Positions 1 through 64,000 of a stretch of 64,000 nt of DNA are shown piece after piece. The notes beneath the pieces are model-generated. The model saw nothing but the letters and a program-made list of their open reading frames with translations, was not told the DNA's origin and did not search any database. A program made the translations under genes and the position numbers. The stretch covers positions 62,001 to 126,000 of the forward strand of contig JAZKBU010000003.1 of NCBI GenBank assembly GCA_040388375.1, read 5' to 3'. The DNA comes from Bacteroidota bacterium (GTDB lineage Bacteria > Bacteroidota > Bacteroidia > UKL13-3). Position 1 is the stretch's first letter, and each line of letters begins with the position of its first letter.

Positions 1-1119
1 ATTTCGAAAACTAACGGTATTATCAGAAATACCTAAGTCTAAATAATGGTTTAGAAAACAAGCAATCTTATCAAAAATTGAATATGCTAAGCGATAAGAT
101 ATTTTAACTTGTTCCATTCTATAGGAATTGTTTGAAGAGTCTAATAAATCATAAATTTTCACATCGTTTTCTGAGAAGTGGTTTTGGTTATTATAAATTC
201 CTTCAAACAGAAAATATCTGGCTGTAGTATATTGTTTCTTAATTTCATTAAACATACTATGGAATGAAGCACCCTTACCTTTTATTATAGTCATTGTTGG
301 GAGCAGTAACGGATCATAATCTGTGAATGTAAAATCACCAATATCGTTTAGAGGATTTAGGAAGAGGAAGTGTTTCAATGCCCAGTTACGATATTGTTTT
401 TCAAGTGGGCTATTGTAGTTATGATTGTGATTTTTAAATTCTTCTTTTTCTAAAAGCCCTGGATATGACTTTTCTATTGGTGTGATGTGTGCTAAGTAAT
501 ATTCTTTTGCTCCTTTTTCTAAAGGCATATCCAAAGCAGTTTTAAGTGTTTTGTGTCCATAACGTAAGAATATATCTTTATGTCCTGAATCAAATATTGT
601 AAAACGAGCATGGTATAACATGCAATGGCCTTTGGCAGCTAATGCAGTTCCAAAATTACTCTGAATGGCGAGTACTTTATTCCAATTGGCAATAGCAGGG
701 ATAAATCGACCCATGTTATCAAGTAGATTGGCTAGATTGGTATGAATTTGCAAAAACTTGCTTTGAGGGTGTTTGGATTCATTGAAAAATAGTGAAGCAT
801 ATCGGAGATTAATTATTTCATTAGCTAAGTCTTCTTGGTCCCATTGCCAGGCATCATCAGTAAGATGTTTATCTGCTCTTAAATCACTAAAGGCAAGACT
901 TAAATAATAGTGAAATAGATATCTATCCTTTTTAAATTTTATTGAAGGGTCAATCGTTTTTGCTAATTCTATAGCTTTATGTGTTCCAGTTCTTACTCCT
1001 ATATCATTGGAGTGTTCAATTAATTTACATAATGTATCAAGAATTTCTTCTTCCGAAATAGTTTCTAACGTATCTAACAATAATAATTGGTTTAATTCGT
1101 CTTGCTTATTTATCGTCAT
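1..1119 (-). CDS. LA2681-type HEPN domain protein (3' end outside window)
   Basis: One uninterrupted frame runs from an ATG at 1119 to the window edge (373 codons, no stop), so the C-terminus is missing. Residues about 124-163 look like a TPR helical repeat. The C-terminal half carries blocks I recognise from LA2681-like HEPN proteins: NPLND near 255, KKQYTTARYFLFEG near 294-307, and YSIFDKIACFLNHYL near 346-360 followed by VSFR. HEPN families are often RNases used in toxin or abortive-infection systems, but the catalytic R-x4-6-H motif is not identifiable in the visible part, so nuclease activity is unproven. It begins 28 bases after the SnoaL-like gene on the same strand and is probably the last gene of that operon. 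The family call is by eye. Confidence 0.68.
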   Translation of the reverse strand, partial: MTINKQDELNQLLLLDTLETISEEEILDTLCKLIEHSNDIGVRTGTHKAIELAKTIDPSIKFKKDRYLFHYYLSLAFSDLRADKHLTDDAWQWDQEDLANEIINLRYASLFFNESKHPQSKFLQIHTNLANLLDNMGRFIPAIANWNKVLAIQSNFGTALAAKGHCMLYHARFTIFDSGHKDIFLRYGHKTLKTALDMPLEKGAKEYYLAHITPIEKSYPGLLEKEEFKNHNHNYNSPLEKQYRNWALKHFLFLNPLNDIGDFTFTDYDPLLLPTMTIIKGKGASFHSMFNEIKKQYTTARYFLFEGIYNNQNHFSENDVKIYDLLDSSNNSYRMEQVKISYRLAYSIFDKIACFLNHYLDLGISDNTVSFRN

Positions 1120-1147
1120 TGATTATTTGTAATTATTGTGATACAAT

Positions 1148-1489
1148 TCAATTAAGGTGAGCACTGATTAAAATTATCAATCCATCATTATTTATTGTAA
1201 AGTTTAAACCACCCGTTTCGTGTCCGAAGTTACCTGTAAAATCAACTTGTGCTTTGGCATTTTTGTTATCAATTACCTCCACAGATTCCAGCTTGGTTAC
1301 TGTTTTGTAACCAACAAAAAAGGTGTCCAGGTATTTACGGACACCTTTTGTATGCTTAAACTTTTCGCCTACGGATACATCATCAATTATAGCATCAGGA
1401 GCAAATAAAGTAAGTGCTGCTGCTACATCAAAAGCATTTGCATGTTTTATGAATTGCTTTATAATTTTAGTGATAGCTGTTTCTTTCAT
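1148..1489 (-). CDS. SnoaL/NTF2-like domain protein
   Basis: A 113-residue protein that is a single NTF2-like alpha+beta barrel: an N-terminal helix (ITKIIKQFIKHANAFDVAAALTLF), then DAIIDD and a C-terminal sheet (AKAQVDFTGNFG). Members are small polyketide-cyclase-like enzymes or ligand-binding proteins and the substrate cannot be read from the sequence. The start overlaps the 3' end of the upstream DUF7079 gene by about 23 bases, which suggests translational coupling. It ends 28 bases before the HEPN gene. No signal peptide is seen, so it is probably cytoplasmic. Confidence 0.7.
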   Translation of the reverse strand: MKETAITKIIKQFIKHANAFDVAAALTLFAPDAIIDDVSVGEKFKHTKGVRKYLDTFFVGYKTVTKLESVEVIDNKNAKAQVDFTGNFGHETGGLNFTINNDGLIILISAHLN

Positions 1490-1862
1490 TTGTTACGTTC
1501 ATTCTTGTTTCAATTTGCTCCCAGTAATCTCTTCTCATAGAGTAGAACAAGCTATTCCAAAATTTACAACTGAGTTTATGTAATACATTATTTCTACGTT
1601 TGTAACGTTTTGTACATTCAGCTACTAACCAGTCTTCGTCAAAACCAGCCCAGCTTCCGGCAGCACTTACAAGGTTTGTTTGAAGAAGCGGAAAGACTTC
1701 CAGTATATCAATTTCCTTTATGTCGTTTATATGAAGACCGGAGTTTTGAAAGATTGATGAAATTCTGTCAAAGTCCTCAGGCGTTAATTGAGTATCTAAG
1801 TAAAACTCAGACAAGGCAATCCAAATTTGCTTTCTGTTCTCCATATCGTGATTGTCCTTCAT
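1467..1862 (-). CDS. DUF7079 family protein
   Basis: The frame is open from 1889, but a start at 1889 would overlap the upstream VOC gene. The ATG at 1862 (MKDNHDMENRK) or at 1844 (MENRKQIW) fits better; the latter has AAGGA about 9 bases upstream. I annotate 1862. The core about 30-75 residues in, with EVFPLLQTNLVSAAGSWAGF, matches my memory of DUF7079, a small family of unknown function. The tail is basic (KRYKRR). It lies 10 bases after the VOC gene and overlaps the SnoaL-like gene, so it is the middle of a compact operon. No function is proposed. Confidence 0.6.
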   Translation of the reverse strand: MKDNHDMENRKQIWIALSEFYLDTQLTPEDFDRISSIFQNSGLHINDIKEIDILEVFPLLQTNLVSAAGSWAGFDEDWLVAECTKRYKRRNNVLHKLSCKFWNSLFYSMRRDYWEQIETRMNVTNERNSYH

Positions 1863-1872
1863 TAATGTTCTG

Positions 1873-2298
1873 TTACTTAGTCTCCACATCAGGTTCCCAC
1901 AACTCTATTTTGTTGCCTTCCGGATCCATGATGTGTACAAACTTTCCGTAATCGTAAGTGGCTATTTCGTCCAATACGGTTACGCCTTTTTCTTTCAGGT
2001 TTTTTACCAAACCTTCAATATTTTGTACATGGTAGTTAATCATAAATTCCTTTTTTGAAGGGGCAAAATAATCACTGCCTGCTTTAAACGGACTCCATTG
2101 CAATTGGTTCACTTCATCGGGCTTATTTAAATTCCTGAATTCGAAAGTGGCACCATAGTCGTTGGTGTCAAGTCCTAAATGAGCCTTATACCAGGCACTT
2201 GTTTCCTTCGGGTTTTCGGTAAAAAAGAAAATGCCTCCAACTCCGGTTACTTTGGGTTCTGTGTTTGAAGACGAGTTTGTGTTTTTTTGTTCTTCCAT
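1873..2298 (-). CDS. VOC (glyoxalase/bleomycin-resistance fold) protein
   Basis: A 141-residue cytoplasmic protein with two beta-alpha-beta-beta-beta modules: VGGIFFFTENPKETSAWY at about 20-37, then FMINYHVQNIEGLVKNLKEKGV and the family-typical ending GKFVHIMDPEGNKIELWEP. Likely metal ligands are the His in the second module and the Glu of KIELWEP. VOC proteins include lyases, dioxygenases and drug-binding proteins; the role here is open. It is the first gene of the four-gene minus-strand cluster that ends with the HEPN protein, 40 bases after the DUF4199 gene. Confidence 0.8.
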   Translation of the reverse strand: MEEQKNTNSSSNTEPKVTGVGGIFFFTENPKETSAWYKAHLGLDTNDYGATFEFRNLNKPDEVNQLQWSPFKAGSDYFAPSKKEFMINYHVQNIEGLVKNLKEKGVTVLDEIATYDYGKFVHIMDPEGNKIELWEPDVETK

Positions 2299-2338
2299 TG
2301 TAATAATTATATAATAGTTGGTCCGATAACTGTAGGGG

Positions 2339-2884
2339 TTATGCCGCTACTACCGGTGTTTTTCTTTTTAAAATCAAAGCACTGATCAGGGTGATTAAAA
2401 TACCTATGGGCAATATTTCAGCATAAGTGTACATGGCAAAGAAAAAGATATTGTGCTTGTAATCGTAATTGGCGGTTTCTATTTCTTTAACAGCCTCATC
2501 AAGCTTTGTACCTGTTACACCGCTTTCATGCAATTGTTTTACCTGCATGGCTGAGTACTTATCTATAAAATCGGGCATAAAGAAATGGAATTCTACTCCC
2601 CAAGTAATTACGTACATGGTAGAGGCAATTAAGCTGATAAAAAGGCCCAGTAAAAATCCTTTACCAAAAGTAATGGTGCCGCCATTTTGCTTGTCGCGGA
2701 AATTTTTAATGCCTACAAAAATAAAGGAGAATGCCACGGCCATGGAAGTAAAACCAATAACCATACTGGTGCTTCCACCATCCATATCGCCACTGCCGCA
2801 CGACATCATTGCCATAGAAATAGCCATAAATGTGCTAACGATTACGCCAGAAATGGCTCCGAATACTAAACTGTTTTTTTTCAT
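2339..2884 (-). CDS. DUF4199 membrane protein
   Basis: 181 residues with four predicted transmembrane segments (about 5-28, 40-60, 73-96, 150-172). A periplasmic or lumenal stretch in the middle contains FIDKYSAMQVKQLHESG. This layout, with a TFGKGFLLGLFISL segment before the third helix, is typical of DUF4199, a Bacteroidota inner-membrane family without known function. Its own promoter is likely: a perfect TAnnTTTG box (TAGTTTTG, minus strand) lies at 2916-2923, 32 bases upstream. Confidence 0.75.
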   Translation of the reverse strand: MKKNSLVFGAISGVIVSTFMAISMAMMSCGSGDMDGGSTSMVIGFTSMAVAFSFIFVGIKNFRDKQNGGTITFGKGFLLGLFISLIASTMYVITWGVEFHFFMPDFIDKYSAMQVKQLHESGVTGTKLDEAVKEIETANYDYKHNIFFFAMYTYAEILPIGILITLISALILKRKTPVVAA

Positions 2885-2915
2885 AATGTTATTTTTTTAA
2901 TAGATTAATAAGCCA

Positions 2916-2923
2916 CAAAACTA
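2916..2923 (-). promoter_or_regulatory. -7 box of DUF4199 gene
   Basis: The minus strand reads TAGTTTTG, a perfect match to the Bacteroidota -7 consensus TAnnTTTG, 32 bases before the start codon at 2884. No clear -33 TTTG is visible, so only half of the promoter is supported. Confidence 0.4.
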
Positions 2924-3004
2924 CCTTCAGTTTGCTGTTTCTGCTTCATACTTTCGGGTGATTTTGCTACTCTATTACACTTTCATACTAAAGTAGTAGT
3001 TGGG

Positions 3005-3484
3005 TTAATCTATGATATTCAGTCGTTTTGCTTTTTCTACTGCTTGTGTTCGTCTTTTTACATCGAGCTTTAAAAATATATTGGACGAATGTGTTTTAAC
3101 CGTATTCAAACTGATAAATAATTTGCCTGCAATTTCCTCATTGCTTAATCCGGTTGCCATTAATTGCAATACATCCAGCTCGCGTTTGCTGATACCCAGA
3201 TTAGCTATTTCCGTTTGGTTAATTTCGGTTGGGTTCGGATTATCTCTATAAACTTCCTTTTCTATAATACGGGTTTCTACTTTTGGTTTGACCAGTTTAA
3301 GCGCTAACCATATACCCAAAACGGTAAACACAATGGCAATGGCACCAATAAAAAAATCGAGGCGGTAATTAAAAACAATAAAATGAGCTTCGAGCCATTG
3401 GAGTAAAAATAACACCATAGCCATGGAAATGCCATAGAGAAAGAATTCTTTATATTTTGTAATTAGTGGGGCTCCTAATTTCAT
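3005..3484 (-). CDS. Membrane-anchored LuxR-type HTH regulator
   Basis: 159 residues. Two hydrophobic segments (about 13-30 and 43-64) are followed by a short linker and a LuxR/GerE helix-turn-helix at about 97-156 (ISKRELDVLQLMATGLSNEEIAGKLFISLNTVKTHSSNIFLKLDV). The DNA-binding domain is expected to face the cytoplasm from a two-helix membrane hairpin. There is no receiver domain. The 120-base gap to the DUF4199 gene with its own -7 box suggests separate transcription, though that gene is a plausible target. The signal sensed is unknown. Confidence 0.8.
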   Translation of the reverse strand: MKLGAPLITKYKEFFLYGISMAMVLFLLQWLEAHFIVFNYRLDFFIGAIAIVFTVLGIWLALKLVKPKVETRIIEKEVYRDNPNPTEINQTEIANLGISKRELDVLQLMATGLSNEEIAGKLFISLNTVKTHSSNIFLKLDVKRRTQAVEKAKRLNIID

Positions 3485-3730
3485 GTTTCAAATACTGTTT
3501 TGTTCCTGTTATGTCAGTTTTACAATAACAGCTCATTTATAAATACACGCAATAATACATAAAAATTTTACTCGTATGTAATCAGGTCCAAAATTGAAAA
3601 GGGAAAAAGTATCCTCTTTTTTAGCTTGTTATAAATGGCTACTACTGGTTATGTAAGTGCCTTTTGTTTTAAATGCTGTAGCGGCTTTTTGTGGCTGTCA
3701 TTTATTCTCTTAATATTATGTTAAACAAAA

Positions 3731-3747
3731 AATAATTCTTAATTATT
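3731..3747. promoter_or_regulatory. Inverted repeat overlapping the arg -33 box
   Basis: AATAATT-ctt-AATTATT is a perfect 7-base inverted repeat with a 3-base spacer. Its right arm overlaps the TTTG -33 element of the arginine operon, a position suited to repression. It is A/T-only and resembles ArgR boxes in composition. No argR gene is in the window, so the binding protein is unknown. Confidence 0.4.
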
Positions 3748-3778
3748 TGCATTTAAAAGATAAAACATCTTACATTTG
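3746..3778 (+). promoter_or_regulatory. Promoter of the arginine operon
   Basis: TTTG at 3746-3749 and TACATTTG at 3771-3778 are separated by 21 bases, fitting the Bacteroidota sigma-A promoter (TTTG, then TAnnTTTG). Transcription would start near 3784, leaving a leader of about 39 bases before the ATG at 3823. Apart from this and the overlapping inverted repeat, I see nothing else in the 338-base gap 3485-3822. Confidence 0.6.
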
Positions 3779-3822
3779 CTGTTAAAATAGATATTTAAAC
3801 TAAAAAAAAGAATAAAAACAGA

Positions 3823-4410
3823 ATGAACAACTTGTCATTTGAGGTATTAAAAGCAAACGACTGTCATATACAATTTGCGCCACAAATAAGTCATGAAATG
3901 GAAATGTCGGCCAGGCAACGTGGCACAGGTATTTCAAAACGTACACCTGCGCAAATCATTCAAAAAATTTTAGATGGCAAAGCTATCATTGCTTTAACCC
4001 ATACCGGAGAGTGGGCAGGGTTTTGTTATATTGAATCGTGGCAAAATGACGAGTATGTTTCCAACTCCGGATTAATAGTAGCCAATCCATTTCGCGAAAA
4101 GGGATTGGCACGAACCATTAAACGGGAAATTTTTAAGTTATCGAAAGTAAAGTTTCCAAACGCTAAGATATTTGGTTTAACAACCAGTTCGGCCGTTATG
4201 AAAATAAATTCAGAAATGGGTTATGAGCCTGTTGTGTATGCTGAAATAACCACCGATGAAAATTTTTGGACTGGTTGTAAAAGCTGTGTGAATTATGAAA
4301 TACTACAAAGCAAAGGCAAAAAGAATTGCCTTTGTACAGCCATGCTTTTTGATCCTTTATTGAAAACAAAGGAAGTTGTTCACGCTTACGCAATGGTTGA
4401 AACAGCATGA
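3823..4410 (+). CDS. GNAT acyltransferase, probable first step of arginine synthesis
   Basis: 195 residues with a GNAT fold. The acyl-CoA-binding motif is FREKGLA at 90-96, preceded by a strand (SGLIVANP). It is the first gene of a full arginine operon that lacks argA and argJ, so it most likely makes N-acylglutamate from glutamate and acyl-CoA. The C-terminal tail carries a CxxC at 152-155 and a CxC at 169-171, which could bind a metal; I recall similar cysteines in the GNAT of Bacteroides arg loci. Whether the acyl group is acetyl or succinyl cannot be read here. The stop overlaps the argG start. Confidence 0.7.
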   Translation: MNNLSFEVLKANDCHIQFAPQISHEMEMSARQRGTGISKRTPAQIIQKILDGKAIIALTHTGEWAGFCYIESWQNDEYVSNSGLIVANPFREKGLARTIKREIFKLSKVKFPNAKIFGLTTSSAVMKINSEMGYEPVVYAEITTDENFWTGCKSCVNYEILQSKGKKNCLCTAMLFDPLLKTKEVVHAYAMVETA

Positions 4411-5606
4411 TGAAAAAGGAAAAAGTAGTATTGGCATTCAGTGGCGGATTAGATACATCGTACTGTGCTGTTTATTTATCGAAAATTAAAAAACTGGAAG
4501 TACATGCCGTAACGGTTAATACAGGCGGTTTTAATACAGATGAGCTGAAGGAAATTGAAAACAGGGCTTTGGCACTTGGTGCAGTATCTTTTACCTGTAT
4601 TGATGAAACCGATCATTTTTATACAAACTGTATTAAGTACCTCATATTTGGAAACGTACTTAAAAATAAAACGTATCCTTTGTCGGTAAGTGCCGAACGC
4701 ATTAACCAAGCCACCGCTATTGCAAAGTATGCCAAAGAAATGGGTGCTGCGTATGTGGCACATGGAAGCACAGGTGCAGGCAATGACCAGGTAAGGTTTG
4801 ATATGATTTTCAATATTCTTATTCCGGGTATTGAAATTATTACACCTATTCGTGATATGAAGTTATCGCGCGGGGAGGAAATACAGTTTTTGAAAACGCA
4901 TGGCGTTGAAATGAATTTTGAGAAAGCAAAATACTCCGTTAATAAAGGTTTGTGGGGTACTTCGGTTGGCGGCATTGAAACATTAACATCGGCAAACTAT
5001 TTACCTGAAGAAGCTTTTCCAACTCCTTTAACACAAGAAACGCCAACTACAGTAACACTAACTTTTAACGAGGGTGAACCGGTGGGTGTAAACGAACAAC
5101 TTTTTAATAACCCCGTTCATGCTATACAATGCTTGCAAGCATTGGCAGCTCCTTATGCTATAGGCAGAGATATTCATGTGGGCGATACCATTATTGGCAT
5201 TAAAGGCAGGGTTGGTTTTGAAGCGGCTGCGCCTTTAATTATTTTAAAAGCGCATTATACTTTAGAGAAACATGTGCTTACCAAATGGCAATTGTTTTTA
5301 AAAGATCAATTGGCTGATTGGTACGGAAACTGGTTACACGAAGGACAGTTTTTAGACCCGGTGATGCGCAATATTGAATCGTTTTTTGAGGGTACGCAAA
5401 AAAAGGTAAATGGAAAAGTTTTTATAACACTGGCACCTTATCGTTTTGTGGTGAATGGCATTGAATCGCCTAATGATTTAATGCAGGCCAAATTTGGCAG
5501 CTATGGCGAAATGAATAATGTATGGAGTGGCGATGATGTAAAAGGTTTTTCAAAAATGTTTGGCAACGCCACGGCTATTTTTCATGAGGTGAATAACAAC
5601 GCATGA
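4407..5606 (+). CDS. argG: Argininosuccinate synthase
   Basis: 399 residues, normal length. The N-terminal PP-loop SGGLDTS (12-18) binds ATP. The enzyme joins citrulline and aspartate with ATP to give argininosuccinate in the cytoplasm. The start is ATGATG overlapping the TGA of the acyltransferase gene, and the 3' end overlaps argC by 4 bases (ATGA), so the three genes are translationally coupled. Sequence such as RINQATAIAKYAKEMGA and GSTGAGNDQVRFD is typical of the family. Confidence 0.93.
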   Translation: MMKKEKVVLAFSGGLDTSYCAVYLSKIKKLEVHAVTVNTGGFNTDELKEIENRALALGAVSFTCIDETDHFYTNCIKYLIFGNVLKNKTYPLSVSAERINQATAIAKYAKEMGAAYVAHGSTGAGNDQVRFDMIFNILIPGIEIITPIRDMKLSRGEEIQFLKTHGVEMNFEKAKYSVNKGLWGTSVGGIETLTSANYLPEEAFPTPLTQETPTTVTLTFNEGEPVGVNEQLFNNPVHAIQCLQALAAPYAIGRDIHVGDTIIGIKGRVGFEAAAPLIILKAHYTLEKHVLTKWQLFLKDQLADWYGNWLHEGQFLDPVMRNIESFFEGTQKKVNGKVFITLAPYRFVVNGIESPNDLMQAKFGSYGEMNNVWSGDDVKGFSKMFGNATAIFHEVNNNA

Positions 5607-6586
5607 AAAAAATAAAGGTTGGCATTGTTGGCGGAGCCGGCTATACAGGGGGTGAGTTGATTCGGTTATTGCTTAATCATACTGATGTAGAAATTGTTTT
5701 TGTGCATAGTAAAAGCAATAGCCCAAAATTTATATATGAAACACATACTGATTTAATTGGTGATACTGATTTAAAATTTTCTGATACTATATCGCAAAAT
5801 ATAGATATGCTTTTTTTATGTGTGGCTCATGGCGAAGCAAAAAAATGGCTTGATGAAAATAAATTAAATGATACCATTAAAATAATTGATTTGAGTGCTG
5901 ATTTTAGAGTGAAAGATATTGCGTTGAAAACCGTTAGTTTGTTTGTATATGGTTTACCTGAATTGAATCGCGATGCAATAAAAGCGGCTCAATTCGTTGC
6001 CAATCCGGGGTGCTTTGCCACTTGTATTCAACTGGCATTGCTTCCCTTGGCAAAGGGTAAATTACTGAAAAATGAAATACATATTTCAGCAACAACAGGT
6101 TCAACCGGTGCAGGCCAGGCATTAAGCACCACATCGCATTTTAGTTGGCGAAACAATAATCTTTCTTTTTATAAGCCATTTGAACACCAGCATTTGAATG
6201 AAATAAATCAAAGCATTTTACAACTGCAAAATGAGTTTGCAAGTACCATTCATTTTATTCCTCAGCGTGGCTCTTTTACCAGAGGAATTTTTGCAAGTTG
6301 TTACCTGGATTGTGATATAAGCATGGAGGAGGCTATTGCTTTATATGAAGATTTTTATGCTGATCATCCTTTTGTGGTTATCAGTAAACAAAACATAGAT
6401 TTAAAACAAGTAGTAAACACCAATAAGTGTTTGTTGTATTTGGAAAAGCATGGCAACAAATTATTGATAGCAAGTGTTATTGATAACCTATTGAAAGGGG
6501 CTTCGGGACAAGCCGTACAAAACATGAACCTGTTGTTTGGATTAGCTGAAACAACGGGTTTAAAATTAAAAGCCACCGCATTTTAA
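5603..6586 (+). CDS. argC: N-acyl-gamma-glutamyl-phosphate reductase
   Basis: 327 residues. The N-terminal Rossmann motif GGAGYTGGEL (10-19) binds NADP and the catalytic cysteine is Cys137 in NPGCFATC. It reduces N-acylglutamyl phosphate to the semialdehyde, the third step of arginine synthesis. Other family landmarks are IIDLSADFR (94-102) and the late FIPQRGSFTRGI segment. It overlaps argG by 4 bases and argD starts 4 bases after its stop. Confidence 0.93.
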   Translation: MKKIKVGIVGGAGYTGGELIRLLLNHTDVEIVFVHSKSNSPKFIYETHTDLIGDTDLKFSDTISQNIDMLFLCVAHGEAKKWLDENKLNDTIKIIDLSADFRVKDIALKTVSLFVYGLPELNRDAIKAAQFVANPGCFATCIQLALLPLAKGKLLKNEIHISATTGSTGAGQALSTTSHFSWRNNNLSFYKPFEHQHLNEINQSILQLQNEFASTIHFIPQRGSFTRGIFASCYLDCDISMEEAIALYEDFYADHPFVVISKQNIDLKQVVNTNKCLLYLEKHGNKLLIASVIDNLLKGASGQAVQNMNLLFGLAETTGLKLKATAF

Positions 6587-6590
6587 AAAC

Positions 6591-7736
6591 ATGAAATTAT
6601 TTAACGTTTATCCACTGTTTGATATTGTTCCTGTAAAGGCTGAAGGCAGTTATATATGGGATGATAAAGGGGAAAGGTATTTAGATTTATATGGTGGACA
6701 TGCTGTTATTTCCATCGGGCATTCCCATCCTTATTATATTGAAAAACTGGCAAGCCAGTTACAGCAAATAGGTTTTTACTCTAACTCAGTAAAAATTCCA
6801 TTGCAAGAAGAACTAGCCCAAAAGTTAGGTGAGCAAAGTGGTTATAACGACTACCATTTTTTTATGTGCAATTCAGGTGCTGAGGCCAATGAAAATGCTT
6901 TTAAGCTGGCATCGTTTCATACAGGTAAAAGAAAAATAATTGCATTCTCCAAATCGTTTCATGGTCGTACATCGGCTGCTGTAGCCGCTACAGATGATAA
7001 GCTGATTATAGCACCGGTAAACGAAACAGATAATGTTATTTTTTGTGAGTGGAATAATGCAGAGGCATTGACTACTATTTTTTTGAATCATGAAATTGCG
7101 GTTGTCATTATTGAAGGAATTCAAGGTGTTGGCGGTGTTAATATTCCTTCGCTTTTGTTTCTGCAAAAAATAAAATCGCTGTGCGAAAAATGGGATGCAT
7201 TAATGATTTGCGATGAAATACAATCGGGTTACGGACGCAGTGGTAAATTTTTTGCGCATCAATATGCTTATGTACAACCCGATATTATAACCATTGCAAA
7301 AGGCATGGGGAATGGTTTTCCTGTGGCGGGTGTATTGATTCATCCAAACATAAAAGCAAAGCATGGCATGTTGGGAACGACCTTTGGAGGTAACTACCTA
7401 GCCTGCGCGGCAGCTATTGCCGTACTTGATGTAATGAAACAGGAAAACTTAATTGAAAATGCGCTCAACATAGGTCAGTATTTATTACAAGAGTTAAAGA
7501 CAATAGCGGGTATTAAAGAAGTAAGAGGTGTTGGACTGATGATTGGCATTGAATTAAACATGCCCTGTGCTGCCATAAGAAATGAACTGTTACTACAATA
7601 TAAAATTTTTACAGGCTCGTCATCAAACAAAAACACATTGCGCATTTTACCTGCACTAAATATTACCAGGCACGAGGCAGATATTTTTTTACAGGCATTT
7701 AAAAAGGTAATACATCAACAACTGGTTAATGCCTGA
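6591..7736 (+). CDS. argD: N-acylornithine aminotransferase (class III, PLP)
   Basis: 381 residues. PLP-binding landmarks are NSGAEANENAFKLA (94-107), the Asp-Glu pair in ICDEIQSGYGRSG (208-209) and Lys237 in IAKGMGNGFPVAG, which should form the Schiff base. It transaminates N-acylglutamate semialdehyde with glutamate to N-acylornithine. It is shorter than many 400-residue relatives but has all the visible motifs. argF' follows after 22 bases. Confidence 0.92.
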   Translation: MKLFNVYPLFDIVPVKAEGSYIWDDKGERYLDLYGGHAVISIGHSHPYYIEKLASQLQQIGFYSNSVKIPLQEELAQKLGEQSGYNDYHFFMCNSGAEANENAFKLASFHTGKRKIIAFSKSFHGRTSAAVAATDDKLIIAPVNETDNVIFCEWNNAEALTTIFLNHEIAVVIIEGIQGVGGVNIPSLLFLQKIKSLCEKWDALMICDEIQSGYGRSGKFFAHQYAYVQPDIITIAKGMGNGFPVAGVLIHPNIKAKHGMLGTTFGGNYLACAAAIAVLDVMKQENLIENALNIGQYLLQELKTIAGIKEVRGVGLMIGIELNMPCAAIRNELLLQYKIFTGSSSNKNTLRILPALNITRHEADIFLQAFKKVIHQQLVNA

Positions 7737-7758
7737 TAATAAAATAAGAATTGAATAA

Positions 7759-8715
7759 ATGAAAAACTTCACCTCCTTTTATGATGTAGAAAGTATAACG
7801 GAACTATTGCAGGAAGCATTGATGCTGAAAGAAAATCCATTGCAATTTAATACCTTGGGCAAAAAGAAAACATTGGGTTTGGTATTTTTAAACGCAAGTT
7901 TAAGAACCCGTTTAAGTACGCAGAAAGCAGCCATGAACTTGGGTTTACATGTTATTGTATTAAATGTAAACCAGGAAAGTTGGGCTTGGGAGTTTGAAGA
8001 AGGTGCGGTTATGAATGGTACCAAAGTGGAGCATATTAAAGATGCAGCAGCTATATTAAGTATGTATTGCGATATGGTGGGTATTCGTTGTTTCCCCTCT
8101 TTGGAAAACAGGGAAGATGACTACAATGAAAAAGTGTTGAATCAGTTTATAAAGTATTGTTCGGTGCCTGTTATTTCATTGGAATCGGCTATACGCCATC
8201 CGTTGCAAAGTTTTGCCGACTTAATAACCATTACAGAAAACTGGAAAAAAGATTATAAACCCAAAGTGGTGTTGACCTGGGCTCCGCATATAAAACCATT
8301 GCCACAGGCGGTGGCTAATTCTTTTAGCGAATGGATGTGTAATGCTCCGGTTGATTTTGTTATTACGCATCCGCATGGATATGAGTTAAAGGAAGAGTTT
8401 ACACAAGGTGCAAAAATATGTTATGAGCAAACGGATGCTTTGCAAAATGCTGATTTCGTTTATGTGAAAAATTGGTCTTCGTATAACGAGTATGGAAAAA
8501 TGCCCGAAACAAATGATGACTGGTTGCTTAATGAACAAAAATTGGCAGTAAGCAATGATGCAAAAATAATGCATTGTCTTCCTGTTCGTAGAAATGTAGA
8601 GTTGACTGATGAGTTGTTAGATGGCAAAAATTCATTGGTGCTTCAGCAGGCACACAACCGCTTGTTTGCCGCACAGGCAGTGTTAAAAAAAATAATGGAA
8701 AGTAATTTTAATTAA
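7759..8715 (+). CDS. argF': N-acylornithine transcarbamylase (ArgF'; probably succinyl-type)
   Basis: 318 residues. The carbamoyl-phosphate loop is SLRTRLSTQK (47-56), with RHPLQSFADL and HCLPVRRN further on. The STQK variant and overall sequence match the Bacteroidota/Xanthomonas N-acylornithine transcarbamylases, not the classical ornithine enzyme. The loop residue that separates acetylornithine (Glu) from succinylornithine (Pro in B. fragilis) types aligns with Val90 in GTKVEH. As I recall, replacing that Glu with small or apolar residues, Val included, shifts specificity to succinylornithine, so the succinyl pathway is favoured. Family certain; substrate inferred. Confidence 0.88.
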   Translation: MKNFTSFYDVESITELLQEALMLKENPLQFNTLGKKKTLGLVFLNASLRTRLSTQKAAMNLGLHVIVLNVNQESWAWEFEEGAVMNGTKVEHIKDAAAILSMYCDMVGIRCFPSLENREDDYNEKVLNQFIKYCSVPVISLESAIRHPLQSFADLITITENWKKDYKPKVVLTWAPHIKPLPQAVANSFSEWMCNAPVDFVITHPHGYELKEEFTQGAKICYEQTDALQNADFVYVKNWSSYNEYGKMPETNDDWLLNEQKLAVSNDAKIMHCLPVRRNVELTDELLDGKNSLVLQQAHNRLFAAQAVLKKIMESNFN

Positions 8716-8730
8716 TTGAACCAAATAAAA

Positions 8731-9525
8731 ATGCAAGCACTTTACATCATTAAAATTGGCGGAAATATTATCAACCATGAAGTTAAACTTAAGCATTTTA
8801 TCTCGTTGGTATCAACCATAAAAGCCAGAAAAATTATAGTGCATGGTGGCGGTAAGTTGGTTGATGAGTTGGCCCTTAAATTAGGTATTGAGCAGCACAT
8901 GATAGATGGCCGAAGAGTTACTGATACCAAAACATTGGAATTAACAACAATGGTTTATGCCGGATTAATCAATAAAAAAATAGTGGCATTGTTACAGGCC
9001 AATTCAAGCAATGCCATTGGCCTTTCTGGTGCAGATAACAATTGTATAAGAGCCAAAAAAAGAACCCATGCTAAACACAATTTTGGATGGGTGGGCGATA
9101 TTGAAGAAGGAGGAATTAATACTTCCTTTATCTCCACATTGCTTGAAATAAATATGCTTCCTGTGTTTTGTTCCATTACACATGATAAGAATGGACAGCT
9201 ATTAAATACCAATGCTGATACTTTGGCCAGTGCATTGGCTGTTGCTATGTCAGCCAAATATAAAGTGCATTTAAATTATTGCTTTGAGAAAAAAGGCGTA
9301 ATGGCTAATATAAATGATGCTGATTCTGTAATACCAACTATTTCAGCAAGTAAGTACAAGCAATTGGTAAAGAATAAATTGGTTTCAGCAGGAATGATTC
9401 CCAAATTAGATAATGCTTTTGCTGCTATAGAAAATGGTGTAAGCTCCGTTGTTATTTTGCATGCTGACGATATTTTAAACGTAATCAATAAGACTAAAAA
9501 TGTCGGAACACAACTCACTGCATAG
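8731..9525 (+). CDS. argB: N-acylglutamate kinase
   Basis: About 264 residues from the ATG at 8731 (MQALYIIKIGGN). The frame is also open to a TTG at 8716 directly after the argF' stop, but the ATG puts the IKIGG nucleotide-binding motif at the usual distance. Amino-acid-kinase landmarks are KIGGN near the start, VHGGGKLVDEL (substrate and phosphate binding), GRRVTD, and SAGMIPKLDNA near the C-terminus. It phosphorylates N-acylglutamate, the second step. Its 3' end overlaps argE by 26 bases. Confidence 0.9.
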   Translation: MQALYIIKIGGNIINHEVKLKHFISLVSTIKARKIIVHGGGKLVDELALKLGIEQHMIDGRRVTDTKTLELTTMVYAGLINKKIVALLQANSSNAIGLSGADNNCIRAKKRTHAKHNFGWVGDIEEGGINTSFISTLLEINMLPVFCSITHDKNGQLLNTNADTLASALAVAMSAKYKVHLNYCFEKKGVMANINDADSVIPTISASKYKQLVKNKLVSAGMIPKLDNAFAAIENGVSSVVILHADDILNVINKTKNVGTQLTA

Positions 9526-10591
9526 TCCGGTGTTTATTGAAACAATAAAGCAGGATGCTATTGATTTGTTAAAAAAATTAATAGCTATTCCTTCGTTTAG
9601 TAAAGAGGAAAACTTGTCGGCTGATTTGATAGCAGCCTGTTTACAACAAAAGGAAATAGCAGTATGGCGAAGTGGCAATAATGTATGGACGAAAAACAAA
9701 TACTATAATGTGCAATTGCCTACCATCCTTTTAAACTCCCATCATGATACTGTTAAACCCAATGCGGGTTATACTTTAAATCCTTTTGAACCCACGGAAA
9801 AGGATGGCAAGTTATTTGGCTTGGGTAGCAATGATGCAGGAGGTGCTTTGGTGAGTTTGTTGGCTACGTTTCTGTTTTTTTATAAGCAACAAAACTTACA
9901 GTATAACTTTATTTTTTCAGCCACTGCCGAAGAAGAAATTTCAGGCATCCATGGTGTTTCATCTATTCTGGATGAATTAGGTGAAATTGATTTTGCTATT
10001 GTTGGTGAACCAACTGAAATGAATATAGCCATTGCCGAAAAAGGGTTGATGGTGCTTGATTGCGTAGCGCAAGGCACTGCTGCACATGTGGCACACGATA
10101 ACCCAAACAATGCCATTGTAAATGCATTAAACGATATAATATGGCTAAGTACTTTTGCATTTCCTAAAGTTTCGGAAACATTGGGTAAAATAAAAATGAA
10201 TGTTACCATGATTCAATCAGGCATTCAACACAATATTGTTCCTGATAGATGCGAGTTTACTGTTGATATTAGAACCACTGATGTATATAGTAACCAAGAG
10301 GTATTGGATATAATACAACAACATATTTCCAGTGCAGTATCGCCTCGTTCATTGCGTTTAAATCCATCATCAATACCTGTTCATCATCCATTTGTGCAGG
10401 CAGGTATTGACTTAGGAAAATTAACGTATGGTTCTCCCACTACATCTGATATGGCCCTAATGAATTTCCCTTCAGTAAAAATAGGCCCGGGCAATTCACT
10501 GCGGTCGCACAGCAGTAACGAGTTTATTTTTATAGATGAAATAAAGGAAGGAATTGAATTGTATATAAAAATGCTTTCTAAAATAGTATAA
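9500..10591 (+). CDS. argE: M20 deacylase, ArgE-type (N-acylcitrulline/acylornithine deacylase)
   Basis: 363 residues, M20 metallopeptidase family. The zinc site shows HHDT (His81, Asp83), bridging Asp112 in SNDAGG, the acidic run AEEE (143-146) containing the catalytic Glu, and a late His in RSHSSNEF. In pathways that use ArgF', the acyl group is removed after carbamoylation, so the likely substrate is N-acylcitrulline; this is inferred from the pathway. The dimerisation-domain segment IQHNIVPDRCEFTVDIRT is typical. Only one base separates its stop from argH. Confidence 0.88.
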   Translation: MSEHNSLHSPVFIETIKQDAIDLLKKLIAIPSFSKEENLSADLIAACLQQKEIAVWRSGNNVWTKNKYYNVQLPTILLNSHHDTVKPNAGYTLNPFEPTEKDGKLFGLGSNDAGGALVSLLATFLFFYKQQNLQYNFIFSATAEEEISGIHGVSSILDELGEIDFAIVGEPTEMNIAIAEKGLMVLDCVAQGTAAHVAHDNPNNAIVNALNDIIWLSTFAFPKVSETLGKIKMNVTMIQSGIQHNIVPDRCEFTVDIRTTDVYSNQEVLDIIQQHISSAVSPRSLRLNPSSIPVHHPFVQAGIDLGKLTYGSPTTSDMALMNFPSVKIGPGNSLRSHSSNEFIFIDEIKEGIELYIKMLSKIV

Positions 10592-10592
10592 C

Positions 10593-11918
10593 ATGAATAA
10601 TAAAATTTGGCAAAAAGAATATCTATCATCTGATGAGCATGCTGAAATGATTGAAAAATTTACTGTTGGCAATGACAAGGTGTTTGATTTGCAATTGGCA
10701 AAGTTTGATGTAATAGGTTCTTTGGCTCATGTAAAAATGCTTGAAACTGTGGGCTTACTTACCAGCGATGAATGGAAGCTAATAGACAAAGCTTTAAGAG
10801 ATATATTACAGGAGATAAAATTGGGTCAGTTTACAATTGAAGATGGGGTAGAAGATGTTCACTCGCAAATTGAATTTTTACTGACAGAAAGAATAGGTGA
10901 AGCAGGCAAAAAAATACACAGTGCCAGGTCAAGAAACGACCAAGTATTGTTAGATATAAAATTATTTCTCCGGCATCAAATTACAGAAATAGCACAACAT
11001 ACAGAGCAACTTTTTAATGCATTAATTGGTTTAAGTGAAACCCATAAAAAAAAGTATTTACCAGGCTATACGCACTTTCAGTTGGCTATGCCTTCGTCTT
11101 TTGGTTTGTGGTTTGCGGCTTACGCTGAATCGCTGATAGATGATACGGAAGTTTTAGTTTCGGCATTTCATGTTTGTAATAAAAATCCTTTGGGTTCGGG
11201 GGCTGGGTATGGGTCTTCGTTTCCAATTGACAGAATACTTACCACCCAATTAATGGAATTTGAAACCATGAATTACAATGTTGTTTATGCGCAAATGAGC
11301 AGAGGGAAAACAGAAAAGATAGTAGCCATGGCTATGGCAAACATAGCTGCTACGCTTTCAAAATTTGCGTACGATATCTGTTTATATATGAACCAAAATT
11401 TTGCATTTGTTTCTTTTCCTGATTCATTAACAACAGGTAGTAGTATTATGCCACATAAAAAAAATCCCGATGTGTTTGAATTAATTCGGGCCAAATGTAA
11501 CCGCATTCAAGCTTTACCCAATGAACTTACTTTGTTAACTAATAACTTACCATCAGGTTATCACCGCGATTGGCAGCTAACCAAAGAGTGTTTGTTTCCT
11601 GCTATTGATGAATTACTAAACTGCTTGAAAATGGCAGTTTTTATGTTGGAACATATGGAAGTACAAGAAAATATTCTTGCAGATGATAAGTATAATTTGC
11701 TTTATAGTGTAGAGGAGGTAAACAGGGAAGTAACAAATGGTGTACCTTTCAGAGATGCGTATAAAAACATTGCTTCAAAAATAGAAACAGGGCATTATGA
11801 ACCATCAAAACACATAAGCCATACACACGAAGGAAGCATGGGCAATTTATGTAATGATAAAATTGTAAGGGAATTTAAAACAGTGGTAGGGAAAATTTTA
11901 AAGAAGCCGAACTTATAA
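10593..11918 (+). CDS. argH: Argininosuccinate lyase
   Basis: 441 residues. The fumarase/aspartase-superfamily signature GSSIMPHKKNPD lies at 282-293 and contains the catalytic serine loop. HSARSRNDQV (109-118) and TYHFQ-like PGYTHFQLA (158-166) supply substrate contacts. It splits argininosuccinate into arginine and fumarate, the last step. It closes the arg operon and converges with the Lrp-type gene, the two coding ends overlapping by 6 bases. I see no separate terminator. Confidence 0.93.
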   Translation: MNNKIWQKEYLSSDEHAEMIEKFTVGNDKVFDLQLAKFDVIGSLAHVKMLETVGLLTSDEWKLIDKALRDILQEIKLGQFTIEDGVEDVHSQIEFLLTERIGEAGKKIHSARSRNDQVLLDIKLFLRHQITEIAQHTEQLFNALIGLSETHKKKYLPGYTHFQLAMPSSFGLWFAAYAESLIDDTEVLVSAFHVCNKNPLGSGAGYGSSFPIDRILTTQLMEFETMNYNVVYAQMSRGKTEKIVAMAMANIAATLSKFAYDICLYMNQNFAFVSFPDSLTTGSSIMPHKKNPDVFELIRAKCNRIQALPNELTLLTNNLPSGYHRDWQLTKECLFPAIDELLNCLKMAVFMLEHMEVQENILADDKYNLLYSVEEVNREVTNGVPFRDAYKNIASKIETGHYEPSKHISHTHEGSMGNLCNDKIVREFKTVVGKILKKPNL

Positions 11919-12377
11919 AACTTTATAAGCAGTTTCTTTTTTCACCTCTTTTAAAACAATGCTGCTATGGTATTGGCCAATGTTTGGAATATTTGAAATT
12001 ATATTCACTACAAAATCATTGTACGATGAAATATCCTTTGCTGCAATTTTAAGCATATAATCATAGGTGCCCGAAATACTGATTACTTCAAGCACTTCCG
12101 GTATTTTTAAAACTACATTTTCAAAACTTAATAAAGCCTTTTTCGATTGTTCTTTTAAAACTATATTACAATATACCAACAAGTTTAAACCCACTTTTTC
12201 TCTGTCAACCAAGGCTACGTATTTAGTAATCACTTTGTCTTGCTCCATCCGTCTTATACGTTCGTAAGTGGGTGTTGCTGAAAGACCAATTTTCTCCGCA
12301 ATATCTTTTACAGAAATGGTTGAATCTTGTTGAAGAATATTCAGGATGGCAATATCAAATTTATCTGGCTGACTCAT
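11913..12377 (-). CDS. Lrp/AsnC family regulator
   Basis: The best start is the ATG at 12377 (MSQPDKFDIAIL), giving 154 residues; an upstream extension to 12407 adds MCIHTIIEII, which does not match the family. The N-terminal winged HTH (FDIAILNILQQDSTISVKDIAEKIGLSATPTYERIRRM) is followed by a RAM/ACT-like ligand-binding domain with the GTYDYMLKIAAKD strand. Members form octamers that respond to amino acids. It may read amino-acid supply, and it faces the arg operon tail to tail. A 12-base palindrome sits just upstream of its start. Confidence 0.9.
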   Translation of the reverse strand: MSQPDKFDIAILNILQQDSTISVKDIAEKIGLSATPTYERIRRMEQDKVITKYVALVDREKVGLNLLVYCNIVLKEQSKKALLSFENVVLKIPEVLEVISISGTYDYMLKIAAKDISSYNDFVVNIISNIPNIGQYHSSIVLKEVKKETAYKVL

Positions 12378-12394
12378 AATTATTTCAATGATTG

Positions 12395-12406
12395 TGTGTA
12401 TACACA
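12395..12406. promoter_or_regulatory. Palindrome TGTGTATACACA upstream of lrp-like gene
   Basis: A perfect 12-base palindrome 17 bases upstream of the start at 12377. Its place in the leader or promoter suggests an autoregulatory operator for the Lrp-type protein. This is an inference from position and symmetry only. Confidence 0.3.
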
Positions 12407-12493
12407 AATTGTTTATGGGTGCGAATGTAGGGCATTTTTAACTAGTAAAAAACGGCTGTTCTTTGTGTGACTATTGATAATTATTAAAACTGT

Positions 12494-13066
12494 TTAGGGC
12501 TTCAGTTTTTGGGCAGTCAGTGTGGTTATTATTTCGTTTATACGCTTTTGTTTGGTTTCGGGTTGTTTGGCCATTGCAATCCGGTGCAACATCATTTTCC
12601 TTGCCGATTTGCTTAAGCTCAGAAAGAAGTCTTTTGAACCTTTGTGCTTTTTAAATGCTGCCTCTAAAGCATCGGGTATGGTCAGCTCTTCCACCGTATC
12701 TAAAATGGTCCACGAGCCATTTTGTTTGGCCACTTCAATACATTTTAAACCGGCCTTGGTCATGCTTCCTTCCTCCACAAGCTTCTGCACTTTTTCTTTG
12801 TTCACTTTTGACCAAGTGCTGCTTGCTTTTCGTTTGCTGAAAAACTGTATGAACTTTTCATGGTCTATGGTTTTGCGGGTGCTGTCTATCCAGCCAAAAC
12901 ACAATGCTTCGTCCACTGCATCGCTCCAGGAAAGCGAGGGTTTACCCGATTTCATTTTATAGCAAATGAGCCAAACCGATTGTTGGTTAACATGGTTTTC
13001 CTGTAACCATTGTCTCCATTGTTGCTTGTTTTCAGGATAAAACATTTCGTTTTCTTGCGGGCTCAT
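12494..13066 (-). CDS. YdeI/OmdA family protein
   Basis: 190 residues. It begins FYPENKQQWRQWLQENH and contains LSWSDAVDEALCFGWIDSTRKTID (about 39-62), the hallmark of the YdeI/OmpD-associated family, and a C-terminal OmdA helical region with DFFLSLSKSARKMMLHRI. Some members are linked to bacteriocin or antimicrobial-peptide protection; the mechanism is not known and nothing in the neighbourhood narrows it. A start at 13045 (MFYPENK) is also possible. It appears monocistronic. Confidence 0.82.
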   Translation of the reverse strand: MSPQENEMFYPENKQQWRQWLQENHVNQQSVWLICYKMKSGKPSLSWSDAVDEALCFGWIDSTRKTIDHEKFIQFFSKRKASSTWSKVNKEKVQKLVEEGSMTKAGLKCIEVAKQNGSWTILDTVEELTIPDALEAAFKKHKGSKDFFLSLSKSARKMMLHRIAMAKQPETKQKRINEIITTLTAQKLKP

Positions 13067-13112
13067 TTGCTTAAAAATTATATCAAATAAAATAAAAATC
13101 TATTGAATGCCA

Positions 13113-13529
13113 TTAATGCATGGCCACAATAATTACACAAACCAGTGTAATACAAACCAAATGGTACATACCGCTGATGATGCCATACAGAATAGGCTTT
13201 GGTATGTTGGGGTTAATGGCTATGTTAACGGTATTGGCAAACAAATAACCTATACCCACAATACCTGCAAACACCATAGCTGTTTGGTAGGTTTCAATAT
13301 GGAGTGCAACCATTAATAAGGCCGTTGCTATGGTAATAACCAGGGAGCAAATGGCAGGGCCGATAATAAAAATGGGAGCGAGCTTTGGTGGTAATTGATT
13401 TTCCTTACCCAATGATATGGCGTATGGTTTTTTAAAGAATTGGGTAAACCAAAGACCACCTAGAATGCAATAAACGGCAAATGCAATAACAACACTTACC
13501 CAATTGATAGCTGAAAAATAATGAATCAT
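13113..13529 (-). CDS. DUF1761 membrane protein
   Basis: 138 residues with four transmembrane segments (about 6-26, 50-73, 80-100, 114-136). The N-terminal INWVSVVIAFAVYCILGGLWFTQFF is the DUF1761 landmark. Function unknown. It has a likely promoter of its own: TAAGTTTG (minus strand) at 13555-13562, with an inverted repeat CTGACA-N6-TGTCAG in the -33 area. The WYL regulator gene lies immediately upstream on the same strand and may act on this site. Confidence 0.75.
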   Translation of the reverse strand: MIHYFSAINWVSVVIAFAVYCILGGLWFTQFFKKPYAISLGKENQLPPKLAPIFIIGPAICSLVITIATALLMVALHIETYQTAMVFAGIVGIGYLFANTVNIAINPNIPKPILYGIISGMYHLVCITLVCVIIVAMH

Positions 13530-13554
13530 AAATTTTAATTGTTTAAAGTTTCAG

Positions 13555-13590
13555 CAAACTTAAATAGGGGTGCTGACAGCGGTATGTCAG
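13555..13590 (-). promoter_or_regulatory. DUF1761 promoter with CTGACA-N6-TGTCAG repeat
   Basis: The minus strand has TAAGTTTG (13562 down to 13555), a perfect TAnnTTTG box, about 26 bases before the ATG at 13529. At 13573-13590 lies CTGACA-gcggta-TGTCAG, a perfect 6-base inverted repeat covering the -33 region, where a regulator would interfere with polymerase. Confidence 0.45.
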
Positions 13591-13603
13591 GGGTAAAAAT
13601 GGG

Positions 13604-14296
13604 CTAATGATATTTATCGAAATATTCTTGTAAGGTCATTTTGTGTGGCGTGAATTTTTCATTTTGTATGATTGTTTTTTTAATTCTATCCAAACGGAAA
13701 AACCTGAATTCGTTGCGTAAGCGGCACCATGCCACCAGTAACCAGTTTTCCTTTGTGCTCAGTAAAGCAAAGGGTTCTATTAAGCGGCTGGTGGTTTGGT
13801 TGGCTTCGTTGGTATATTCAATTTTTGTTAAACAATAATTGGTCAGGGCATATTGCAGGTCTGATAAATTATTGCTGTTTCTTTCGTTGCTGTTGTTCTG
13901 GTCAAATCGTGTACGCTCGGCAAGCAGGTTTACCTTTTCTTTTACATTATGCTTCAATACGGCTTTAATAATATCAATGGCTTCTGTATAATCTTTAACA
14001 AAGGAGGCATCTTTGTTTTTGAGTACTAGCTGCTCGGCCAGTATTAAAGCATTGGCCTGATTTTCGGTAAACATAACAGGAGGAATTTTATAACCTTCCA
14101 TCAATGAATAACCTTTGCCTTCTTCTGCTACAATCGGAACGCCTGCTTGTTCCAATGCTCTTATATCTCTGTAAATGGTTCTGATACTCACCGAAAACTT
14201 ATTGGCTAACTCGGGTGCTGTCAGCAATCGTTTAGTTTGCAATTGTGTTAATATAGCAGTCAGCCGCGAAAGTCGTTTGGTATCGTTGGTGGTCAT
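13604..14296 (-). CDS. YafY-type transcription regulator (HTH + WYL)
   Basis: 230 residues. The N-terminal DeoR-like winged HTH is at about 8-65 (LTAPELANKFSVSIRTIYRDIRALEQAGVPIVAEEGKGYSL shows the recognition helix TIYRDIRALE). The C-terminal WYL domain at about 150-215 has ENWLLVAWCRLRNEFRFFRLDRI. WYL domains bind small ligands or nucleic acids and switch the HTH. The nearest candidate target is the inverted repeat in front of DUF1761, 14-31 bases beyond its own stop codon. The ligand is unknown. Confidence 0.85.
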   Translation of the reverse strand: MTTNDTKRLSRLTAILTQLQTKRLLTAPELANKFSVSIRTIYRDIRALEQAGVPIVAEEGKGYSLMEGYKIPPVMFTENQANALILAEQLVLKNKDASFVKDYTEAIDIIKAVLKHNVKEKVNLLAERTRFDQNNSNERNSNNLSDLQYALTNYCLTKIEYTNEANQTTSRLIEPFALLSTKENWLLVAWCRLRNEFRFFRLDRIKKTIIQNEKFTPHKMTLQEYFDKYH

Positions 14297-14369
14297 TATT
14301 CGAACTATGAATTTTTAATGCTGTAATAGTAATAAAACATTTTCACATCAATGACTTTCTTCAAACCTT

Positions 14370-15395
14370 TTACCCATTCACAATTGGAGCCACTTTTTTT
14401 CCAATCAGCTCAATGGCTTGCATTAATTTATCATGTTGCAGTCCTGCGCTGTCCATTTGGAAAGTAAGGCGTGAAATGCCGCCCAATGCTTTTGCATGGC
14501 GTAGTATTTTTTCAGCTACTTCTTGGTAACCGCCAACCAGCAAAGCTCCCTTATCACCCATTTGTGCTTCAAAATGACTGCGTGTCATCGGTGGCCAACC
14601 TCGTTCTTTACCAATCTTGGTCATAGACTCTGCATAGCCGGGATAAAAATCGGCAATAGCTTCTTCGTTTGTATTGGCAACATAACCCAACGAATGCAAA
14701 CCTACGGTTAGTTTCTCCGGTGCATGTCCTGCTTCGGCTCCCGCTTGTCGGTATAAATCAACCAACGGACGGAAACGATGTGTTTCACCACCAATGATAG
14801 CCACCATTAAGGGAAGGCCTAAAGTACCTGCACGCACAAACGATTCAGGTGTGCCTCCTACACCAATCCATACCGGCAACTTTTCTTGTAAAGGCCTTGG
14901 GTATACGGGTTGGTTATGCATGGCAGGCCTGAATTTACCTGACCAGGTAACAAATTCGTTATCGCGGATTTTAAGTAATAAGTTTAGCTTCTCTATAAAA
15001 AGCTCATCATAATGATCGAGGTTTAAACCAAACAAGGGAAATGCATCAATGAACGAACCACGCCCAACTACCATTTCGGCCCTGCCGTTTGAAATTAAAT
15101 CTAAGGTAGCAAAACTTTGAAATACTCTTACGGGGTCGGCAGCACTTAATACGGTTACGGCACTTGTCAGTTTTATATTTTTGGTACGTGATGCAGCGGC
15201 AGCTAAAATCATGGCAGGGGCTGAATCTAAAAATCCTTTGCGGTGGTGTTCGCCAATGCCAAATACATCTAATCCCGAACGGTCGGCATGTTCAATTCTC
15301 TCTAATAATTGTGCTATTGCATCGGTATCACTCAGTCCGGCACTGGGTGTGTTTTCGCTGAACATGGCAGCAAAACTATCTATTCCTATTTCCAT
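14370..15395 (-). CDS. LLM-class flavin-dependent oxidoreductase
   Basis: 341 residues, luciferase-like TIM barrel. It has the group-typical stretches GIGEHHRKGFLDSAP (about 46-60), IKLTSAVTVLSAADPVRVFQ (about 74-93), AEMVVGRGSF and LPVWIGVGGTPESFVRAG, which form the F420/FMN pocket. It is probably an FMN-dependent monooxygenase or reductase of unknown substrate. No partner reductase is adjacent. It lies downstream of the rho-independent terminator at 15458-15490, so it is likely transcribed alone. Confidence 0.85.
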   Translation of the reverse strand: MEIGIDSFAAMFSENTPSAGLSDTDAIAQLLERIEHADRSGLDVFGIGEHHRKGFLDSAPAMILAAAASRTKNIKLTSAVTVLSAADPVRVFQSFATLDLISNGRAEMVVGRGSFIDAFPLFGLNLDHYDELFIEKLNLLLKIRDNEFVTWSGKFRPAMHNQPVYPRPLQEKLPVWIGVGGTPESFVRAGTLGLPLMVAIIGGETHRFRPLVDLYRQAGAEAGHAPEKLTVGLHSLGYVANTNEEAIADFYPGYAESMTKIGKERGWPPMTRSHFEAQMGDKGALLVGGYQEVAEKILRHAKALGGISRLTFQMDSAGLQHDKLMQAIELIGKKVAPIVNG

Positions 15396-15457
15396 ATAGC
15401 AATATTAACAAACCTTTCCTTATTTTAGTTTTTCATGTTCCTGATAAAAACAGACAT

Positions 15458-15490
15458 AAAAAAGCGGTAGATTTTGCTACCGCTTTTTTT
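15458..15490 (-). terminator. Rho-independent terminator
   Basis: AAAAAAGCGGTAG / CTACCGCTTTTTT stem (13 pairs, 6-base loop) 17 bases after the stop of the large minus-strand gene ending at 15507. T runs flank both sides. Confidence 0.85.
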
Positions 15491-15506
15491 GTTAATGATT
15501 ATTGTA

Positions 15507-18371
15507 TTAAAAGGTTTGTGAGAAAAACACTTCTGTGAATTGTGTTTTATCAGCCGTGTAATAATCTTTGTTTGATAAATAAGAAGAACGATAACCAAGG
15601 TTTAGTGGAATAAAATTACCCAATACTACATTAAATGTTAATTCATATCCTGCTGAGTTTTGATCGAATGTTTTGTCCAATGCATCTCTTCTCACTTGTG
15701 AGAAATCGCCAAATACGTTTGCATTGATACGTTTTAAATAGAAAAGGCCTCCGAAGCCCCAATCAGGATAAAACAATGGCAAAGCATAGTTTATACTGTA
15801 TACCATTTCCTGATCGCCCAGAATGGCAGTATAACCTCTTGCATGCTTAAAATTATCAATGAAGCGGTAGTCGTTTGTTAAGTCTTCTTTGTTAAAACCA
15901 GCCTCTAGCCTGATACCATGGTTGCGGATAATACCGGGAAGATATACGGTAGCCTGCGCTTGTAACTTAATGGCTTTATCTCCTGAAATATTTGTTCCGT
16001 AATATACATTTAGCGCTTGTCCAAAGCGTGGCATCAAGTTTTGTTTAGCTCTTCCTCTCAGGTGGGCAAAGTTAAATCCTCCTTCTAACATAGTAAGTGA
16101 GTTGGAGCCTGTTTGGTCCGAATCATTGATAGAGAAATCAGACGTTGAAATAAAACCGCCATTAACATAGGTACGTAACGAAGTGCTATATATACCATTG
16201 TACCATAATAATGGAAGCGATAATCCTGCTCCATAAATAGCTTCAGTAAATTTAATGGTGACTTTATCGCGCGCGCCACTTTCTGTTAAATTGGTTGGTT
16301 GTATAATCTGTCTTCCATTTACAGCTCCCATTACACCCAATGGCAAATAGTATTTAGAAAAGTCCAAACGTCCGGTTACATAGTTGGTATTTTCATTCAG
16401 GTTTCGGCCCGCTGTAATATCCAATCCAAAATCGTCCATGATATTGTTTATAGCCAATGTAACATGAATATCCTGTTGCGAAGGTATGAAGTTCCATGAG
16501 TGCAATTTTGGTGAGCGTATCAATCCTTTATAGTCTTTTGCTTCGTAAGTGGTTGTTGGAATTCTATTGTATAATTTACTTTCAATAGGTGTAGTCAATA
16601 TTTTCCAGCGTGTTTGGTCTTCAGGTTCTACCAGTGTTATAGCTTGTGCCGATGCTAAGTTTACAGGTTGTGTTTGTATGGCATTACCCATATAACCCAA
16701 TTCTATCATAGCGAGTGTTTTTTCATCGGCTGATATGGCAGGGTCGTTAGCGCCTACTTTAACAGAGGTTATTTGTTTTATTTGTTTATCGCCATTCAGA
16801 CTTACTGCATATATATTATTGATTCCACTATAACTGGCTGAAAAATAAACAGCCTCTTTTCCTACACTGGTTGCACCAATAACATGTTGCGATAAGGGAG
16901 TCAATTCAGTAGTTGTTTTGCTTGCTATATCATACTTAAGCATTATTATCTGATGTCCTTTTTTAGCCAGGTATACAATGGCTTCATCGTCTTTTGTCCA
17001 TTTAGGGTACGACAAAAAATCGTTGTCGGGGTTTGCAATACTTCCCATTTCTGCCCCGGTTTCTGCATTGATAAAAACAACTGTATTTTTCAATTCATTA
17101 TCCGCTTTAACCGCTACTATTTGGTTACGTTTTGCCGAATATTGGGGAGAGAATAGTTTAGCGTGGCTGGTTATTTGTTTCTTTTCTTTGGTGGTAATAT
17201 TATAAGTAAAAATATCAGAGTAGTTTCTGTTTAACCACCTCGGGTCGGTAGCGAGTTGTGTCCAGGCCGCTACATTGTTGTTTACTGATAAAAAAGATTC
17301 AGTAACGCCATAACCCAATACAACAAGCGAATTTTCTTTACCATCTTTCAGATGAACAATTTCTGCCGTTCTGTTATAGGCGTCTTTTCTGTATATCATA
17401 CTTCCGTCCTCCAGGTAATGAGGCCATTCATAATTGGTCACAATTTTTTTAGGTTGTGCGGTTAGTTGGGTGGTAGGAATAATATTGATTGCTTTTAATT
17501 CATTGTCCCAAGTAGTAAGTAAAGTATCGTAAGTACGGTAATAGGTTTTTCTGCTGGTGTAACCCGAATGGCGTTTCATGGCACGCGAGAATGAATAGAA
17601 TAATCCTTTATAGGCACTTCCATCTTTCAATATTTTACGCCATACATCGGGCCCTTGTTCGTTTCTTACCTGATGGAGCATAGCATATCCAAGTCTGTAA
17701 TGATCGGGAACCAATGACCGGAGAGAACCATTACGCGCTTTTATATATGAATAGTTTTTATTGTTGAGCAGCAATGCACGTTGTTCCTGGAAAAAGTAAG
17801 GAGTTCTGCCTCTGCCTGCACCTGAAAACAATGTTTCTGTTTGTACGGCATCACCTTCCATATACCAATTTGGAACAGCAACAAGTTCAAGCAGCATCCA
17901 AAAAGTTTGCCCCCCAATAACATAACCTGCTTTGGTCAATCCTCTGCGACCATTGGCAAATTGCAGTGCATGGCGGTATTCATGAAAAGCAAGCCCATCA
18001 AGCCAATTAGGTGAGCCCAGCCAATTGAAATCCTGTATACCTGTTGCATAAAACTCACTTCGGTAAGGAGCAAGCCCTACATATCCGTTTGATATAACTT
18101 GGTTGGTTTGTAGCATCAGGTCAAGATGCTTTCGTTTTTCGCCAACAGTTACGCCTGCACTGTCGTGTATGAGGTTAATAATATTGGCCACGCGTGTAGC
18201 CTCTTTCAGGTTTGATTCAGGGAAAATTATTTTCACTGCTTTGGTGTCAAAATATTTCCATTTAATGTCGATAGGGTTATTTCCAAAAACTTTTTGGGAA
18301 GGGGGAATAACGACCTGTGCAAATGCGCCCAACTGTAGGGCACATATTGCGGATAGTAAGACTCTTTTCAT
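15507..18371 (-). CDS. Outer-membrane metallopeptidase-like / beta-propeller protein
   Basis: 954 residues with a signal peptide ending near QLGAFA (17). Residues 20-200 contain HEYRH (130-134) and WYMEGDA with Glu172, the HExxH...E pattern of gluzincin zinc peptidases. About 310-590 is a WD40/TolB-like propeller (repeats such as YPKWTKDDEAIVYLAKKG). About 620-954 looks like an outer-membrane barrel: alternating strands such as NHGIRLEAGFN and the Phe-terminated end EVFFSQTF. Probably peptidase-propeller-barrel in the outer membrane. The zinc motif is visible; activity and barrel are inferred. It carries its own terminator. Confidence 0.65.
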   Translation of the reverse strand: MKRVLLSAICALQLGAFAQVVIPPSQKVFGNNPIDIKWKYFDTKAVKIIFPESNLKEATRVANIINLIHDSAGVTVGEKRKHLDLMLQTNQVISNGYVGLAPYRSEFYATGIQDFNWLGSPNWLDGLAFHEYRHALQFANGRRGLTKAGYVIGGQTFWMLLELVAVPNWYMEGDAVQTETLFSGAGRGRTPYFFQEQRALLLNNKNYSYIKARNGSLRSLVPDHYRLGYAMLHQVRNEQGPDVWRKILKDGSAYKGLFYSFSRAMKRHSGYTSRKTYYRTYDTLLTTWDNELKAINIIPTTQLTAQPKKIVTNYEWPHYLEDGSMIYRKDAYNRTAEIVHLKDGKENSLVVLGYGVTESFLSVNNNVAAWTQLATDPRWLNRNYSDIFTYNITTKEKKQITSHAKLFSPQYSAKRNQIVAVKADNELKNTVVFINAETGAEMGSIANPDNDFLSYPKWTKDDEAIVYLAKKGHQIIMLKYDIASKTTTELTPLSQHVIGATSVGKEAVYFSASYSGINNIYAVSLNGDKQIKQITSVKVGANDPAISADEKTLAMIELGYMGNAIQTQPVNLASAQAITLVEPEDQTRWKILTTPIESKLYNRIPTTTYEAKDYKGLIRSPKLHSWNFIPSQQDIHVTLAINNIMDDFGLDITAGRNLNENTNYVTGRLDFSKYYLPLGVMGAVNGRQIIQPTNLTESGARDKVTIKFTEAIYGAGLSLPLLWYNGIYSTSLRTYVNGGFISTSDFSINDSDQTGSNSLTMLEGGFNFAHLRGRAKQNLMPRFGQALNVYYGTNISGDKAIKLQAQATVYLPGIIRNHGIRLEAGFNKEDLTNDYRFIDNFKHARGYTAILGDQEMVYSINYALPLFYPDWGFGGLFYLKRINANVFGDFSQVRRDALDKTFDQNSAGYELTFNVVLGNFIPLNLGYRSSYLSNKDYYTADKTQFTEVFFSQTF

Positions 18372-18585
18372 ATGTTTTAGTTTTAGGTTACAACTAATTT
18401 AGGTACAAATAGTTTTAAGTTGTACATTGTTTTTTTTGATAATAAAAACGAGCGTATTATACCTGTTTCAGTATTAATAAATTAGGGCTTACATCATTTG
18501 GAATTATTCTATGACATGTAGTATAAACCCAACATCCTTTTTTTGTGCATCCATAAACCTAATTCATAATTTACTATTTTGCGAT

Positions 18586-20193
18586 ATGATGCAAAGTACT
18601 TTTATAGAATATGTATTTCTTATATTAATGATTCTCGGGCTGGTGATGCTGGCTAACAAATTGCGTTTGGCTTATCCCATTGTGTTGGTTATCGGAGGAC
18701 TGGGTTTGAGCCTTTTTTCTGATTTTTCATCTATTACCATTAACCCTGAATTGATATTTTTTATTTTTCTTCCACCGCTTTTGTATGAAGCAGCCTGGCA
18801 AATATCGTGGAAGGAGTTTTGGAAATGGAGGCGGGTTATTACGAGCTTTGCTTTCCCTATTGTTATTCTTACCTCAGGTGTTATTGCATTTGTATCTACT
18901 GCGCTTATCCCCGGCTTTACATGGGCTTTGGGTTTTTTGTTGGGTGGTATTATTTCTCCACCTGATGCTATTTCGGCCACTACTATTATGCGTCAGGTAA
19001 AAGTGCCTAAGTCGTTGGTGAGTATTGCAGAAGGGGAGAGCTTGTTGAACGATGCTTCCTCATTGATTGTTTTTCGTTTTGCATTGGCAGCAGTTATTAC
19101 AGGGCAGTTTTATTTTCAACAAGCAGCGGGTAGTTTTCTGCTGGTAGTTGTATTGGGTATATTAATCGGATTGGCAGTAGGCTTTGTATTTTATGCTATC
19201 CATCGTTGGTTACCTGTAACACCAAGTATTGAAATTGTATTGACTTTTGTAACACCTTATTGCATGTATTATGCTGCAGAGTATTTTCATTTTTCAGGTG
19301 TGTTAGCGGTAGTGAGTGGTGGCTTGTTTTTATCGAGCAAACGCCAAAGCATGTTGAGCTATGTAAGCCGTATTCAAAGTGTAAATGTTTGGACAAGCAG
19401 TGTTTTTATCATGAACGGTTTAATCTTTTTATTGATAGGCTTGCAACTGAAATCAGTTATCAATCAGTTGGGCGATATTAGTTTGGCAACTGCTACCTGG
19501 TATGGTGTTGTTATATCTGCTATACTTATCGTAACCCGACTCATTTGTGCGTTGGGTGCTTCTGCATTTACCATGTTTATGAGTAACTTTATTACGGTAG
19601 CCGATGCTAATCCCGGATGGAAGTCGCCACTGGTTTTAGGTTGGGCAGGTATGCGAGGTGTTGTTTCTTTAGCTGCTGCATTGTCTATTCCGTTGCTTGC
19701 ACAGAATAACCAGGCTTTTCCATATCGTAGTCTCATTATATTTATTACGTTTATTGTTATTATGGTCACATTGGTTTTGCAAGGCCTTACACTTCCTTGG
19801 TTGGTAAGGAAACTAAATATTACACCTTCTGCTTCCAGTGTGCCGGAACATGAGCAAGAAAAAATCATTCAGAAAAAAATATCACATCACTCGCTTCTAT
19901 ACTTAGAAGAAAACACAGGTAATGGCAGTGGGGAGAACGACCATTTAACAAACTTAAAAGCCCGCCTTAAAATAGAGCTCGACTTTTTTAGTCGTGAAAT
20001 TGATGAGTCGGAAAATGCACACAAGCAGCTGAGAAATGAGTACAAGGAAATTTATTTGGGTTTATTGGAACACCAACGTAACGTGCTGGATGCTATCAAC
20101 CATAAAGCAGAGTTTGATGAAGAGTTGGTTCGAAAATACCAGGCACTGGTTGATGTGGAAGAATATAAAATAAGGGAAAAATTTCACCAATAA
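18586..20193 (+). CDS. CPA1-family Na+/H+ antiporter
   Basis: I start at the ATG at 18586 (MMQSTFIEYVFLIL), because the open frame upstream to 18511 encodes a non-hydrophobic stretch not expected in the family. This gives 535 residues. There are about 12 membrane segments with the ion-site motif GGIISPPDA and the following AEGESLLNDASSLIVFRFA, both hallmarks of NhaP/YjcE-type exchangers, plus GWAGMRGVVSLAAALSIPL. The last 110 residues form a charged cytoplasmic helical tail. It exchanges Na+ (or K+) for H+ across the inner membrane and appears monocistronic. Confidence 0.9.
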   Translation: MMQSTFIEYVFLILMILGLVMLANKLRLAYPIVLVIGGLGLSLFSDFSSITINPELIFFIFLPPLLYEAAWQISWKEFWKWRRVITSFAFPIVILTSGVIAFVSTALIPGFTWALGFLLGGIISPPDAISATTIMRQVKVPKSLVSIAEGESLLNDASSLIVFRFALAAVITGQFYFQQAAGSFLLVVVLGILIGLAVGFVFYAIHRWLPVTPSIEIVLTFVTPYCMYYAAEYFHFSGVLAVVSGGLFLSSKRQSMLSYVSRIQSVNVWTSSVFIMNGLIFLLIGLQLKSVINQLGDISLATATWYGVVISAILIVTRLICALGASAFTMFMSNFITVADANPGWKSPLVLGWAGMRGVVSLAAALSIPLLAQNNQAFPYRSLIIFITFIVIMVTLVLQGLTLPWLVRKLNITPSASSVPEHEQEKIIQKKISHHSLLYLEENTGNGSGENDHLTNLKARLKIELDFFSREIDESENAHKQLRNEYKEIYLGLLEHQRNVLDAINHKAEFDEELVRKYQALVDVEEYKIREKFHQ

Positions 20194-20218
20194 AAATGAT
20201 GTGACATAAGGTTGTTTG

Positions 20219-20944
20219 TTATAAAATTGAGCTGCTTACTTCACTTGTTGATGCTACATTTAAAATAAACCCGACACCAAAAACATTTTCTATACTCAGG
20301 TCTGTATCATCTTTTAAGTATTTGCGTATTTTGGTAATGAATACATCCAAACTTCTGCCTAAAAAATAATCATTCTTGCCCCATATTTCCTCTAGTAATT
20401 CTTCGCGTTTTATAATACGGTTTCGGTGATTCGACAGGTATTTAAGTATCTCACTTTCTTTCTCCGTAATGCGTTTGCTATTACTATCAAAAGTTAACGA
20501 TTGGTTGTCGAAGTCCAAAGTGTATTTGCCTATTGCAATTATTCCGTTATCGGGCTTGTTTTTATTGTCCGGAATTCGTCTGATAACGGCTTTTATTTTC
20601 CATAACAATTCCTCTTCATCAAATGGTTTGGTTATATAATCATCCGCACCCAAATCATATCCTTTTAGTTTATCTTCTTTTAAGGATTTGGCTGTGATAA
20701 AAATAACGGGTACTGCTTTGTCCTTTTTTCTTATTTTTTTAGCCAATGAAAAACCATCCAGTTTAGGCATCATTACATCCAGCAAACACATATCAAACAT
20801 GTTTTCCTGAAAGGCTTTTAAAGCCAACTCTCCATCTTTACAAAGCGTAACTTCAAAACCTTCCGTATGCAAGTAATCAACCAAAAGCAAACCTAAATTA
20901 GGGTCGTCTTCCGCTACCAGTATTTTTAGTTTTTCTTTAGCCAT
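20219..20944 (-). CDS. OmpR/PhoB-family response regulator
   Basis: 241 residues. The receiver domain is 6-122 with acidic pocket Asp13-Asp14, phospho-acceptor Asp56 (CLLDVMMP) and Lys106-like TKPFDEEELL. The winged-helix DNA-binding domain is 135-232 (GKYTLDFDNQSLTF ... GRSLDVFITKIRKYL). It is coded with the histidine kinase directly upstream: the 8-base overlap (20937-20944) indicates a cognate pair. The targets are not visible. Confidence 0.92.
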   Translation of the reverse strand: MAKEKLKILVAEDDPNLGLLLVDYLHTEGFEVTLCKDGELALKAFQENMFDMCLLDVMMPKLDGFSLAKKIRKKDKAVPVIFITAKSLKEDKLKGYDLGADDYITKPFDEEELLWKIKAVIRRIPDNKNKPDNGIIAIGKYTLDFDNQSLTFDSNSKRITEKESEILKYLSNHRNRIIKREELLEEIWGKNDYFLGRSLDVFITKIRKYLKDDTDLSIENVFGVGFILNVASTSEVSSSIL

Positions 20945-22301
20945 GGTTGCTTAATGTAATGGTGAAAATAGTTTTCTTTCCTTCGCGGTTATCATCAGGA
21001 TTGCTTTGTAATTCAATAGTGCCTGCATGTAGTTCCACAATGGCTTTTATATAAGCCAGGCCAAGGCCAAATCCTTTTACATCATGTACATTGCCTGTCG
21101 GTACCCTGAAAAATTTATCGAATACTTTTTTCTGGTATGCCTTGGCTATACCAATACCACCATCAGCCACTGTCAGTATTAAGTAAGGTCCTTTATTAAA
21201 GGTGTGTATGTATAATTCAGGTTTGCCTTTAGCGTATTTAATAGCGTTGTCAATAAGGTTACAAAGGGCATTGGTTAAATGTTGTTTATCGCCCGTTATT
21301 ACAAACTGTGTAGCATCTAAACTGAGTGTTAAGTGTCCTTGCGTGTTTTCAATTTGTACGCTGATACATTTGATGGCATCGTGAATAAGCTGATGGAAAT
21401 CCAGCTCCGTTTTTTGCAATGGAATCTCACCTCTTTCCAAAGCCGTCATGCTTAATACCTGTTCTACCTGATGGCGTAGTTTTTCATTTTCTTCCAGTAT
21501 AATTCCAGAGTAATGTTTTATTCTGTTTTCCTCTTTAATATTTGAATCCTTCACCATCATTTTACCTGCTAAAGCTATATTGGTTAAAGGCGTTTTAAAC
21601 TCATGCGTCATGTTGTTTAAAAAGTCTGTTGTATGTTCTGATATTCTTTTTTCTTTTAACAGGGAGAGTATAGTTCGCCATGACATAACCAACACAACCA
21701 GTATCAATACCACCGATGTAATAAATGGTATACCCATCTCCGCAATAATAAATTGTTCCTTATCCGGAAATACCAATTTAAGTTCCAGGTTATTTTTATC
21801 ATCACCATCGCCAATACAGGTTTGGTAAGAGTCCGTTTGATTGAAACTGTTTTCTTTTTTAGTGCTGGTTACACCTTGCTTTTGGCCTGAATTTGCCCAT
21901 GCTATCTGGTTGTTTATTTTAACCGGAGCCGTTTTTATCTCAAAAAAATAATCAATACGGATATTATACACTTTCATGAAATGATTAAACAAAGAATCTA
22001 TAGTATGTGTATCCTCTTCACTTACCTGTGAGGGTAAATTTTTATAAGTTGTTTTATCAGTAGCATGGAGTGCATTTACTTTTTTTGAAAGCACCATATT
22101 AGCAGCCGCTAAGTTCCTGTAAGTTTCTTTATCAGCAAGGAGTGCATCAGCTGTTTTTGAAAGCACCATATTGGCTTTTTCATTAAATAACTCCTCTTTT
22201 ATTTTGGCACTTTGCAATATCCAGTTCACCTGAATAATGAGCACTATGAGTAAGGCAACAGAAGAAATGGCTATAAATAAATAGGTTCGGTTTAGTTTCA
22301 T
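20937..22301 (-). CDS. Sensor histidine kinase with duplicated sensor segment
   Basis: 454 residues. Transmembrane helix 1 (8-30), a periplasmic region of about 160 residues, transmembrane helix 2 (about 190-208), then DHp with His233 in MTHEFKTPLTN and a HATPase domain with NLIDNAIKYAKG, DGGIGI and GFGLGLAY. The periplasmic part contains a 24-residue tandem duplication (43-66 and 67-90; both begin ANMVLSK). It overlaps its response regulator by 8 bases. A perfect TACTTTTG -7 box lies 11 bases upstream of the start. It diverges from a secreted regulator-propeller gene that may belong to the same signalling unit. Confidence 0.92.
   Translation of the reverse strand: MKLNRTYLFIAISSVALLIVLIIQVNWILQSAKIKEELFNEKANMVLSKTADALLADKETYRNLAAANMVLSKKVNALHATDKTTYKNLPSQVSEEDTHTIDSLFNHFMKVYNIRIDYFFEIKTAPVKINNQIAWANSGQKQGVTSTKKENSFNQTDSYQTCIGDGDDKNNLELKLVFPDKEQFIIAEMGIPFITSVVLILVVLVMSWRTILSLLKEKRISEHTTDFLNNMTHEFKTPLTNIALAGKMMVKDSNIKEENRIKHYSGIILEENEKLRHQVEQVLSMTALERGEIPLQKTELDFHQLIHDAIKCISVQIENTQGHLTLSLDATQFVITGDKQHLTNALCNLIDNAIKYAKGKPELYIHTFNKGPYLILTVADGGIGIAKAYQKKVFDKFFRVPTGNVHDVKGFGLGLAYIKAIVELHAGTIELQSNPDDNREGKKTIFTITLSNHG
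22032..22175 (-). repeat. 72-base tandem duplication inside the histidine kinase gene
   Basis: Two adjacent 72-base units encode residues 43-66 and 67-90. The first 7 residues (ANMVLSK) are identical and the rest is diverged (ADALLADKETYRNLA against VNALHATDKTTYKNLP). Frame is kept. Confidence 0.85.
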
Positions 22302-22311
22302 GTAAGTGTTT

Positions 22312-22355
22312 CAAAAGTAATTATTTTTTGCAGTGTATGGCTTGTTTTAACAAGT
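22312..22355 (-). promoter_or_regulatory. Histidine kinase promoter region with inverted repeat
   Basis: The minus strand carries TACTTTTG at 22319-22312, a perfect -7 box 11 bases before the ATG at 22301. CTTGTT-tt-AACAAG, a perfect inverted repeat, lies at 22342-22355 upstream of it, a suitable site for the response regulator. No clear -33 TTTG is seen. Confidence 0.4.
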
Positions 22356-22436
22356 CAATAACACCCTAATAACTACTTGCTAACAAAATGTTTTTTCCAT
22401 AAGCGTTAGGTTTGTTACATCAATTTTAAATCTATT

Positions 22437-23564
22437 ATGAAACCTAGCCAATTACTATTGTTGTTATATATTTTTACTACTGTCTGTAATGGACAAAACC
22501 TGCCCAAAAACAGAGTAGTAAGCGAACCAAAAATAATAAAAGTGGGAAAGCCCAAGATTGTTATACCTGCCGGAGCAAACCCTTATGCTAGCTTTCGTTG
22601 CTCTATGAAAGATAAAGCAGGTAACCTTTGGTTTGGCACTACCGGTTTTGGCATCTACCGGTACGATGGAAAGCTGTTTACCCATTTTGACGAAAAAGAT
22701 GGTCTGCCCAATGCAGCCGTATTTAGTCTGTTAGAAGATAAGAATGGAACCATTTGGGCAGGAACAGACAAAGGCGTCTTTCGCAATATAGGTGATGGCT
22801 TTGTTCCATTTCCATTGGAAAACAATATATTTTTTGCTACCTCCTTACATTTTGGTGATGAACTCCATAAAGGCCTTCGGGTTACAAAAACAGTTTATTG
22901 CATTATGCAGGATAGGGTAGGCAATATGTGGTTTGGTACCGAGCAGAAAGGTTTATGCCGTTTTGATGGAAAAACATTTACCCATTTTATAAATATAGAT
23001 AATACATGGCATGAAGTACCGAGCGATAGCCTAAAAAACAATGACACTATTCCTCATAATATGGTACAATATATTATGGAAGACAACATGGGAAATATTT
23101 GGTTCAGTGCTTTAGGTAAAGGCTGTAACGCGGTATTTAGTTTTGATAGAAAAACATTTAAAAGCCATACCACAGGCCATATTTTTTATATGATTGAAAA
23201 CCGGCAAGGAAATATTTGGATGGCTACCAGAGACAATGGTGTTTGCTTTTACAATGGAAAGGGAGTTGAACATTTTACCCAAAAAGATGGCTTTTGCGAT
23301 AGAGGTGCAAATGCTTTGCTGGAAGACAGCAAAGGAAATATTTGGATAGGCAGTGTAGGTAATATGGAAACCAAAGGAGGTTGTGTAATTATTTACAATG
23401 GAAAAAACTTTATTTCCTTTTCAACTGAAGCTTTAAAGAACAATAGGATATGGACCATGGTAGAAGATAAAACAGGGAATATTTGGTTTGGTACAAGAGA
23501 TCAGGGACTTTATCGTTATGATGGAAAAACGTCTGAAGATTTTATAGAAAGAGCTAAGAAATAA
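22437..23564 (+). CDS. Secreted two-component-regulator propeller protein
   Basis: 375 residues with an N-terminal export signal (LLLLLYIFTTVCNGQ; Cys17 might be a lipid site but the lipobox is poor). The rest is a series of regulator-propeller blades, each ending like GNLWFGTTGFGIYRYDGKLF: repeats near 60, 100, 160, 220, 260, 300 and 345, all with an N-[LIM]-W core. In Bacteroidota such propellers usually form the periplasmic sensor of a hybrid kinase; here there is no kinase domain. It diverges from a histidine kinase 135 bases away, so it may be a detached sensor subunit. That link is inferred. Confidence 0.75.
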   Translation: MKPSQLLLLLYIFTTVCNGQNLPKNRVVSEPKIIKVGKPKIVIPAGANPYASFRCSMKDKAGNLWFGTTGFGIYRYDGKLFTHFDEKDGLPNAAVFSLLEDKNGTIWAGTDKGVFRNIGDGFVPFPLENNIFFATSLHFGDELHKGLRVTKTVYCIMQDRVGNMWFGTEQKGLCRFDGKTFTHFINIDNTWHEVPSDSLKNNDTIPHNMVQYIMEDNMGNIWFSALGKGCNAVFSFDRKTFKSHTTGHIFYMIENRQGNIWMATRDNGVCFYNGKGVEHFTQKDGFCDRGANALLEDSKGNIWIGSVGNMETKGGCVIIYNGKNFISFSTEALKNNRIWTMVEDKTGNIWFGTRDQGLYRYDGKTSEDFIERAKK

Positions 23565-23688
23565 GCATTGATAAAAACCTGAAATTTTATGTGGTTTAAA
23601 TAGTTGTCAGGTCATTCAACAGCGCAGTTTATGTTAATTATTTTAGGAAATTTTGCGCTATATATGCATCAATCAATGCCATATAATT

Positions 23689-26600
23689 ATGAGAAAAAAT
23701 TACATGCTTTTATCAGGTGTAAAATATTTACATGCTTTGTTTCTTTTTGCTTTATTGCTTACCTGCACCGTACGATCAGTTGCTCAGTATAACACCTTTG
23801 CAATTCCGGCTATTGCCAACGGAAATTCAAACAACGGACGCGGCCCTATTACTTCATCATTATTCCACAGGAGCAATGCTATTTACAAAGCTGCTGAGTT
23901 AACGCCTTATCTTTCTTCCGGTGATACCATAGGCAAAGTAGGTTGGAGCATTCTTACCGCAGGAGGAAGCGTTACAGGAAACATGAAAATATATTTGGTA
24001 AATACTACCGATGTAACTTATAACAGAAGCACAACTTGGGCTACCTTGCTTACCACACCAACTGCCACGACATTGGTATATAACGGGTCTATGACTATTC
24101 CTGCTTCGGCCACGGTTTATTCAGTAACACTAAGCACTCCATTTGTTTATACAGGTGCAGGTATATATGTTGCTTACGAGTGGACTCCTTCTACCACTTC
24201 TACAGGTGCCCTTTATAACTGCAATACAGATATTACAGGCGGGCAGTGGAATGCACAGGGTGCTTCATTACCTGCCACACTTAATTTGAACAGCAATTTT
24301 CGTGCACAGGTAATATTAGGTGTTGTTCCTAAAAAGATTGATGCTTCGGTTGATGAATTGTACAGTTTGGGTAAACTACCTATTCCTTATGCCAACCCGC
24401 ATATAGTAAGAACAAGAATAACCAATAAAGGAAAAGACACCTTGTTTACTTGGCCAATTACTTTAAACATTACAGGTGCCAATACATTTACCACCACCAG
24501 TTATATAGATACACTTTTACCTGGAGGTAACTCCAAATACGTTGACTTTGCAGGTTTTAGTCCTGCCAATACAGGTAATAATATACTTACTGTAAGCGTG
24601 CCCACCGATAGTGTGAGCAGCAATAATTCAAAAACATTTAACCAAACCGTTAACCTCAATTCTTATAACTATGCCGACCCTACTTTACCTTCATTAGGAG
24701 GCGCAGGTTTTAATGGAGGCACAGGCGATTTTGTAGCTAAATTTAAATATACAGGCACTAACAAAATAAACCAGATAGGAGTGAACTTTTTTGGAGGCGG
24801 TCAGTCAGTAAAAATTGGTATATGGGATACTTCAGCTACAGGAACCCCTGGAATCTTGTTGTGGCAGTCGGCAAGTTTTACTTCAGTAACAGGTTTAAAT
24901 ACCATTCCGGTTAATCCTAAGCTGGCTATTTCAGGAAGCTTTTATGTAGGTGTTATACAGTTTAATGCCACCAATGCCAATTTCGGATTTCAGAATGAAA
25001 ACCCCATTCGCGATAAAACCTTTTACTATACTTCACCCACAGGTAGTAGTACATGGAGCGATTTTAGTGTAACAAACAGTCCATACCGCTTTATGATAGA
25101 GCCACGTTTGGAGCTTGCAAACGACCTGAGTGTAACACAGCTTTTATCACCTTTAACAGGATGTCTTGATACTGTGAGTAACCAACCAATTTCATTAAGG
25201 GTAATGAATGTAGGTTTACTGGCACAGAATTTTGCAAGCAATAACTTAAGTGTGCGGGTAAGTGTAACAAACCCGTTAAATGTTACTAGCACTTTACCTG
25301 CTACTGTAATCAGTACCGGAACACTTGCTTCAGGCGATTCAATAACTGTTAACCCTGTAACCAATTATAACATGAACACTCCCGGTACTTATACCTTTAA
25401 GTTATGGGCCGGTACTACTACTGAAGTAAATACAAACGATACACTCACTGTAACCATCAATGTAAAACCTTTACCTCCGGTAGTTACTTCAACTGTAACT
25501 TATTGCCAGAATGCAACAGCAACAGCACTTACCGCAACAGGAGTTAACACCTTGTTATGGTTTACGAGTTCTTCAGGTGGAGCGGGTAGTAATACTGCGC
25601 CAACACCCGTTACCACATCAGCGGGCACTACACTTTATTATGTAGCTGATAGCAATGCTATAACAGGTTGTATCAGTGCAAGAGCATTGATTACTGTTAA
25701 CGTTACCGCACCTGTTGCAAACAACAGTATTACTTCATTGCCACAAATTATTTGTTCAGGCTCATCACCAACAACCATAACAGCTTCAACACCAACAGGA
25801 GGTAGTGGCACTACTTATACCTATTCATGGTTAAGTTCAACAACAAGTGCTACTACCGGATTTGCCGTAGCATCAGGAACAGTAAATACACAAAACTATT
25901 CACCGGCAGCATTAACGCAAGCCATGTGGTTTAGAAGAAAAGTAATATCAGGTGCCTGTGCTGCTGATACTTCTGCAGCCATTAAAGTAGACATTAATTT
26001 AAATTCAACGTGGAATGGCTCTATGAGTACTGACTGGGCTGACCCTGATAATTGGTCAAATGGTGTTGTGCCTTGTAACAATAGCAATGTAACCATTCCC
26101 GCACTTTCATTTAATTATCCAATTATAAGTGTACCTGTAACAGTAAATAAATTAAATATAAATAGTGGTGCAAGCCTTACTTTACTTGGAGCAAACGCAC
26201 AATTAAATTTATTGGATTCGTTTATCAATAATGGACTTTTTACCAGTGCTAATGGTACTAAGATAAATTTCAATGGAAGCTCACAACAAATAATACCCGC
26301 AGGTAATTATGCCAAGTTGCAAATAAACAATACTGCGGGAGCTATATTAGGTGGGTCAGTTACGTTAAGCGATTCATTATTGTTGACCAATGGTATACTT
26401 TATTTAGATGCTAATAATTTAACATTGGGTACAAACTCTTATGCGGGTGCTGGAAGTGCAAACAGCTTTATTAAAACCAATGGTTTTGGTTCAGTTATAG
26501 TTAACGGGGTAGGTGGTACAGGTAAAACAGGCAATGTAATTATACCCATAGGAAATGCTACATTCAATCCTGTTAAATTGCTTAATGCAGGAACAACCGA

Positions 26601-27492
26601 TAACTTTACTTTACGTTTATTTGATAGTGTAACAGCTAACTATTCAGGCTCGTCATCGGTTGGTAATAAGTTACCTGGTAATGTAGTAGACCGAACGTGG
26701 ATTATAAACGAAGGAACAGCGGGAGGAAGCAATGCAACCGTAACTTTGCAGTGGAATACAATAGATGAGTTGCCGGGTTTTACTCGTTTTGCCTGCTTTG
26801 TATCTCGTTACAACGGAACTTTTTGGGTGGGTAATCCTCCTTCAGCAGCAATAGGTTCAAATCCTTATACGCAAACCCTTTCAGGTATTACCGCATTCTC
26901 TCCATTCAGTATTGCTAACCTTGCTTTTCCTGTTGAGTTAATTAGCTTTAAAGGAGAAGAAAATGGCAACAAAGTATTACTTACTTGGGCAACAGCCAGT
27001 GAAATAAACAACGATCATTTTACAGTAGAGCGGTCATTTGATAATGTAAACTTTACAGCCATTGGTACTGTTAAGGGAGCAGGCACCAGTAGTCGTATAA
27101 ACACCTATAATTTTACCGATATAGATGCTATTGCATTAGCCCAACCAACTTTGTATTACAGGTTAAAACAAGTAGATATGGATGGCACATTTACTTACTC
27201 AACTATTGTTGTTATCAATTTGAATAAAGGCAATCATACATTAGAAACCATTACACCAAATCCTTTTGACAATGCACTTAAAATTACATTCAACGGCAAT
27301 AAAACAGTTACCCATGTGCAGGTGAAAATTACTGATATAAACGGACGCATTGTGTCAGAACGTACTGTATCTTCACCGGTAGATATACAATTTATTAACC
27401 TTGATAATTTAGCTAACTTAACTACAGGTATGTATAATGTGCTTGTAGTTACCAATGGAGAAACCAATATTTATAAAGTAGTAAAAAATTAA
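23689..27492 (+). CDS. Large T9SS-secreted surface protein
   Basis: About 1267 residues from the ATG at 23689 (MRKNYMLL); an open frame to 23653 precedes it but the later start gives a clean signal peptide ending at SVAQ. The sequence has Ser/Thr-rich beta modules, Ig-like stretches (TYCQNATATAL...) of the T9SS accessory type, a repeat of NVTIPA-type G8/beta-helix sequence near 800-860, and the common module VELISFKGEENGNKVLLTWATASE. The end (ITPNPFDNALKI ... GMYNVLVVTNGETNIYKVVKN) is a type A sorting domain, so it should be exported by T9SS and held at the surface. Binding target unknown. Confidence 0.85.
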   Translation: MRKNYMLLSGVKYLHALFLFALLLTCTVRSVAQYNTFAIPAIANGNSNNGRGPITSSLFHRSNAIYKAAELTPYLSSGDTIGKVGWSILTAGGSVTGNMKIYLVNTTDVTYNRSTTWATLLTTPTATTLVYNGSMTIPASATVYSVTLSTPFVYTGAGIYVAYEWTPSTTSTGALYNCNTDITGGQWNAQGASLPATLNLNSNFRAQVILGVVPKKIDASVDELYSLGKLPIPYANPHIVRTRITNKGKDTLFTWPITLNITGANTFTTTSYIDTLLPGGNSKYVDFAGFSPANTGNNILTVSVPTDSVSSNNSKTFNQTVNLNSYNYADPTLPSLGGAGFNGGTGDFVAKFKYTGTNKINQIGVNFFGGGQSVKIGIWDTSATGTPGILLWQSASFTSVTGLNTIPVNPKLAISGSFYVGVIQFNATNANFGFQNENPIRDKTFYYTSPTGSSTWSDFSVTNSPYRFMIEPRLELANDLSVTQLLSPLTGCLDTVSNQPISLRVMNVGLLAQNFASNNLSVRVSVTNPLNVTSTLPATVISTGTLASGDSITVNPVTNYNMNTPGTYTFKLWAGTTTEVNTNDTLTVTINVKPLPPVVTSTVTYCQNATATALTATGVNTLLWFTSSSGGAGSNTAPTPVTTSAGTTLYYVADSNAITGCISARALITVNVTAPVANNSITSLPQIICSGSSPTTITASTPTGGSGTTYTYSWLSSTTSATTGFAVASGTVNTQNYSPAALTQAMWFRRKVISGACAADTSAAIKVDINLNSTWNGSMSTDWADPDNWSNGVVPCNNSNVTIPALSFNYPIISVPVTVNKLNINSGASLTLLGANAQLNLLDSFINNGLFTSANGTKINFNGSSQQIIPAGNYAKLQINNTAGAILGGSVTLSDSLLLTNGILYLDANNLTLGTNSYAGAGSANSFIKTNGFGSVIVNGVGGTGKTGNVIIPIGNATFNPVKLLNAGTTDNFTLRLFDSVTANYSGSSSVGNKLPGNVVDRTWIINEGTAGGSNATVTLQWNTIDELPGFTRFACFVSRYNGTFWVGNPPSAAIGSNPYTQTLSGITAFSPFSIANLAFPVELISFKGEENGNKVLLTWATASEINNDHFTVERSFDNVNFTAIGTVKGAGTSSRINTYNFTDIDAIALAQPTLYYRLKQVDMDGTFTYSTIVVINLNKGNHTLETITPNPFDNALKITFNGNKTVTHVQVKITDINGRIVSERTVSSPVDIQFINLDNLANLTTGMYNVLVVTNGETNIYKVVKN

Positions 27493-27512
27493 AATCAAAC
27501 AGTAATACAAGT

Positions 27513-27556
27513 AAGCAGACTACTCCAAAACCAGTTTGGAGTAGTCTGCTTTTTTA
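27513..27556 (+). terminator. Rho-independent terminator
   Basis: Perfect 17-pair stem starting AAGCAGACTACTCC with a 5-base loop, followed by a T run, 20 bases after the stop at 27492. Confidence 0.93.
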
Positions 27557-27569
27557 ACAAATAACACTG

Positions 27570-28121
27570 ATGTCCATAGTTTATAATAAATTCAAATCAT
27601 ACGAGATTAACCCAAATACTGAAATACTTATTTTAGGTACTTTCAGCCACAATGTGAAAGATGGTGCAGATTTCTTTTTTGGAAAACCCCGTAATTATTT
27701 ATGGCATTTACTGCCTGTTTGCTGGGGTTTACCAAGTTTAAAAGAAGCTCCTTTAAGCCAGAAACAATCGTTTATGAAAACCCATAAAGTTGATTTTGCC
27801 GATATTATTGAGAGTCTGGAAGTACCCGAAGGAGAAGAAAATAATTTAGATGATGTTTTTATAGATCAACATGCTCATGAGTGGAAAGACATAATTTCAT
27901 TAATCAATCAATTAAGTCATTTAAAAGCCGTGTATTTTACACGAAAAACATTTGTGGGCATAACCAATGCAAAAGCACAAATAGTGCAAATAGCCAATCA
28001 TTGCAAAGAGAAAAATATACGTTTCTGTAAGTTGGAAACACCTGCTAAATATTTTGATAACATTAAGCAACAACAATGGATAGATACCATTGTAACCCAA
28101 AAAACCTGTATGAGAATATAA
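27570..28121 (+). CDS. Uracil-DNA glycosylase-superfamily protein
   Basis: 183 residues. The N-terminal EILILGTFSHNVKDG (about 18-32) corresponds to the catalytic motif A strand-loop, followed by FFFGKPRNYLWHLLP, the pattern I know from the UDG-superfamily branch that includes hypoxanthine-DNA glycosylases. VDFADIIESLE and LKAVYFTRKTF continue the alternating alpha/beta fold. Predicted to remove a damaged base from DNA in the cytoplasm; the base (inosine or uracil) cannot be told. A convergent thioesterase gene ends 7 bases away. Confidence 0.72.
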   Translation: MSIVYNKFKSYEINPNTEILILGTFSHNVKDGADFFFGKPRNYLWHLLPVCWGLPSLKEAPLSQKQSFMKTHKVDFADIIESLEVPEGEENNLDDVFIDQHAHEWKDIISLINQLSHLKAVYFTRKTFVGITNAKAQIVQIANHCKEKNIRFCKLETPAKYFDNIKQQQWIDTIVTQKTCMRI

Positions 28122-28128
28122 TAAGTGT

Positions 28129-28551
28129 TTATTGCTCCAATACGCTTACAAACCATTCAAAATGGCCGTCAAAAACAAGCGTGTTATGGGTGTCAAATAA
28201 CTCAACGTGCAGTGTAAATGAAACACGTTTTTTAGTGGCTAGTTGTGTGCTGATATCAGCTACATTTATATCAACCAGATTAGCTTTGGAGTAAATAGCG
28301 CCTGTAGCCGGTTTTTTATATTTAACAGTTACTTTTCTAACAACAGGTATTAAATTGTTTCCATAAGCAGGAAAATGAATTAACAGGAACTGCCCGCTGG
28401 TGGCTTCGGCTAAAGCAAATAATGCTGCAGCATGCACCGTGTTTAAGTGGTTGGTGTAAGCTTGGTTGGCTGATAGTTTCAGTAAGTAATCTTCCTTGTC
28501 TGACAGTTCAAGATTAATCAGTTTGTTAAAAGGCAGTTCAGTTATTTGCAT
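28129..28551 (-). CDS. Hotdog-fold thioesterase-like protein (DUF4442/YiiD-C type)
   Basis: I start at ATG 28551 (MQITELPFNKLI), 140 residues; the open frame to 28608 would run through the terminator at 28600-28628 and is rejected. The hotdog core has NHLNTVHAAALFALAEATSGQFLL, with the family-typical N-x-x-x-x-H-A-A-x-x-F-A-x-x-E helix, and VRKVTVKYKKPATG. Such proteins hydrolyse or bind acyl-CoA thioesters. No signal peptide is present. Confidence 0.75.
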   Translation of the reverse strand: MQITELPFNKLINLELSDKEDYLLKLSANQAYTNHLNTVHAAALFALAEATSGQFLLIHFPAYGNNLIPVVRKVTVKYKKPATGAIYSKANLVDINVADISTQLATKKRVSFTLHVELFDTHNTLVFDGHFEWFVSVLEQ

Positions 28552-28599
28552 ATTATTTACATAAAAATGTTCGCTCAATGTATTGATAAAAGCGCATAA

Positions 28600-28628
28600 A
28601 AAAAGCATACTTAAAAGGTATGCTTTTT
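28600..28628 (-). terminator. Rho-independent terminator
   Basis: AAAAAGCATAC / GTATGCTTTTT stem (11 pairs, 7-base loop), 20 bases beyond the stop of the methyltransferase gene at 28648 on the minus strand. Confidence 0.85.
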
Positions 28629-28647
28629 CATATAGTAATAAGTGATT

Positions 28648-29457
28648 TTATTTCCAAGCTTTTACAATTAAACCGGTACCCGTTTTGTGGGTACTATTGG
28701 TATCAAGGTAATTTAAAATAAAGCTGATAGGAAAAGTAATAATATAATAAAAAGGTAATATAATAAAGAATGCTTTACTGGTATTTAACATAGACATTGG
28801 GTATTTCATACTTAGTTTCCATGCTATTTTACCGGGAGCTCCGTAGCTGTATAATATTTCAATTTTATCTTTACTGAAACCTGCTTTCATTAATTTTTCT
28901 TCCATTTCAGCTACCGGGTATCCATCGCGTACATGCTCGCCTATAAAGCTTTCGCCTGTTTCTTCGTGTACATCACTTCCGCCTTGGTCGCTAGGGGTTG
29001 AAATTAATAACATAGCGCCCGGTTTCATGGCTTGGTAGTAATTGGTAAATACATCAACATCTTCTAAAATATGTTCCATTACATCTACACATAAAACCAA
29101 ATCATATTTATTGGTAGCAAAAGGTTTGGTTAAATCAGCAAACTGAAATTTAGCATTGGTTAAACCTACTTTACCAAAAAATTCATTGCAATCAGCAATT
29201 TGTTTTTCCATTACATCCAATGAATCTATGGTGTATTGGTTTTTATGTTTAGCTAAAAAATAACTGTACTGACCAAAGCCCGAGCCCGCATCACAAATCA
29301 ATGCTTTCGGGTTTTTATTAATCCATGTTTTTAATTCACGGTGTATATGCCAACTGCGCAACAAAAGTAAATCGAGCAAGCTGTAAAAGAATTTACGTAA
29401 AATGGTATACTTATTAAATACTATGCCTAAATCTTTCTTTATTGGATCGTAATTCAT
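28648..29457 (-). CDS. Class I SAM-dependent methyltransferase
   Basis: 269 residues. Motif I is CDAGSGFGQY (55-64), followed by IDSLDVMEKQIADC, DLVLCVDVMEHI (motif IV) and PGAMLLISTPS (motif VI). The last 45 residues are strongly hydrophobic (ALFIILPFYYI-like run, about 228-255), suggesting membrane association and perhaps a lipid or quinone-like substrate. It is read in the same direction as rbfA, 29 bases downstream of it, so the two may be cotranscribed. Confidence 0.83.
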   Translation of the reverse strand: MNYDPIKKDLGIVFNKYTILRKFFYSLLDLLLLRSWHIHRELKTWINKNPKALICDAGSGFGQYSYFLAKHKNQYTIDSLDVMEKQIADCNEFFGKVGLTNAKFQFADLTKPFATNKYDLVLCVDVMEHILEDVDVFTNYYQAMKPGAMLLISTPSDQGGSDVHEETGESFIGEHVRDGYPVAEMEEKLMKAGFSKDKIEILYSYGAPGKIAWKLSMKYPMSMLNTSKAFFIILPFYYIITFPISFILNYLDTNSTHKTGTGLIVKAWK

Positions 29458-29486
29458 TATTTTTTATACTGTTGAGATTGCTATTA

Positions 29487-29849
29487 TTATTTTCCTTTTT
29501 TGTCGTCTTCGTCTTTTACCTTTTTCAATATATTTTCCATATGGAAAACATAATCCAAACTTTCATCAATGAAAAAACTCAATTCAGGTACAATACGAGC
29601 CTGATTTTTTATTTTGGCTGCAAGGCGTTTGCGAATTTCTTTATTGTTAAGGTTAATTAAGTCGAGTAACTCTGTTTTATTGGTAGTATTTAAAAAGCTA
29701 AGATATACTTTAGCATAGCCCAAGTCAGGCGACATTTCCACTCGGCTAATTGTAATAAAAGCGTTGTTAAAAGAACCTGCTTCTTTTAAAAATATATCAG
29801 CCAAATACTGTTGTATAATGCCTGCAAATTTTTCCTGACGAATACCCAT
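29487..29849 (-). CDS. rbfA: Ribosome-binding factor A
   Basis: 120 residues from ATG 29849 (MGIRQEKFAGII); the frame is open 11 codons further to 29882, but a TATATTCG -7-like box at 29866-29873 lies between, favouring the shorter form. It is a KH-like domain with the RbfA landmarks FITISRVEMSPDLGYAKVYLSFL and LAAKIKNQARIVPELSFFIDES, and a charged tail. It binds the 30S subunit during late 16S maturation and cold adaptation. Confidence 0.88.
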   Translation of the reverse strand: MGIRQEKFAGIIQQYLADIFLKEAGSFNNAFITISRVEMSPDLGYAKVYLSFLNTTNKTELLDLINLNNKEIRKRLAAKIKNQARIVPELSFFIDESLDYVFHMENILKKVKDEDDKKGK

Positions 29850-29956
29850 AACTTTATAAAGGTTGCGAATATAAGCACCCAATTGTAAAATAGCTATTTA
29901 TAGCTTGTTTTAAAGATAAAATGATGAAAATGAATAAAGTTGGAGGGCGTGTCGGT

Positions 29957-30607
29957 TTATTTTTTACGAACCAGCATAAGCCCGTCCCTTAAAGGCAATA
30001 ATATATTCTCCACCCGGGTGTCGTTGGTAATATGCTGGTTTAAGTCGTGTAAAATTTTGGTGTCACGATCTTTTTCTATGTGGTTTGCATCCAAAACCTT
30101 TCCGCTCCAAAGCACATTGTCAATTAATATAAAAGCACCCGAAGGAATTATATTTAATACCAATTCGTAATATTTAGGGTAATTAGGTTTGTCAGCATCA
30201 ATAAAAACCAAATCAAATGCATGGTTTAAGGTGCGTATAATCTGGTAAGCATCGCCAATAATATGTTGTATTTTTCCTTTGTTGCCCGATTTTTCTATAT
30301 AATCATTAACTAAATCCTCATGCTCCGGATTCACATCAATGGTAACGAGTTTACCATTTTCCTGTAAGCCTTCGGCCAGACAAATAGCCGAATAACCGGT
30401 ATAAGTACCTATTTCTAAAATATATTTCGGTTTTAGTAAATGACTAATCATGCTTAGCAAACGACCTTGAAAATGTCCGCTTAACATACGAGGCTGTAAT
30501 ATATTGGCATGTGTATGCCTGTTAAGCTGCTGTAAAACGCTGCTTTCATCTGAAGTAGCATCATCGCAGTATTGCTGTAAGTTATCAGGAATTAAATTAA
30601 AACTCAT
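29957..30607 (-). CDS. O-methyltransferase (family 3, catechol-type)
   Basis: 216 residues from the ATG at 30607 (MSFNLIPD). SAM-binding motif ILEIGTYTGYSAICLAEGL, acidic residue in VTIDVNPE, and the metal/catalytic strand DLVFIDADKPNYPKYYEL with IPSGAFILIDNVLWSGKV are the usual order of a Mg-dependent O-methyltransferase (caffeoyl-CoA/catechol type). A perfect TATTTTTG -7 box at 30612-30619 sits directly upstream, making the leader very short and ruling out the longer start at 30640. Confidence 0.87.
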   Translation of the reverse strand: MSFNLIPDNLQQYCDDATSDESSVLQQLNRHTHANILQPRMLSGHFQGRLLSMISHLLKPKYILEIGTYTGYSAICLAEGLQENGKLVTIDVNPEHEDLVNDYIEKSGNKGKIQHIIGDAYQIIRTLNHAFDLVFIDADKPNYPKYYELVLNIIPSGAFILIDNVLWSGKVLDANHIEKDRDTKILHDLNQHITNDTRVENILLPLRDGLMLVRKK

Positions 30608-30611
30608 GGGG

Positions 30612-30619
30612 CAAAAATA
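30612..30619 (-). promoter_or_regulatory. -7 box of O-methyltransferase gene
   Basis: The minus strand reads TATTTTTG, a perfect TAnnTTTG match 4 bases before the ATG at 30607, so the transcript would be almost leaderless. No certain -33 element. Confidence 0.4.
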
Positions 30620-30704
30620 AGTTAAAAGCCTTGGCTTCATTAAAATTATTTGTACGGAAATGTTTAATCAATAAAAAAATAAACAGATTTTGTAATATTA
30701 CCAC

Positions 30705-31391
30705 ATGGTAACAATTACTCAATTTGAACTTCGCTTGCTGCTGGCTTTGTTGCTGGGAGCAGCTATTGGTTTAGAGCGTCAGTGGCGTCATAAAATGGCT
30801 GGTGTTAAAACCAATGCTTTGGTATCATTGGGTTCCGCATTATTTATTTTGTTAGGAGCTAAAATAATGGATAGCTCAAGCGAGGCACGCATAGCTGCCC
30901 AAATAATAACAGGTATTGGTTTTTTAGGTGCCGGTGCTATAATGAAAGAAGGTTTTAGCGTATCTGGTTTAAACACGGCAGCTACTATTTGGTGTAGCGG
31001 GGCAGTAGGTTGTTTAGCAGGTTTAGGTTTTTGGTACGAGGCAGGTATAGGTACTTTGTTTGTAATCTTATCACATTTGGTATTACGTCCGGTTGAAGCC
31101 AGAATAGAGAAAAGAAGTCAGGGCAACCAAAGTGGTGGTCGTCATAGATTACTTATTAAATGCAGCTTGGCAGTAAAAGATGTAGTAAGGGTTAACTTGT
31201 TTAAGATTATTGAAAAGACAAACAATTTAAAAGTAAACTCTTACAATGTAGAGTTTATAAACAATGAAAATGTAGTGATAGATATAACTTTAAAAGTATT
31301 GGATAAAGCAGATGAAGACATTAATGAAATAGACGAAATGCTGCATAGTATAAATGATATGCAACTGGTAAGGTGGGATACGTTAGAGTAA
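30705..31391 (+). CDS. MgtC/SapB family membrane protein
   Basis: 228 residues. The N-terminal 130 form the MgtC fold: LLLALLLGAAIGLERQWRHKMAGVKTNALVSLGSALF (about 10-46), TGIGFLGAGAIMKEG and LNTAATIWCSGAVGCLAGLG, with several membrane helices. The C-terminal 95 residues are a soluble ACT-like domain (VNLFKIIEKTNNLKVNSYNVEF). Members help Mg2+ homeostasis or restrain the F-type ATPase in pathogens; the role here is open. It converges with fumC over a shared terminator. Confidence 0.88.
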   Translation: MVTITQFELRLLLALLLGAAIGLERQWRHKMAGVKTNALVSLGSALFILLGAKIMDSSSEARIAAQIITGIGFLGAGAIMKEGFSVSGLNTAATIWCSGAVGCLAGLGFWYEAGIGTLFVILSHLVLRPVEARIEKRSQGNQSGGRHRLLIKCSLAVKDVVRVNLFKIIEKTNNLKVNSYNVEFINNENVVIDITLKVLDKADEDINEIDEMLHSINDMQLVRWDTLE

Positions 31392-31417
31392 TTATTTAGT
31401 TTAAAAGTAAGCAATAA

Positions 31418-31453
31418 AAAAACGCCACCTTTCAAAAGAAAGGTGGCGTTTTT
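31418..31453. terminator. Bidirectional rho-independent terminator
   Basis: A 16-pair perfect stem (AAAAACGCCACCTTTC / GAAAGGTGGCGTTTTT) with an AAAA loop between the convergent mgtC-like and fumC genes; the stem ends give T runs on both strands. Confidence 0.92.
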
Positions 31454-31472
31454 GTTTTATAAAAATAGATGA

Positions 31473-32867
31473 TTATAAATTACCAACCATGTTTTCAGGT
31501 TTAACCCATGCGGTAAATTCTTCGCTGGTTAAGTAACCTAATTCTACCGCTGCTTCGCGTAAAGTTTTGTTTTCTTTATGTGCTTTCTTAGCAATTTTAG
31601 CTGCTTTTTCGTAACCAATATGTGGGTTTAAAGCAGTAACCAACATCAATGAGTTTTCTAAATGACGTTGAATAATATCATTATTAGCTTCAATACCTAT
31701 AGCACATTTGTCGTTGAATGATACACAAGCATCGCCAATTAAACGGGCACTTTGTAATACGTTAGCTGCCATTACAGGTTTAAATACATTCAATTCAAAA
31801 TGTCCGTTCATGCCACCCACAGTAACTGCTACATCGTTACCAATTACCTGTGCGCAAACCATAGTCATAGCTTCAGGCTGAGTTGGGTTTACTTTACCCG
31901 GCATAATAGATGAACCTGGTTCGTTATCAGGAATAATAATTTCGCCAATACCGCTTCTTGGTCCTGATGATAACATACGAATATCGTTGGCAATTTTCAT
32001 TAACGAAACTGCTGTACGTTTTAAGGCGCCACTTAATTCAACCATGGCATCGTGAGCTGCTAATGCTTCAAATTTGTTTGGAGCAGTTACAAAAGGAAAG
32101 CCGGTAAAGTCAGCAATTTTTTTAGCTACCAATACATCGTAACCTTTAGGAGCATTTAATCCAGTTCCCACAGCGGTACCACCTAAAGCCAATTCTAAAA
32201 TCATAGTTAATGCACTATTGATACATCTGATAGAGTTATCAATTTGTTGTACATAACCGCTGAATTCCTGACCTAAGGTTAATGGAGTAGCATCCATAAA
32301 ATGGGTTCTACCTGTTTTAACTATGTTTTTAAAATCCTTTGCTTTTTTATCTAAAGTATTGCGCAATAAAGTTAAACCAGGTAAAGTAATTTCAACTGTT
32401 TGTTTGTATGCAGCAATATGCATGGCAGTTGGGAATGTATCGTTACTCGATTGCGATTTATTTACATCATCGTTTGGATGTAATACTTTGTTTTCGTCTA
32501 ATAAATTTCCACCATTGATAACGTGTGCACGGTTAGCAATTACCTCGTTCGAGTTCATATTGCTTTGGGTACCGCTACCGGTTTGCCAAATTACCAACGG
32601 GAACTCCCCATCGTGCATACCAGTTAAGATTTCATCACATACTTTGCTAATCAAATCGCGTTTTTCAGCAGGCAATACACCCAAATCAGTATTGGCATGT
32701 GCAGCAGCTTTTTTTAAGTAAGCAAATGCATGTATAATTTCCCTTGGCATACTAGCTTCAGGTCCTATTTTAAAGTTATTGCGGCTACGTTCAGTTTGTG
32801 CTCCCCAATATTTTTCGGCAGGTACTTGTACCTCGCCCATGGTATCGTGTTCTATTCTGTATGTCAT
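31473..32867 (-). CDS. fumC: Class II fumarate hydratase
   Basis: 464 residues, standard for FumC. The superfamily signature [15 protein letters not shown] is at 318-332, with [14 protein letters not shown] (96-109) and [10 protein letters not shown] (186-195) supplying substrate residues. It hydrates fumarate to malate in the citric acid cycle, without an iron-sulfur cluster. The start codon sits 2 bases from a dispersed inverted repeat that fills most of the gap to pgk. Confidence 0.95.
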
Positions 32868-32869
32868 AT

Positions 32870-32980
32870 TTTTGCTTCTAGCCTCTGGCTGCTGGCAGCT
32901 AGCCTTTGGTTATTTTTATACTTTTAATTTTTATGTTTCTTAATTTCCTTGCCAGGAGCCAGCAGCTAGCTGCCAGAGGC
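32870..32980. repeat. Dispersed intergenic inverted repeat, copy 1
   Basis: Two GC-rich arms flank an A/T-rich centre: 32870-32904 and 32951-32980. The outer 9 bases are perfectly inverted (GCCTCTGGC at 32881 against GCCAGAGGC at 32972) and the inner parts pair imperfectly through GCTAGC and GCTGGC motifs. The fumC-proximal arm, read on the minus strand, closely matches the 3' arm of the element at 62510-62615, including GCTAGAAGCAAAA just before the start codon. Confidence 0.75.
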
Positions 32981-32985
32981 AATTA

Positions 32986-34200
32986 TTAATTATTTATAGC
33001 TGCAATGCCCGGTAATTCTTTTCCTTCAAAGTACTCTAACAAAGCACCGCCACCCGTACTCACATAACTTACTTGGTCTTCAAAGCCAAATTTAGCTACC
33101 GCAGCAGCGCTATCGCCACCGCCAATTAAACTAAATGCACCATTTTTAGTAGCTTCTACTACCGCAATGGCTACAGTTTTAGTTCCATTTTCAAAATTGC
33201 TCATTTCAAAAACACCCATTGGGCCATTCCATAAAACTGTTTTCGAGTTTTTAATTACATCGGCAAAAGTTTGGCTTGCTTCCGTTCCAATATCTAATCC
33301 CATCCAACCGGCTTCAATTTTATGGTTACTGCAATTTTTAAAGTTGGCATCGTTACCAAATTTATCAGCTACCACAGAGTCGGCAGGTAATAATAATTTT
33401 ACCCCTTTTGCCTCTGCTTTTTTCAATAGGTCTAAGCAAAGTTCCAATCTGTCATCTTCGCAAAGCGATGAACCAATTTCATAACCTTGCGCCTTTAAAA
33501 AAGTATAAGCCATTCCACCCCCAATAATGATATTGTCAACGCTATTGATTAAGTTTTCAATGATTAATAATTTGTCAGAAACCTTAGCACCACCTGTAAT
33601 GGCAGTAAACGGACGTTCTGCATTTTTCATCACTTTCTCTGCATTGGCTACTTCGTTTGCCATTACATAACCAAAGCATTTATCGTTAGGGAAAAATTGT
33701 GCAATAACAGCAGTACTGGCATGTGCACGGTGTGCAGTTCCAAATGCATCGTTTACATATACATTGCCTAGTTTGCTTAATTTCTCCGCAAAGGCTACAT
33801 CGCCTTTTTCTTCTTCTTTATAAAAACGTAAGTTTTCTAATAATAAAATTTCACCTGCTTTTAAGTTTGCTGCTTTGTCAATGGCTTCCTGTCCAATACA
33901 ATCGTTGGCAAACTGAACCTCAACACCAAATAATTTTGAAGCAGTAGCTAATGCATGTTTCAACGAGTGTTTTTCAAAATCAACACTGCCATCGTCTTTT
34001 AATTTTTTTAGCGGACGACCTAAATGGCTCATCAAAATACAAGAACCACCATCAGCCAATATTTTTTTAATAGTAGGCACTGTTGCACGTATGCGCGCAT
34101 CGTCCGTAACGGCAAGCGTTTGTTTGTCTAAAGGCACATTAAAATCAACGCGTATAAGCGCTTTTTTACCATTAAAATTAATTGAATCGACTGTTTTCAT
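32986..34200 (-). CDS. pgk: Phosphoglycerate kinase
   Basis: 404 residues. N-domain signature [14 protein letters not shown] (13-26) and LMSHLGRP (58-65) bind 3-phosphoglycerate; the C-domain has [18 protein letters not shown] and the final [16 protein letters not shown] and [17 protein letters not shown] for nucleotide. It interconverts 1,3-bisphosphoglycerate plus ADP with 3-phosphoglycerate plus ATP. A TATTTTCG box on the minus strand about 25 bases upstream may be its promoter. Confidence 0.95.
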
Positions 34201-34317
34201 GTATTTTATAATTTTGCGTTGCGAAAATAAGATTTATACAAAATAAAACTAACGACTAAAATCAGTAAATGAGATTTTATTAAGAGGAAGTAAAAGGACA
34301 GGGAATAAATGCTCTTG

Positions 34318-34947
34318 TTATTCGGTCTTTTTATTTTTTATGCGCACGTAAATATCGAAAACAACCAATGCGATGATAGCATAAAAGCAAAACCAATAGC
34401 CCCATAAATTTTCACCAAACAAAGTTATAGGTACAGCATTATATAGGGCGACAATAGAGAGTAGTTCGGTAAAAATAATAGTATTAAGAGCCTTTTTGTC
34501 TATAAATTTAATAACGAAACTGATAAGTAATAATAATAAGCACAGGAAAGTACAGACAAATGCGAAGTAAGGTAAACTATCAATAATTGTCCCAACACCA
34601 GTTGAAATATCTTCAGTAGGGTTTAAAAATGGTTTTAAGAGGGGAATCTGTTCAGCTACTTGTACTGAAATTCTCTTTTCTTTTTCTGTTGTAGTATTAT
34701 TAGATTTTGAAACAATGTTACTGTCAATAATGATGGAGTCTATTTCCTCTGAAGCAACAGGTTCATTTTTTTGTAATGCAATGGAATCTTGAATGGCGGT
34801 AATTTTAGCAATAGAGTCAGCCAGTCTTTTGTTTTCTGCTTTTACTTTTTCTTCTGCACTGGGCCCACAACCATTTTGAAAAAAAGGTAAAAAGAAAGTA
34901 GTAAAAACTATTACGTGAATTAGTTTTGAATAGCCCTCGTGTTTCAT
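34318..34947 (-). CDS. Unknown membrane protein with lipobox-like start
   Basis: 209 residues, family not recognised. An N-terminal hydrophobic segment ends in FFQNGC (Cys27), a weak lipobox, followed by a charged helical, coiled-coil-prone stretch (about 33-60), a Ser/Asn-rich linker, then three transmembrane helices (about 123-147, 155-173, 182-200) and a basic tail. A lipoprotein signal followed by integral helices is unusual. The stop lies 117 bases before the pgk start and its own start 13 bases after the VWA gene, so it belongs with that gene. Confidence 0.6.
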   Translation of the reverse strand: MKHEGYSKLIHVIVFTTFFLPFFQNGCGPSAEEKVKAENKRLADSIAKITAIQDSIALQKNEPVASEEIDSIIIDSNIVSKSNNTTTEKEKRISVQVAEQIPLLKPFLNPTEDISTGVGTIIDSLPYFAFVCTFLCLLLLLISFVIKFIDKKALNTIIFTELLSIVALYNAVPITLFGENLWGYWFCFYAIIALVVFDIYVRIKNKKTE

Positions 34948-34960
34948 TGTACTGTTAAAA

Positions 34961-37036
34961 TTAAATTACACCATTCCATTTTCTTATCAGCCACTCCAAA
35001 GAGAGCATAACAAGAATAAGAAAAAACAACCATTTATCGTTAATGAGTTCGTCTAATTTTGTGGTTTTGTAAATAACAGATTGAATGTTTTCATTCAATT
35101 TTATTTGCTTGGCAATATTGGTTAATGTATTGTAATCAAAAGCTTCGCCATGCGTTTCGTTGGCAATGGTATTCAGCAATTGGTAATTGGCCCTTGTTTG
35201 CGCAAGTTCTGTTTGTAATGCCTGTACAATAAAATTTCCGCTCTTACCGCTTTTTTGCGTAGAGGCTGTTGCTACATAGCTATAAGAACCAATTGGCAAT
35301 TGCCCTAAATTAGCGGTATAAGCTTTTTCAGTTTTGCTGAAAGTATAGTTAAACACTTTGCCTTGTGCATTTTTTACGGTTAAGTTAATGTCATCTCCAT
35401 TTTGCAGCTCATAGCTTTGGTTATACATTTCTGCATCAAAAATAATGGCATCTCCTTCATCAAATTTTTGTTTAATGGGCTTCACTTTAAACAAACTCTT
35501 ATCGGCTTTTACACCAATACTTTGGATGATTTTAGAAATTAAATCATTGGTTATTTGTTGCTGGTTGTTTTTTTCAAAATCAAACAAACGCCATTTCCAG
35601 AAACCTTCACCCATTAAAAAAGCAAGGTTATTGCTGTTGTCAATACATAACAAAGGAGCATCAGTAGTAACATAACCAATTTGTTGTTTAAATACAGTCT
35701 GAGTTTGGTTGCTCAAAGTGTAGTTACCGTAAACAACTTGCAAAGGAGGTAAGTCATTTATTTGTTTGCTTGTGTTATCATCAAAGTAAATAGCAGTATT
35801 GTTACTATTATAACTGGCTATAGCATTAGCCGAATTACCCGGATTGCCACCTACCTTTATACTGTTTTGTAATTGGTTAAGTAATTGAAGACTACTTTTG
35901 TTACTCAATACAAATAAGCAAGGAAACTTACGTTCAATAATTTGTTTTGCAAATGCCATAGCCTCATTACGCCAACCGGGTAATTGATGGGCAATAATGA
36001 TATCGCATTGATTAAAAATATCATTGGTAATTTGGTTATGCAATAATATATAAGCCTGGTAATTTTGGTTTTGGTTAATGGCTTGCTTCAATGCCGTTAA
36101 ATCAGGATGAGGAGCTAAACCAACTATCACTATTTTTTGCTTGGCTTTTATTACATCTACAAAAAAATCGTATCGGTTATTGGCATAGCTTATCTCGTTT
36201 TTCTGCTGAGTAATATTTACCGTAAAATGTTGCGACCCTTCTTTATTGGCAAGCAGTTTAGCCTTTATTGTTTTAAAGAATACATTATTATCAATAGCAA
36301 AATTCTGACTGAACAAACGTTGTCCATTGCTACTGATTTCAATAAGACTGTTCTTTTTATTTAACTCAAATGCCGAAACATCAATTTCTACTTCAAATTC
36401 ATTACCTGCAAATACAATTTGGTTGTAGCGAACCGTTTTAATCAATGCATCGCATTGTTGGTTACTATCGCCTAGGGCAATGGTATAAAAAGGAACTTTT
36501 AAATTAGTAGCTGCCTCAAGCGGATTATTGCCTTTGTTATAAATACCATCGCTGGCCAATACAACAGCACCCAAATTTTTGTTGCTATACGTATTTTCAA
36601 TTTCAGCAACTACCTGCTCCATATTGCTTTGCTTTTGGGTAAAGCTTAAATCCAAGTCAGGTTTTGTTTCATTGCCAAACGTGTAATACTTTATTTCATA
36701 GTCAGCATTTAACTCAGCACCCAGTGCATTTAATTTGCTTTGTAGATTTGCTTTATAAGCCGCACCAAACTGGTTGGTAATAATAGATTGACTATTGTCG
36801 GCAGCTATAATAATGACAGGTTTTTTTACTGTTTTATTATTCGATTTAATTAGAATACCTAAAAGCAAAAAGCTGATTAAGAAAATACTGGAAAAACGCA
36901 ATGCATGTAAAGCCCATCTCACATATTTATTGCCAATGTTTAATGGGTTTTTATAATATAAAAACCACGATAAACCAGCAGCAATAATTGCGCATACAGG
37001 TAAGTACCAAAGCGATAATTCAGTAGTTAAATTCAA
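34961..37036 (-). CDS. VWA-domain membrane protein
   Basis: 691 residues. Two N-terminal membrane helices (8-27, 44-64) precede a von Willebrand A-like domain whose MIDAS starts at Asp80 (DNSQS, matching DxSxS), with the second acidic site in VVLASDGIYN. A long extracytoplasmic beta-rich region follows and a last helix (about 668-685) anchors the end, followed by RKWNG. This is a BatA/BatB-like architecture but without the classical order of Bat genes. It is 29 bases downstream of fabG. The role is not known. Confidence 0.7.
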   Translation of the reverse strand: MNLTTELSLWYLPVCAIIAAGLSWFLYYKNPLNIGNKYVRWALHALRFSSIFLISFLLLGILIKSNNKTVKKPVIIIAADNSQSIITNQFGAAYKANLQSKLNALGAELNADYEIKYYTFGNETKPDLDLSFTQKQSNMEQVVAEIENTYSNKNLGAVVLASDGIYNKGNNPLEAATNLKVPFYTIALGDSNQQCDALIKTVRYNQIVFAGNEFEVEIDVSAFELNKKNSLIEISSNGQRLFSQNFAIDNNVFFKTIKAKLLANKEGSQHFTVNITQQKNEISYANNRYDFFVDVIKAKQKIVIVGLAPHPDLTALKQAINQNQNYQAYILLHNQITNDIFNQCDIIIAHQLPGWRNEAMAFAKQIIERKFPCLFVLSNKSSLQLLNQLQNSIKVGGNPGNSANAIASYNSNNTAIYFDDNTSKQINDLPPLQVVYGNYTLSNQTQTVFKQQIGYVTTDAPLLCIDNSNNLAFLMGEGFWKWRLFDFEKNNQQQITNDLISKIIQSIGVKADKSLFKVKPIKQKFDEGDAIIFDAEMYNQSYELQNGDDINLTVKNAQGKVFNYTFSKTEKAYTANLGQLPIGSYSYVATASTQKSGKSGNFIVQALQTELAQTRANYQLLNTIANETHGEAFDYNTLTNIAKQIKLNENIQSVIYKTTKLDELINDKWLFFLILVMLSLEWLIRKWNGVI

Positions 37037-37065
37037 TTTTTTTATGCTTAATAATCAGTAATTAA

Positions 37066-37815
37066 TTACATTACCATACCACCACAAACATTAATAGTTT
37101 GTCCGGTAATATAAGCTGATAAGTCGCTTGATAAGAAAGCAACGCAATTGGCTACATCCTCCGTTGAACCACCACGTTTTAAAGGAATACTTTTAACCCA
37201 TTCGGCTTTTACTTCAGGGGTTAAAGCATCAGTCATCTCCGTTTCTATAAAACCGGGAGCAATGGCATTGCAACGAATATTACGGCTACCTAATTCTTTG
37301 GCTATCGATTTTGTAAAACCAAACATACCAGCTTTTGAAGCAGCATAATTGGCTTGACCGGCATTTCCGGTAATACCAACTATAGAAGATATATTGATGA
37401 TAGAACCTTGTTTGGCTTTCATCATATATTTAGTAGCGGCTTTAGTCATATTAAATGCCGATTTTAAATTGGTATCCAATACTTCATCCCATTGCGCTTC
37501 ACTCATACGCATCAACAAAGTATCGCGAGTAATACCAGCATTATTTATTAGTATATCAATAGCACCAAATTCTTTTATAACTTCATCAACCAAAGTTTCA
37601 CTGGCAGCAAAATCAGCAGCATTACTTTGGTATCCTTTAGCTTTTATACCACTTATTTGATTTAATTCTGCTTCAAAAGCCATTGCCTTTTCAACTGAGC
37701 TGGCATAAGTAAAAGCAATGTTAGCACCCAGTTTAGCTAAATGCATGGCTATACCTTTTCCAATTCCACGACTTGCTCCAGTAATAAGTGCTGTTTTGTT
37801 TGATAGTGTAATCAT
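37066..37815 (-). CDS. fabG: 3-oxoacyl-ACP reductase
   Basis: 249 residues, short-chain dehydrogenase. NADP-binding TGASRGIG (12-19), NNAGIT (91-96), catalytic Ser143/144, Tyr157 and Lys161 (NYAASK), and the C-terminal LSSDLSAYITGQTINVCGGM are all present. It reduces 3-oxoacyl-ACP in fatty acid elongation. TATATTTG on the minus strand at 37840-37847 is a perfect -7 box 24 bases upstream. It appears to head a fabG-VWA-unknown transcript. Confidence 0.92.
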   Translation of the reverse strand: MITLSNKTALITGASRGIGKGIAMHLAKLGANIAFTYASSVEKAMAFEAELNQISGIKAKGYQSNAADFAASETLVDEVIKEFGAIDILINNAGITRDTLLMRMSEAQWDEVLDTNLKSAFNMTKAATKYMMKAKQGSIINISSIVGITGNAGQANYAASKAGMFGFTKSIAKELGSRNIRCNAIAPGFIETEMTDALTPEVKAEWVKSIPLKRGGSTEDVANCVAFLSSDLSAYITGQTINVCGGMVM

Positions 37816-37839
37816 TTCTATAACGTAATTTTAATTGGG

Positions 37840-37847
37840 CAAATATA
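37840..37847 (-). promoter_or_regulatory. -7 box of fabG
   Basis: The minus strand reads TATATTTG, a perfect TAnnTTTG match, 24 bases before the ATG at 37815. Confidence 0.5.
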
Positions 37848-37925
37848 TAAGCTTGCTATTATTTAGTGGTATTTAATTTCAAAAGGTAAAAAAGTAGCCA
37901 TGTTTTAAAATAAATATATCATAAT

Positions 37926-38150
37926 CAGTAAATTAATAAAATTTAAGGAAGCACATAGGGGTTGGTGTTAAGTACTTTGTCATACCTATAATAAGTAAAA
38001 GATTATTTATATTTTATAGCCAATGCCTTGTAATAATAATAGTATAATAGAGTAATGTACTATTTATAGTTTAAGAGCATAGTTGTTTAAAATGAAATTT
38101 ATTTATTTGTTAGTTTGTTTTAAAGGTGATCCGGTAGGGTCACCTTTTGT
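37926..38150 (+). ncRNA. Candidate small RNA unit 1 (terminator-bearing)
   Basis: Non-coding unit in a 658-base gap (37816-38473). It shares with unit 2 the words CAGTAAATTAATA (37926) and TTTATTTGTTAGTTTGTTT (38102-38120), the latter abutting a rho-independent terminator (38122-38148). Between them is mostly A/T-rich diverged sequence. I found no gene of plausible length. The exact 5' end and whether it is transcribed are unknown, so this is a candidate only. Confidence 0.35.
38122..38148 (+). terminator. Rho-independent terminator of unit 1
   Basis: AAAGGTGA / TCACCTTT stem (8 pairs) with a 10-base loop, then TTTTGTTTTT. Confidence 0.75.
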
Positions 38151-38220
38151 TTTTAGTTATGGTTGTAAAAATTAAAATAATTAAAAATTATTTTCTTCCT
38201 TTTCTATCAGTAAATCAAAC

Positions 38221-38380
38221 CAGTAAATTAATAGTCATTAAAATTTGACACACTTAAATTAATACACGTGCAACTATACTATGGGTATAGTAGTCTAAGG
38301 GAGTAACAGTAAATTTGTTTAGTAAGTATAAATTTATTTGTTAGTTTGTTTGAAAAGTGGCCTTCGGGCCACTTTTGTTT
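38221..38380 (+). ncRNA. Candidate small RNA unit 2 (terminator-bearing)
   Basis: Second, shorter unit. It repeats CAGTAAATTAATA (38221-38233) and TTTATTTGTTAGTTTGTTT (38333-38351) and ends in a strong terminator. Within it are a hairpin ACTATAC-tatgg-GTATAGT (38273-38291) and a perfect TAAATTTG -7 box (38310-38317), which would make a transcript of about 55 bases; no -33 element is evident. Candidate only. Confidence 0.35.
38353..38376 (+). terminator. Rho-independent terminator of unit 2
   Basis: AAAAGTGGCC-ttcg-GGCCACTTTT: a perfect 10-pair stem with a UUCG tetraloop, then TGTTTT. Confidence 0.9.
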
Positions 38381-38439
38381 TAAACACCCCACCATATTTT
38401 AATTTAAAACGCTCATTAGGTTTTAAAGCTCACTGCAAT

Positions 38440-38447
38440 TATCTTTG
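38440..38447 (+). promoter_or_regulatory. -7 box of prfA
   Basis: TATCTTTG is a perfect TAnnTTTG box 26 bases before the ATG at 38474. TTAGG about 20 bases upstream may serve as a weak -33. Confidence 0.5.
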
Positions 38448-38473
38448 CGCCTCAAATTGTAAAGCTTAACAGC

Positions 38474-39544
38474 ATGTTAGATAAATTAGAAGCTATTTTT
38501 CAACGATATAAAAATGTAGAAGAAATGATTAGTCAGCCGGATATTTTGGCCGATATGAAAAGATTCACGCATTTAAATAGAGAATATAAAGGTCTTACTG
38601 CAATTATTGATAAATACCATGAGTATAAAAACTTAAAGGCCAATATTGATAATGCAAAAGACATTTTAAAAACAGAAAAAGATGCTGATATGCGCGAAAT
38701 GGCCAAAGCTGAATTAGACGAGTTAGAGCCAAGAGTGCAACCAATAGAAGAAGAAATCAGGATTTTATTGATTCCTAAAGAGCCGGAAGATGCTAAAAAT
38801 GCCACTGTAGAAATAAGAGGAGGAACAGGTGGAGATGAGGCTTCATTATTTGCCGGAGAATTATTCAGAATGTATTCGCGCTATTGCGAAAACCGTGGTT
38901 GGAGAACAGAAGTACTTGATTTTACCGAAGGCTCAGCGGGTGGTTATAAAGAGATAGTAATGGAGGTAAGTGGGGAAGATGTATATGGTATTTTAAAATA
39001 CGAAAGCGGTGTACACCGTGTACAACGTGTGCCCGATACAGAAACACAGGGTAGAGTGCACACATCAGCCGCTTCGGTAGTTGTATTGCCAGAAGCAGAA
39101 GATGTGGATGTTGATTTAAATCCGGCCGATATTGATATGCAAACGTCACGCTCTGGTGGTGCTGGAGGACAAAATGTAAACAAGATTGAATCGAAAGTAA
39201 TGTTAACACACAGACCAAGTGGTATAGTAGTGGTTTGCCAGGTGGAGCGTACACAAAAAGGAAACCGTGAAAGAGCCATGCAAATGTTAAGAACCAAACT
39301 ATACGAAATGGAACTTAAAAAACATTTGGATGGTATTGCCAGTAAACGTAAAACCATGGTTTCTACTGGAGACAGATCAGCAAAAATAAGAACATACAAT
39401 TATCCGCAAACAAGGGTAACGGACCATAGAATAGGTTATACCAAATACAACTTACCCGATGTGTTAAACGGAGAGATACAAGATTTTATTGACCAGTTAC
39501 AAATTGCTGAAAATGCTGAAAAGCTAAAAGATGGAATGAGCTAA
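38474..39544 (+). CDS. prfA: Peptide chain release factor 1
   Basis: 356 residues. The catalytic GGQ is at 231-233 ([11 protein letters not shown]) and the codon-recognition tripeptide of the RF1 type is PDT at 187-189 in [15 protein letters not shown]. It reads UAA and UAG stop codons and triggers peptide release. The segment [15 protein letters not shown] (112-126) is conserved in RF1/RF2. It is downstream of the two candidate RNA units but has its own -7 box. Confidence 0.95.
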
Positions 39545-39638
39545 ACCAAAAGCTGGTTTATGGAATAGTTAAATTTAACAAAATACCATTTCAATTGCTT
39601 GTATTTATGTATGTTTGATGCCCAATTTTAAGATACAA

Positions 39639-41123
39639 ATGAATTGTTTTAAATACATATTATTTCTATTATTAATAGTAACCGCTTACGCTTGTAAAAA
39701 AGGGTACGAAGGAAGTTTTAATAACAATCCTTTGCCTGAAACATACATGGCAGTAAGTAAAATAGAACGCAGTGGCGAAAACAGGTTAACTACCCGCGTA
39801 GATGCATATTGGTGGGGAACCTCACAAAATGGATATGTAGTTGGTTACGAAGTATCTATTGACAGCATGCATACCTGGACTTATACAACCAGTTTAGATA
39901 GCAATATTTTATTGGTTATTCCTTTTGGCAGCGATACAGCCGATTTGGATATTTATGTAAGAGCTATTGATAATTTAGGACAAAAAGATTTAACACCCGC
40001 TTCTTTATTATATCCGGTTAAAAATACAGCCCCGGTAACTGTTACTTCAGGTATTCCCGGTAAAAAACCTATTAAATCGTTTCCGGCAGTCAGGTTTTTT
40101 TGGACAGCTACCGATGCTGACGGTTCGCAGGATATAAACGGTTTTGAAGTTTATTTGAACGATACCAATAATGTTCCTTATTTACTGGCATCTAATGTAA
40201 ACGATATTTCCATAGTGGCTGATACAACATTTTCAAACGAATGTTTTGTGTATACAGGAACTAGAACCAAGGCACAGGATGCAAAAATAACAGGCATAAA
40301 ATACGATGTATGGAATTACTTTTATGTAAGAGCCATTGATAAAGCAGGTTCAAAATCAGTATTTGCCAAAGACTCAATCATTATAAAAAAACCAAAATCG
40401 AAAGTACTGTTTGTAAATGCATATTTAGCTTCCCGTAATTTACCTTTTAATTTTATAGCTTCTCGTATTACTTCATTTGCACCGGTAATTGATACCTTGT
40501 TGTTGAACGATTACAGCACAGCATACAGATCACTAACCGAACAGTCGTGTGATGAATTAACTCAAGGCAGGGTGTTTAACTTTTTTAACAGGATTATATG
40601 GATTAGCGATGAAGGTGCTACTGCAAATACTTTAGCATTGGCACAACAATCAACCGATGCTTTTTTTAACAATGGAGGAACCATGTTTATGATGTGTAAC
40701 TTCGGTTCCGATTTTGGAAGTACCTCTCCTTATTTTGGTTTTACACCTATTCAGCAACTCATTAATACAACTGATGGTTCTGTTTTAAGGATGAATGTCG
40801 ATGCACTCATGACAGCCAAAGACATTACATGGCCTGTATTAAAAGCAAGTGCTATTATATCCAATGCGCGTCCGTTTATTTCGCCTTTAACAGCAAGTGG
40901 AACCAACACTTACGATACCATGTATAGTGCACAGTTAATTACACAAGGTTCAAGTGGGGTAAACCCATGGACAGGCCAGTCTAATATAATGTCGAAACGC
41001 ATTTCATTAAAAACCAATAAGCCCGTTTTATTATTTTTAAGTCTTCCTATCCATTTACTTAATGGCAATGGCAATGCGAATTTGTTTTTAGAAAGAGTAT
41101 TAAGAACCGAACTGGAATTTTAA
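39639..41123 (+). CDS. Lipoprotein of unknown function
   Basis: The ATG at 39639 (MNCFKYILFLLL) gives a clean signal peptide ending at Cys19 (TAYAC|KKG), so I prefer it to the TTG/ATG at 39615/39618. About 494 residues. After two fibronectin-III-like stretches (VRFFWTATDADGSQDINGFEVYLND near 155-180), the C-terminal half (about 255-494) has an alpha/beta pattern, KVLFVNAYLASRN, RIIWISDEGAT, FFNNGGTMFMMCNFGSD, resembling a glutamine-amidotransferase-like fold without a visible catalytic Cys. Likely outer-membrane lipoprotein. It may share a transcript with purN, 11 bases downstream. Confidence 0.65.
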   Translation: MNCFKYILFLLLIVTAYACKKGYEGSFNNNPLPETYMAVSKIERSGENRLTTRVDAYWWGTSQNGYVVGYEVSIDSMHTWTYTTSLDSNILLVIPFGSDTADLDIYVRAIDNLGQKDLTPASLLYPVKNTAPVTVTSGIPGKKPIKSFPAVRFFWTATDADGSQDINGFEVYLNDTNNVPYLLASNVNDISIVADTTFSNECFVYTGTRTKAQDAKITGIKYDVWNYFYVRAIDKAGSKSVFAKDSIIIKKPKSKVLFVNAYLASRNLPFNFIASRITSFAPVIDTLLLNDYSTAYRSLTEQSCDELTQGRVFNFFNRIIWISDEGATANTLALAQQSTDAFFNNGGTMFMMCNFGSDFGSTSPYFGFTPIQQLINTTDGSVLRMNVDALMTAKDITWPVLKASAIISNARPFISPLTASGTNTYDTMYSAQLITQGSSGVNPWTGQSNIMSKRISLKTNKPVLLFLSLPIHLLNGNGNANLFLERVLRTELEF

Positions 41124-41134
41124 AATTATAGCTC

Positions 41135-41707
41135 TTGAAAAACATCATCCTATTTGCATCAGGTAGCGGTAGTAATGCAGAAAATATAGCTGCTTACTTT
41201 GCTGACAATAACAATGTAAATGTAAAAGCGGTTTATACCAATAATGCCAATGCAGGAGTAATAGAGCGTATGAAAAAATTTAACATTCCCTGTTACGTTT
41301 TTTCCAGAGCCAATTTTCAAGACGAGCAATATTTTTTATCATTACTTCAAGAACAACAAGCAGACTTAATAGTATTGGCAGGTTTTTTATGGCTAATACC
41401 AAGTTATTTAGTAAAGGCTTATCCCAATGCTATTATCAATATACATCCGGCATTGTTACCAAAATTTGGTGGTAAAGGCATGTATGGTATGCATGTGCAC
41501 GAAGCAGTGAAAAATGCGGGCGAAACAGAAACGGGTATTACCATTCATTATGTTACCGAAGCCTACGATGAAGGCGAACCTATTTTCCAAGCTAAAGCTT
41601 CATTAAGCGATAATGATACACCTGATAGCATTGCACACAAAATACATGAACTAGAAATGGCTAACTTTCCGAAAGTGATTGAAGGTTTATTACAAAAAAT
41701 GAGCTAA
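41135..41707 (+). CDS. purN: Phosphoribosylglycinamide formyltransferase
   Basis: 190 residues starting from a TTG codon (MKNIILFASGSGSN); no in-frame ATG is near and the family begins exactly like this. Landmarks: SGSGSNAENIA (9-19), the catalytic Asn/His segment IINIHPALLPKFGGKGMYG, and the late TGITIHYVTEAYDEGEPI with the catalytic Asp. It transfers the formyl group from 10-formyl-THF to GAR in purine synthesis. It lies 11 bases after the lipoprotein gene and converges with the deacetylase gene. Confidence 0.92.
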   Translation: MKNIILFASGSGSNAENIAAYFADNNNVNVKAVYTNNANAGVIERMKKFNIPCYVFSRANFQDEQYFLSLLQEQQADLIVLAGFLWLIPSYLVKAYPNAIINIHPALLPKFGGKGMYGMHVHEAVKNAGETETGITIHYVTEAYDEGEPIFQAKASLSDNDTPDSIAHKIHELEMANFPKVIEGLLQKMS

Positions 41708-41714
41708 TGCTTTA

Positions 41715-43037
41715 TTAAGCACTAACCATTTTTAACCAAACGCTTTTCCATCCGGCCCATCCTTCCGTATCTATCAGGTTAGAGTTGTGCCAAATGCTCA
41801 TAAAAATACCATTTACACTTTTTACCTGTTCCTGTAAATCGTTTATTTTTTCCTGTGCTTGTGCGGGGTTTAACTGTAAATAATTCTTCAATGTTACATC
41901 CATTATACAAGGCGAAAATACTTGTAAGGAAGTGGCTGTGTTTTCTGTTAAGTTAAAGAAATGAAAAGGTTTGCACGTACTTGCCCTAAAACCAATATGG
42001 GTAGAATAAGCCATTGAGTAATCGTTATGCAAACCTGCATTAAGTAAATAAGTATACGATTTAGGTAAGCGAAATTTTAAAAAGTGAAAACGATTTTGCT
42101 CAATGGGTTTATGGGTAATATCCTCTAAAATTTGTTTTTCGGCTGTAATACTATTGGCTCCTAAACCTCCGTAATAAGAAGGGTGCAAACCAATATTGTA
42201 TTTTGAATTGATGGTGAGAATAAGCTTTTCATAAATAGTACTGGTTGGCAATAAATTTTTATCGTAAGCACTATTTTTTATTGCTACCAAAAAGAAAAAA
42301 ATAGTTTCAAAATTATATTGGGTAATGCTATCATATATCAATTGATAGGTATCATAAGCATCAGGCTTATCTTTCGAAAACTGGGTTTTCAATTCAGCAA
42401 AATCAAAACGCAATAAATTGCCCAAAGCCTTTTTGTAAAACTGGGTAGTTGATAAACCCTTGTATTTATAGGCAAAGTCAATATCAAAAGTATGAATGGC
42501 TTTATAGGTATTGTTTTGGAATTGAATATGATTAAAATAATGGTTAATGGTTTTGCCTAACTCGTTAGCCCAGTAATCAACCAAAGGTATTTGCAAAAAG
42601 TTGTTCTGGTAAGCCAGGCTATGTTCCGCTTTAAAGCGGTTATGTATATCAAAAGTTTCTAAAATATATTCTTCATAGCGGCTCAGCAAATAGAAGCTGG
42701 CAGCAAAAATGTCGAAAGGAATAATTTGTTTGGGAGCATCTATAAATTTGGAGGCATCAAGGTTAATATCAAAAAAAGTATATTGGTAATGGTCGCTTTG
42801 TTTTACCTGTATAGTCTGTTTTTTTATGTTTTCTTCGTATAATAAAATAGCTGCCGGTATATTTAAACAATCCTCCATCAGCGTATCCGAATAGTTTATT
42901 TTAGACATCTGCGAGTGCTTAAAATAATCAATATTGTCAGTAAGCGCATACTTAATGGATAGCCTCTTGTGCAATATCTCGTCTAAAATATAATTTAATC
43001 GTGGCGATTGATGATCAGCTACAAAAATTAAAATCAT
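41715..43037 (-). CDS. DUF7033 / polysaccharide-deacetylase-like protein
   Basis: 440 residues. The N-terminal half (about 1-180) resembles the DUF7033 domain that precedes deacetylases in Bacteroidota (DIFAASFYLLSRYEEYILETFD). The C-terminal half is a NodB-like barrel: IHTFDIDFAYKYKG provides the first Asp pair, then NIGLHPSYYG (His-containing) and RFHFLKFRLPKSYTYLLNAGLHNDYSM. It has no signal peptide and may act on cell-envelope polysaccharide precursors from the cytoplasm or be a modified, non-catalytic form. Not sure of activity. Confidence 0.75.
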   Translation of the reverse strand: MILIFVADHQSPRLNYILDEILHKRLSIKYALTDNIDYFKHSQMSKINYSDTLMEDCLNIPAAILLYEENIKKQTIQVKQSDHYQYTFFDINLDASKFIDAPKQIIPFDIFAASFYLLSRYEEYILETFDIHNRFKAEHSLAYQNNFLQIPLVDYWANELGKTINHYFNHIQFQNNTYKAIHTFDIDFAYKYKGLSTTQFYKKALGNLLRFDFAELKTQFSKDKPDAYDTYQLIYDSITQYNFETIFFFLVAIKNSAYDKNLLPTSTIYEKLILTINSKYNIGLHPSYYGGLGANSITAEKQILEDITHKPIEQNRFHFLKFRLPKSYTYLLNAGLHNDYSMAYSTHIGFRASTCKPFHFFNLTENTATSLQVFSPCIMDVTLKNYLQLNPAQAQEKINDLQEQVKSVNGIFMSIWHNSNLIDTEGWAGWKSVWLKMVSA

Positions 43038-43071
43038 GATGCAATATATTACATTTAGGTAGCATTAATAG

Positions 43072-43104
43072 TTTACCCGTGTACCCAATTTTGCTATATC
43101 TTTG
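43072..43104 (+). promoter_or_regulatory. Promoter of the DUF6642 gene
   Basis: TTTAC at 43072-43076 and the perfect -7 box TATCTTTG at 43097-43104 with a 20-base spacer. The ATG at 43112 follows after 7 bases, so the message is near-leaderless. Confidence 0.5.
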
Positions 43105-43111
43105 TCAGTAA

Positions 43112-43681
43112 ATGAAAAAGGCGCAGGCATACGACAAAGATATATTTTGTTTAGAGGGGGATTGGAATACCAATTTACTGAAGCAAAATAGTGTAAAAGC
43201 GGCACTTGATTTTTTAAAGGAAAACAGAAATATAGATTATATACACAGGCATTGCGGTACACGTGAAAACTTAGCGTATTACTTACAACAATGGAAACTA
43301 AAGCGCTATGCAAAATACAGTATAGGTTATTTGGCCTTTCATGGTAAACCGGGTAGTATTTTAATTGGCAAGGATTTGGTTAGTTTAGATGAATTAGCCG
43401 AAATGATGGGTGATAGCTGTAAAAATAAAATTATACATTTTGGCTCATGCCACGTGTTAAATACGGACAAACGATTGGTGAAAAAGTTTTTGCGTAAAAC
43501 AAATGCCCTATGTGTATGCGGTTTCAAAAAGGAAATAAAGTTTATTGAAGGCTCCGCATTTGATATATTACTGCTTGATTTGTTTCAGGAGTTTTTAGAT
43601 GTAAGTAGGGTCGAAGCCTATATAAGAACCTATTATAAAACATTTGCCCAAAAACTCGATTTTACATTGATTCATTTATAG
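43112..43681 (+). CDS. DUF6642 protein with caspase/CHAT-like His-Cys pair
   Basis: 189 residues, no signal peptide or membrane helix. The order of elements resembles a caspase-hemoglobinase (clan CD) fold: hydrophobic strand YSIGYLAFHGKPG with His77-Gly78, a helix, then strand KIIHFGSCHVLN with Cys113 36 residues later, then ALCVCGFKKEIKFIEGSAFDILLLDLFQEF, like the last strand-helix of CHAT domains. I believe the family is DUF6642, which has no assigned function; the protease idea is inference from motif spacing. Its 3' neighbour starts 16 bases later and may be cotranscribed. Confidence 0.6.
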   Translation: MKKAQAYDKDIFCLEGDWNTNLLKQNSVKAALDFLKENRNIDYIHRHCGTRENLAYYLQQWKLKRYAKYSIGYLAFHGKPGSILIGKDLVSLDELAEMMGDSCKNKIIHFGSCHVLNTDKRLVKKFLRKTNALCVCGFKKEIKFIEGSAFDILLLDLFQEFLDVSRVEAYIRTYYKTFAQKLDFTLIHL

Positions 43682-43745
43682 TAACAGGGTAACAATTATG
43701 GTATTGAAACGTATAAGAGCCATTCCGTTTTTAGAATATGTACCT

Positions 43746-44483
43746 ATGCGTTTAACTATTACTTTACTATTATTCTTATCCATTTTCCATGCCACTGCGC
43801 AGGTTAAAGAGCTTAAAACACTAAAAGGCTTTGTAAAGAATGGTGAGCTACAAACGCTATCGTTTACCATTATATATAACAACAATACCAAACAAACGTA
43901 TTCAGCCAACGAGTTTGGAGCATTTGTTATCCAAGCCGCTATTGGCGATAGTTTAATTGTTTCACGCTTGGCTTATAAAACCGATACTGTAGTTGTTTCG
44001 GCTGCGGTTTTTTATGAAACAATCAACTTTGTAATTGCTTTAAGACGCCAGGATGTGCAACTCAAAGACGTGAATGTAAGACGCAGGCATAAAAACGATT
44101 CCTTGGCTCAAGCCATGGCCGAAATAATGAAACGAGATACTTTGTTAAACAATAACAGGCGCAAAGAAAATTATAGGGAAATGGCTAAGCCCAAGTTCAT
44201 TTCACAAAATGGAATTGGCGTAGAAGGCTTAATTTACAAAACCTGGTATAAGTACTCCACAGAAGGTAAAAACAATGAAAAATTATTGAGTATCATAAAC
44301 CTTTACAACCAGTTCGTTCAGTTGGATGATAAGTTAAGTATTGAGTATATTATGAAAGTAACTGGCGTAAACGAGAAAAAGGCTGAATACATAAAAAAGT
44401 ATTGTGCCAAAACCAAATTGCTTAAAAAGGACTACAACGATTATGATATAATAGTAGCCTTAAAAGAATGTGCTTTAGAGTAA
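43746..44483 (+). CDS. Secreted protein with carboxypeptidase-regulatory-like domain
   Basis: About 245 residues from ATG 43746 (MRLTITLLLFLSIFHATAQ, a signal peptide cut after ATAQ). The frame extends to 43698 but the later start gives the proper signal. Residues about 22-105 form a CarboxypepD-reg-like beta sandwich (LKGFVKNGELQTLSFTIIYNNNT ... FVIQAAIGDSLIVSRLAYKTDTVVV), as at the N-terminus of SusC/TonB receptors, but no receptor follows. The rest is a basic, helical periplasmic region. Function unknown. It converges with the ferredoxin gene. Confidence 0.6.
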   Translation: MRLTITLLLFLSIFHATAQVKELKTLKGFVKNGELQTLSFTIIYNNNTKQTYSANEFGAFVIQAAIGDSLIVSRLAYKTDTVVVSAAVFYETINFVIALRRQDVQLKDVNVRRRHKNDSLAQAMAEIMKRDTLLNNNRRKENYREMAKPKFISQNGIGVEGLIYKTWYKYSTEGKNNEKLLSIINLYNQFVQLDDKLSIEYIMKVTGVNEKKAEYIKKYCAKTKLLKKDYNDYDIIVALKECALE

Positions 44484-44484
44484 A

Positions 44485-44799
44485 CTAATTTTGTTCAAAA
44501 GTAAGTTCTAAATCACTTACAATTTTGTTTTGCATGACGTGCATTTTTACAATTTCTTCTACACGATCAACCGATACATTTTTATAATAAGTACCCTCCG
44601 GATAAATAACCAAAGCAGGTCCATTTTTACATTCATCCAAGCAGCCCGCACGTTGCGCTCTTACACGGCCTTGTAATCCTTGTTCTTTTAGTACTTCTCT
44701 GAATTTTTGTACTATTTCCATACCGCGTTCTTCTCCACAGCAAGCTTTGCCTTCCCCTTTTTGGTTAGCGCATATAAATATATGTTTTTCGTATTTCAT
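44485..44799 (-). CDS. Thioredoxin-like [2Fe-2S] ferredoxin
   Basis: 104 residues. A thioredoxin fold with four candidate cluster cysteines: Cys10 (IFICANQ) and the CCGEE pair near 20, then Cys53 and Cys57 in AGCLDECKNGPALVIYPEG. This C-x(9-13)-C...C-x3-C layout is that of the (2Fe-2S) NuoE/shethna-like family. It probably transfers electrons in the cytoplasm. It is encoded tail to tail with the preceding secreted-protein gene and 53 bases downstream of the MazG-type gene. Confidence 0.82.
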   Translation of the reverse strand: MKYEKHIFICANQKGEGKACCGEERGMEIVQKFREVLKEQGLQGRVRAQRAGCLDECKNGPALVIYPEGTYYKNVSVDRVEEIVKMHVMQNKIVSDLELTFEQN

Positions 44800-44852
44800 T
44801 CTGGTTTATTGTTCTTTTTAGTTAGCCAATTGTTTTCATTAACAGCCGGTAG

Positions 44853-45179
44853 CTATTTTAGTTTTTCGTTTTCTAAATGGCGGGTAGCATCACGATTGGT
44901 TTTTTTAGCCATGTTTTTTTCAAAAGCAGCTGTTAAATCAACACCCGTTTGATTGGCTAAGCAAATTAAAACCCATAATACATCAGCCATTTCATCGGCC
45001 ATGTCACTATTTTTATCACTTTCTTTAAAACTTTGCTCTCCGTATTTACGTGCCATTATACGGGCTAGCTCACCTACTTCTTCCATTAAAATGGCCGTAT
45101 TGGTTAATTCATTAAAGTACCTCACGCCAACGGTTTTTATCCATTCATCTACCTGTTTTTGAGCTTCGCTTATTTGCAT
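44853..45179 (-). CDS. MazG-like nucleotide pyrophosphohydrolase
   Basis: 108 residues from ATG 45179 (MQISEAQKQVDEWI). The four-helix MazG-type site shows EEVGELARIMAR (Glu-Glu-x-x-Glu) followed by DMADEMADVLWVLICLAN (DExxD). It hydrolyses nucleoside triphosphates, probably a house-cleaning role. The minus strand carries a perfect TATATTTG -7 box at 45193-45200, only 13 bases upstream of this start, which rules out the longer start at 45212. Confidence 0.83.
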   Translation of the reverse strand: MQISEAQKQVDEWIKTVGVRYFNELTNTAILMEEVGELARIMARKYGEQSFKESDKNSDMADEMADVLWVLICLANQTGVDLTAAFEKNMAKKTNRDATRHLENEKLK

Positions 45180-45192
45180 ATTGGTTTTTGGG

Positions 45193-45200
45193 CAAATATA
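45193..45200 (-). promoter_or_regulatory. -7 box of MazG-like gene
   Basis: TATATTTG on the minus strand, perfect TAnnTTTG, 13 bases before the ATG at 45179. Confidence 0.5.
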
Positions 45201-45347
45201 TATTTTAGGCACAACTAGAAAACGTTTAATTTATCACAAACAACATAATTAACAATGGTTTTGCATAGCTGATGAAGCCAAAGGTGGTAAACTTTATTTT
45301 GTTGTTTAGTAATATTTTATTTAATTAATGCCAAAATAATATAGCTA

Positions 45348-46769
45348 ATGGATAATACTAGTACTAACCAAAAATCGAAACTTTATACGCTGATAACAGT
45401 GTTTTTTTTCTGGGGATTTGTTGCTGCCTCTAACGGAATATTTATTCCTTTTTGTAAAAGCCATTTTCAGTTAAGTCAGTTTCAGTCGCAATTAATTGAT
45501 TTTACTTTTTACGGAGGTTATTTTATTGGCTCCATCTTACTATTTATTTTATCGCAAACGGTTAAGGTTGATGTGTTAAATAAAATAGGCTATAAAAAAG
45601 GGATTATTTACGGCTTGCTCATATCAGTGGTGGGCGCTTTGGCTATTATTCCTTCAGTAAACGTAGGTTCATTTCCATTAATATTAGCTTCATTTTTTAT
45701 TGTAGCATTAGGCTTTAGTTTACAGCAAACCTCGGCACAACCATTTGTAGTAGCGTTAGGCAGTCCTGAAACAGGAGCACATAGGCTAAATTTAGCAGGA
45801 GGCGTTAACTCATTAGGTACTACTTTAGGTCCTATTGTAGTTGGTTATTTTTTGTTTGGTTCCGTAGGGAGCCAGGTTGAAGTATCTATTACTTCCATTA
45901 ACTCACTATATTTAATTTTAGCAGGCGTATTTGCAGCTGTGGCTATATTTTTCAGCTTTGCCAAGCTGCCACAAGTTACAAGCCAGGAAGCATTTGAGCC
46001 CGGTGCAGGTGCTTTAAAATATCCTCAGTTGGTGTATGGTATGTTAGCCATATTTACATACGTAGGTGTTGAAGTTTCCATTCAAAGTAATATGGGCGCT
46101 TTATTAAAAGAGTCAGCCTTTGGCGGTTTTAATGAATCAGAAATTGCCCCTTTTATTTCATTGTATTGGGGTAGCTTAATGATAGGCCGTTGGGCAGGAG
46201 CCGTAGCAGTTTTTGATTTAAGTAAACAAACCAAACAGATTTTAACAGCCATTGTTCCTTTTATTGCATTTGCATTAATACTATTTGTAAACAGTTTAGG
46301 AGGTAAAGATGTAAGCATGTTGTATAAATATGCTTTATGTGTAGTAGCTTTGGTAGTAGCCTTTTTTATGGGTAACGAAAAGCCTGCTAAAACCCTTATG
46401 CTGTTTTCTGTTTTTGGTATTGTAGCTATGGTAGTAGGCTTAATGACAACAGGGCAAATTGCATTGTATGCTTTTATAAGCGGAGGTTTGGCATGCAGTA
46501 TTATGTGGCCTTGTATTTTTGCTTTGTCTATTGCAGGCTTAGGAAAATACACCAGCCAGGGTGCTTCGTTTTTAATTATGATGATTTTGGGAGGAGCTAT
46601 TATTCCACCATTACAAGGTAAGTTAGCCGATTCAATTGGCATACACACCAGTTATATTATACCTGTTATTTGTTTTGCTTACTTGGCATTTTTTGCCATA
46701 AAAGCCAAAGCTATTTTAAAAACACAGGGAATAGATGAAGACCAATTGGAAAAAGGCGGAGGGCACTAA
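45348..46769 (+). CDS. Sugar MFS transporter (FucP/glucose-galactose type)
   Basis: 473 residues, 12 predicted membrane segments. The opening FFFWGFVAASNGIFIPFCKSHFQLSQFQSQLIDFTFYGGYFIGS and the later LGFSLQQTSAQPFVVALGSPETGAHRLNLAGGVNSLGTTLGPI are hallmarks of the fucose/glucose-galactose permease family. It probably imports a hexose by H+ symport. A terminator follows. Confidence 0.9.
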   Translation: MDNTSTNQKSKLYTLITVFFFWGFVAASNGIFIPFCKSHFQLSQFQSQLIDFTFYGGYFIGSILLFILSQTVKVDVLNKIGYKKGIIYGLLISVVGALAIIPSVNVGSFPLILASFFIVALGFSLQQTSAQPFVVALGSPETGAHRLNLAGGVNSLGTTLGPIVVGYFLFGSVGSQVEVSITSINSLYLILAGVFAAVAIFFSFAKLPQVTSQEAFEPGAGALKYPQLVYGMLAIFTYVGVEVSIQSNMGALLKESAFGGFNESEIAPFISLYWGSLMIGRWAGAVAVFDLSKQTKQILTAIVPFIAFALILFVNSLGGKDVSMLYKYALCVVALVVAFFMGNEKPAKTLMLFSVFGIVAMVVGLMTTGQIALYAFISGGLACSIMWPCIFALSIAGLGKYTSQGASFLIMMILGGAIIPPLQGKLADSIGIHTSYIIPVICFAYLAFFAIKAKAILKTQGIDEDQLEKGGGH

Positions 46770-46797
46770 AAGATATTTATAGTAATAGATGAATGAG

Positions 46798-46835
46798 AGG
46801 TTTGGTTGTTAAATACAATCAAACCTTTTGTTTTT
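46798..46835 (+). terminator. Rho-independent terminator
   Basis: AGGTTTGGTTGT / ACAATCAAACCT stem (12 pairs, one G-T), TAAAT loop, then TTTTGTTTTT; 28 bases after the transporter stop. Confidence 0.8.
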
Positions 46836-46962
46836 ATGGGAGTTGTTAAACCAAAAAGCTGTAAAATAAAGTTTACCAATTATCATGTCATTTATACATT
46901 TATCAAATACCACTGGTATACCAATTATAAAAGTATAAGTTGCTGATAAATTATTACTTAAC

Positions 46963-48888
46963 ATGAAACAAAAAATTAAATGGGGCGTAATTCCCTTTGT
47001 ATTGTTAACACTGGTATTTTCGTGCCAAAACAAATCAACAATGACCGAAAAAGCACCTATTGTTCCGTTAAAAGACTTCTTTAAAAATCCGGATATTGCT
47101 TATTTTATGTTATCGCCCGTGGGTGATAAAATAGCATTTACCAAACCTTATAAAAATAGAATGAATGTTTTTACAAGTACGCTAGGTGGTAAAGATACTA
47201 CGCAAATTACTTTTATAGAGGACCGCGATGTACAAGGTTATTTTTGGAAAACAAATAACCGTATTATTTACATGCGCGATAATGGTGGCGATGAAAACTT
47301 TCATTTATACGCTGTTGATGCAGATGGTAAAAACCAAAAAGATTTAACGCCTTTTGCCAAAGTAAATGTGCAAATAGTTGATGATTTAGAAGAAAATGAG
47401 AACGAAGTATTGATAGGTATGAATAAAGAAAATCCTGAATTGTTTGATGTATACAAATTAAACATTAACACAGGGGCATTGACTTTAGAAGCTAAAAATC
47501 CGGGTGGCGTTAGTAACTGGATTACCGACCACAACGGGGTAGTACGTGTAGCCATGCAGTCGGATGGAGTGAATAGGGTAATGCTTTACAGGGATGATGC
47601 AAAGCAACCATTTAAAAAAGTATTGGAAACCAGTTTTAAAGAAAACATAAACCCTATGTTTTTCACTTTCGATAATAAGTATGTATACGCTTCATCTAAT
47701 TTAGGAAGAGACAAATCGGCCATTGTGAAATTTGATGCAGCCAATGGTAAAGAATTGGAGTTAATTTTTGAACATCCGGAAGTAGATGTGGAAGATTTAA
47801 GCTACTCGAAAAAGCGCAAAGTATTAACCGAAATAAATTATATAACAGCCAAAGAAGAAACCAAATATTTAGATAAAGAAACAGAAGCAATACACAATAA
47901 GCTAAAGGAAAAGTTAGGCGATAAGTACGAAATAATAATTACAAGCAGCAATAAAAATGAAGATAAATTATTGGTGCGCACCATGAGCGACAGATCGTTG
48001 GGAACAAGCTATTTTTATGATGTAGCAAAAAACGAATTGGTAAAAATTGCCGACAGGGCACCTTGGATAAATGAAAATCATATGAGCGAAATGAAGCCAA
48101 TAAGTTATCAGTCGAAAGATGGTTTAACAATTAACGGTTACCTGACTTTACCAAAAGGAGTAGAAGCTAAAAATTTGCCGGTGGTGGTTAATCCGCATGG
48201 TGGCCCTTGGGCACGCGATGAGTGGGGCTGGAATCCTGAAGTGCAGTTTTTAGCCAATAGAGGTTATGCTGTTTTACAAATGAATTTCAGAGGTTCAACA
48301 GGCTACGGACGTAAGTTCTGGGAAGCCAGCTTTAAGCAATGGGGTAAAACCATGCAACAGGATATAACAGATGGCGTAAACTATTTGGTAAAAGAAGGAA
48401 TAGCTGACCCTAAACGAGTAGCTATTTATGGTGCAAGCTATGGCGGTTATGCTACATTAGCCGGGCTAACTTATACACCCAATTTATATGCATGTGGAGT
48501 TGATTATGTAGGTGTATCTAATTTATTCAGTTTTATGAATACCATTCCACCTTACTGGAAACCTTATTTAGATATGATGTACGAAATGGTGGGTAATCCG
48601 ACTAAAGATACTGCTTTGATGCGTGAAGCTTCACCCGTTTACCATGCCGATAAAATTGTTGTACCTTTATTTATAGCACAAGGAGCTAACGACCCAAGGG
48701 TAAATAAAGCAGAAAGCGACCAAATGGTAGAGGCTTTAAAGAAAAGAAATATTCAGGTAGAATATATGGTTAAAGACAATGAAGGCCACGGATTTGGCAA
48801 TGAAGAAAACCAGTTTGATTTTTATGGTGCTATGGAAAAGTTTTTAGCCAAGCATATAGGCGACAGTGCCGTAGCTGCTAAACACTAA
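46963..48888 (+). CDS. S9-family peptidase (acylaminoacyl/prolyl oligopeptidase type), lipoprotein
   Basis: 641 residues. The signal ends LVFSC (Cys21), a good lipobox. Residues about 50-370 form a beta-propeller; about 380-641 are an alpha/beta hydrolase with Ser492 in YGASYGGYA, Asp577 in IAQGANDPRVN and His609 in NEGHGFG. It should cleave short peptides in the periplasm while tethered to a membrane. Own terminator at 48911-48949. Confidence 0.9.
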   Translation: MKQKIKWGVIPFVLLTLVFSCQNKSTMTEKAPIVPLKDFFKNPDIAYFMLSPVGDKIAFTKPYKNRMNVFTSTLGGKDTTQITFIEDRDVQGYFWKTNNRIIYMRDNGGDENFHLYAVDADGKNQKDLTPFAKVNVQIVDDLEENENEVLIGMNKENPELFDVYKLNINTGALTLEAKNPGGVSNWITDHNGVVRVAMQSDGVNRVMLYRDDAKQPFKKVLETSFKENINPMFFTFDNKYVYASSNLGRDKSAIVKFDAANGKELELIFEHPEVDVEDLSYSKKRKVLTEINYITAKEETKYLDKETEAIHNKLKEKLGDKYEIIITSSNKNEDKLLVRTMSDRSLGTSYFYDVAKNELVKIADRAPWINENHMSEMKPISYQSKDGLTINGYLTLPKGVEAKNLPVVVNPHGGPWARDEWGWNPEVQFLANRGYAVLQMNFRGSTGYGRKFWEASFKQWGKTMQQDITDGVNYLVKEGIADPKRVAIYGASYGGYATLAGLTYTPNLYACGVDYVGVSNLFSFMNTIPPYWKPYLDMMYEMVGNPTKDTALMREASPVYHADKIVVPLFIAQGANDPRVNKAESDQMVEALKKRNIQVEYMVKDNEGHGFGNEENQFDFYGAMEKFLAKHIGDSAVAAKH

Positions 48889-48910
48889 AGTTTAACTGAT
48901 ATAAATATTT

Positions 48911-48949
48911 AAAAGGCTGTTTCAAAATTACATTTGAAACAGCCTTTTT
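48911..48949. terminator. Bidirectional rho-independent terminator
   Basis: Perfect 16-pair stem (AAAAGGCTGTTTCAAA / TTTGAAACAGCCTTTT), 6-base loop, with T runs on both strands; between the S9 gene and the small minus-strand gene ending at 48968. Confidence 0.92.
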
Positions 48950-48967
48950 GTATAGTAGATAATGAGC

Positions 48968-49120
48968 TTAAAATATACCTTTTGAAATAAGATAAGGTAT
49001 AATTAACCAAAGCAATCCTTTTACAAGGAAGAATATAAAGCCCGCAACGCCAATGCGTTTAAACCAGGTAACCAGTCGGGCAAATACTTTTTTATTATCG
49101 GCCATTTGTGCGTTATTCAT
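48968..49120 (-). CDS. Small single-span membrane protein (50 residues)
   Basis: An ATG at 49120 opens a 50-codon frame ending at TAA 48968: a charged N-terminus with NKKVFARLVTWFKRIG, then one hydrophobic helix of about 22 residues (GVAGFIFFLVKGLLWLIIPYLI) and SKGIF. The hydrophobic segment flanked by basic residues and the placement directly after the ABM gene (stop 49122, 1 base before this start) and before a terminator argue that it is real. Function unknown; by context, possibly connected with haem handling. Confidence 0.65.
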   Translation of the reverse strand: MNNAQMADNKKVFARLVTWFKRIGVAGFIFFLVKGLLWLIIPYLISKGIF

Positions 49121-49121
49121 C

Positions 49122-49451
49122 TTATCTTGAAATAACTTTATAAACTTTAAAGTCAGAAGTCATAGGTGCTTTTTTTCCTTCGGCTTTTGCTTGTCTTATA
49201 TCTTCGAATCCACGTTTGTGGCCTTCCATAAATGCGGGTGAAGTAGTCCAAGTTTTAAAAGATTCTTCACTTTCCCAAAAACTTACTATCAGGTAAGGGT
49301 CGTTTTCAGTTTGTGGTTTTAATACTTGCATGTCTACAAAACCTGGCATAGTATCTATAGCGTGAGCACGACTTGCAAATAGTTCTTCAAAACGAGCTTT
49401 ATAATCAGCTTCACATTGAATGTAATTAATGGCAACAAAATTTTTTTCCAT
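49122..49451 (-). CDS. ABM-domain monooxygenase (HmoA/IsdG-like)
   Basis: 109 residues, one antibiotic-biosynthesis-monooxygenase ferredoxin-like domain. FVAINYIQCEADYKARFEELF, then DPYLIVSFWESEESFKTWTTSPAFMEGHKRGFEDI, the arrangement of IsdG/HmoA-type haem-degrading enzymes, with His at about 81 as candidate haem ligand. It diverges from the HmuY/TonB operon, which favours haem as substrate; other ABM proteins act on quinones, so this stays an inference. A TATATTTG -7 box lies 20 bases upstream. Confidence 0.75.
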   Translation of the reverse strand: MEKNFVAINYIQCEADYKARFEELFASRAHAIDTMPGFVDMQVLKPQTENDPYLIVSFWESEESFKTWTTSPAFMEGHKRGFEDIRQAKAEGKKAPMTSDFKVYKVISR

Positions 49452-49471
49452 GTTATTTAAAATTATGTCGG

Positions 49472-49479
49472 CAAATATA
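49472..49479 (-). promoter_or_regulatory. -7 box of the ABM gene
   Basis: TATATTTG on the minus strand, 20 bases before the ATG at 49451. A TTTAGACTAA word lies about 25 bases further upstream, similar to one arm of the palindrome at 49624. Confidence 0.45.
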
Positions 49480-49623
49480 TTTGTTATTTTTAATTAGTCT
49501 AAATAAGCATAATATTTTATTGTTATGATAATTAGTTATTTATGAATTTCCGTATTTTAAAACAGGATTAAAAAGCGCGTATTGTCATAAAACCGTCATG
49601 GATGTAAAAGTTTTGTAACTCCT

Positions 49624-49640
49624 TTTAGAACGATTCTAAA
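49624..49640. promoter_or_regulatory. Palindrome TTTAGAA-cga-TTCTAAA, candidate iron/haem operator
   Basis: A perfect 7-base inverted repeat with 3-base spacer, 51 bases upstream of the haem-uptake operon. It matches the form TTTAGAA-N3-TTCTAAA that I know as the iron control element bound by Irr, a Fur-family protein, in rhizobia. No Fur-family gene is in the window. A TACCATTG box (one mismatch to TAnnTTTG) follows at 49658-49665. Confidence 0.5.
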
Positions 49641-49691
49641 TAACAAAAAATTGACCCTACCATTGCGGCTCAAAAAACAATAAAAGAAGAT

Positions 49692-51017
49692 ATGAAAAGA
49701 ATAATTTTACTGTACGCATTTGTGCAAATGATTCAACTAAATGTAAAAGCTCAGATGGTTTCAGATTCTGTGTTTATGGGCCCAAGTTACCGTAACGAAG
49801 TTTATTACAGTTTACAAAAAGGAATGGTTGACACCGTGGAAATTAAAACATGGGATTTGGCTTTTTCAACTGTAGGAAGTTTCGATCAACAATTTTTTAC
49901 CATACAAGCAAACCATAGCAATGGCGTTAGAGTTTATAAATACCCTAAAAGTGATATTACAGGTTGGGCTGCTTTTGATACAACAGGCTGGCAAGGTTGG
50001 AGAAATTTATGGAATACCGATACCAGTTGGTCACACGGTGCATTTAATTTAAATCCTGAAAACCACCCGGTATACTCATGGGGTACTTACACCAACTCAG
50101 GCGAAATAACAGGTGATTCACTTTACTTAATTGGTTACGCGAGTTCAACAAATCCGGTACCTACCACATTTAAAAAATTATGGATTGTACAACGTAAATC
50201 ATCATCAGGTATTAGAACATGGGAATTCAGATATGCTAACTTAAATGGAACAGCTGATACAACCATTACTTTAAACGATGCGCAATATGCCAACAAATAT
50301 TTTGCTTATTATAATTTAAAAACCAATACAGCTCTTAACAGAGAACCGGTAAACACCAGTTGGGATATTGTATTTACAAGATACTTTGGTGCACAAAACT
50401 CGCCAACAACTCCTTACTACCAGGTAACAGGTGTATTACAAAACAGAAAAGTTCAGGTAATAAAAGAAACCAGTACTGCTGTAGATAATATGGTTAATCC
50501 TTTAAGAGATGACTCACGTTTTGCCGCTTCAAACATGTCGACCATTGGTTGGAATTGGAAAGCATTAGATGCTAATTTTGCTTATTACATGGAAGATTCA
50601 ACAGCCTTTTTTATTAAAGTAGATTCGGCAGTTACCAATGGAAATGTAAATACAAAAATTTATAAATTAGTGTTTACAGGATTTGCCGGTAGCTCAACAG
50701 GAAAAGTAGCATTTGGCAAAAAACTAATTTCAAACTTTACTACATCAGTTAACGAAGTAGCGTCAAAAAATATAAATATTACTGCATTCCCTAACCCAGT
50801 TTCGCAAACATTAACTGTATTGTTTGATACCGAAAATAGCAATGAAGCAACTGTGTCGTTAAAAGATGTTACTGGTAAAAATGTAATGCTTAAAACCATA
50901 ACTGCAAAAGGATTCAGCAAGTACGAGTTAGATGTAACCACATTAACTAAAGGTGTTTATATTTTAAATGTAAATACTGAAAATGCCAGAGGCGTTCAAA
51001 AAATAATTGTTGACTAA
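49692..51017 (+). CDS. HmuY-like protein with T9SS sorting domain
   Basis: 441 residues. Signal peptide (LLYAFVQMIQLNVKAQ). The start RNEVYYSLQKGMVDTVEIKTWDLAFSTVG and the later SWDIVFTRYFGAQNSPTTPYYQVTGVL match HmuY-type haem-binding proteins. From about 360, FPNPVSQTLTVLFDTENS ... TTLTKGVYILNVNTENARGVQKIIVD is a type A T9SS sorting domain. It should capture haem at the surface after T9SS export. First gene of the operon; the TonB receptor starts 22 bases later with GTG. Confidence 0.78.
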   Translation: MKRIILLYAFVQMIQLNVKAQMVSDSVFMGPSYRNEVYYSLQKGMVDTVEIKTWDLAFSTVGSFDQQFFTIQANHSNGVRVYKYPKSDITGWAAFDTTGWQGWRNLWNTDTSWSHGAFNLNPENHPVYSWGTYTNSGEITGDSLYLIGYASSTNPVPTTFKKLWIVQRKSSSGIRTWEFRYANLNGTADTTITLNDAQYANKYFAYYNLKTNTALNREPVNTSWDIVFTRYFGAQNSPTTPYYQVTGVLQNRKVQVIKETSTAVDNMVNPLRDDSRFAASNMSTIGWNWKALDANFAYYMEDSTAFFIKVDSAVTNGNVNTKIYKLVFTGFAGSSTGKVAFGKKLISNFTTSVNEVASKNINITAFPNPVSQTLTVLFDTENSNEATVSLKDVTGKNVMLKTITAKGFSKYELDVTTLTKGVYILNVNTENARGVQKIIVD

Positions 51018-51039
51018 TTTTATTTAGCAAACTACGCGA

Positions 51040-53298
51040 GTGATTAGAAAGATAAAACTGCAAGTAGTAAATAGCAGTTTTTTCATAAACTTTATATTAG
51101 CTGTTGTTCTGGTTTTTGTGCAAGCACAATTAATAGGGCAACAGCGTATAAAGATTACCAATGAAAAAAACGAGGCTATTGATGAAGCAATAGTTGCGTT
51201 TTTTCCTGTGGGTAATAGCGCCAGACAAAAAATGGCCGTTACCAATAATAAAGGTGAGGTATTCATCAAATCAAAAGAGAAAATAGTTTTTACCGTTTCA
51301 AAGGTTGGCTTTGAAAACCTAAGCGATACCATTGAAACCGGGCAGACAAAAACCTATATCATAAAACGAAACAATACCAATTTTAAGGATGTAGTTATTA
51401 CCGGTCAGTTTGAGCAGAATACGATTGACAAATCAGTTCAGAAAGTTAAAATAATTGACCGCAAAAGAATTGAACAACAAGGGGCTGTTAATTTAAAAGA
51501 TGTGCTCAGCAACGAACTTAATATTAGAATAACGCAAGATGGCGTTTTAGGAACCCAAATGAATATGATGGGGCTTGACGGACAGAATGTAAAAATTTTA
51601 ATAGATGGAGTGCCCGTATTGGGGCGTTTAGATGGCAATATAGATATCAGCCAAATAAACCTGAACAATGTAGAAAGAATAGAAATAGTAGAAGGGCCAA
51701 TGAGTGTAATATATGGAACCGATGCCTTAGGCGGAGTTATAAATATTATTACCAAAAAAGCCAATGACCGTAAATACAGTTTAAATGCAAATATTTACAA
51801 CGAGTCAGTAGGTACTTATAATGCCGATGCAAATGTTGGATTCAATATAAAAAAAATACAGGTTGCAATTGGTGGCGGGCGTAATTATTTTGATGGTTTT
51901 TCACGCGTTGAAAATGACTCCATACGACAACTTGAATGGAAACCCAAAGAACAGTATTTTTTTAATGGAGAAATAAAGTACAGTTATAAGAACCAAATTC
52001 ACAGGTTTACTACACAATACTTTAACGAGCTCATTAAAAGTAAAGCCAACCCCACCATAACACCCTATTCAATTAGTGCGCTTGACGATTATTTTATAAC
52101 TAACCGAACAACAAATACACTTTATTCCGATTTCTTTTTCAGCAATAAAGCTACCCTGACTTTAATAAACTCGTTTGGGACTTTTGAACGAAATAAAATA
52201 AGGTACGTTAAGAATTTAGTAACAGGTGAAAATAAAATTACACCCAATGCAAGCGACCACGATACCAGTAAATTTAACCTTGTATTACTAAGAGGTACAT
52301 ACACCACCAGAACCAATTCTATATTTAACTCACAATTGGGTTACGATATAAACCTAGAAACCGGTTATGGCAAAAAATTAGAAAACAATACCCAAAACAT
52401 TGGTGATTATGCACTGTTTTATATTTCAGATATAAAGGCCACCAAGAAATTAAACATCAGGCAGGGAGTAAGGTTTATATACAATACCCGCTACGGCGCA
52501 CCCGTAGTCCCTAACTTTAATATAAAATACGACTTAACAAAAAACCTGTTTTTACGAGCTAGCTATTCGCAAGGTTTCAGAGCTCCTTCATTAAAAGAAT
52601 TGAGTTTACTTTTTGTTGATGTAAACCACAATATAAGAGGCAACAAAGATTTAAAGGCCGAAACATCCAATAATTTTTTAGCCTCCCTCAGCTACAATTA
52701 CCAGTACAAAAAATTAATAACAAAGTCAGATGTATCAATATTTTATAACGATATAAAAGACCTAATCAGTTTAGCAATAGTAGATCCCGTTAATCAGTTA
52801 TATAGCTATGTAAATATTGAAAAATACAAAACATTGGGATTAAATTTTAATAGCCAGATAACTATAAAAAATATACAGTTTAACTTAGGCTATGGTAGAA
52901 TTGGACGATATAACCAATTAAGCAGTAGCAATAATATAAGCGAATTTTCCTACACCAATGAATACAGACTTAATACTACCTACAGCATAAAAAAATGGGC
53001 GACTGATGTAAACCTGTTTTATAAATACAATGGTAGACTACCCGGTTTTGGTTTAGATGCAGACAATAACATTATACAAACCTTTGTGAGTGATTACTCT
53101 ATGGTAGATGGCAGTATTAGTAAATCATTTTATAAGAACAAACTCGTTATCATTTTCGGTGTAAAAAACATTTTGGACGTGACCAATATTTCTGTTAATT
53201 CAAGCAGCGCTACTCACAGTTCAAACAGCAATAATATGCCCACAGCCATGGGAAGATTTTACTTTACCTCAATTAGATTCAGCATTGAAAAAATTTAA
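51040..53298 (+). CDS. TonB-dependent receptor, probable haem receptor
   Basis: 752 residues from a GTG start; no ATG precedes the signal peptide (FFINFILAVVLVFVQA). A carboxypeptidase-regulatory-like domain (about 35-110) precedes the plug (VNLKDVLSNELNIRITQDGVLG ... LIDGVPVLGR ... IEIVEGPMSVIYGTDALGGVINIITKK) and a barrel ending in FYFTSIRFSIEKI. It moves a ligand through the outer membrane using TonB energy. Its HmuY-like neighbours on both sides suggest haem. The next gene starts inside its 3' end (14-base overlap). Confidence 0.88.
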   Translation: MIRKIKLQVVNSSFFINFILAVVLVFVQAQLIGQQRIKITNEKNEAIDEAIVAFFPVGNSARQKMAVTNNKGEVFIKSKEKIVFTVSKVGFENLSDTIETGQTKTYIIKRNNTNFKDVVITGQFEQNTIDKSVQKVKIIDRKRIEQQGAVNLKDVLSNELNIRITQDGVLGTQMNMMGLDGQNVKILIDGVPVLGRLDGNIDISQINLNNVERIEIVEGPMSVIYGTDALGGVINIITKKANDRKYSLNANIYNESVGTYNADANVGFNIKKIQVAIGGGRNYFDGFSRVENDSIRQLEWKPKEQYFFNGEIKYSYKNQIHRFTTQYFNELIKSKANPTITPYSISALDDYFITNRTTNTLYSDFFFSNKATLTLINSFGTFERNKIRYVKNLVTGENKITPNASDHDTSKFNLVLLRGTYTTRTNSIFNSQLGYDINLETGYGKKLENNTQNIGDYALFYISDIKATKKLNIRQGVRFIYNTRYGAPVVPNFNIKYDLTKNLFLRASYSQGFRAPSLKELSLLFVDVNHNIRGNKDLKAETSNNFLASLSYNYQYKKLITKSDVSIFYNDIKDLISLAIVDPVNQLYSYVNIEKYKTLGLNFNSQITIKNIQFNLGYGRIGRYNQLSSSNNISEFSYTNEYRLNTTYSIKKWATDVNLFYKYNGRLPGFGLDADNNIIQTFVSDYSMVDGSISKSFYKNKLVIIFGVKNILDVTNISVNSSSATHSSNSNNMPTAMGRFYFTSIRFSIEKI

Positions 53299-54265
53299 AC
53301 TAATATCATTCACCATTCTTTCATTGCTTCTGTTTTCATGCGAAAAAGAAGATATGTTATGGAAACTGCCACCTTCTGCCGGAACAGAAAAAGTAGAACG
53401 CGTTAGTATGGGCGAAAATTACGAAAAGGTAATTTTTTATAAGCTAAGCACCGGCCATAAAGAAATAAAAAATTTAAACGACTGGCATATTGCATTCAAC
53501 AATTATTCGAGTGAAATGTATGTTAGAATAAATGGCGGTGCCGATGTGCAAATATTTAACACATTTGATACCAGCTTCAACAAAAAATACAATGTGCCAC
53601 CGTTTTGGGATTGGGATAATCCCAATGGTAAAAAAGATTCAACAGCTGTTGGATGCTGGTTTGATACCATTAGTAGAAAATCACTTATGAATGTATATAT
53701 AATTGATTTAGGTAAATCAGTTATGCCCAGGTATAAAAAAATTCAATTTATGGGCGCTTCACCAAATAACTATTCAATCAGATATGCTAACTTAGATAAC
53801 TTCAATGAAGTGCAGATTGATTTTAAAAGAAGCCTCAGTACAAATTTTACCTATTGTAATTTACTCAAAAATGATACGAGTAATTTTGAACCCGATTTTC
53901 ACGAGTGGGATTTTGTTTTTACCCGTTACCGCCATGTTTATTACGATTTAGAGCCTATAACACCCTATTACGTAACAGGCGTATTAACCAATCCAACAAA
54001 CACCCTTGCAGCTAAAACCAGGAAAATAAAGTTTGAAGATATTAACATCAGTAATGTGCAACAGATTATGTTATCAGTCAATGAAGATGTAATTGGATTT
54101 GACTGGAAATTCTACGATTTAAACGCAGCAAAATATTTGGTTGATGATAAAACCACCTACATTATTAAAGATCAGGAAGGTTACTTATACAAACTAAAGT
54201 TTATAGATTTTTATGATGAAAATGGAGTGAAAGGAGCTCCACAATTTGTTTACAGCAGGTTATAA
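53285..54265 (+). CDS. HmuY-family haem-binding lipoprotein
   Basis: 326 residues from a TTG start that overlaps the receptor gene by 14 bases. Lipoprotein signal LLLFSC (Cys19). KVIFYKLSTGHKEIKNLNDWHIAFNNYSSEMYVRINGGADVQIF is the HmuY signature (F-Y-K-L ... W-H-I-A-F), and EWDFVFTRYRHVYYDLEPITPYYVTGVL repeats the block seen in the T9SS paralogue. Predicted to sit on the outer leaflet and pass haem to the TonB receptor. Overlap means coupled translation. Confidence 0.8.
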   Translation: MKKFKLISFTILSLLLFSCEKEDMLWKLPPSAGTEKVERVSMGENYEKVIFYKLSTGHKEIKNLNDWHIAFNNYSSEMYVRINGGADVQIFNTFDTSFNKKYNVPPFWDWDNPNGKKDSTAVGCWFDTISRKSLMNVYIIDLGKSVMPRYKKIQFMGASPNNYSIRYANLDNFNEVQIDFKRSLSTNFTYCNLLKNDTSNFEPDFHEWDFVFTRYRHVYYDLEPITPYYVTGVLTNPTNTLAAKTRKIKFEDINISNVQQIMLSVNEDVIGFDWKFYDLNAAKYLVDDKTTYIIKDQEGYLYKLKFIDFYDENGVKGAPQFVYSRL

Positions 54266-54272
54266 ATAAATT

Positions 54273-54605
54273 ATGTGTTCACCAATTAAATTAAAACATA
54301 ACCAGTATGGATATATTTCGTGGTGTAGCGAATGTAATAATATAAATATAGCCTTTCATACCATACTGTTTTCGCTTAATACAAGCCAGTTTGAAAACTT
54401 TTCATCCATATTAAATAACGATGTAAATAATACCGAGAAGTGCAACCAGAATACAGAGAAATCGTTTTTATACAATACAGATAGTTTAAATGTAAATATT
54501 ATTTTAAACTATATAGAACTGGTTCAGTTAGCTGAACTGGTTGCAGACTCATTACTACTATACAGGTCCTTACAATTAATTAAAGAAATATCACAAAACA
54601 TATGA
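54273..54605 (+). CDS. DUF6686 family protein
   Basis: 110 residues, no signal peptide. The start MCSPIKLKHNQYGYISWCSECNNINIAF has three cysteines in a CxxC-like context, with the later two in WCSEC, and the remainder is helical (LNYIELVQLAELVADSLLL). I believe this is DUF6686, a small Bacteroidota family often downstream of haem-uptake genes; it may bind metal. It starts 7 bases after the HmuY lipoprotein stop, and its TGA overlaps the start of the next gene. Confidence 0.6.
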   Translation: MCSPIKLKHNQYGYISWCSECNNINIAFHTILFSLNTSQFENFSSILNNDVNNTEKCNQNTEKSFLYNTDSLNVNIILNYIELVQLAELVADSLLLYRSLQLIKEISQNI

Positions 54606-56074
54606 AAAGAATACAACTAATAATAATTTTACTTTTAATAAATACAGTTATACATGCCCAATGGATTACCCAAACCAGTGGCACTACCAGTTCACTATGG
54701 GGAAGCTACTTTTTTAGTAATGATACCGGTTTTGTAGTAGGCAATGGTCCTGCTATTTTAAGCACTACAAACGGAGGAAATACATGGAATACCATTGCAC
54801 CACCAGCCGGAGTTACACAAGGCTTACGCGGTGTTAACTTTACAGATTTTGTTACGGGTTATGCCGTTGGAACAAGCGGACGAATATTAAAGACACGTAA
54901 CAGAGGCGTAAGCTGGGATACATTAACAAGACCAACTACCGCAGGACTTTTATGCGTAAATTTTATAAGTGATACCGTTGGTTTTATAGGTGGAGGTGGA
55001 AGTTCAGGTAGTGGTATTTGGCGCACGGCTGATAGTGCCAATTCATGGACATTTTTTAGTGCAGGTGGTAGCTTTTCTATTTTCGATATTAAGTTTACCA
55101 ACAGCAAGAAAATTGGTTATGCATGTGGTGTTGGCGGTGTAATTATGAAAACTTCAGATACAGGCACTACATGGAGTACCATAGTAAGTGGTGCATCAGG
55201 TAGCGGAACCATTACATTAACATCAGTAGCCATATTAAACGATAGCACTGCATTTGTATGCGGACAAACGGGAAACATCAGGAAAACAACCAATGGTGGA
55301 GCCACGTGGATTGGTTTAAATTCAGGAACAACAACCTATTTAAATGCTATTCAGTTTATAAACGACAGTGTAGGTTATGCTGCCGGTCAAAGTGGTTTAT
55401 TAATTAAAACAACCGATGGTGGTATAACATGGAGCACTGTAACTACCAGTGTAACCACTTCCATTCAAAAAATATTTTTCACACCCAATTACAATGCCTA
55501 TTTATTATTATCAAATGGAAGTATTTTAAAATCAAGTACTACGTTACCTGTAAAATTAGTGAGTTTTACCCTTAACCAAAAAGACAATTACAATGAGTTA
55601 GTATGGTTAACGGCACAAGAAGTAAATGCTAATAGGTTTGAAATAGAACAACAGATAGATGCCTACAACTGGACTAAAATTGGAACGGTAGAAGCAAGCA
55701 ATAATAGCAGCAAATTAGTACGGTATAATTTTGAATGTAATAAGTCTGTAAATAAAAATGCACAAAATTACTATCGCTTAAAAATAATTGACAATGACGG
55801 TACTTTTGCCTACTCAAAAATTCTAGCTACTCGAAATAGCGTTGAATCAAGCATGAAAGTGAGTCCCAATCCATTAACAGGGAATACCATTTACATAGAA
55901 TCAGCTGATAATTTTGAAACTAAGTATTTTGAATTGTATAACAACCAAGGAGTATTAGTGCAAGTATTAGAAACAAAAGACAATAAAGGAATGATAGACA
56001 ATCTTTCAAATGGAATTTATTTCTTAATTAATAAAAATACAGGAGCATCATATAAACTATATATAAATAACTAA
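54602..56074 (+). CDS. T9SS-exported YCF48-like propeller protein
   Basis: 490 residues. Signal IIILLLINTVIHAQ. Repeated YCF48/BNR-type blades (DTGFVVGNGPAILSTTNGGNTWNTI, TVGFIGGGGSSGSGIWRTADSANSW, TAFVCGQTGNIRKTTNGGATW) fill residues 20-310, the common VKLVSFTLNQKDNYNELVWLTAQE module follows, and the end VSPNPLTGNTIYIES ... GIYFLINKNTGASYKLYINN is a type A sorting domain. Probably a surface propeller. It overlaps DUF6686 by 4 bases, so it may be the last gene of the haem operon; its link to haem is not clear. Confidence 0.8.
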   Translation: MKRIQLIIILLLINTVIHAQWITQTSGTTSSLWGSYFFSNDTGFVVGNGPAILSTTNGGNTWNTIAPPAGVTQGLRGVNFTDFVTGYAVGTSGRILKTRNRGVSWDTLTRPTTAGLLCVNFISDTVGFIGGGGSSGSGIWRTADSANSWTFFSAGGSFSIFDIKFTNSKKIGYACGVGGVIMKTSDTGTTWSTIVSGASGSGTITLTSVAILNDSTAFVCGQTGNIRKTTNGGATWIGLNSGTTTYLNAIQFINDSVGYAAGQSGLLIKTTDGGITWSTVTTSVTTSIQKIFFTPNYNAYLLLSNGSILKSSTTLPVKLVSFTLNQKDNYNELVWLTAQEVNANRFEIEQQIDAYNWTKIGTVEASNNSSKLVRYNFECNKSVNKNAQNYYRLKIIDNDGTFAYSKILATRNSVESSMKVSPNPLTGNTIYIESADNFETKYFELYNNQGVLVQVLETKDNKGMIDNLSNGIYFLINKNTGASYKLYINN

Positions 56075-56076
56075 GC

Positions 56077-56126
56077 CCACTATATTGGTATTGAAATCGT
56101 TTATATTATTTCAATACCAATGGTGG
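56077..56126 (+). other. Strong hairpin without T run
   Basis: A 14-pair perfect stem (ATTGGTATTGAAAT at 56084-56097 against ATTTCAATACCAAT at 56108-56121, 10-base loop), extended by CCAC/GTGG. No T run follows, so it is a poor intrinsic terminator; it ends 13 bases before the next start codon and could act on translation or message stability. Confidence 0.6.
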
Positions 56127-56139
56127 CACAAATTACTAC

Positions 56140-57189
56140 ATGAAAAAAATGAATATAAAAATAACCTTACTACTGATTTTTTCTTCGCAATTACTGTTTG
56201 CACAAACCAAAGAAAAACATTTAAAAAACTTAACCCAATTAACTTTTGGTGGCGACAATGCCGAAGCTTACTGGAGTTTTGATAACAAACAATTAAGCTT
56301 TCAAAGCAATAACAAAGCTTGGGGTTTACAGTGCGATCAAATATTTAATTTAGACATAAAAAAAGCCGTAAAGGATACCACTTATAAACCAACTTTAATA
56401 AGCACAGGTACGGGTAGAACCACCTGTAGTTATTTTATGCCCGGCAATAAGTCAATTATTTTTGCTTCAACCCATTTAGCCGGAAAAGAGTGTCCACCGG
56501 ATCCACCCAAAGGCGAAAGATATTTATGGGCCATATACGAAAGCTTCGATATTTTTGTATCCAACTTAAAGGGTGAAATTATAAGCCAGTTAACCAATAC
56601 GCCCGGCTATGATGCAGAAGCAACCGTTTCGCCCAAAGGTGATAAAATAGTTTTTACCAGCACACGCAGTGGCGATTTAGAATTATGGATTATGGACATT
56701 GATGGCAAAAACCAAAAGCAAATTACCTTTGGTTTAGGTTATGATGGAGGCGCTTTCTTTTCGCCTGATGGAAAACAATTAGTGTTCAGAGCTTCACGTC
56801 CACAAACCGAAGCTGAGATAAAAGAATATAAAGACTATCTAGCCAAAGGACTTGTGGCACCTACCAACATGGAAATATATACCTGCAATATAGATGGCAG
56901 CCAAATGAAACAAATTACCCATTTAGGTAAAGCCAATTGGGCTCCGTTCTTTCACCCTGGGGGTAAAAAAATAATATTCTCCAGTAACCATCATTCACCA
57001 AGAGGGTACGATTTTCAATTATACATGATAGATACTGAAGGTAATAACTTAGAAAAAATTACTGGTGAAAGTTTATTCAATGCTTTCCCCATGTTTTCTC
57101 CCGATGGTAAAAAAATAGTGTTTTCATCAAACAGAAATAACCACGGTACCCGCGACACCAATTTGTTTATTGCAGATTGGGAAGAATAG
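56140..57189 (+). CDS. TolB/PD40-type beta-propeller protein
   Basis: 349 residues with a signal peptide (ITLLLIFSSQLLFAQ). Six or so PD40-type blades: LTQLTFGGDNAEAYWSFDNKQLSFQSNN, YDAEATVSPKGDKIVFTSTRSG, LELWIMDIDGKNQKQITFGLGYDGGAFFSPDGKQLVF, and two more to the C-terminus. Such periplasmic propellers bind partner proteins. No catalytic domain is attached. It precedes the M28 peptidase gene by 38 bases and may be cotranscribed. Confidence 0.8.
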   Translation: MKKMNIKITLLLIFSSQLLFAQTKEKHLKNLTQLTFGGDNAEAYWSFDNKQLSFQSNNKAWGLQCDQIFNLDIKKAVKDTTYKPTLISTGTGRTTCSYFMPGNKSIIFASTHLAGKECPPDPPKGERYLWAIYESFDIFVSNLKGEIISQLTNTPGYDAEATVSPKGDKIVFTSTRSGDLELWIMDIDGKNQKQITFGLGYDGGAFFSPDGKQLVFRASRPQTEAEIKEYKDYLAKGLVAPTNMEIYTCNIDGSQMKQITHLGKANWAPFFHPGGKKIIFSSNHHSPRGYDFQLYMIDTEGNNLEKITGESLFNAFPMFSPDGKKIVFSSNRNNHGTRDTNLFIADWEE

Positions 57190-57227
57190 ATTGACGACAC
57201 TAAACCAAATCTCTAACCTCTAAATTT

Positions 57228-58451
57228 ATGAATAAAATTCTTTTACTATTAACTTTAACAACTTCATTTAAAATAAGCTCTGCCCAATTAATAACGGAAG
57301 CAAAAATAAAGAAGCATATAACGTATTTGGCCAGCGATAAATTGCAAGGGAGAGAGCCAGGAACAAAAGGAGAGCAATTAGCCTACCAATATATTCAAAA
57401 GCAATTTAAAAGAATGGATTTGCTTCCAAAAGGAAGCGATGGTTATTTACAAAACTTTACCTATAAAACATTAGCCAGTCCGCACGATACAATTGGATTA
57501 GGTAAACAAAAAAACGGAACCAACGTAGTTGCCTATTTAGATAACAATGCCAACTACACGATAGTAATAGGTGGACATTACGACCATTTAGGTTACGATG
57601 AGCATCCATCATCGTTAGATAAAAACAAAAAACTAATCCATAACGGAGCCGATGACAATGCCTCGGGAACAGCAGGTGTTATTGAGTTGGCTAATTATTT
57701 TGTAAACAATGATGTAAAAGAAAAATACAATTTTTTGTTCATCTGCTTTTCAGGTGAAGAAGATGGCTTAATAGGTTCCAAATACTATGTAAACAATCCT
57801 ACCATTGACTTAAATACCATTCAGTGTATGATAAACATGGATATGGTAGGCAGATTAAATGACAGCACCAAAAAAGTAATGGTATATGGCGTAGGAACAA
57901 GCCCAGGCTATAGCAATGCATTTGCTAATTTAACAACTCCGTTAACACTGGCTTTTGATTCGTCAGGCATTGGCCCTTCCGATCAAACATCGTTTTATTT
58001 AAAAGATATTCCCGCGTTACATTTCTTCACAGGCCAGCATTCAGATTACCATAAATCAAGCGATGATACCGAGAAAATAAATTATGCAGGAGAAAAATTA
58101 GTACTTGATTTAATAGCTGCGGTAACAGAAAAGTTAGCCGACCAACCCAAGCTAACTTTTACCAAAACCAAGCAACCAGAGCAACAAAGAGTAAGTTTTA
58201 AAGTAACATTGGGTATAATGCCCGACTATACTTTTGAAGGTATTGGCTTAAAGATAGATGCTGTAAATGAAGGTAAGCCAGCCGAAAAAGCAGGTTTGTT
58301 ATCAGGCGATATAATAACCGAAATGGGTGCTGTTAAAATCGAAAATATTTATGACTATATGAAAGCATTGGGCACCTTTAAAAAAGGCGAAACCAGTACC
58401 ATAGTTATAACCAGAAATAAAAACAAAATGCAGTTTAATTTAACGTTTTAA
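57228..58451 (+). CDS. M28-family zinc aminopeptidase with C-terminal PDZ domain
   Basis: 407 residues. Signal LLTLTTSFKISSAQ. The M28 metal site shows GGHYDH (His), GADDNASG (Asp), SGEEDGL (Glu-Glu), NMDMVG (Asp) and HSDYH (His), giving a two-zinc site. From about 335 a PDZ domain (EGKPAEKAGLLSGDIITEMGAVKIENIYDYMKAL) is fused. It should trim peptides in the periplasm. The response-regulator gene begins 1 base after its stop. Confidence 0.9.
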   Translation: MNKILLLLTLTTSFKISSAQLITEAKIKKHITYLASDKLQGREPGTKGEQLAYQYIQKQFKRMDLLPKGSDGYLQNFTYKTLASPHDTIGLGKQKNGTNVVAYLDNNANYTIVIGGHYDHLGYDEHPSSLDKNKKLIHNGADDNASGTAGVIELANYFVNNDVKEKYNFLFICFSGEEDGLIGSKYYVNNPTIDLNTIQCMINMDMVGRLNDSTKKVMVYGVGTSPGYSNAFANLTTPLTLAFDSSGIGPSDQTSFYLKDIPALHFFTGQHSDYHKSSDDTEKINYAGEKLVLDLIAAVTEKLADQPKLTFTKTKQPEQQRVSFKVTLGIMPDYTFEGIGLKIDAVNEGKPAEKAGLLSGDIITEMGAVKIENIYDYMKALGTFKKGETSTIVITRNKNKMQFNLTF

Positions 58452-58452
58452 G

Positions 58453-59154
58453 ATGAGAGCGGTAGAGCGTACCATTTTATTGGTTGAGGATGAAATTGGA
58501 TTAGCAGAAATACTCAAGTTTAATTTAGAGCAGGACGGTTTTCATATTACACTAGCACATGATGGATTAACAGCAACAGGTTTGTTAGCTACCCAAAAGT
58601 TCGACTTGGTTTTGTTAGATGTAATGTTGCCCGATAAAGATGGTTATGAAATTTGCAAACAGTTTAGAACAACAGATTTGCAAACACCCGTTGTTTTTAT
58701 TACGTCAAGAGGCTCAAGCATAGACAGAATTCATGGATTGCGATTAGGTGCCAACGATTATTTGGTAAAACCTTTTGAATACGATGAGTTACTGTTAAGA
58801 ATAAACAATTTACTGGTAAACAATATTTACAACAACAACGATACACAGTTTAAATTTGGCAAGTGTATTATTGATTTTGATAAAATGATAGCGGCTGATG
58901 CACGCGGTATCCAAATTACATTGTCAAAAATAGAATTTGAAATGATGAAATTCTTTGTGTTAAACAAAGACAAAGTAATTAGCCGGGACGAGATTTATAA
59001 AAATATTTGGGGATACAAAAAAAATGAAATTCCCAATTCCCGCACCCTCGATAATTTTATAGTCATGCTCAGGAAATACTTTGAAGTAGACCCTTCCAAC
59101 CCTAAGTTCATTGTTTCCATTAGAGGTTACGGTTATAAATTTAAAACAGACTAA
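58453..59154 (+). CDS. OmpR-family response regulator (no partner kinase nearby)
   Basis: 233 residues. Receiver 6-122 with Asp13-Glu14 in the acidic pocket, phospho-acceptor Asp56 (LLDVMLPDKDGYE) and LVKPFEYDELLLRI; winged-helix domain at 128-230 (ISRDEIYKNIWGYKKNEIPNSRTLDNFIVMLRKYF). The gene starts 1 base after the M28 stop, implying one transcript. No histidine kinase is within 5 kb, so the kinase is elsewhere. A terminator follows. Confidence 0.9.
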   Translation: MRAVERTILLVEDEIGLAEILKFNLEQDGFHITLAHDGLTATGLLATQKFDLVLLDVMLPDKDGYEICKQFRTTDLQTPVVFITSRGSSIDRIHGLRLGANDYLVKPFEYDELLLRINNLLVNNIYNNNDTQFKFGKCIIDFDKMIAADARGIQITLSKIEFEMMKFFVLNKDKVISRDEIYKNIWGYKKNEIPNSRTLDNFIVMLRKYFEVDPSNPKFIVSIRGYGYKFKTD

Positions 59155-59167
59155 CCAACCAAATTGC

Positions 59168-59196
59168 AAAGCCCATCTAGCCAGATGGGCTTTTTT
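59168..59196 (+). terminator. Rho-independent terminator
   Basis: AAAGCCCATCT / AGATGGGCTTT stem (11 pairs, 4-base loop) then TTTTTT; 13 bases after the response-regulator stop. Confidence 0.9.
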
Positions 59197-59276
59197 GTTA
59201 CTTTAATTTTATAATTGTCCGTTTGTGTAAACAAGCAAAAACAATCAAAAAGGAATAATTACTTTGGTGGCCTAAA

Positions 59277-59936
59277 ATGATTGAGTTAAAAAACATTCAA
59301 AAAGCATATACCGTTGGCGATAATAAATTGCACGTATTAAAAGGTATTGATATGAAAGTAAATGAAGGCGAAATGGTTTCCATTATGGGTTCTTCAGGTA
59401 GCGGCAAATCAACCCTTTTAAATATTTTAGGCATTTTAGATGGTTACGATAGCGGAGAATACAGGTTAGGAGGCACCTTAATTCAACATTTAAACGAAAC
59501 CAAAGCCGCCCAATTACGCAATCAGTACATTGGTTTTGTATTCCAGTCATTCAATTTAATATCGTTTAAAAATGCAATGGAAAACGTTTCATTGCCTTTG
59601 TATTATCAAAAAGTAAGCAGGAAAAAACGCAACGAATTAGCTTTAGAGTATCTGGATAAAGTAGGTTTAAAACAATGGGCAGAACACATGCCCAACGAAA
59701 TGAGCGGAGGTCAGAAACAACGCGTAGCTATTGCACGGGCCTTAATTGCACAGCCTAAAATGATACTGGCTGATGAACCAACAGGAGCATTAGATACACA
59801 AACCAGTTACGAAGTAATGAGCCTTTTAAAAGATATAAATAAAACAGGTATTACGGTGGTTATAGTTACCCATGAACACGATATAGCTGAAATGACAGAT
59901 AGAACAATAAGGTTAAAGGACGGGCTTATTTTATAA
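59277..59936 (+). CDS. ABC transporter ATP-binding protein (MacB/LolD type)
   Basis: 219 residues. Walker A GSSGSGKST (about 38-46), Q-loop FVFQSFNLIS, signature MSGGQKQRVAIARALI (about 141), Walker B MILADEPTGALD, and H-loop VVIVTHEHD. It powers the two downstream FtsX-type permeases. Promoter uncertain; TTACTTTG about 10 bases before the start resembles a -7 box with one mismatch. Confidence 0.93.
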   Translation: MIELKNIQKAYTVGDNKLHVLKGIDMKVNEGEMVSIMGSSGSGKSTLLNILGILDGYDSGEYRLGGTLIQHLNETKAAQLRNQYIGFVFQSFNLISFKNAMENVSLPLYYQKVSRKKRNELALEYLDKVGLKQWAEHMPNEMSGGQKQRVAIARALIAQPKMILADEPTGALDTQTSYEVMSLLKDINKTGITVVIVTHEHDIAEMTDRTIRLKDGLIL

Positions 59937-60008
59937 AAATTCGAAATCTAAAGACCAAAATTCGAATGACTGAATTGTTGTTTTCGGATTTCGATTTTAG
60001 AATTTTAG
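59936..60008. repeat. Imperfect A/T-rich inverted repeat between ATPase and first permease
   Basis: The arm beginning AAAATTCGAAATC (59936) is matched in inverse by ATTTTAGAATTTTAG and the TTTCGGATTTCG stretch (59981-60008), with TTCGAATGACTGAATTG in the centre. It fills the 83-base gap to the permease start at 60020 and lies in a 5' extension of that frame that encodes nothing family-like. Confidence 0.5.
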
Positions 60009-60019
60009 TATTAAAAAAG

Positions 60020-61252
60020 ATGTTTGACATAGACAAATGGCAAGAAATATTTGCGACTATTCGCAAAAACAGGCTCCGCACATTCCTTACAGGATTTAGC
60101 GTGGCTTGGGGTATTTTTATGCTCATCGTTTTGTTGGGAACAGGTAACGGGTTAGGCAATGGTGTTAAGTTTCAGTTTTCGCGCGATGCAGTAAACAGTA
60201 TATGGTTTAACAATGGCCGAACCTCCCTTGCTTTTGATGGCATGCAATCAGGGCGCGATATAAAATTAACCAACCAGGATTACGAAGCCATTCATAAAAG
60301 CGTAACATCTATTGAACACCTGTCGCCACGCTTGCAGCTGTGGGATGTAAACCAATTTAACTACAAAAACCGTTATGGTAGTTTTAGTACAAAAGGTTGC
60401 AATTACGATATGGTTTACGCAGAAAAAATAGAAGTATTGCAAGGCCGTTTTGTAAACGATTTAGATATAAAAGAATGCAGAAAAGTGTGCTGCATTGGTA
60501 ACCAGGTAGTAGATGAATTATTTAAAACAGAAAATCCGCTCAACCAAAATATCAATATAAACAATATACCCTTTAAAGTAATAGGCGTATTCAAAGATGC
60601 CGGAGGTCCTGATGATAACAGGAGAGCCTATATACCCATTAGTACCTCACAACGTGTATTTGGTAACGATAATAAAGTAGATCAGATAGTATTTACATTA
60701 CCAGAAAGCAATATGAATGAAAGCGAAGTGACCCGAGAAGAAGTACAGAAACTATTGGCACAACGACATCACTTTGACCCGCAAGATCAGAAAGCAGTTT
60801 TTGTTTGGAATAATATTGTAGAATTTAAGCGTATAATGGGTTTAATTAATAGCATACAGCTTTTTGTTTGGATTATAGGTATTGGTACTTTAATAGCAGG
60901 TATAGTTGGTGTAAGCAATATTATGATGATAGTGGTAAAAGAACGAACCAAAGAAATAGGCATTCGCAAAGCCCTTGGTGCAACTCCGGCAAGCATTATT
61001 TCATTGGTTATACAGGAAAGTATTTTTATTACGGCTGTATCAGGTTATGTAGGGATGATGTTAGGAATAGGAGTATTAGAACTAGCCCAAAAGTATATGC
61101 CCGATAGCGATTATTTCAGGAAACCAGAAGTGAGTTTAAGTGTAGTATTGCAAGCACTAACCGTATTAATATTTGCAGGCTTTTTAGCAGGTTTTTTTCC
61201 TGCAAGGCGTGCAGCTAAAATTCAACCCATTGAAGCATTGAGAGCAGACTAA
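60020..61252 (+). CDS. ABC transporter permease (FtsX/MacB type), first
   Basis: 410 residues from ATG 60020 (MFDIDKWQEIFATI); the longer frame from 59966 runs through an intergenic inverted repeat and is not family-like. N-terminal helix (TFLTGFSVAWGIFMLIVLLGTGNG), a large periplasmic MacB domain (about 50-280), and three C-terminal helices with SNIMMIVVKERTKEIGIRKALGA, the MacB/FtsX signature. It pairs with the second permease. Confidence 0.9.
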   Translation: MFDIDKWQEIFATIRKNRLRTFLTGFSVAWGIFMLIVLLGTGNGLGNGVKFQFSRDAVNSIWFNNGRTSLAFDGMQSGRDIKLTNQDYEAIHKSVTSIEHLSPRLQLWDVNQFNYKNRYGSFSTKGCNYDMVYAEKIEVLQGRFVNDLDIKECRKVCCIGNQVVDELFKTENPLNQNININNIPFKVIGVFKDAGGPDDNRRAYIPISTSQRVFGNDNKVDQIVFTLPESNMNESEVTREEVQKLLAQRHHFDPQDQKAVFVWNNIVEFKRIMGLINSIQLFVWIIGIGTLIAGIVGVSNIMMIVVKERTKEIGIRKALGATPASIISLVIQESIFITAVSGYVGMMLGIGVLELAQKYMPDSDYFRKPEVSLSVVLQALTVLIFAGFLAGFFPARRAAKIQPIEALRAD

Positions 61253-61257
61253 AATAA

Positions 61258-62505
61258 ATGGATAAAATAAACGAAATATACCAAACACTTAGTAAAAATA
61301 AGCTAAGAACAATGCTCACCGCATTCGGTGTGTTTTGGGGTATATTTATGTTGATTATAATGCTTGGTTCAGGTAATGGTTTAGAAAATGGAGTTACATT
61401 TATGTTTGGTGGATCAGCTAAAAACGCAGTTTATATGTGGACCCAAAATACATCAGTAGCCTATAAAGGTTTACCACGCGGTAGAAGTTTTGATTTTAAA
61501 GTAGAAGATGTACAAGCCATCAGAGACAATGTGCCAGAACTTGGCGTAATAGCACCTGCCGCACAATTAGGCGGATACAGAGGAGAGAACAATGTAAGCA
61601 GAAATAAATACACAGGAGCCTTTACCGTTAGAGGCGATTATCCAGATACCCGATTGGTACAAACATTTAAAATGACCAACGGCCGTTTTCTAAATGAGTT
61701 AGATATAAAAGAACGAAGAAAAGTATGCGTAATAGCACAACGCGTAGTCGAAATATTATTTCCAAAAAACGAATACCCATTAGAAAAATACATACAGATT
61801 AACGGTGTTTATTTTAAAGTAATAGGAAGCATAAAAGCGGATAATTCAGGTGATGATGTACAGGAAAAAATGCAAACCATTTATGTGCCATTCACTACAT
61901 TTCAAAATGCATTTAATTTTGGTGGTAAAATTGGTTGGTTTACACTCACAGCAAAAGACAACATATCCGCTTCATTGGTAGAAGAAAAAATAAAAACCAT
62001 TTTAAAACAACGACATAACATAGCACCCGAAGACGATAGAGCCATAGGCAGTTGGAATAGCGAAAAAGAGTTTCAAAAGCTAATGGGTTTGTTTAGAGGG
62101 ATAGAGTTATTGGTTTGGATAGTAGGAGTAGGAACCCTGCTGGCAGGCGTAATAGGCGTAAGCAATATTATGCTCATCATAGTAAAAGAACGAACAAAAG
62201 AAATAGGCGTGCGCAGAGCCATAGGCGCATCTCCATTAAACATAATGAGTCAGGTAGTATCAGAAAGTATAGTACTAACAGCTATAGCAGGCTATGTTGG
62301 ATTAGTGTGTGGCGTATTTGCTTTAGAAGCAGTGAACGTAGCTATAAAAGGACAAGAAACAGGCATGTTTCAAAACCCGGGAGTTGATATAGTTATTGCT
62401 TTAAAAGCATTAGCCATACTTGTTATTTCAGGAGCCCTTGCAGGTATTATCCCTGCACGAAAAGCAGTATCAATAAGTCCGGTAGAAGCATTAAGAACAG
62501 AATAA
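61258..62505 (+). CDS. ABC transporter permease (FtsX/MacB type), second
   Basis: 415 residues, same architecture as the preceding gene and clearly its paralogue: KINEIYQTLSKNKLRTMLTAFGVFWGIFMLIIMLGSGNG, then a periplasmic MacB domain, then SNIMLIIVKERTKEIGVRRAIGASP and the final IPARKAVSISPVEALRTE. Two non-identical half-size permeases presumably form a heterodimer over the ATPase. It starts 5 bases after the first permease. A dispersed repeat element separates it from the adaptor gene. Confidence 0.9.
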   Translation: MDKINEIYQTLSKNKLRTMLTAFGVFWGIFMLIIMLGSGNGLENGVTFMFGGSAKNAVYMWTQNTSVAYKGLPRGRSFDFKVEDVQAIRDNVPELGVIAPAAQLGGYRGENNVSRNKYTGAFTVRGDYPDTRLVQTFKMTNGRFLNELDIKERRKVCVIAQRVVEILFPKNEYPLEKYIQINGVYFKVIGSIKADNSGDDVQEKMQTIYVPFTTFQNAFNFGGKIGWFTLTAKDNISASLVEEKIKTILKQRHNIAPEDDRAIGSWNSEKEFQKLMGLFRGIELLVWIVGVGTLLAGVIGVSNIMLIIVKERTKEIGVRRAIGASPLNIMSQVVSESIVLTAIAGYVGLVCGVFALEAVNVAIKGQETGMFQNPGVDIVIALKALAILVISGALAGIIPARKAVSISPVEALRTE

Positions 62506-62509
62506 ATTT

Positions 62510-62615
62510 GGCAACTAGCTACTAGCTCCCGATAGTTATCGGGATGGCTACTGGCATGAAGTATAAAAGTATTAATAAAAAGCTAGCGGCCAGAAGCCAG
62601 CAGCTAGAAGCAAAA
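62510..62615. repeat. Dispersed intergenic inverted repeat, copy 2
   Basis: Two GC-rich arms (62510-62556 and 62581-62615) flank an A/T-rich centre containing TATAAAAGTATTAATAAAA. The left arm includes a perfect hairpin TCCCGATA-gt-TATCGGGA at 62527-62544. The right arm (GCTAGCGGCCAGAAGCCAGC then AGCTAGAAGCAAAA) matches the start-proximal arm of the fumC copy (32870-32904) at about 30 of 35 positions. Confidence 0.75.
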
Positions 62616-62623
62616 GAATAAGT

Positions 62624-63727
62624 ATGAAAAAAATAATAAAGACATTAGTATTTGTAGCATTAGGAGCATTGTTTGTATACACCATTTATTACCTGTATGC
62701 AAAAAACCAGGAAAAACCTGTTGTATTTAAAACTACCCAGGCCAGCGAAACAGATATAGTTAAAAAAACCTTGGCCACGGGTAGTATTGTGCCACGCAGA
62801 GAAATTAATATCAAGCCACAAGTATCAGGCATAATAGAAAAAATATATGTGGTAGCAGGTACACATGTAAGCAAAGGCGATATGATAGCCCGTATAAAAA
62901 TTATTCCTAACATGATAAATTTAGCCAATGCAGAAAGCAGGATTACCCGTGCTAAGCTGGCTTTAGATAATGCTAAAATAGACTTTGATAGGTACCAGAA
63001 ATTATATGACCAGAAAATGGTTTCCTTATCAGAGTTCCAACCCTTTGCCTTGTCTTATAAAAATGCCAGTGAAGAGCTGGAAGCAGCCGAAAACAATATA
63101 GCTTTAATAAAAGAAGGCGTAAGCAAATCAGGCGGAAAAGTAACCAACACCATTGTACGTAGCACTATAGACGGAATGATACTCGATATACCCGTTAAAG
63201 AAGGCGGTAGCGTTATAGAAAGCAATAACTTTAACGAAGGAACCACAATAGCTTCCATAGCCGATATGGGTGAAATGATTTTTGACGGCAAGGTAGATGA
63301 AAGCGAAGTAGGAAAAATAAAACCCGGTATGTCGTTAATATTAACCATTGGCGCATTAGACACCTTTAAGTTTGATGCCAATTTAGAATACATAGCACCC
63401 AAAGGTGTAAAAGAAAATGGAGCCATTCAGTTTCAGATTAAAGCCAAAGTAAATTTACAAAAAGGCGTGTTTTTACGCGCAGGCTATAGCAGTACAGCCG
63501 ATATAGTTTTAGCCAGACGCAACAAAGTAATGTCCTTACCCGAAGCCGTTTTACAATTTGAAAATGGTAAAACATTTGTTGAAGTAGAAACCACACCACA
63601 AGTATTTGAAAAACGATTTATACAAACAGGCTTAAGTGATGGAATAAATATTGAAATATTGGGGGGAATAAAAAAAGAAGATAAAATTAAAGATCCTAAT
63701 ATAAGCGCAGAAGAAGAACAGGATTAA
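62624..63727 (+). CDS. Periplasmic adaptor (HlyD/MacA type) of the exporter
   Basis: 367 residues. One N-terminal helix (about 5-24) anchors it in the inner membrane. The lipoyl-like module is split (INIKPQVSGIIEKIYVVAGTHVSKGDMIARI near 64-94 and TNTIVRSTIDGMILDIPVKEGGSVIE near 173-198) around a hairpin of coiled coil (about 98-165), then a beta barrel. It links the permeases to an outer-membrane channel (no TolC gene here). It ends overlapping the convergent kinase gene by 3 bases. Confidence 0.9.
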   Translation: MKKIIKTLVFVALGALFVYTIYYLYAKNQEKPVVFKTTQASETDIVKKTLATGSIVPRREINIKPQVSGIIEKIYVVAGTHVSKGDMIARIKIIPNMINLANAESRITRAKLALDNAKIDFDRYQKLYDQKMVSLSEFQPFALSYKNASEELEAAENNIALIKEGVSKSGGKVTNTIVRSTIDGMILDIPVKEGGSVIESNNFNEGTTIASIADMGEMIFDGKVDESEVGKIKPGMSLILTIGALDTFKFDANLEYIAPKGVKENGAIQFQIKAKVNLQKGVFLRAGYSSTADIVLARRNKVMSLPEAVLQFENGKTFVEVETTPQVFEKRFIQTGLSDGINIEILGGIKKEDKIKDPNISAEEEQD

Positions 63728-64000
63728 AAAAACTTAGGCACAAAAATAAGCACGCCAACAATAACAGCGGCTATAGAAGTAATTAAAACACCGGCAGCAG
63801 CTAAGTCTTTTACCAGTCCTGCTTTGTCGTGTTTTTGTGGATGCAGTAAATCAATGGTTTTTTCAATAGCCGTATTAAAAGCTTCAGCAGCTATTACAGC
63901 CGAAATAGTAAGTGTTATAATAATCCATTCAATGGCATTTAACTCAAAAAACCAGCCGGCAACCACTACAACAAAAGTGGCAAATAAATGCACCATGGCA
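63724..64000 (-). CDS. dgkA: Diacylglycerol/undecaprenol kinase (5' end outside window)
   Basis: The frame is open to the right edge; the ATG at 63996 is probably internal because the family has about 30 more residues before the HLFAT block. Visible are HLFATFVVVVAGWFF, EWIIITLTISAVIAAEAFNTAIEKTIDLLHPQKHDKAGLVKDLAAAGVLI, with the catalytic E-A-x-N-T-A-I-E motif and three membrane helices. It phosphorylates diacylglycerol or undecaprenol at the inner membrane. Confidence 0.88.
   Translation of the reverse strand, partial: AMVHLFATFVVVVAGWFFELNAIEWIIITLTISAVIAAEAFNTAIEKTIDLLHPQKHDKAGLVKDLAAAGVLITSIAAVIVGVLIFVPKFF

Follow-up and report, generated by a model that had tools for sequence, protein, structure and literature searches.

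What do two intrinsic terminators end when they lie on the same strand of an intergenic gap whose flanking genes both run away from it? We encountered this question in an uncultured Bacteroidota bacterium, of whose genome a stretch of 64,000 nucleotides (the window) was analysed. The gap (37816..38473, with no strand of its own; 658 nt, 26% G+C) separates two ordinary housekeeping genes that are divergently oriented, fabG on the - strand at its left (37066-37815) and prfA on the + strand at its right (38474-39544). These names come from the earlier note on this DNA and from reading the sequence, not from a family search. As both genes read outward from the gap, the + strand terminators inside it close neither of them.

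The earlier note had proposed that the gap encodes no protein and that its two terminator-bearing stretches, here units 1 and 2, might be tandem small RNAs. We found that the gap holds no credible ORF: five short ORFs touch it, four lie mostly inside it, and none of these four had a Pfam match at the cut-off (one reached E 0.064, below the cut-off). No protein remnant was noticed in a six-frame reading of the gap, and comparison of the gap with phage and plasmid records gave no match. Like intergenic sRNAs of Bacteroidota in general, the two units end in a Rho-independent terminator and encode no protein. Two other gaps in the window lack an ORF of 150 aa (44484-45347, 864 nt, and 48889-49691, 803 nt), and the latter contains a strong terminator-like hairpin on the - strand (48948-48911); both are possible further candidates for RNA genes.

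A 20-nt word is repeated directly 5' of two terminators

Terminator 1 (38122..38152, + strand) has a stem of 11 pairs at 38122-38147 and a T-rich tail, and was identified by a terminator scan and by folding. Terminator 2 (38353..38381, + strand), with a stem of 10 pairs at 38353-38376, a UUCG loop and the tail GTTTT, was read and folded; it had been missed by the first scan because the rule applied there wants 5 T within 8 bases right after the stem. The UUCG loop that the earlier note had described was evident as C(UUCG)G both in the sequence and in the fold. Elsewhere in the window, a 16-pair hairpin at 31418-31453 with T-rich tails on both strands is likely a bidirectional terminator.

Directly 5' of each terminator lies the U-rich word ATTTATTTGTTAGTTTGTTT, at 38101..38120 and 38332..38351 (+ strand), so that its two copies are spaced 231 nt apart. 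This repeat had been noted as a 19-base word (TTTATTTGTTAGTTTGTTT) at 38102 and 38333 that abuts a strong terminator each time; these positions are correct, hairpins with T-rich tails do follow at 38122-38147 and 38353-38376, and the exact repeat is really 20 nt. The similar stretch around the word extends to 28 nt at 93% identity. None of 2000 dinucleotide-shuffled gaps had an exact repeat of at least 18 nt, and the longest repeat was 17 nt (in two shuffles), showing that the 20-nt repeat is beyond chance. The other repeat on which the earlier note drew, the 13-mer CAGTAAATTAATA, does occur at 37926 and 38221, but its significance did not stand, since 128 of 2000 shuffles contained a repeat of at least 13 nt; we regard it as borderline, near chance. 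Four copies of its core, CAGTAAAT, are present on the + strand of the gap (37926, 38208, 38221 and 38307), two of them only 13 nt apart. They may mark a regulator site or be fortuitous, as 112 of 1000 shuffled gaps contained some 8-mer at least four times.

The earlier note had also proposed that the units arose by an old duplication in tandem. We were unable to find clear homology between the unit bodies: their similarity was equalled by 440 of 500 shuffles under one scoring scheme and by 20 of 500 under another, and the 45 nt directly 5' of the word were as similar in 420 of 1000 shuffles. The likeness of the two hairpins was matched by none of 1000 shuffles, which do not preserve the form of a terminator. 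We therefore compared them with 28 further terminators, of which 12 lie in the window and 16 come from relatives, the latter picked by the two-unit model described below. None of the 28 matched terminator 2 in likeness to terminator 1, and four of them at least equalled terminator 1 in likeness to terminator 2. The likeness of the hairpins thus does not exceed that between unrelated terminators, and a duplication is certain only for a stretch of 20 to 28 nt that comprises the word.

When the 3' ends of the two units are aligned, the word is identical at 20 of 20 positions, whereas 9 of the 26 columns of the hairpin differ (two of them gaps). Of the 11 paired columns (one of which is a U-G pair counted within the UUCG loop, unpaired in the fold), seven are unchanged, two have changed on one side and two on both sides, with a weak shuffle control (125 of 500). 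These paired changes carry little weight, because common descent of the hairpins lacks support beyond that seen with other terminators, and two unrelated terminators would be fully paired too. If the hairpins nevertheless share descent, the identity of the word beside differing hairpins and differing upstream 45 nt suggests constraint on the word.

Folding z-scores were -2.35 and -3.49 for the whole units and 0.11 and -1.05 for the bodies without terminators, so the terminators account for the whole-unit scores; no fold beyond the terminators was found in the unit bodies against shuffles.

Promoter-like boxes accompany prfA, fabG and unit 2

The gap contains three copies of the motif TAnnTTTG. 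Two of these copies lie before the flanking genes, starting 32 and 34 nt from the start codons of fabG and prfA, respectively. The fabG box (TATATTTG, 37840..37847, - strand) has similar sequence before fabG in relatives, judged by eye. The prfA box (TATCTTTG, 38440..38447, + strand) lies downstream of both terminators; the stretch around it was matched in at least seven genus genomes and stood before prfA in all four that were inspected. The -7 box that the earlier note had assigned to prfA is present.

The third box, TAAATTTG (38310..38317, + strand), precedes unit 2. The "perfect -7 box" attributed to this unit is indeed present, but on its own it is not beyond chance, as at least one TAnnTTTG was found on the + strand of 1133 of 2000 shuffled gaps. 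No TTG was found 16-23 nt upstream of it. Across the window, the motif is common, its density per kb and strand being 1.33 in intergenic and 0.68 in coding DNA. From the placement of the -7 box at -12 to -5 relative to the start, as given in PMC9723704, a start at about 38322 is predicted. The position rule and the fold together predict an sRNA 2 of ~60 nt (38322..38381, + strand) with a weakly structured U-rich 5' part and the terminator; the fold of 38323-38382 comprised the terminator and one weak A-U-rich hairpin.

Unit 1 has no TAnnTTTG box and no convincing promoter. A longer sRNA 1 might start from a weak candidate box (TACTTTGT, 37973..37980, + strand) resembling the SM5 motif (TAnnTTGY) described for Flavobacterium psychrophilum; the window has 55 boxes of the TAnnTTGY type on its + strand, three of them in the gap. 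In B. thetaiotaomicron, a canonical promoter is reported for 76% of the intergenic sRNA candidates (PMC7366714).

The pair of units was found in one of the genomes searched

The earlier note had suggested a covariance-model search of each unit. No Rfam family matched anywhere in the window at the gathering score, and the seven matches from a lax search of the gap (best E 0.49) were rejected as chance. At the DNA level, we searched 97 genomes (the window's own and 96 relatives, with 5 candidates scored in each) and 10 genomes of the genus (its own and nine others, with up to 40 candidates per genome). Among the matches listed, both searches returned short AT-rich matches, with the exception of the prfA promoter stretch. 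Many of those in the genus search reached E ≤0.05, which shows that the E-values overstate significance in DNA this rich in A+T.

Two groups of matches drew interest because they were common to several genomes. Positions 38177-38206 matched the 3' end of a gene read as SUMF1-like (L007, L008 and L011, with L006 similar), and positions 38317-38354 matched, at 85%, a 38-base stretch upstream of a gene read as tatA-like, identical in four genus genomes (L175, L176, L177 and L178) and ~70 bases before the start codon in L176. Since this stretch was not seen, by eye, upstream of the window genome's own tatA-like gene, and better-scoring matches occurred in the same search, we dismissed both groups as coincidence.

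A two-unit model (R1), built on the 3' ends, was used to search 58 genomes of the family (its own and 57 relatives, with at most 84 candidates scored in each). In the own genome it recovered the two units, with the next match at E 1.03 or worse and no second pair. No comparable pair appeared among the candidates scored in the 57 relatives, which gave weak matches (E 0.004 to 0.09). As far as searched, then, the pair is special to this genome. The earlier note had counted such a lack of conservation against its own proposal. However, it does not refute an sRNA: for B. thetaiotaomicron, PMC7366714 describes 27 out of 49 intergenic sRNAs of high confidence as strain-specific.

We read the alignments of 10 R1 matches, six of them from relatives. 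At 18 relative loci and five weak loci of the own genome, the fewest mismatches to the word ranged from 2 to 8, with two at L164 and three at L171 and L155, vs 4 to 8 in 69 control segments; the loci had been preselected for likeness to the word, so that this is a lead, not a finding. At L164 (1522-1540, family relative G051), the 2-mismatch word lies directly 5' of a terminator and just after an apparent stop codon; U-rich stretches of this sort might be a component of terminators in this family. In the window's own genome, the word occurs at four sites with two or fewer mismatches, namely the two units and two sites with two mismatches each, neither of which is followed by a terminator, by reading. 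The 19-mer had exact matches at four loci in viral contigs, none of them then followed by a terminator, by eye.

The setting of the gap also differs among relatives. The best fabG match in eight of the nine other genus genomes had 85 to 89% identity (one was partial), and the ninth genome, 65% complete, had no close fabG match. In none of these eight genomes was prfA found within 1.5 kb of fabG, and in six of them another gene starts a few hundred bases from fabG, by reading. With the two genes apart in the relatives examined, the gap is a junction that none of them showed. We also scanned the gaps before prfA, bordered by ORFs of at least 80 aa and mostly short, in 36 rows of relatives with at least 75% prfA identity (~32 contigs, four of which appear twice; the window's own row left out). 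None had a + strand terminator before prfA, though the scan detects both in the window.

The word and its reversed control are antisense to start regions equally often

Both 2-mismatch sites of the word in the genome are antisense to gene starts. With up to three mismatches allowed, 6 of 26 sites genome-wide were antisense to a start region, vs 7 of 30 for the reversed word used as a control. As the reversed word gives the same proportion, we do not count these sites as specific evidence; in this genome, U-rich words generally lie antisense to start regions, and no special aim of the word is visible. At L201, 14 nt that are exactly complementary to the word end one base ahead of the ATG that starts an ORF of 226 aa, a lead only.

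Small RNA genes or a double terminator

Our tentative reading is that one or two intergenic sRNA genes, specific to this lineage, are encoded on the + strand of the gap, with unit 2 as the better candidate. As judged from sequence, unit 2 would be transcribed from the box at 38310 to 38381 into an RNA with a U-rich, nearly unpaired 5' part that holds the 20-nt word, followed by the terminator hairpin. The word would have been copied once inside the gap and preserved unchanged as the functional part of the RNA, which might act in trans by pairing with A-rich translation starts or by being bound by an RNA-binding protein. The identity over 20 nt beyond chance, the terminator abutting each copy and the outward flanking genes speak for this reading, as do the sigma-A-like box of unit 2, a layout like that of the FopS sRNAs and the single RRM_1 protein that the genome encodes at G000:C3:481006-481215. 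Against it stand the chance level of the box, the bodies without a fold and the complementarity to starts that equals the control. Two independent sRNA genes are no more than plausible, since a sigma-A-like box exists for unit 2 alone and the bodies are unstructured beyond shuffles; unit 1 may be silent or give a longer RNA. We consider it quite improbable that the shared, strictly conserved word plugs, in a generic manner, the A-rich translation starts of Bacteroidota, which lack a Shine-Dalgarno sequence, so that a low-specificity sRNA pair, possibly bound by the RRM protein, would tune many messages at once.

About equally likely is that the two + strand terminators, with their U-rich run-ups, act as an insulator that keeps stray transcription, from fabG antisense or from spurious starts in the AT-rich gap, out of prfA. 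Their RNAs would then be functionless and the word would belong to the terminator, consistent with a similarity that is limited to the terminators' surroundings, the promoter-like box of prfA just 3' of them and the missing convincing promoter of unit 1. The 2-mismatch word of G051, which precedes a terminator at the 3' end of a gene, likewise favours a terminator part over an sRNA seed. This explanation leaves the 20 identical bases unaccounted for, however, and none of the 36 prfA rows has a terminator, even though, in the 12 rows of at least 86% identity, the closest ORF before prfA lies on the - strand just as it does in the window. That the gap is debris of a fabG-prfA rearrangement or insertion, with terminators left over from a lost + strand gene or element, would fit the separation of the two genes in relatives and the short AT-rich matches to other genus loci; we consider it unlikely, given the absence of a protein remnant (by six-frame reading, and by Pfam for the four short ORFs) and of a phage or plasmid match, and the unchanged word. 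The least probable explanation, to which we give hardly any credence, is that the terminators are tandem attenuators in a long prfA leader. Both do lie upstream of prfA on its strand, but the promoter-like prfA box, with its matching sequence in relatives, follows them, and relatives lack the terminators. Moreover, an antiterminator competing with the terminator, as a leader attenuator should have, was found neither for terminator 1 nor for terminator 2, as shuffles paired as well in 137 of 300 and 273 of 300 cases, respectively.

Few sRNAs have been studied in Bacteroidota. If transcribed, the pair would be a case of sRNA birth via local copying of a seed beside a terminator; if it does no more than insulate, it is an ordinary double terminator.

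Comparison with known RNAs of Bacteroidota

Like the units proposed here, 6S-Flavo RNA (RF01685) is an intergenic RNA of Bacteroidota. Identity with it was rejected, as the gap gave no match and the best match elsewhere in the genome scored 21.5 bits vs a cut-off of 85; this test is weak outside Flavobacteria, because none of 14 control genomes, one Bacteroides among them, passed the cut-off. GibS, also an intergenic Bacteroidota sRNA and thus of the same general kind, is described in PMC7366714 as 145 nt long, with two seeds and conserved in Bacteroides; unlike GibS, the gap units showed neither that length, nor two seeds, nor such conservation.

RbpB is an RRM protein. It is the partner of the FopS sRNAs of Bacteroides thetaiotaomicron, which consist of a seed-bearing, single-stranded 5' part with a terminator behind it and have targets near start codons (PMC11697453). 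The paper counts 14 members, calls them highly conserved in Bacteroidaceae and states that their structure was deposited in Rfam. Relying on this statement for the presence of FopS in Rfam 15, we found no FopS match in the window at the gathering score and none in the gap when E-values as high as 10 were allowed. Unlike this Bacteroidaceae-wide family, the units are a local pair in one genome. The likeness to FopS lies in the layout of candidate unit 2, which has a sigma-A-type promoter box, here at chance level, and a U-rich 5' part that is followed by a terminator.
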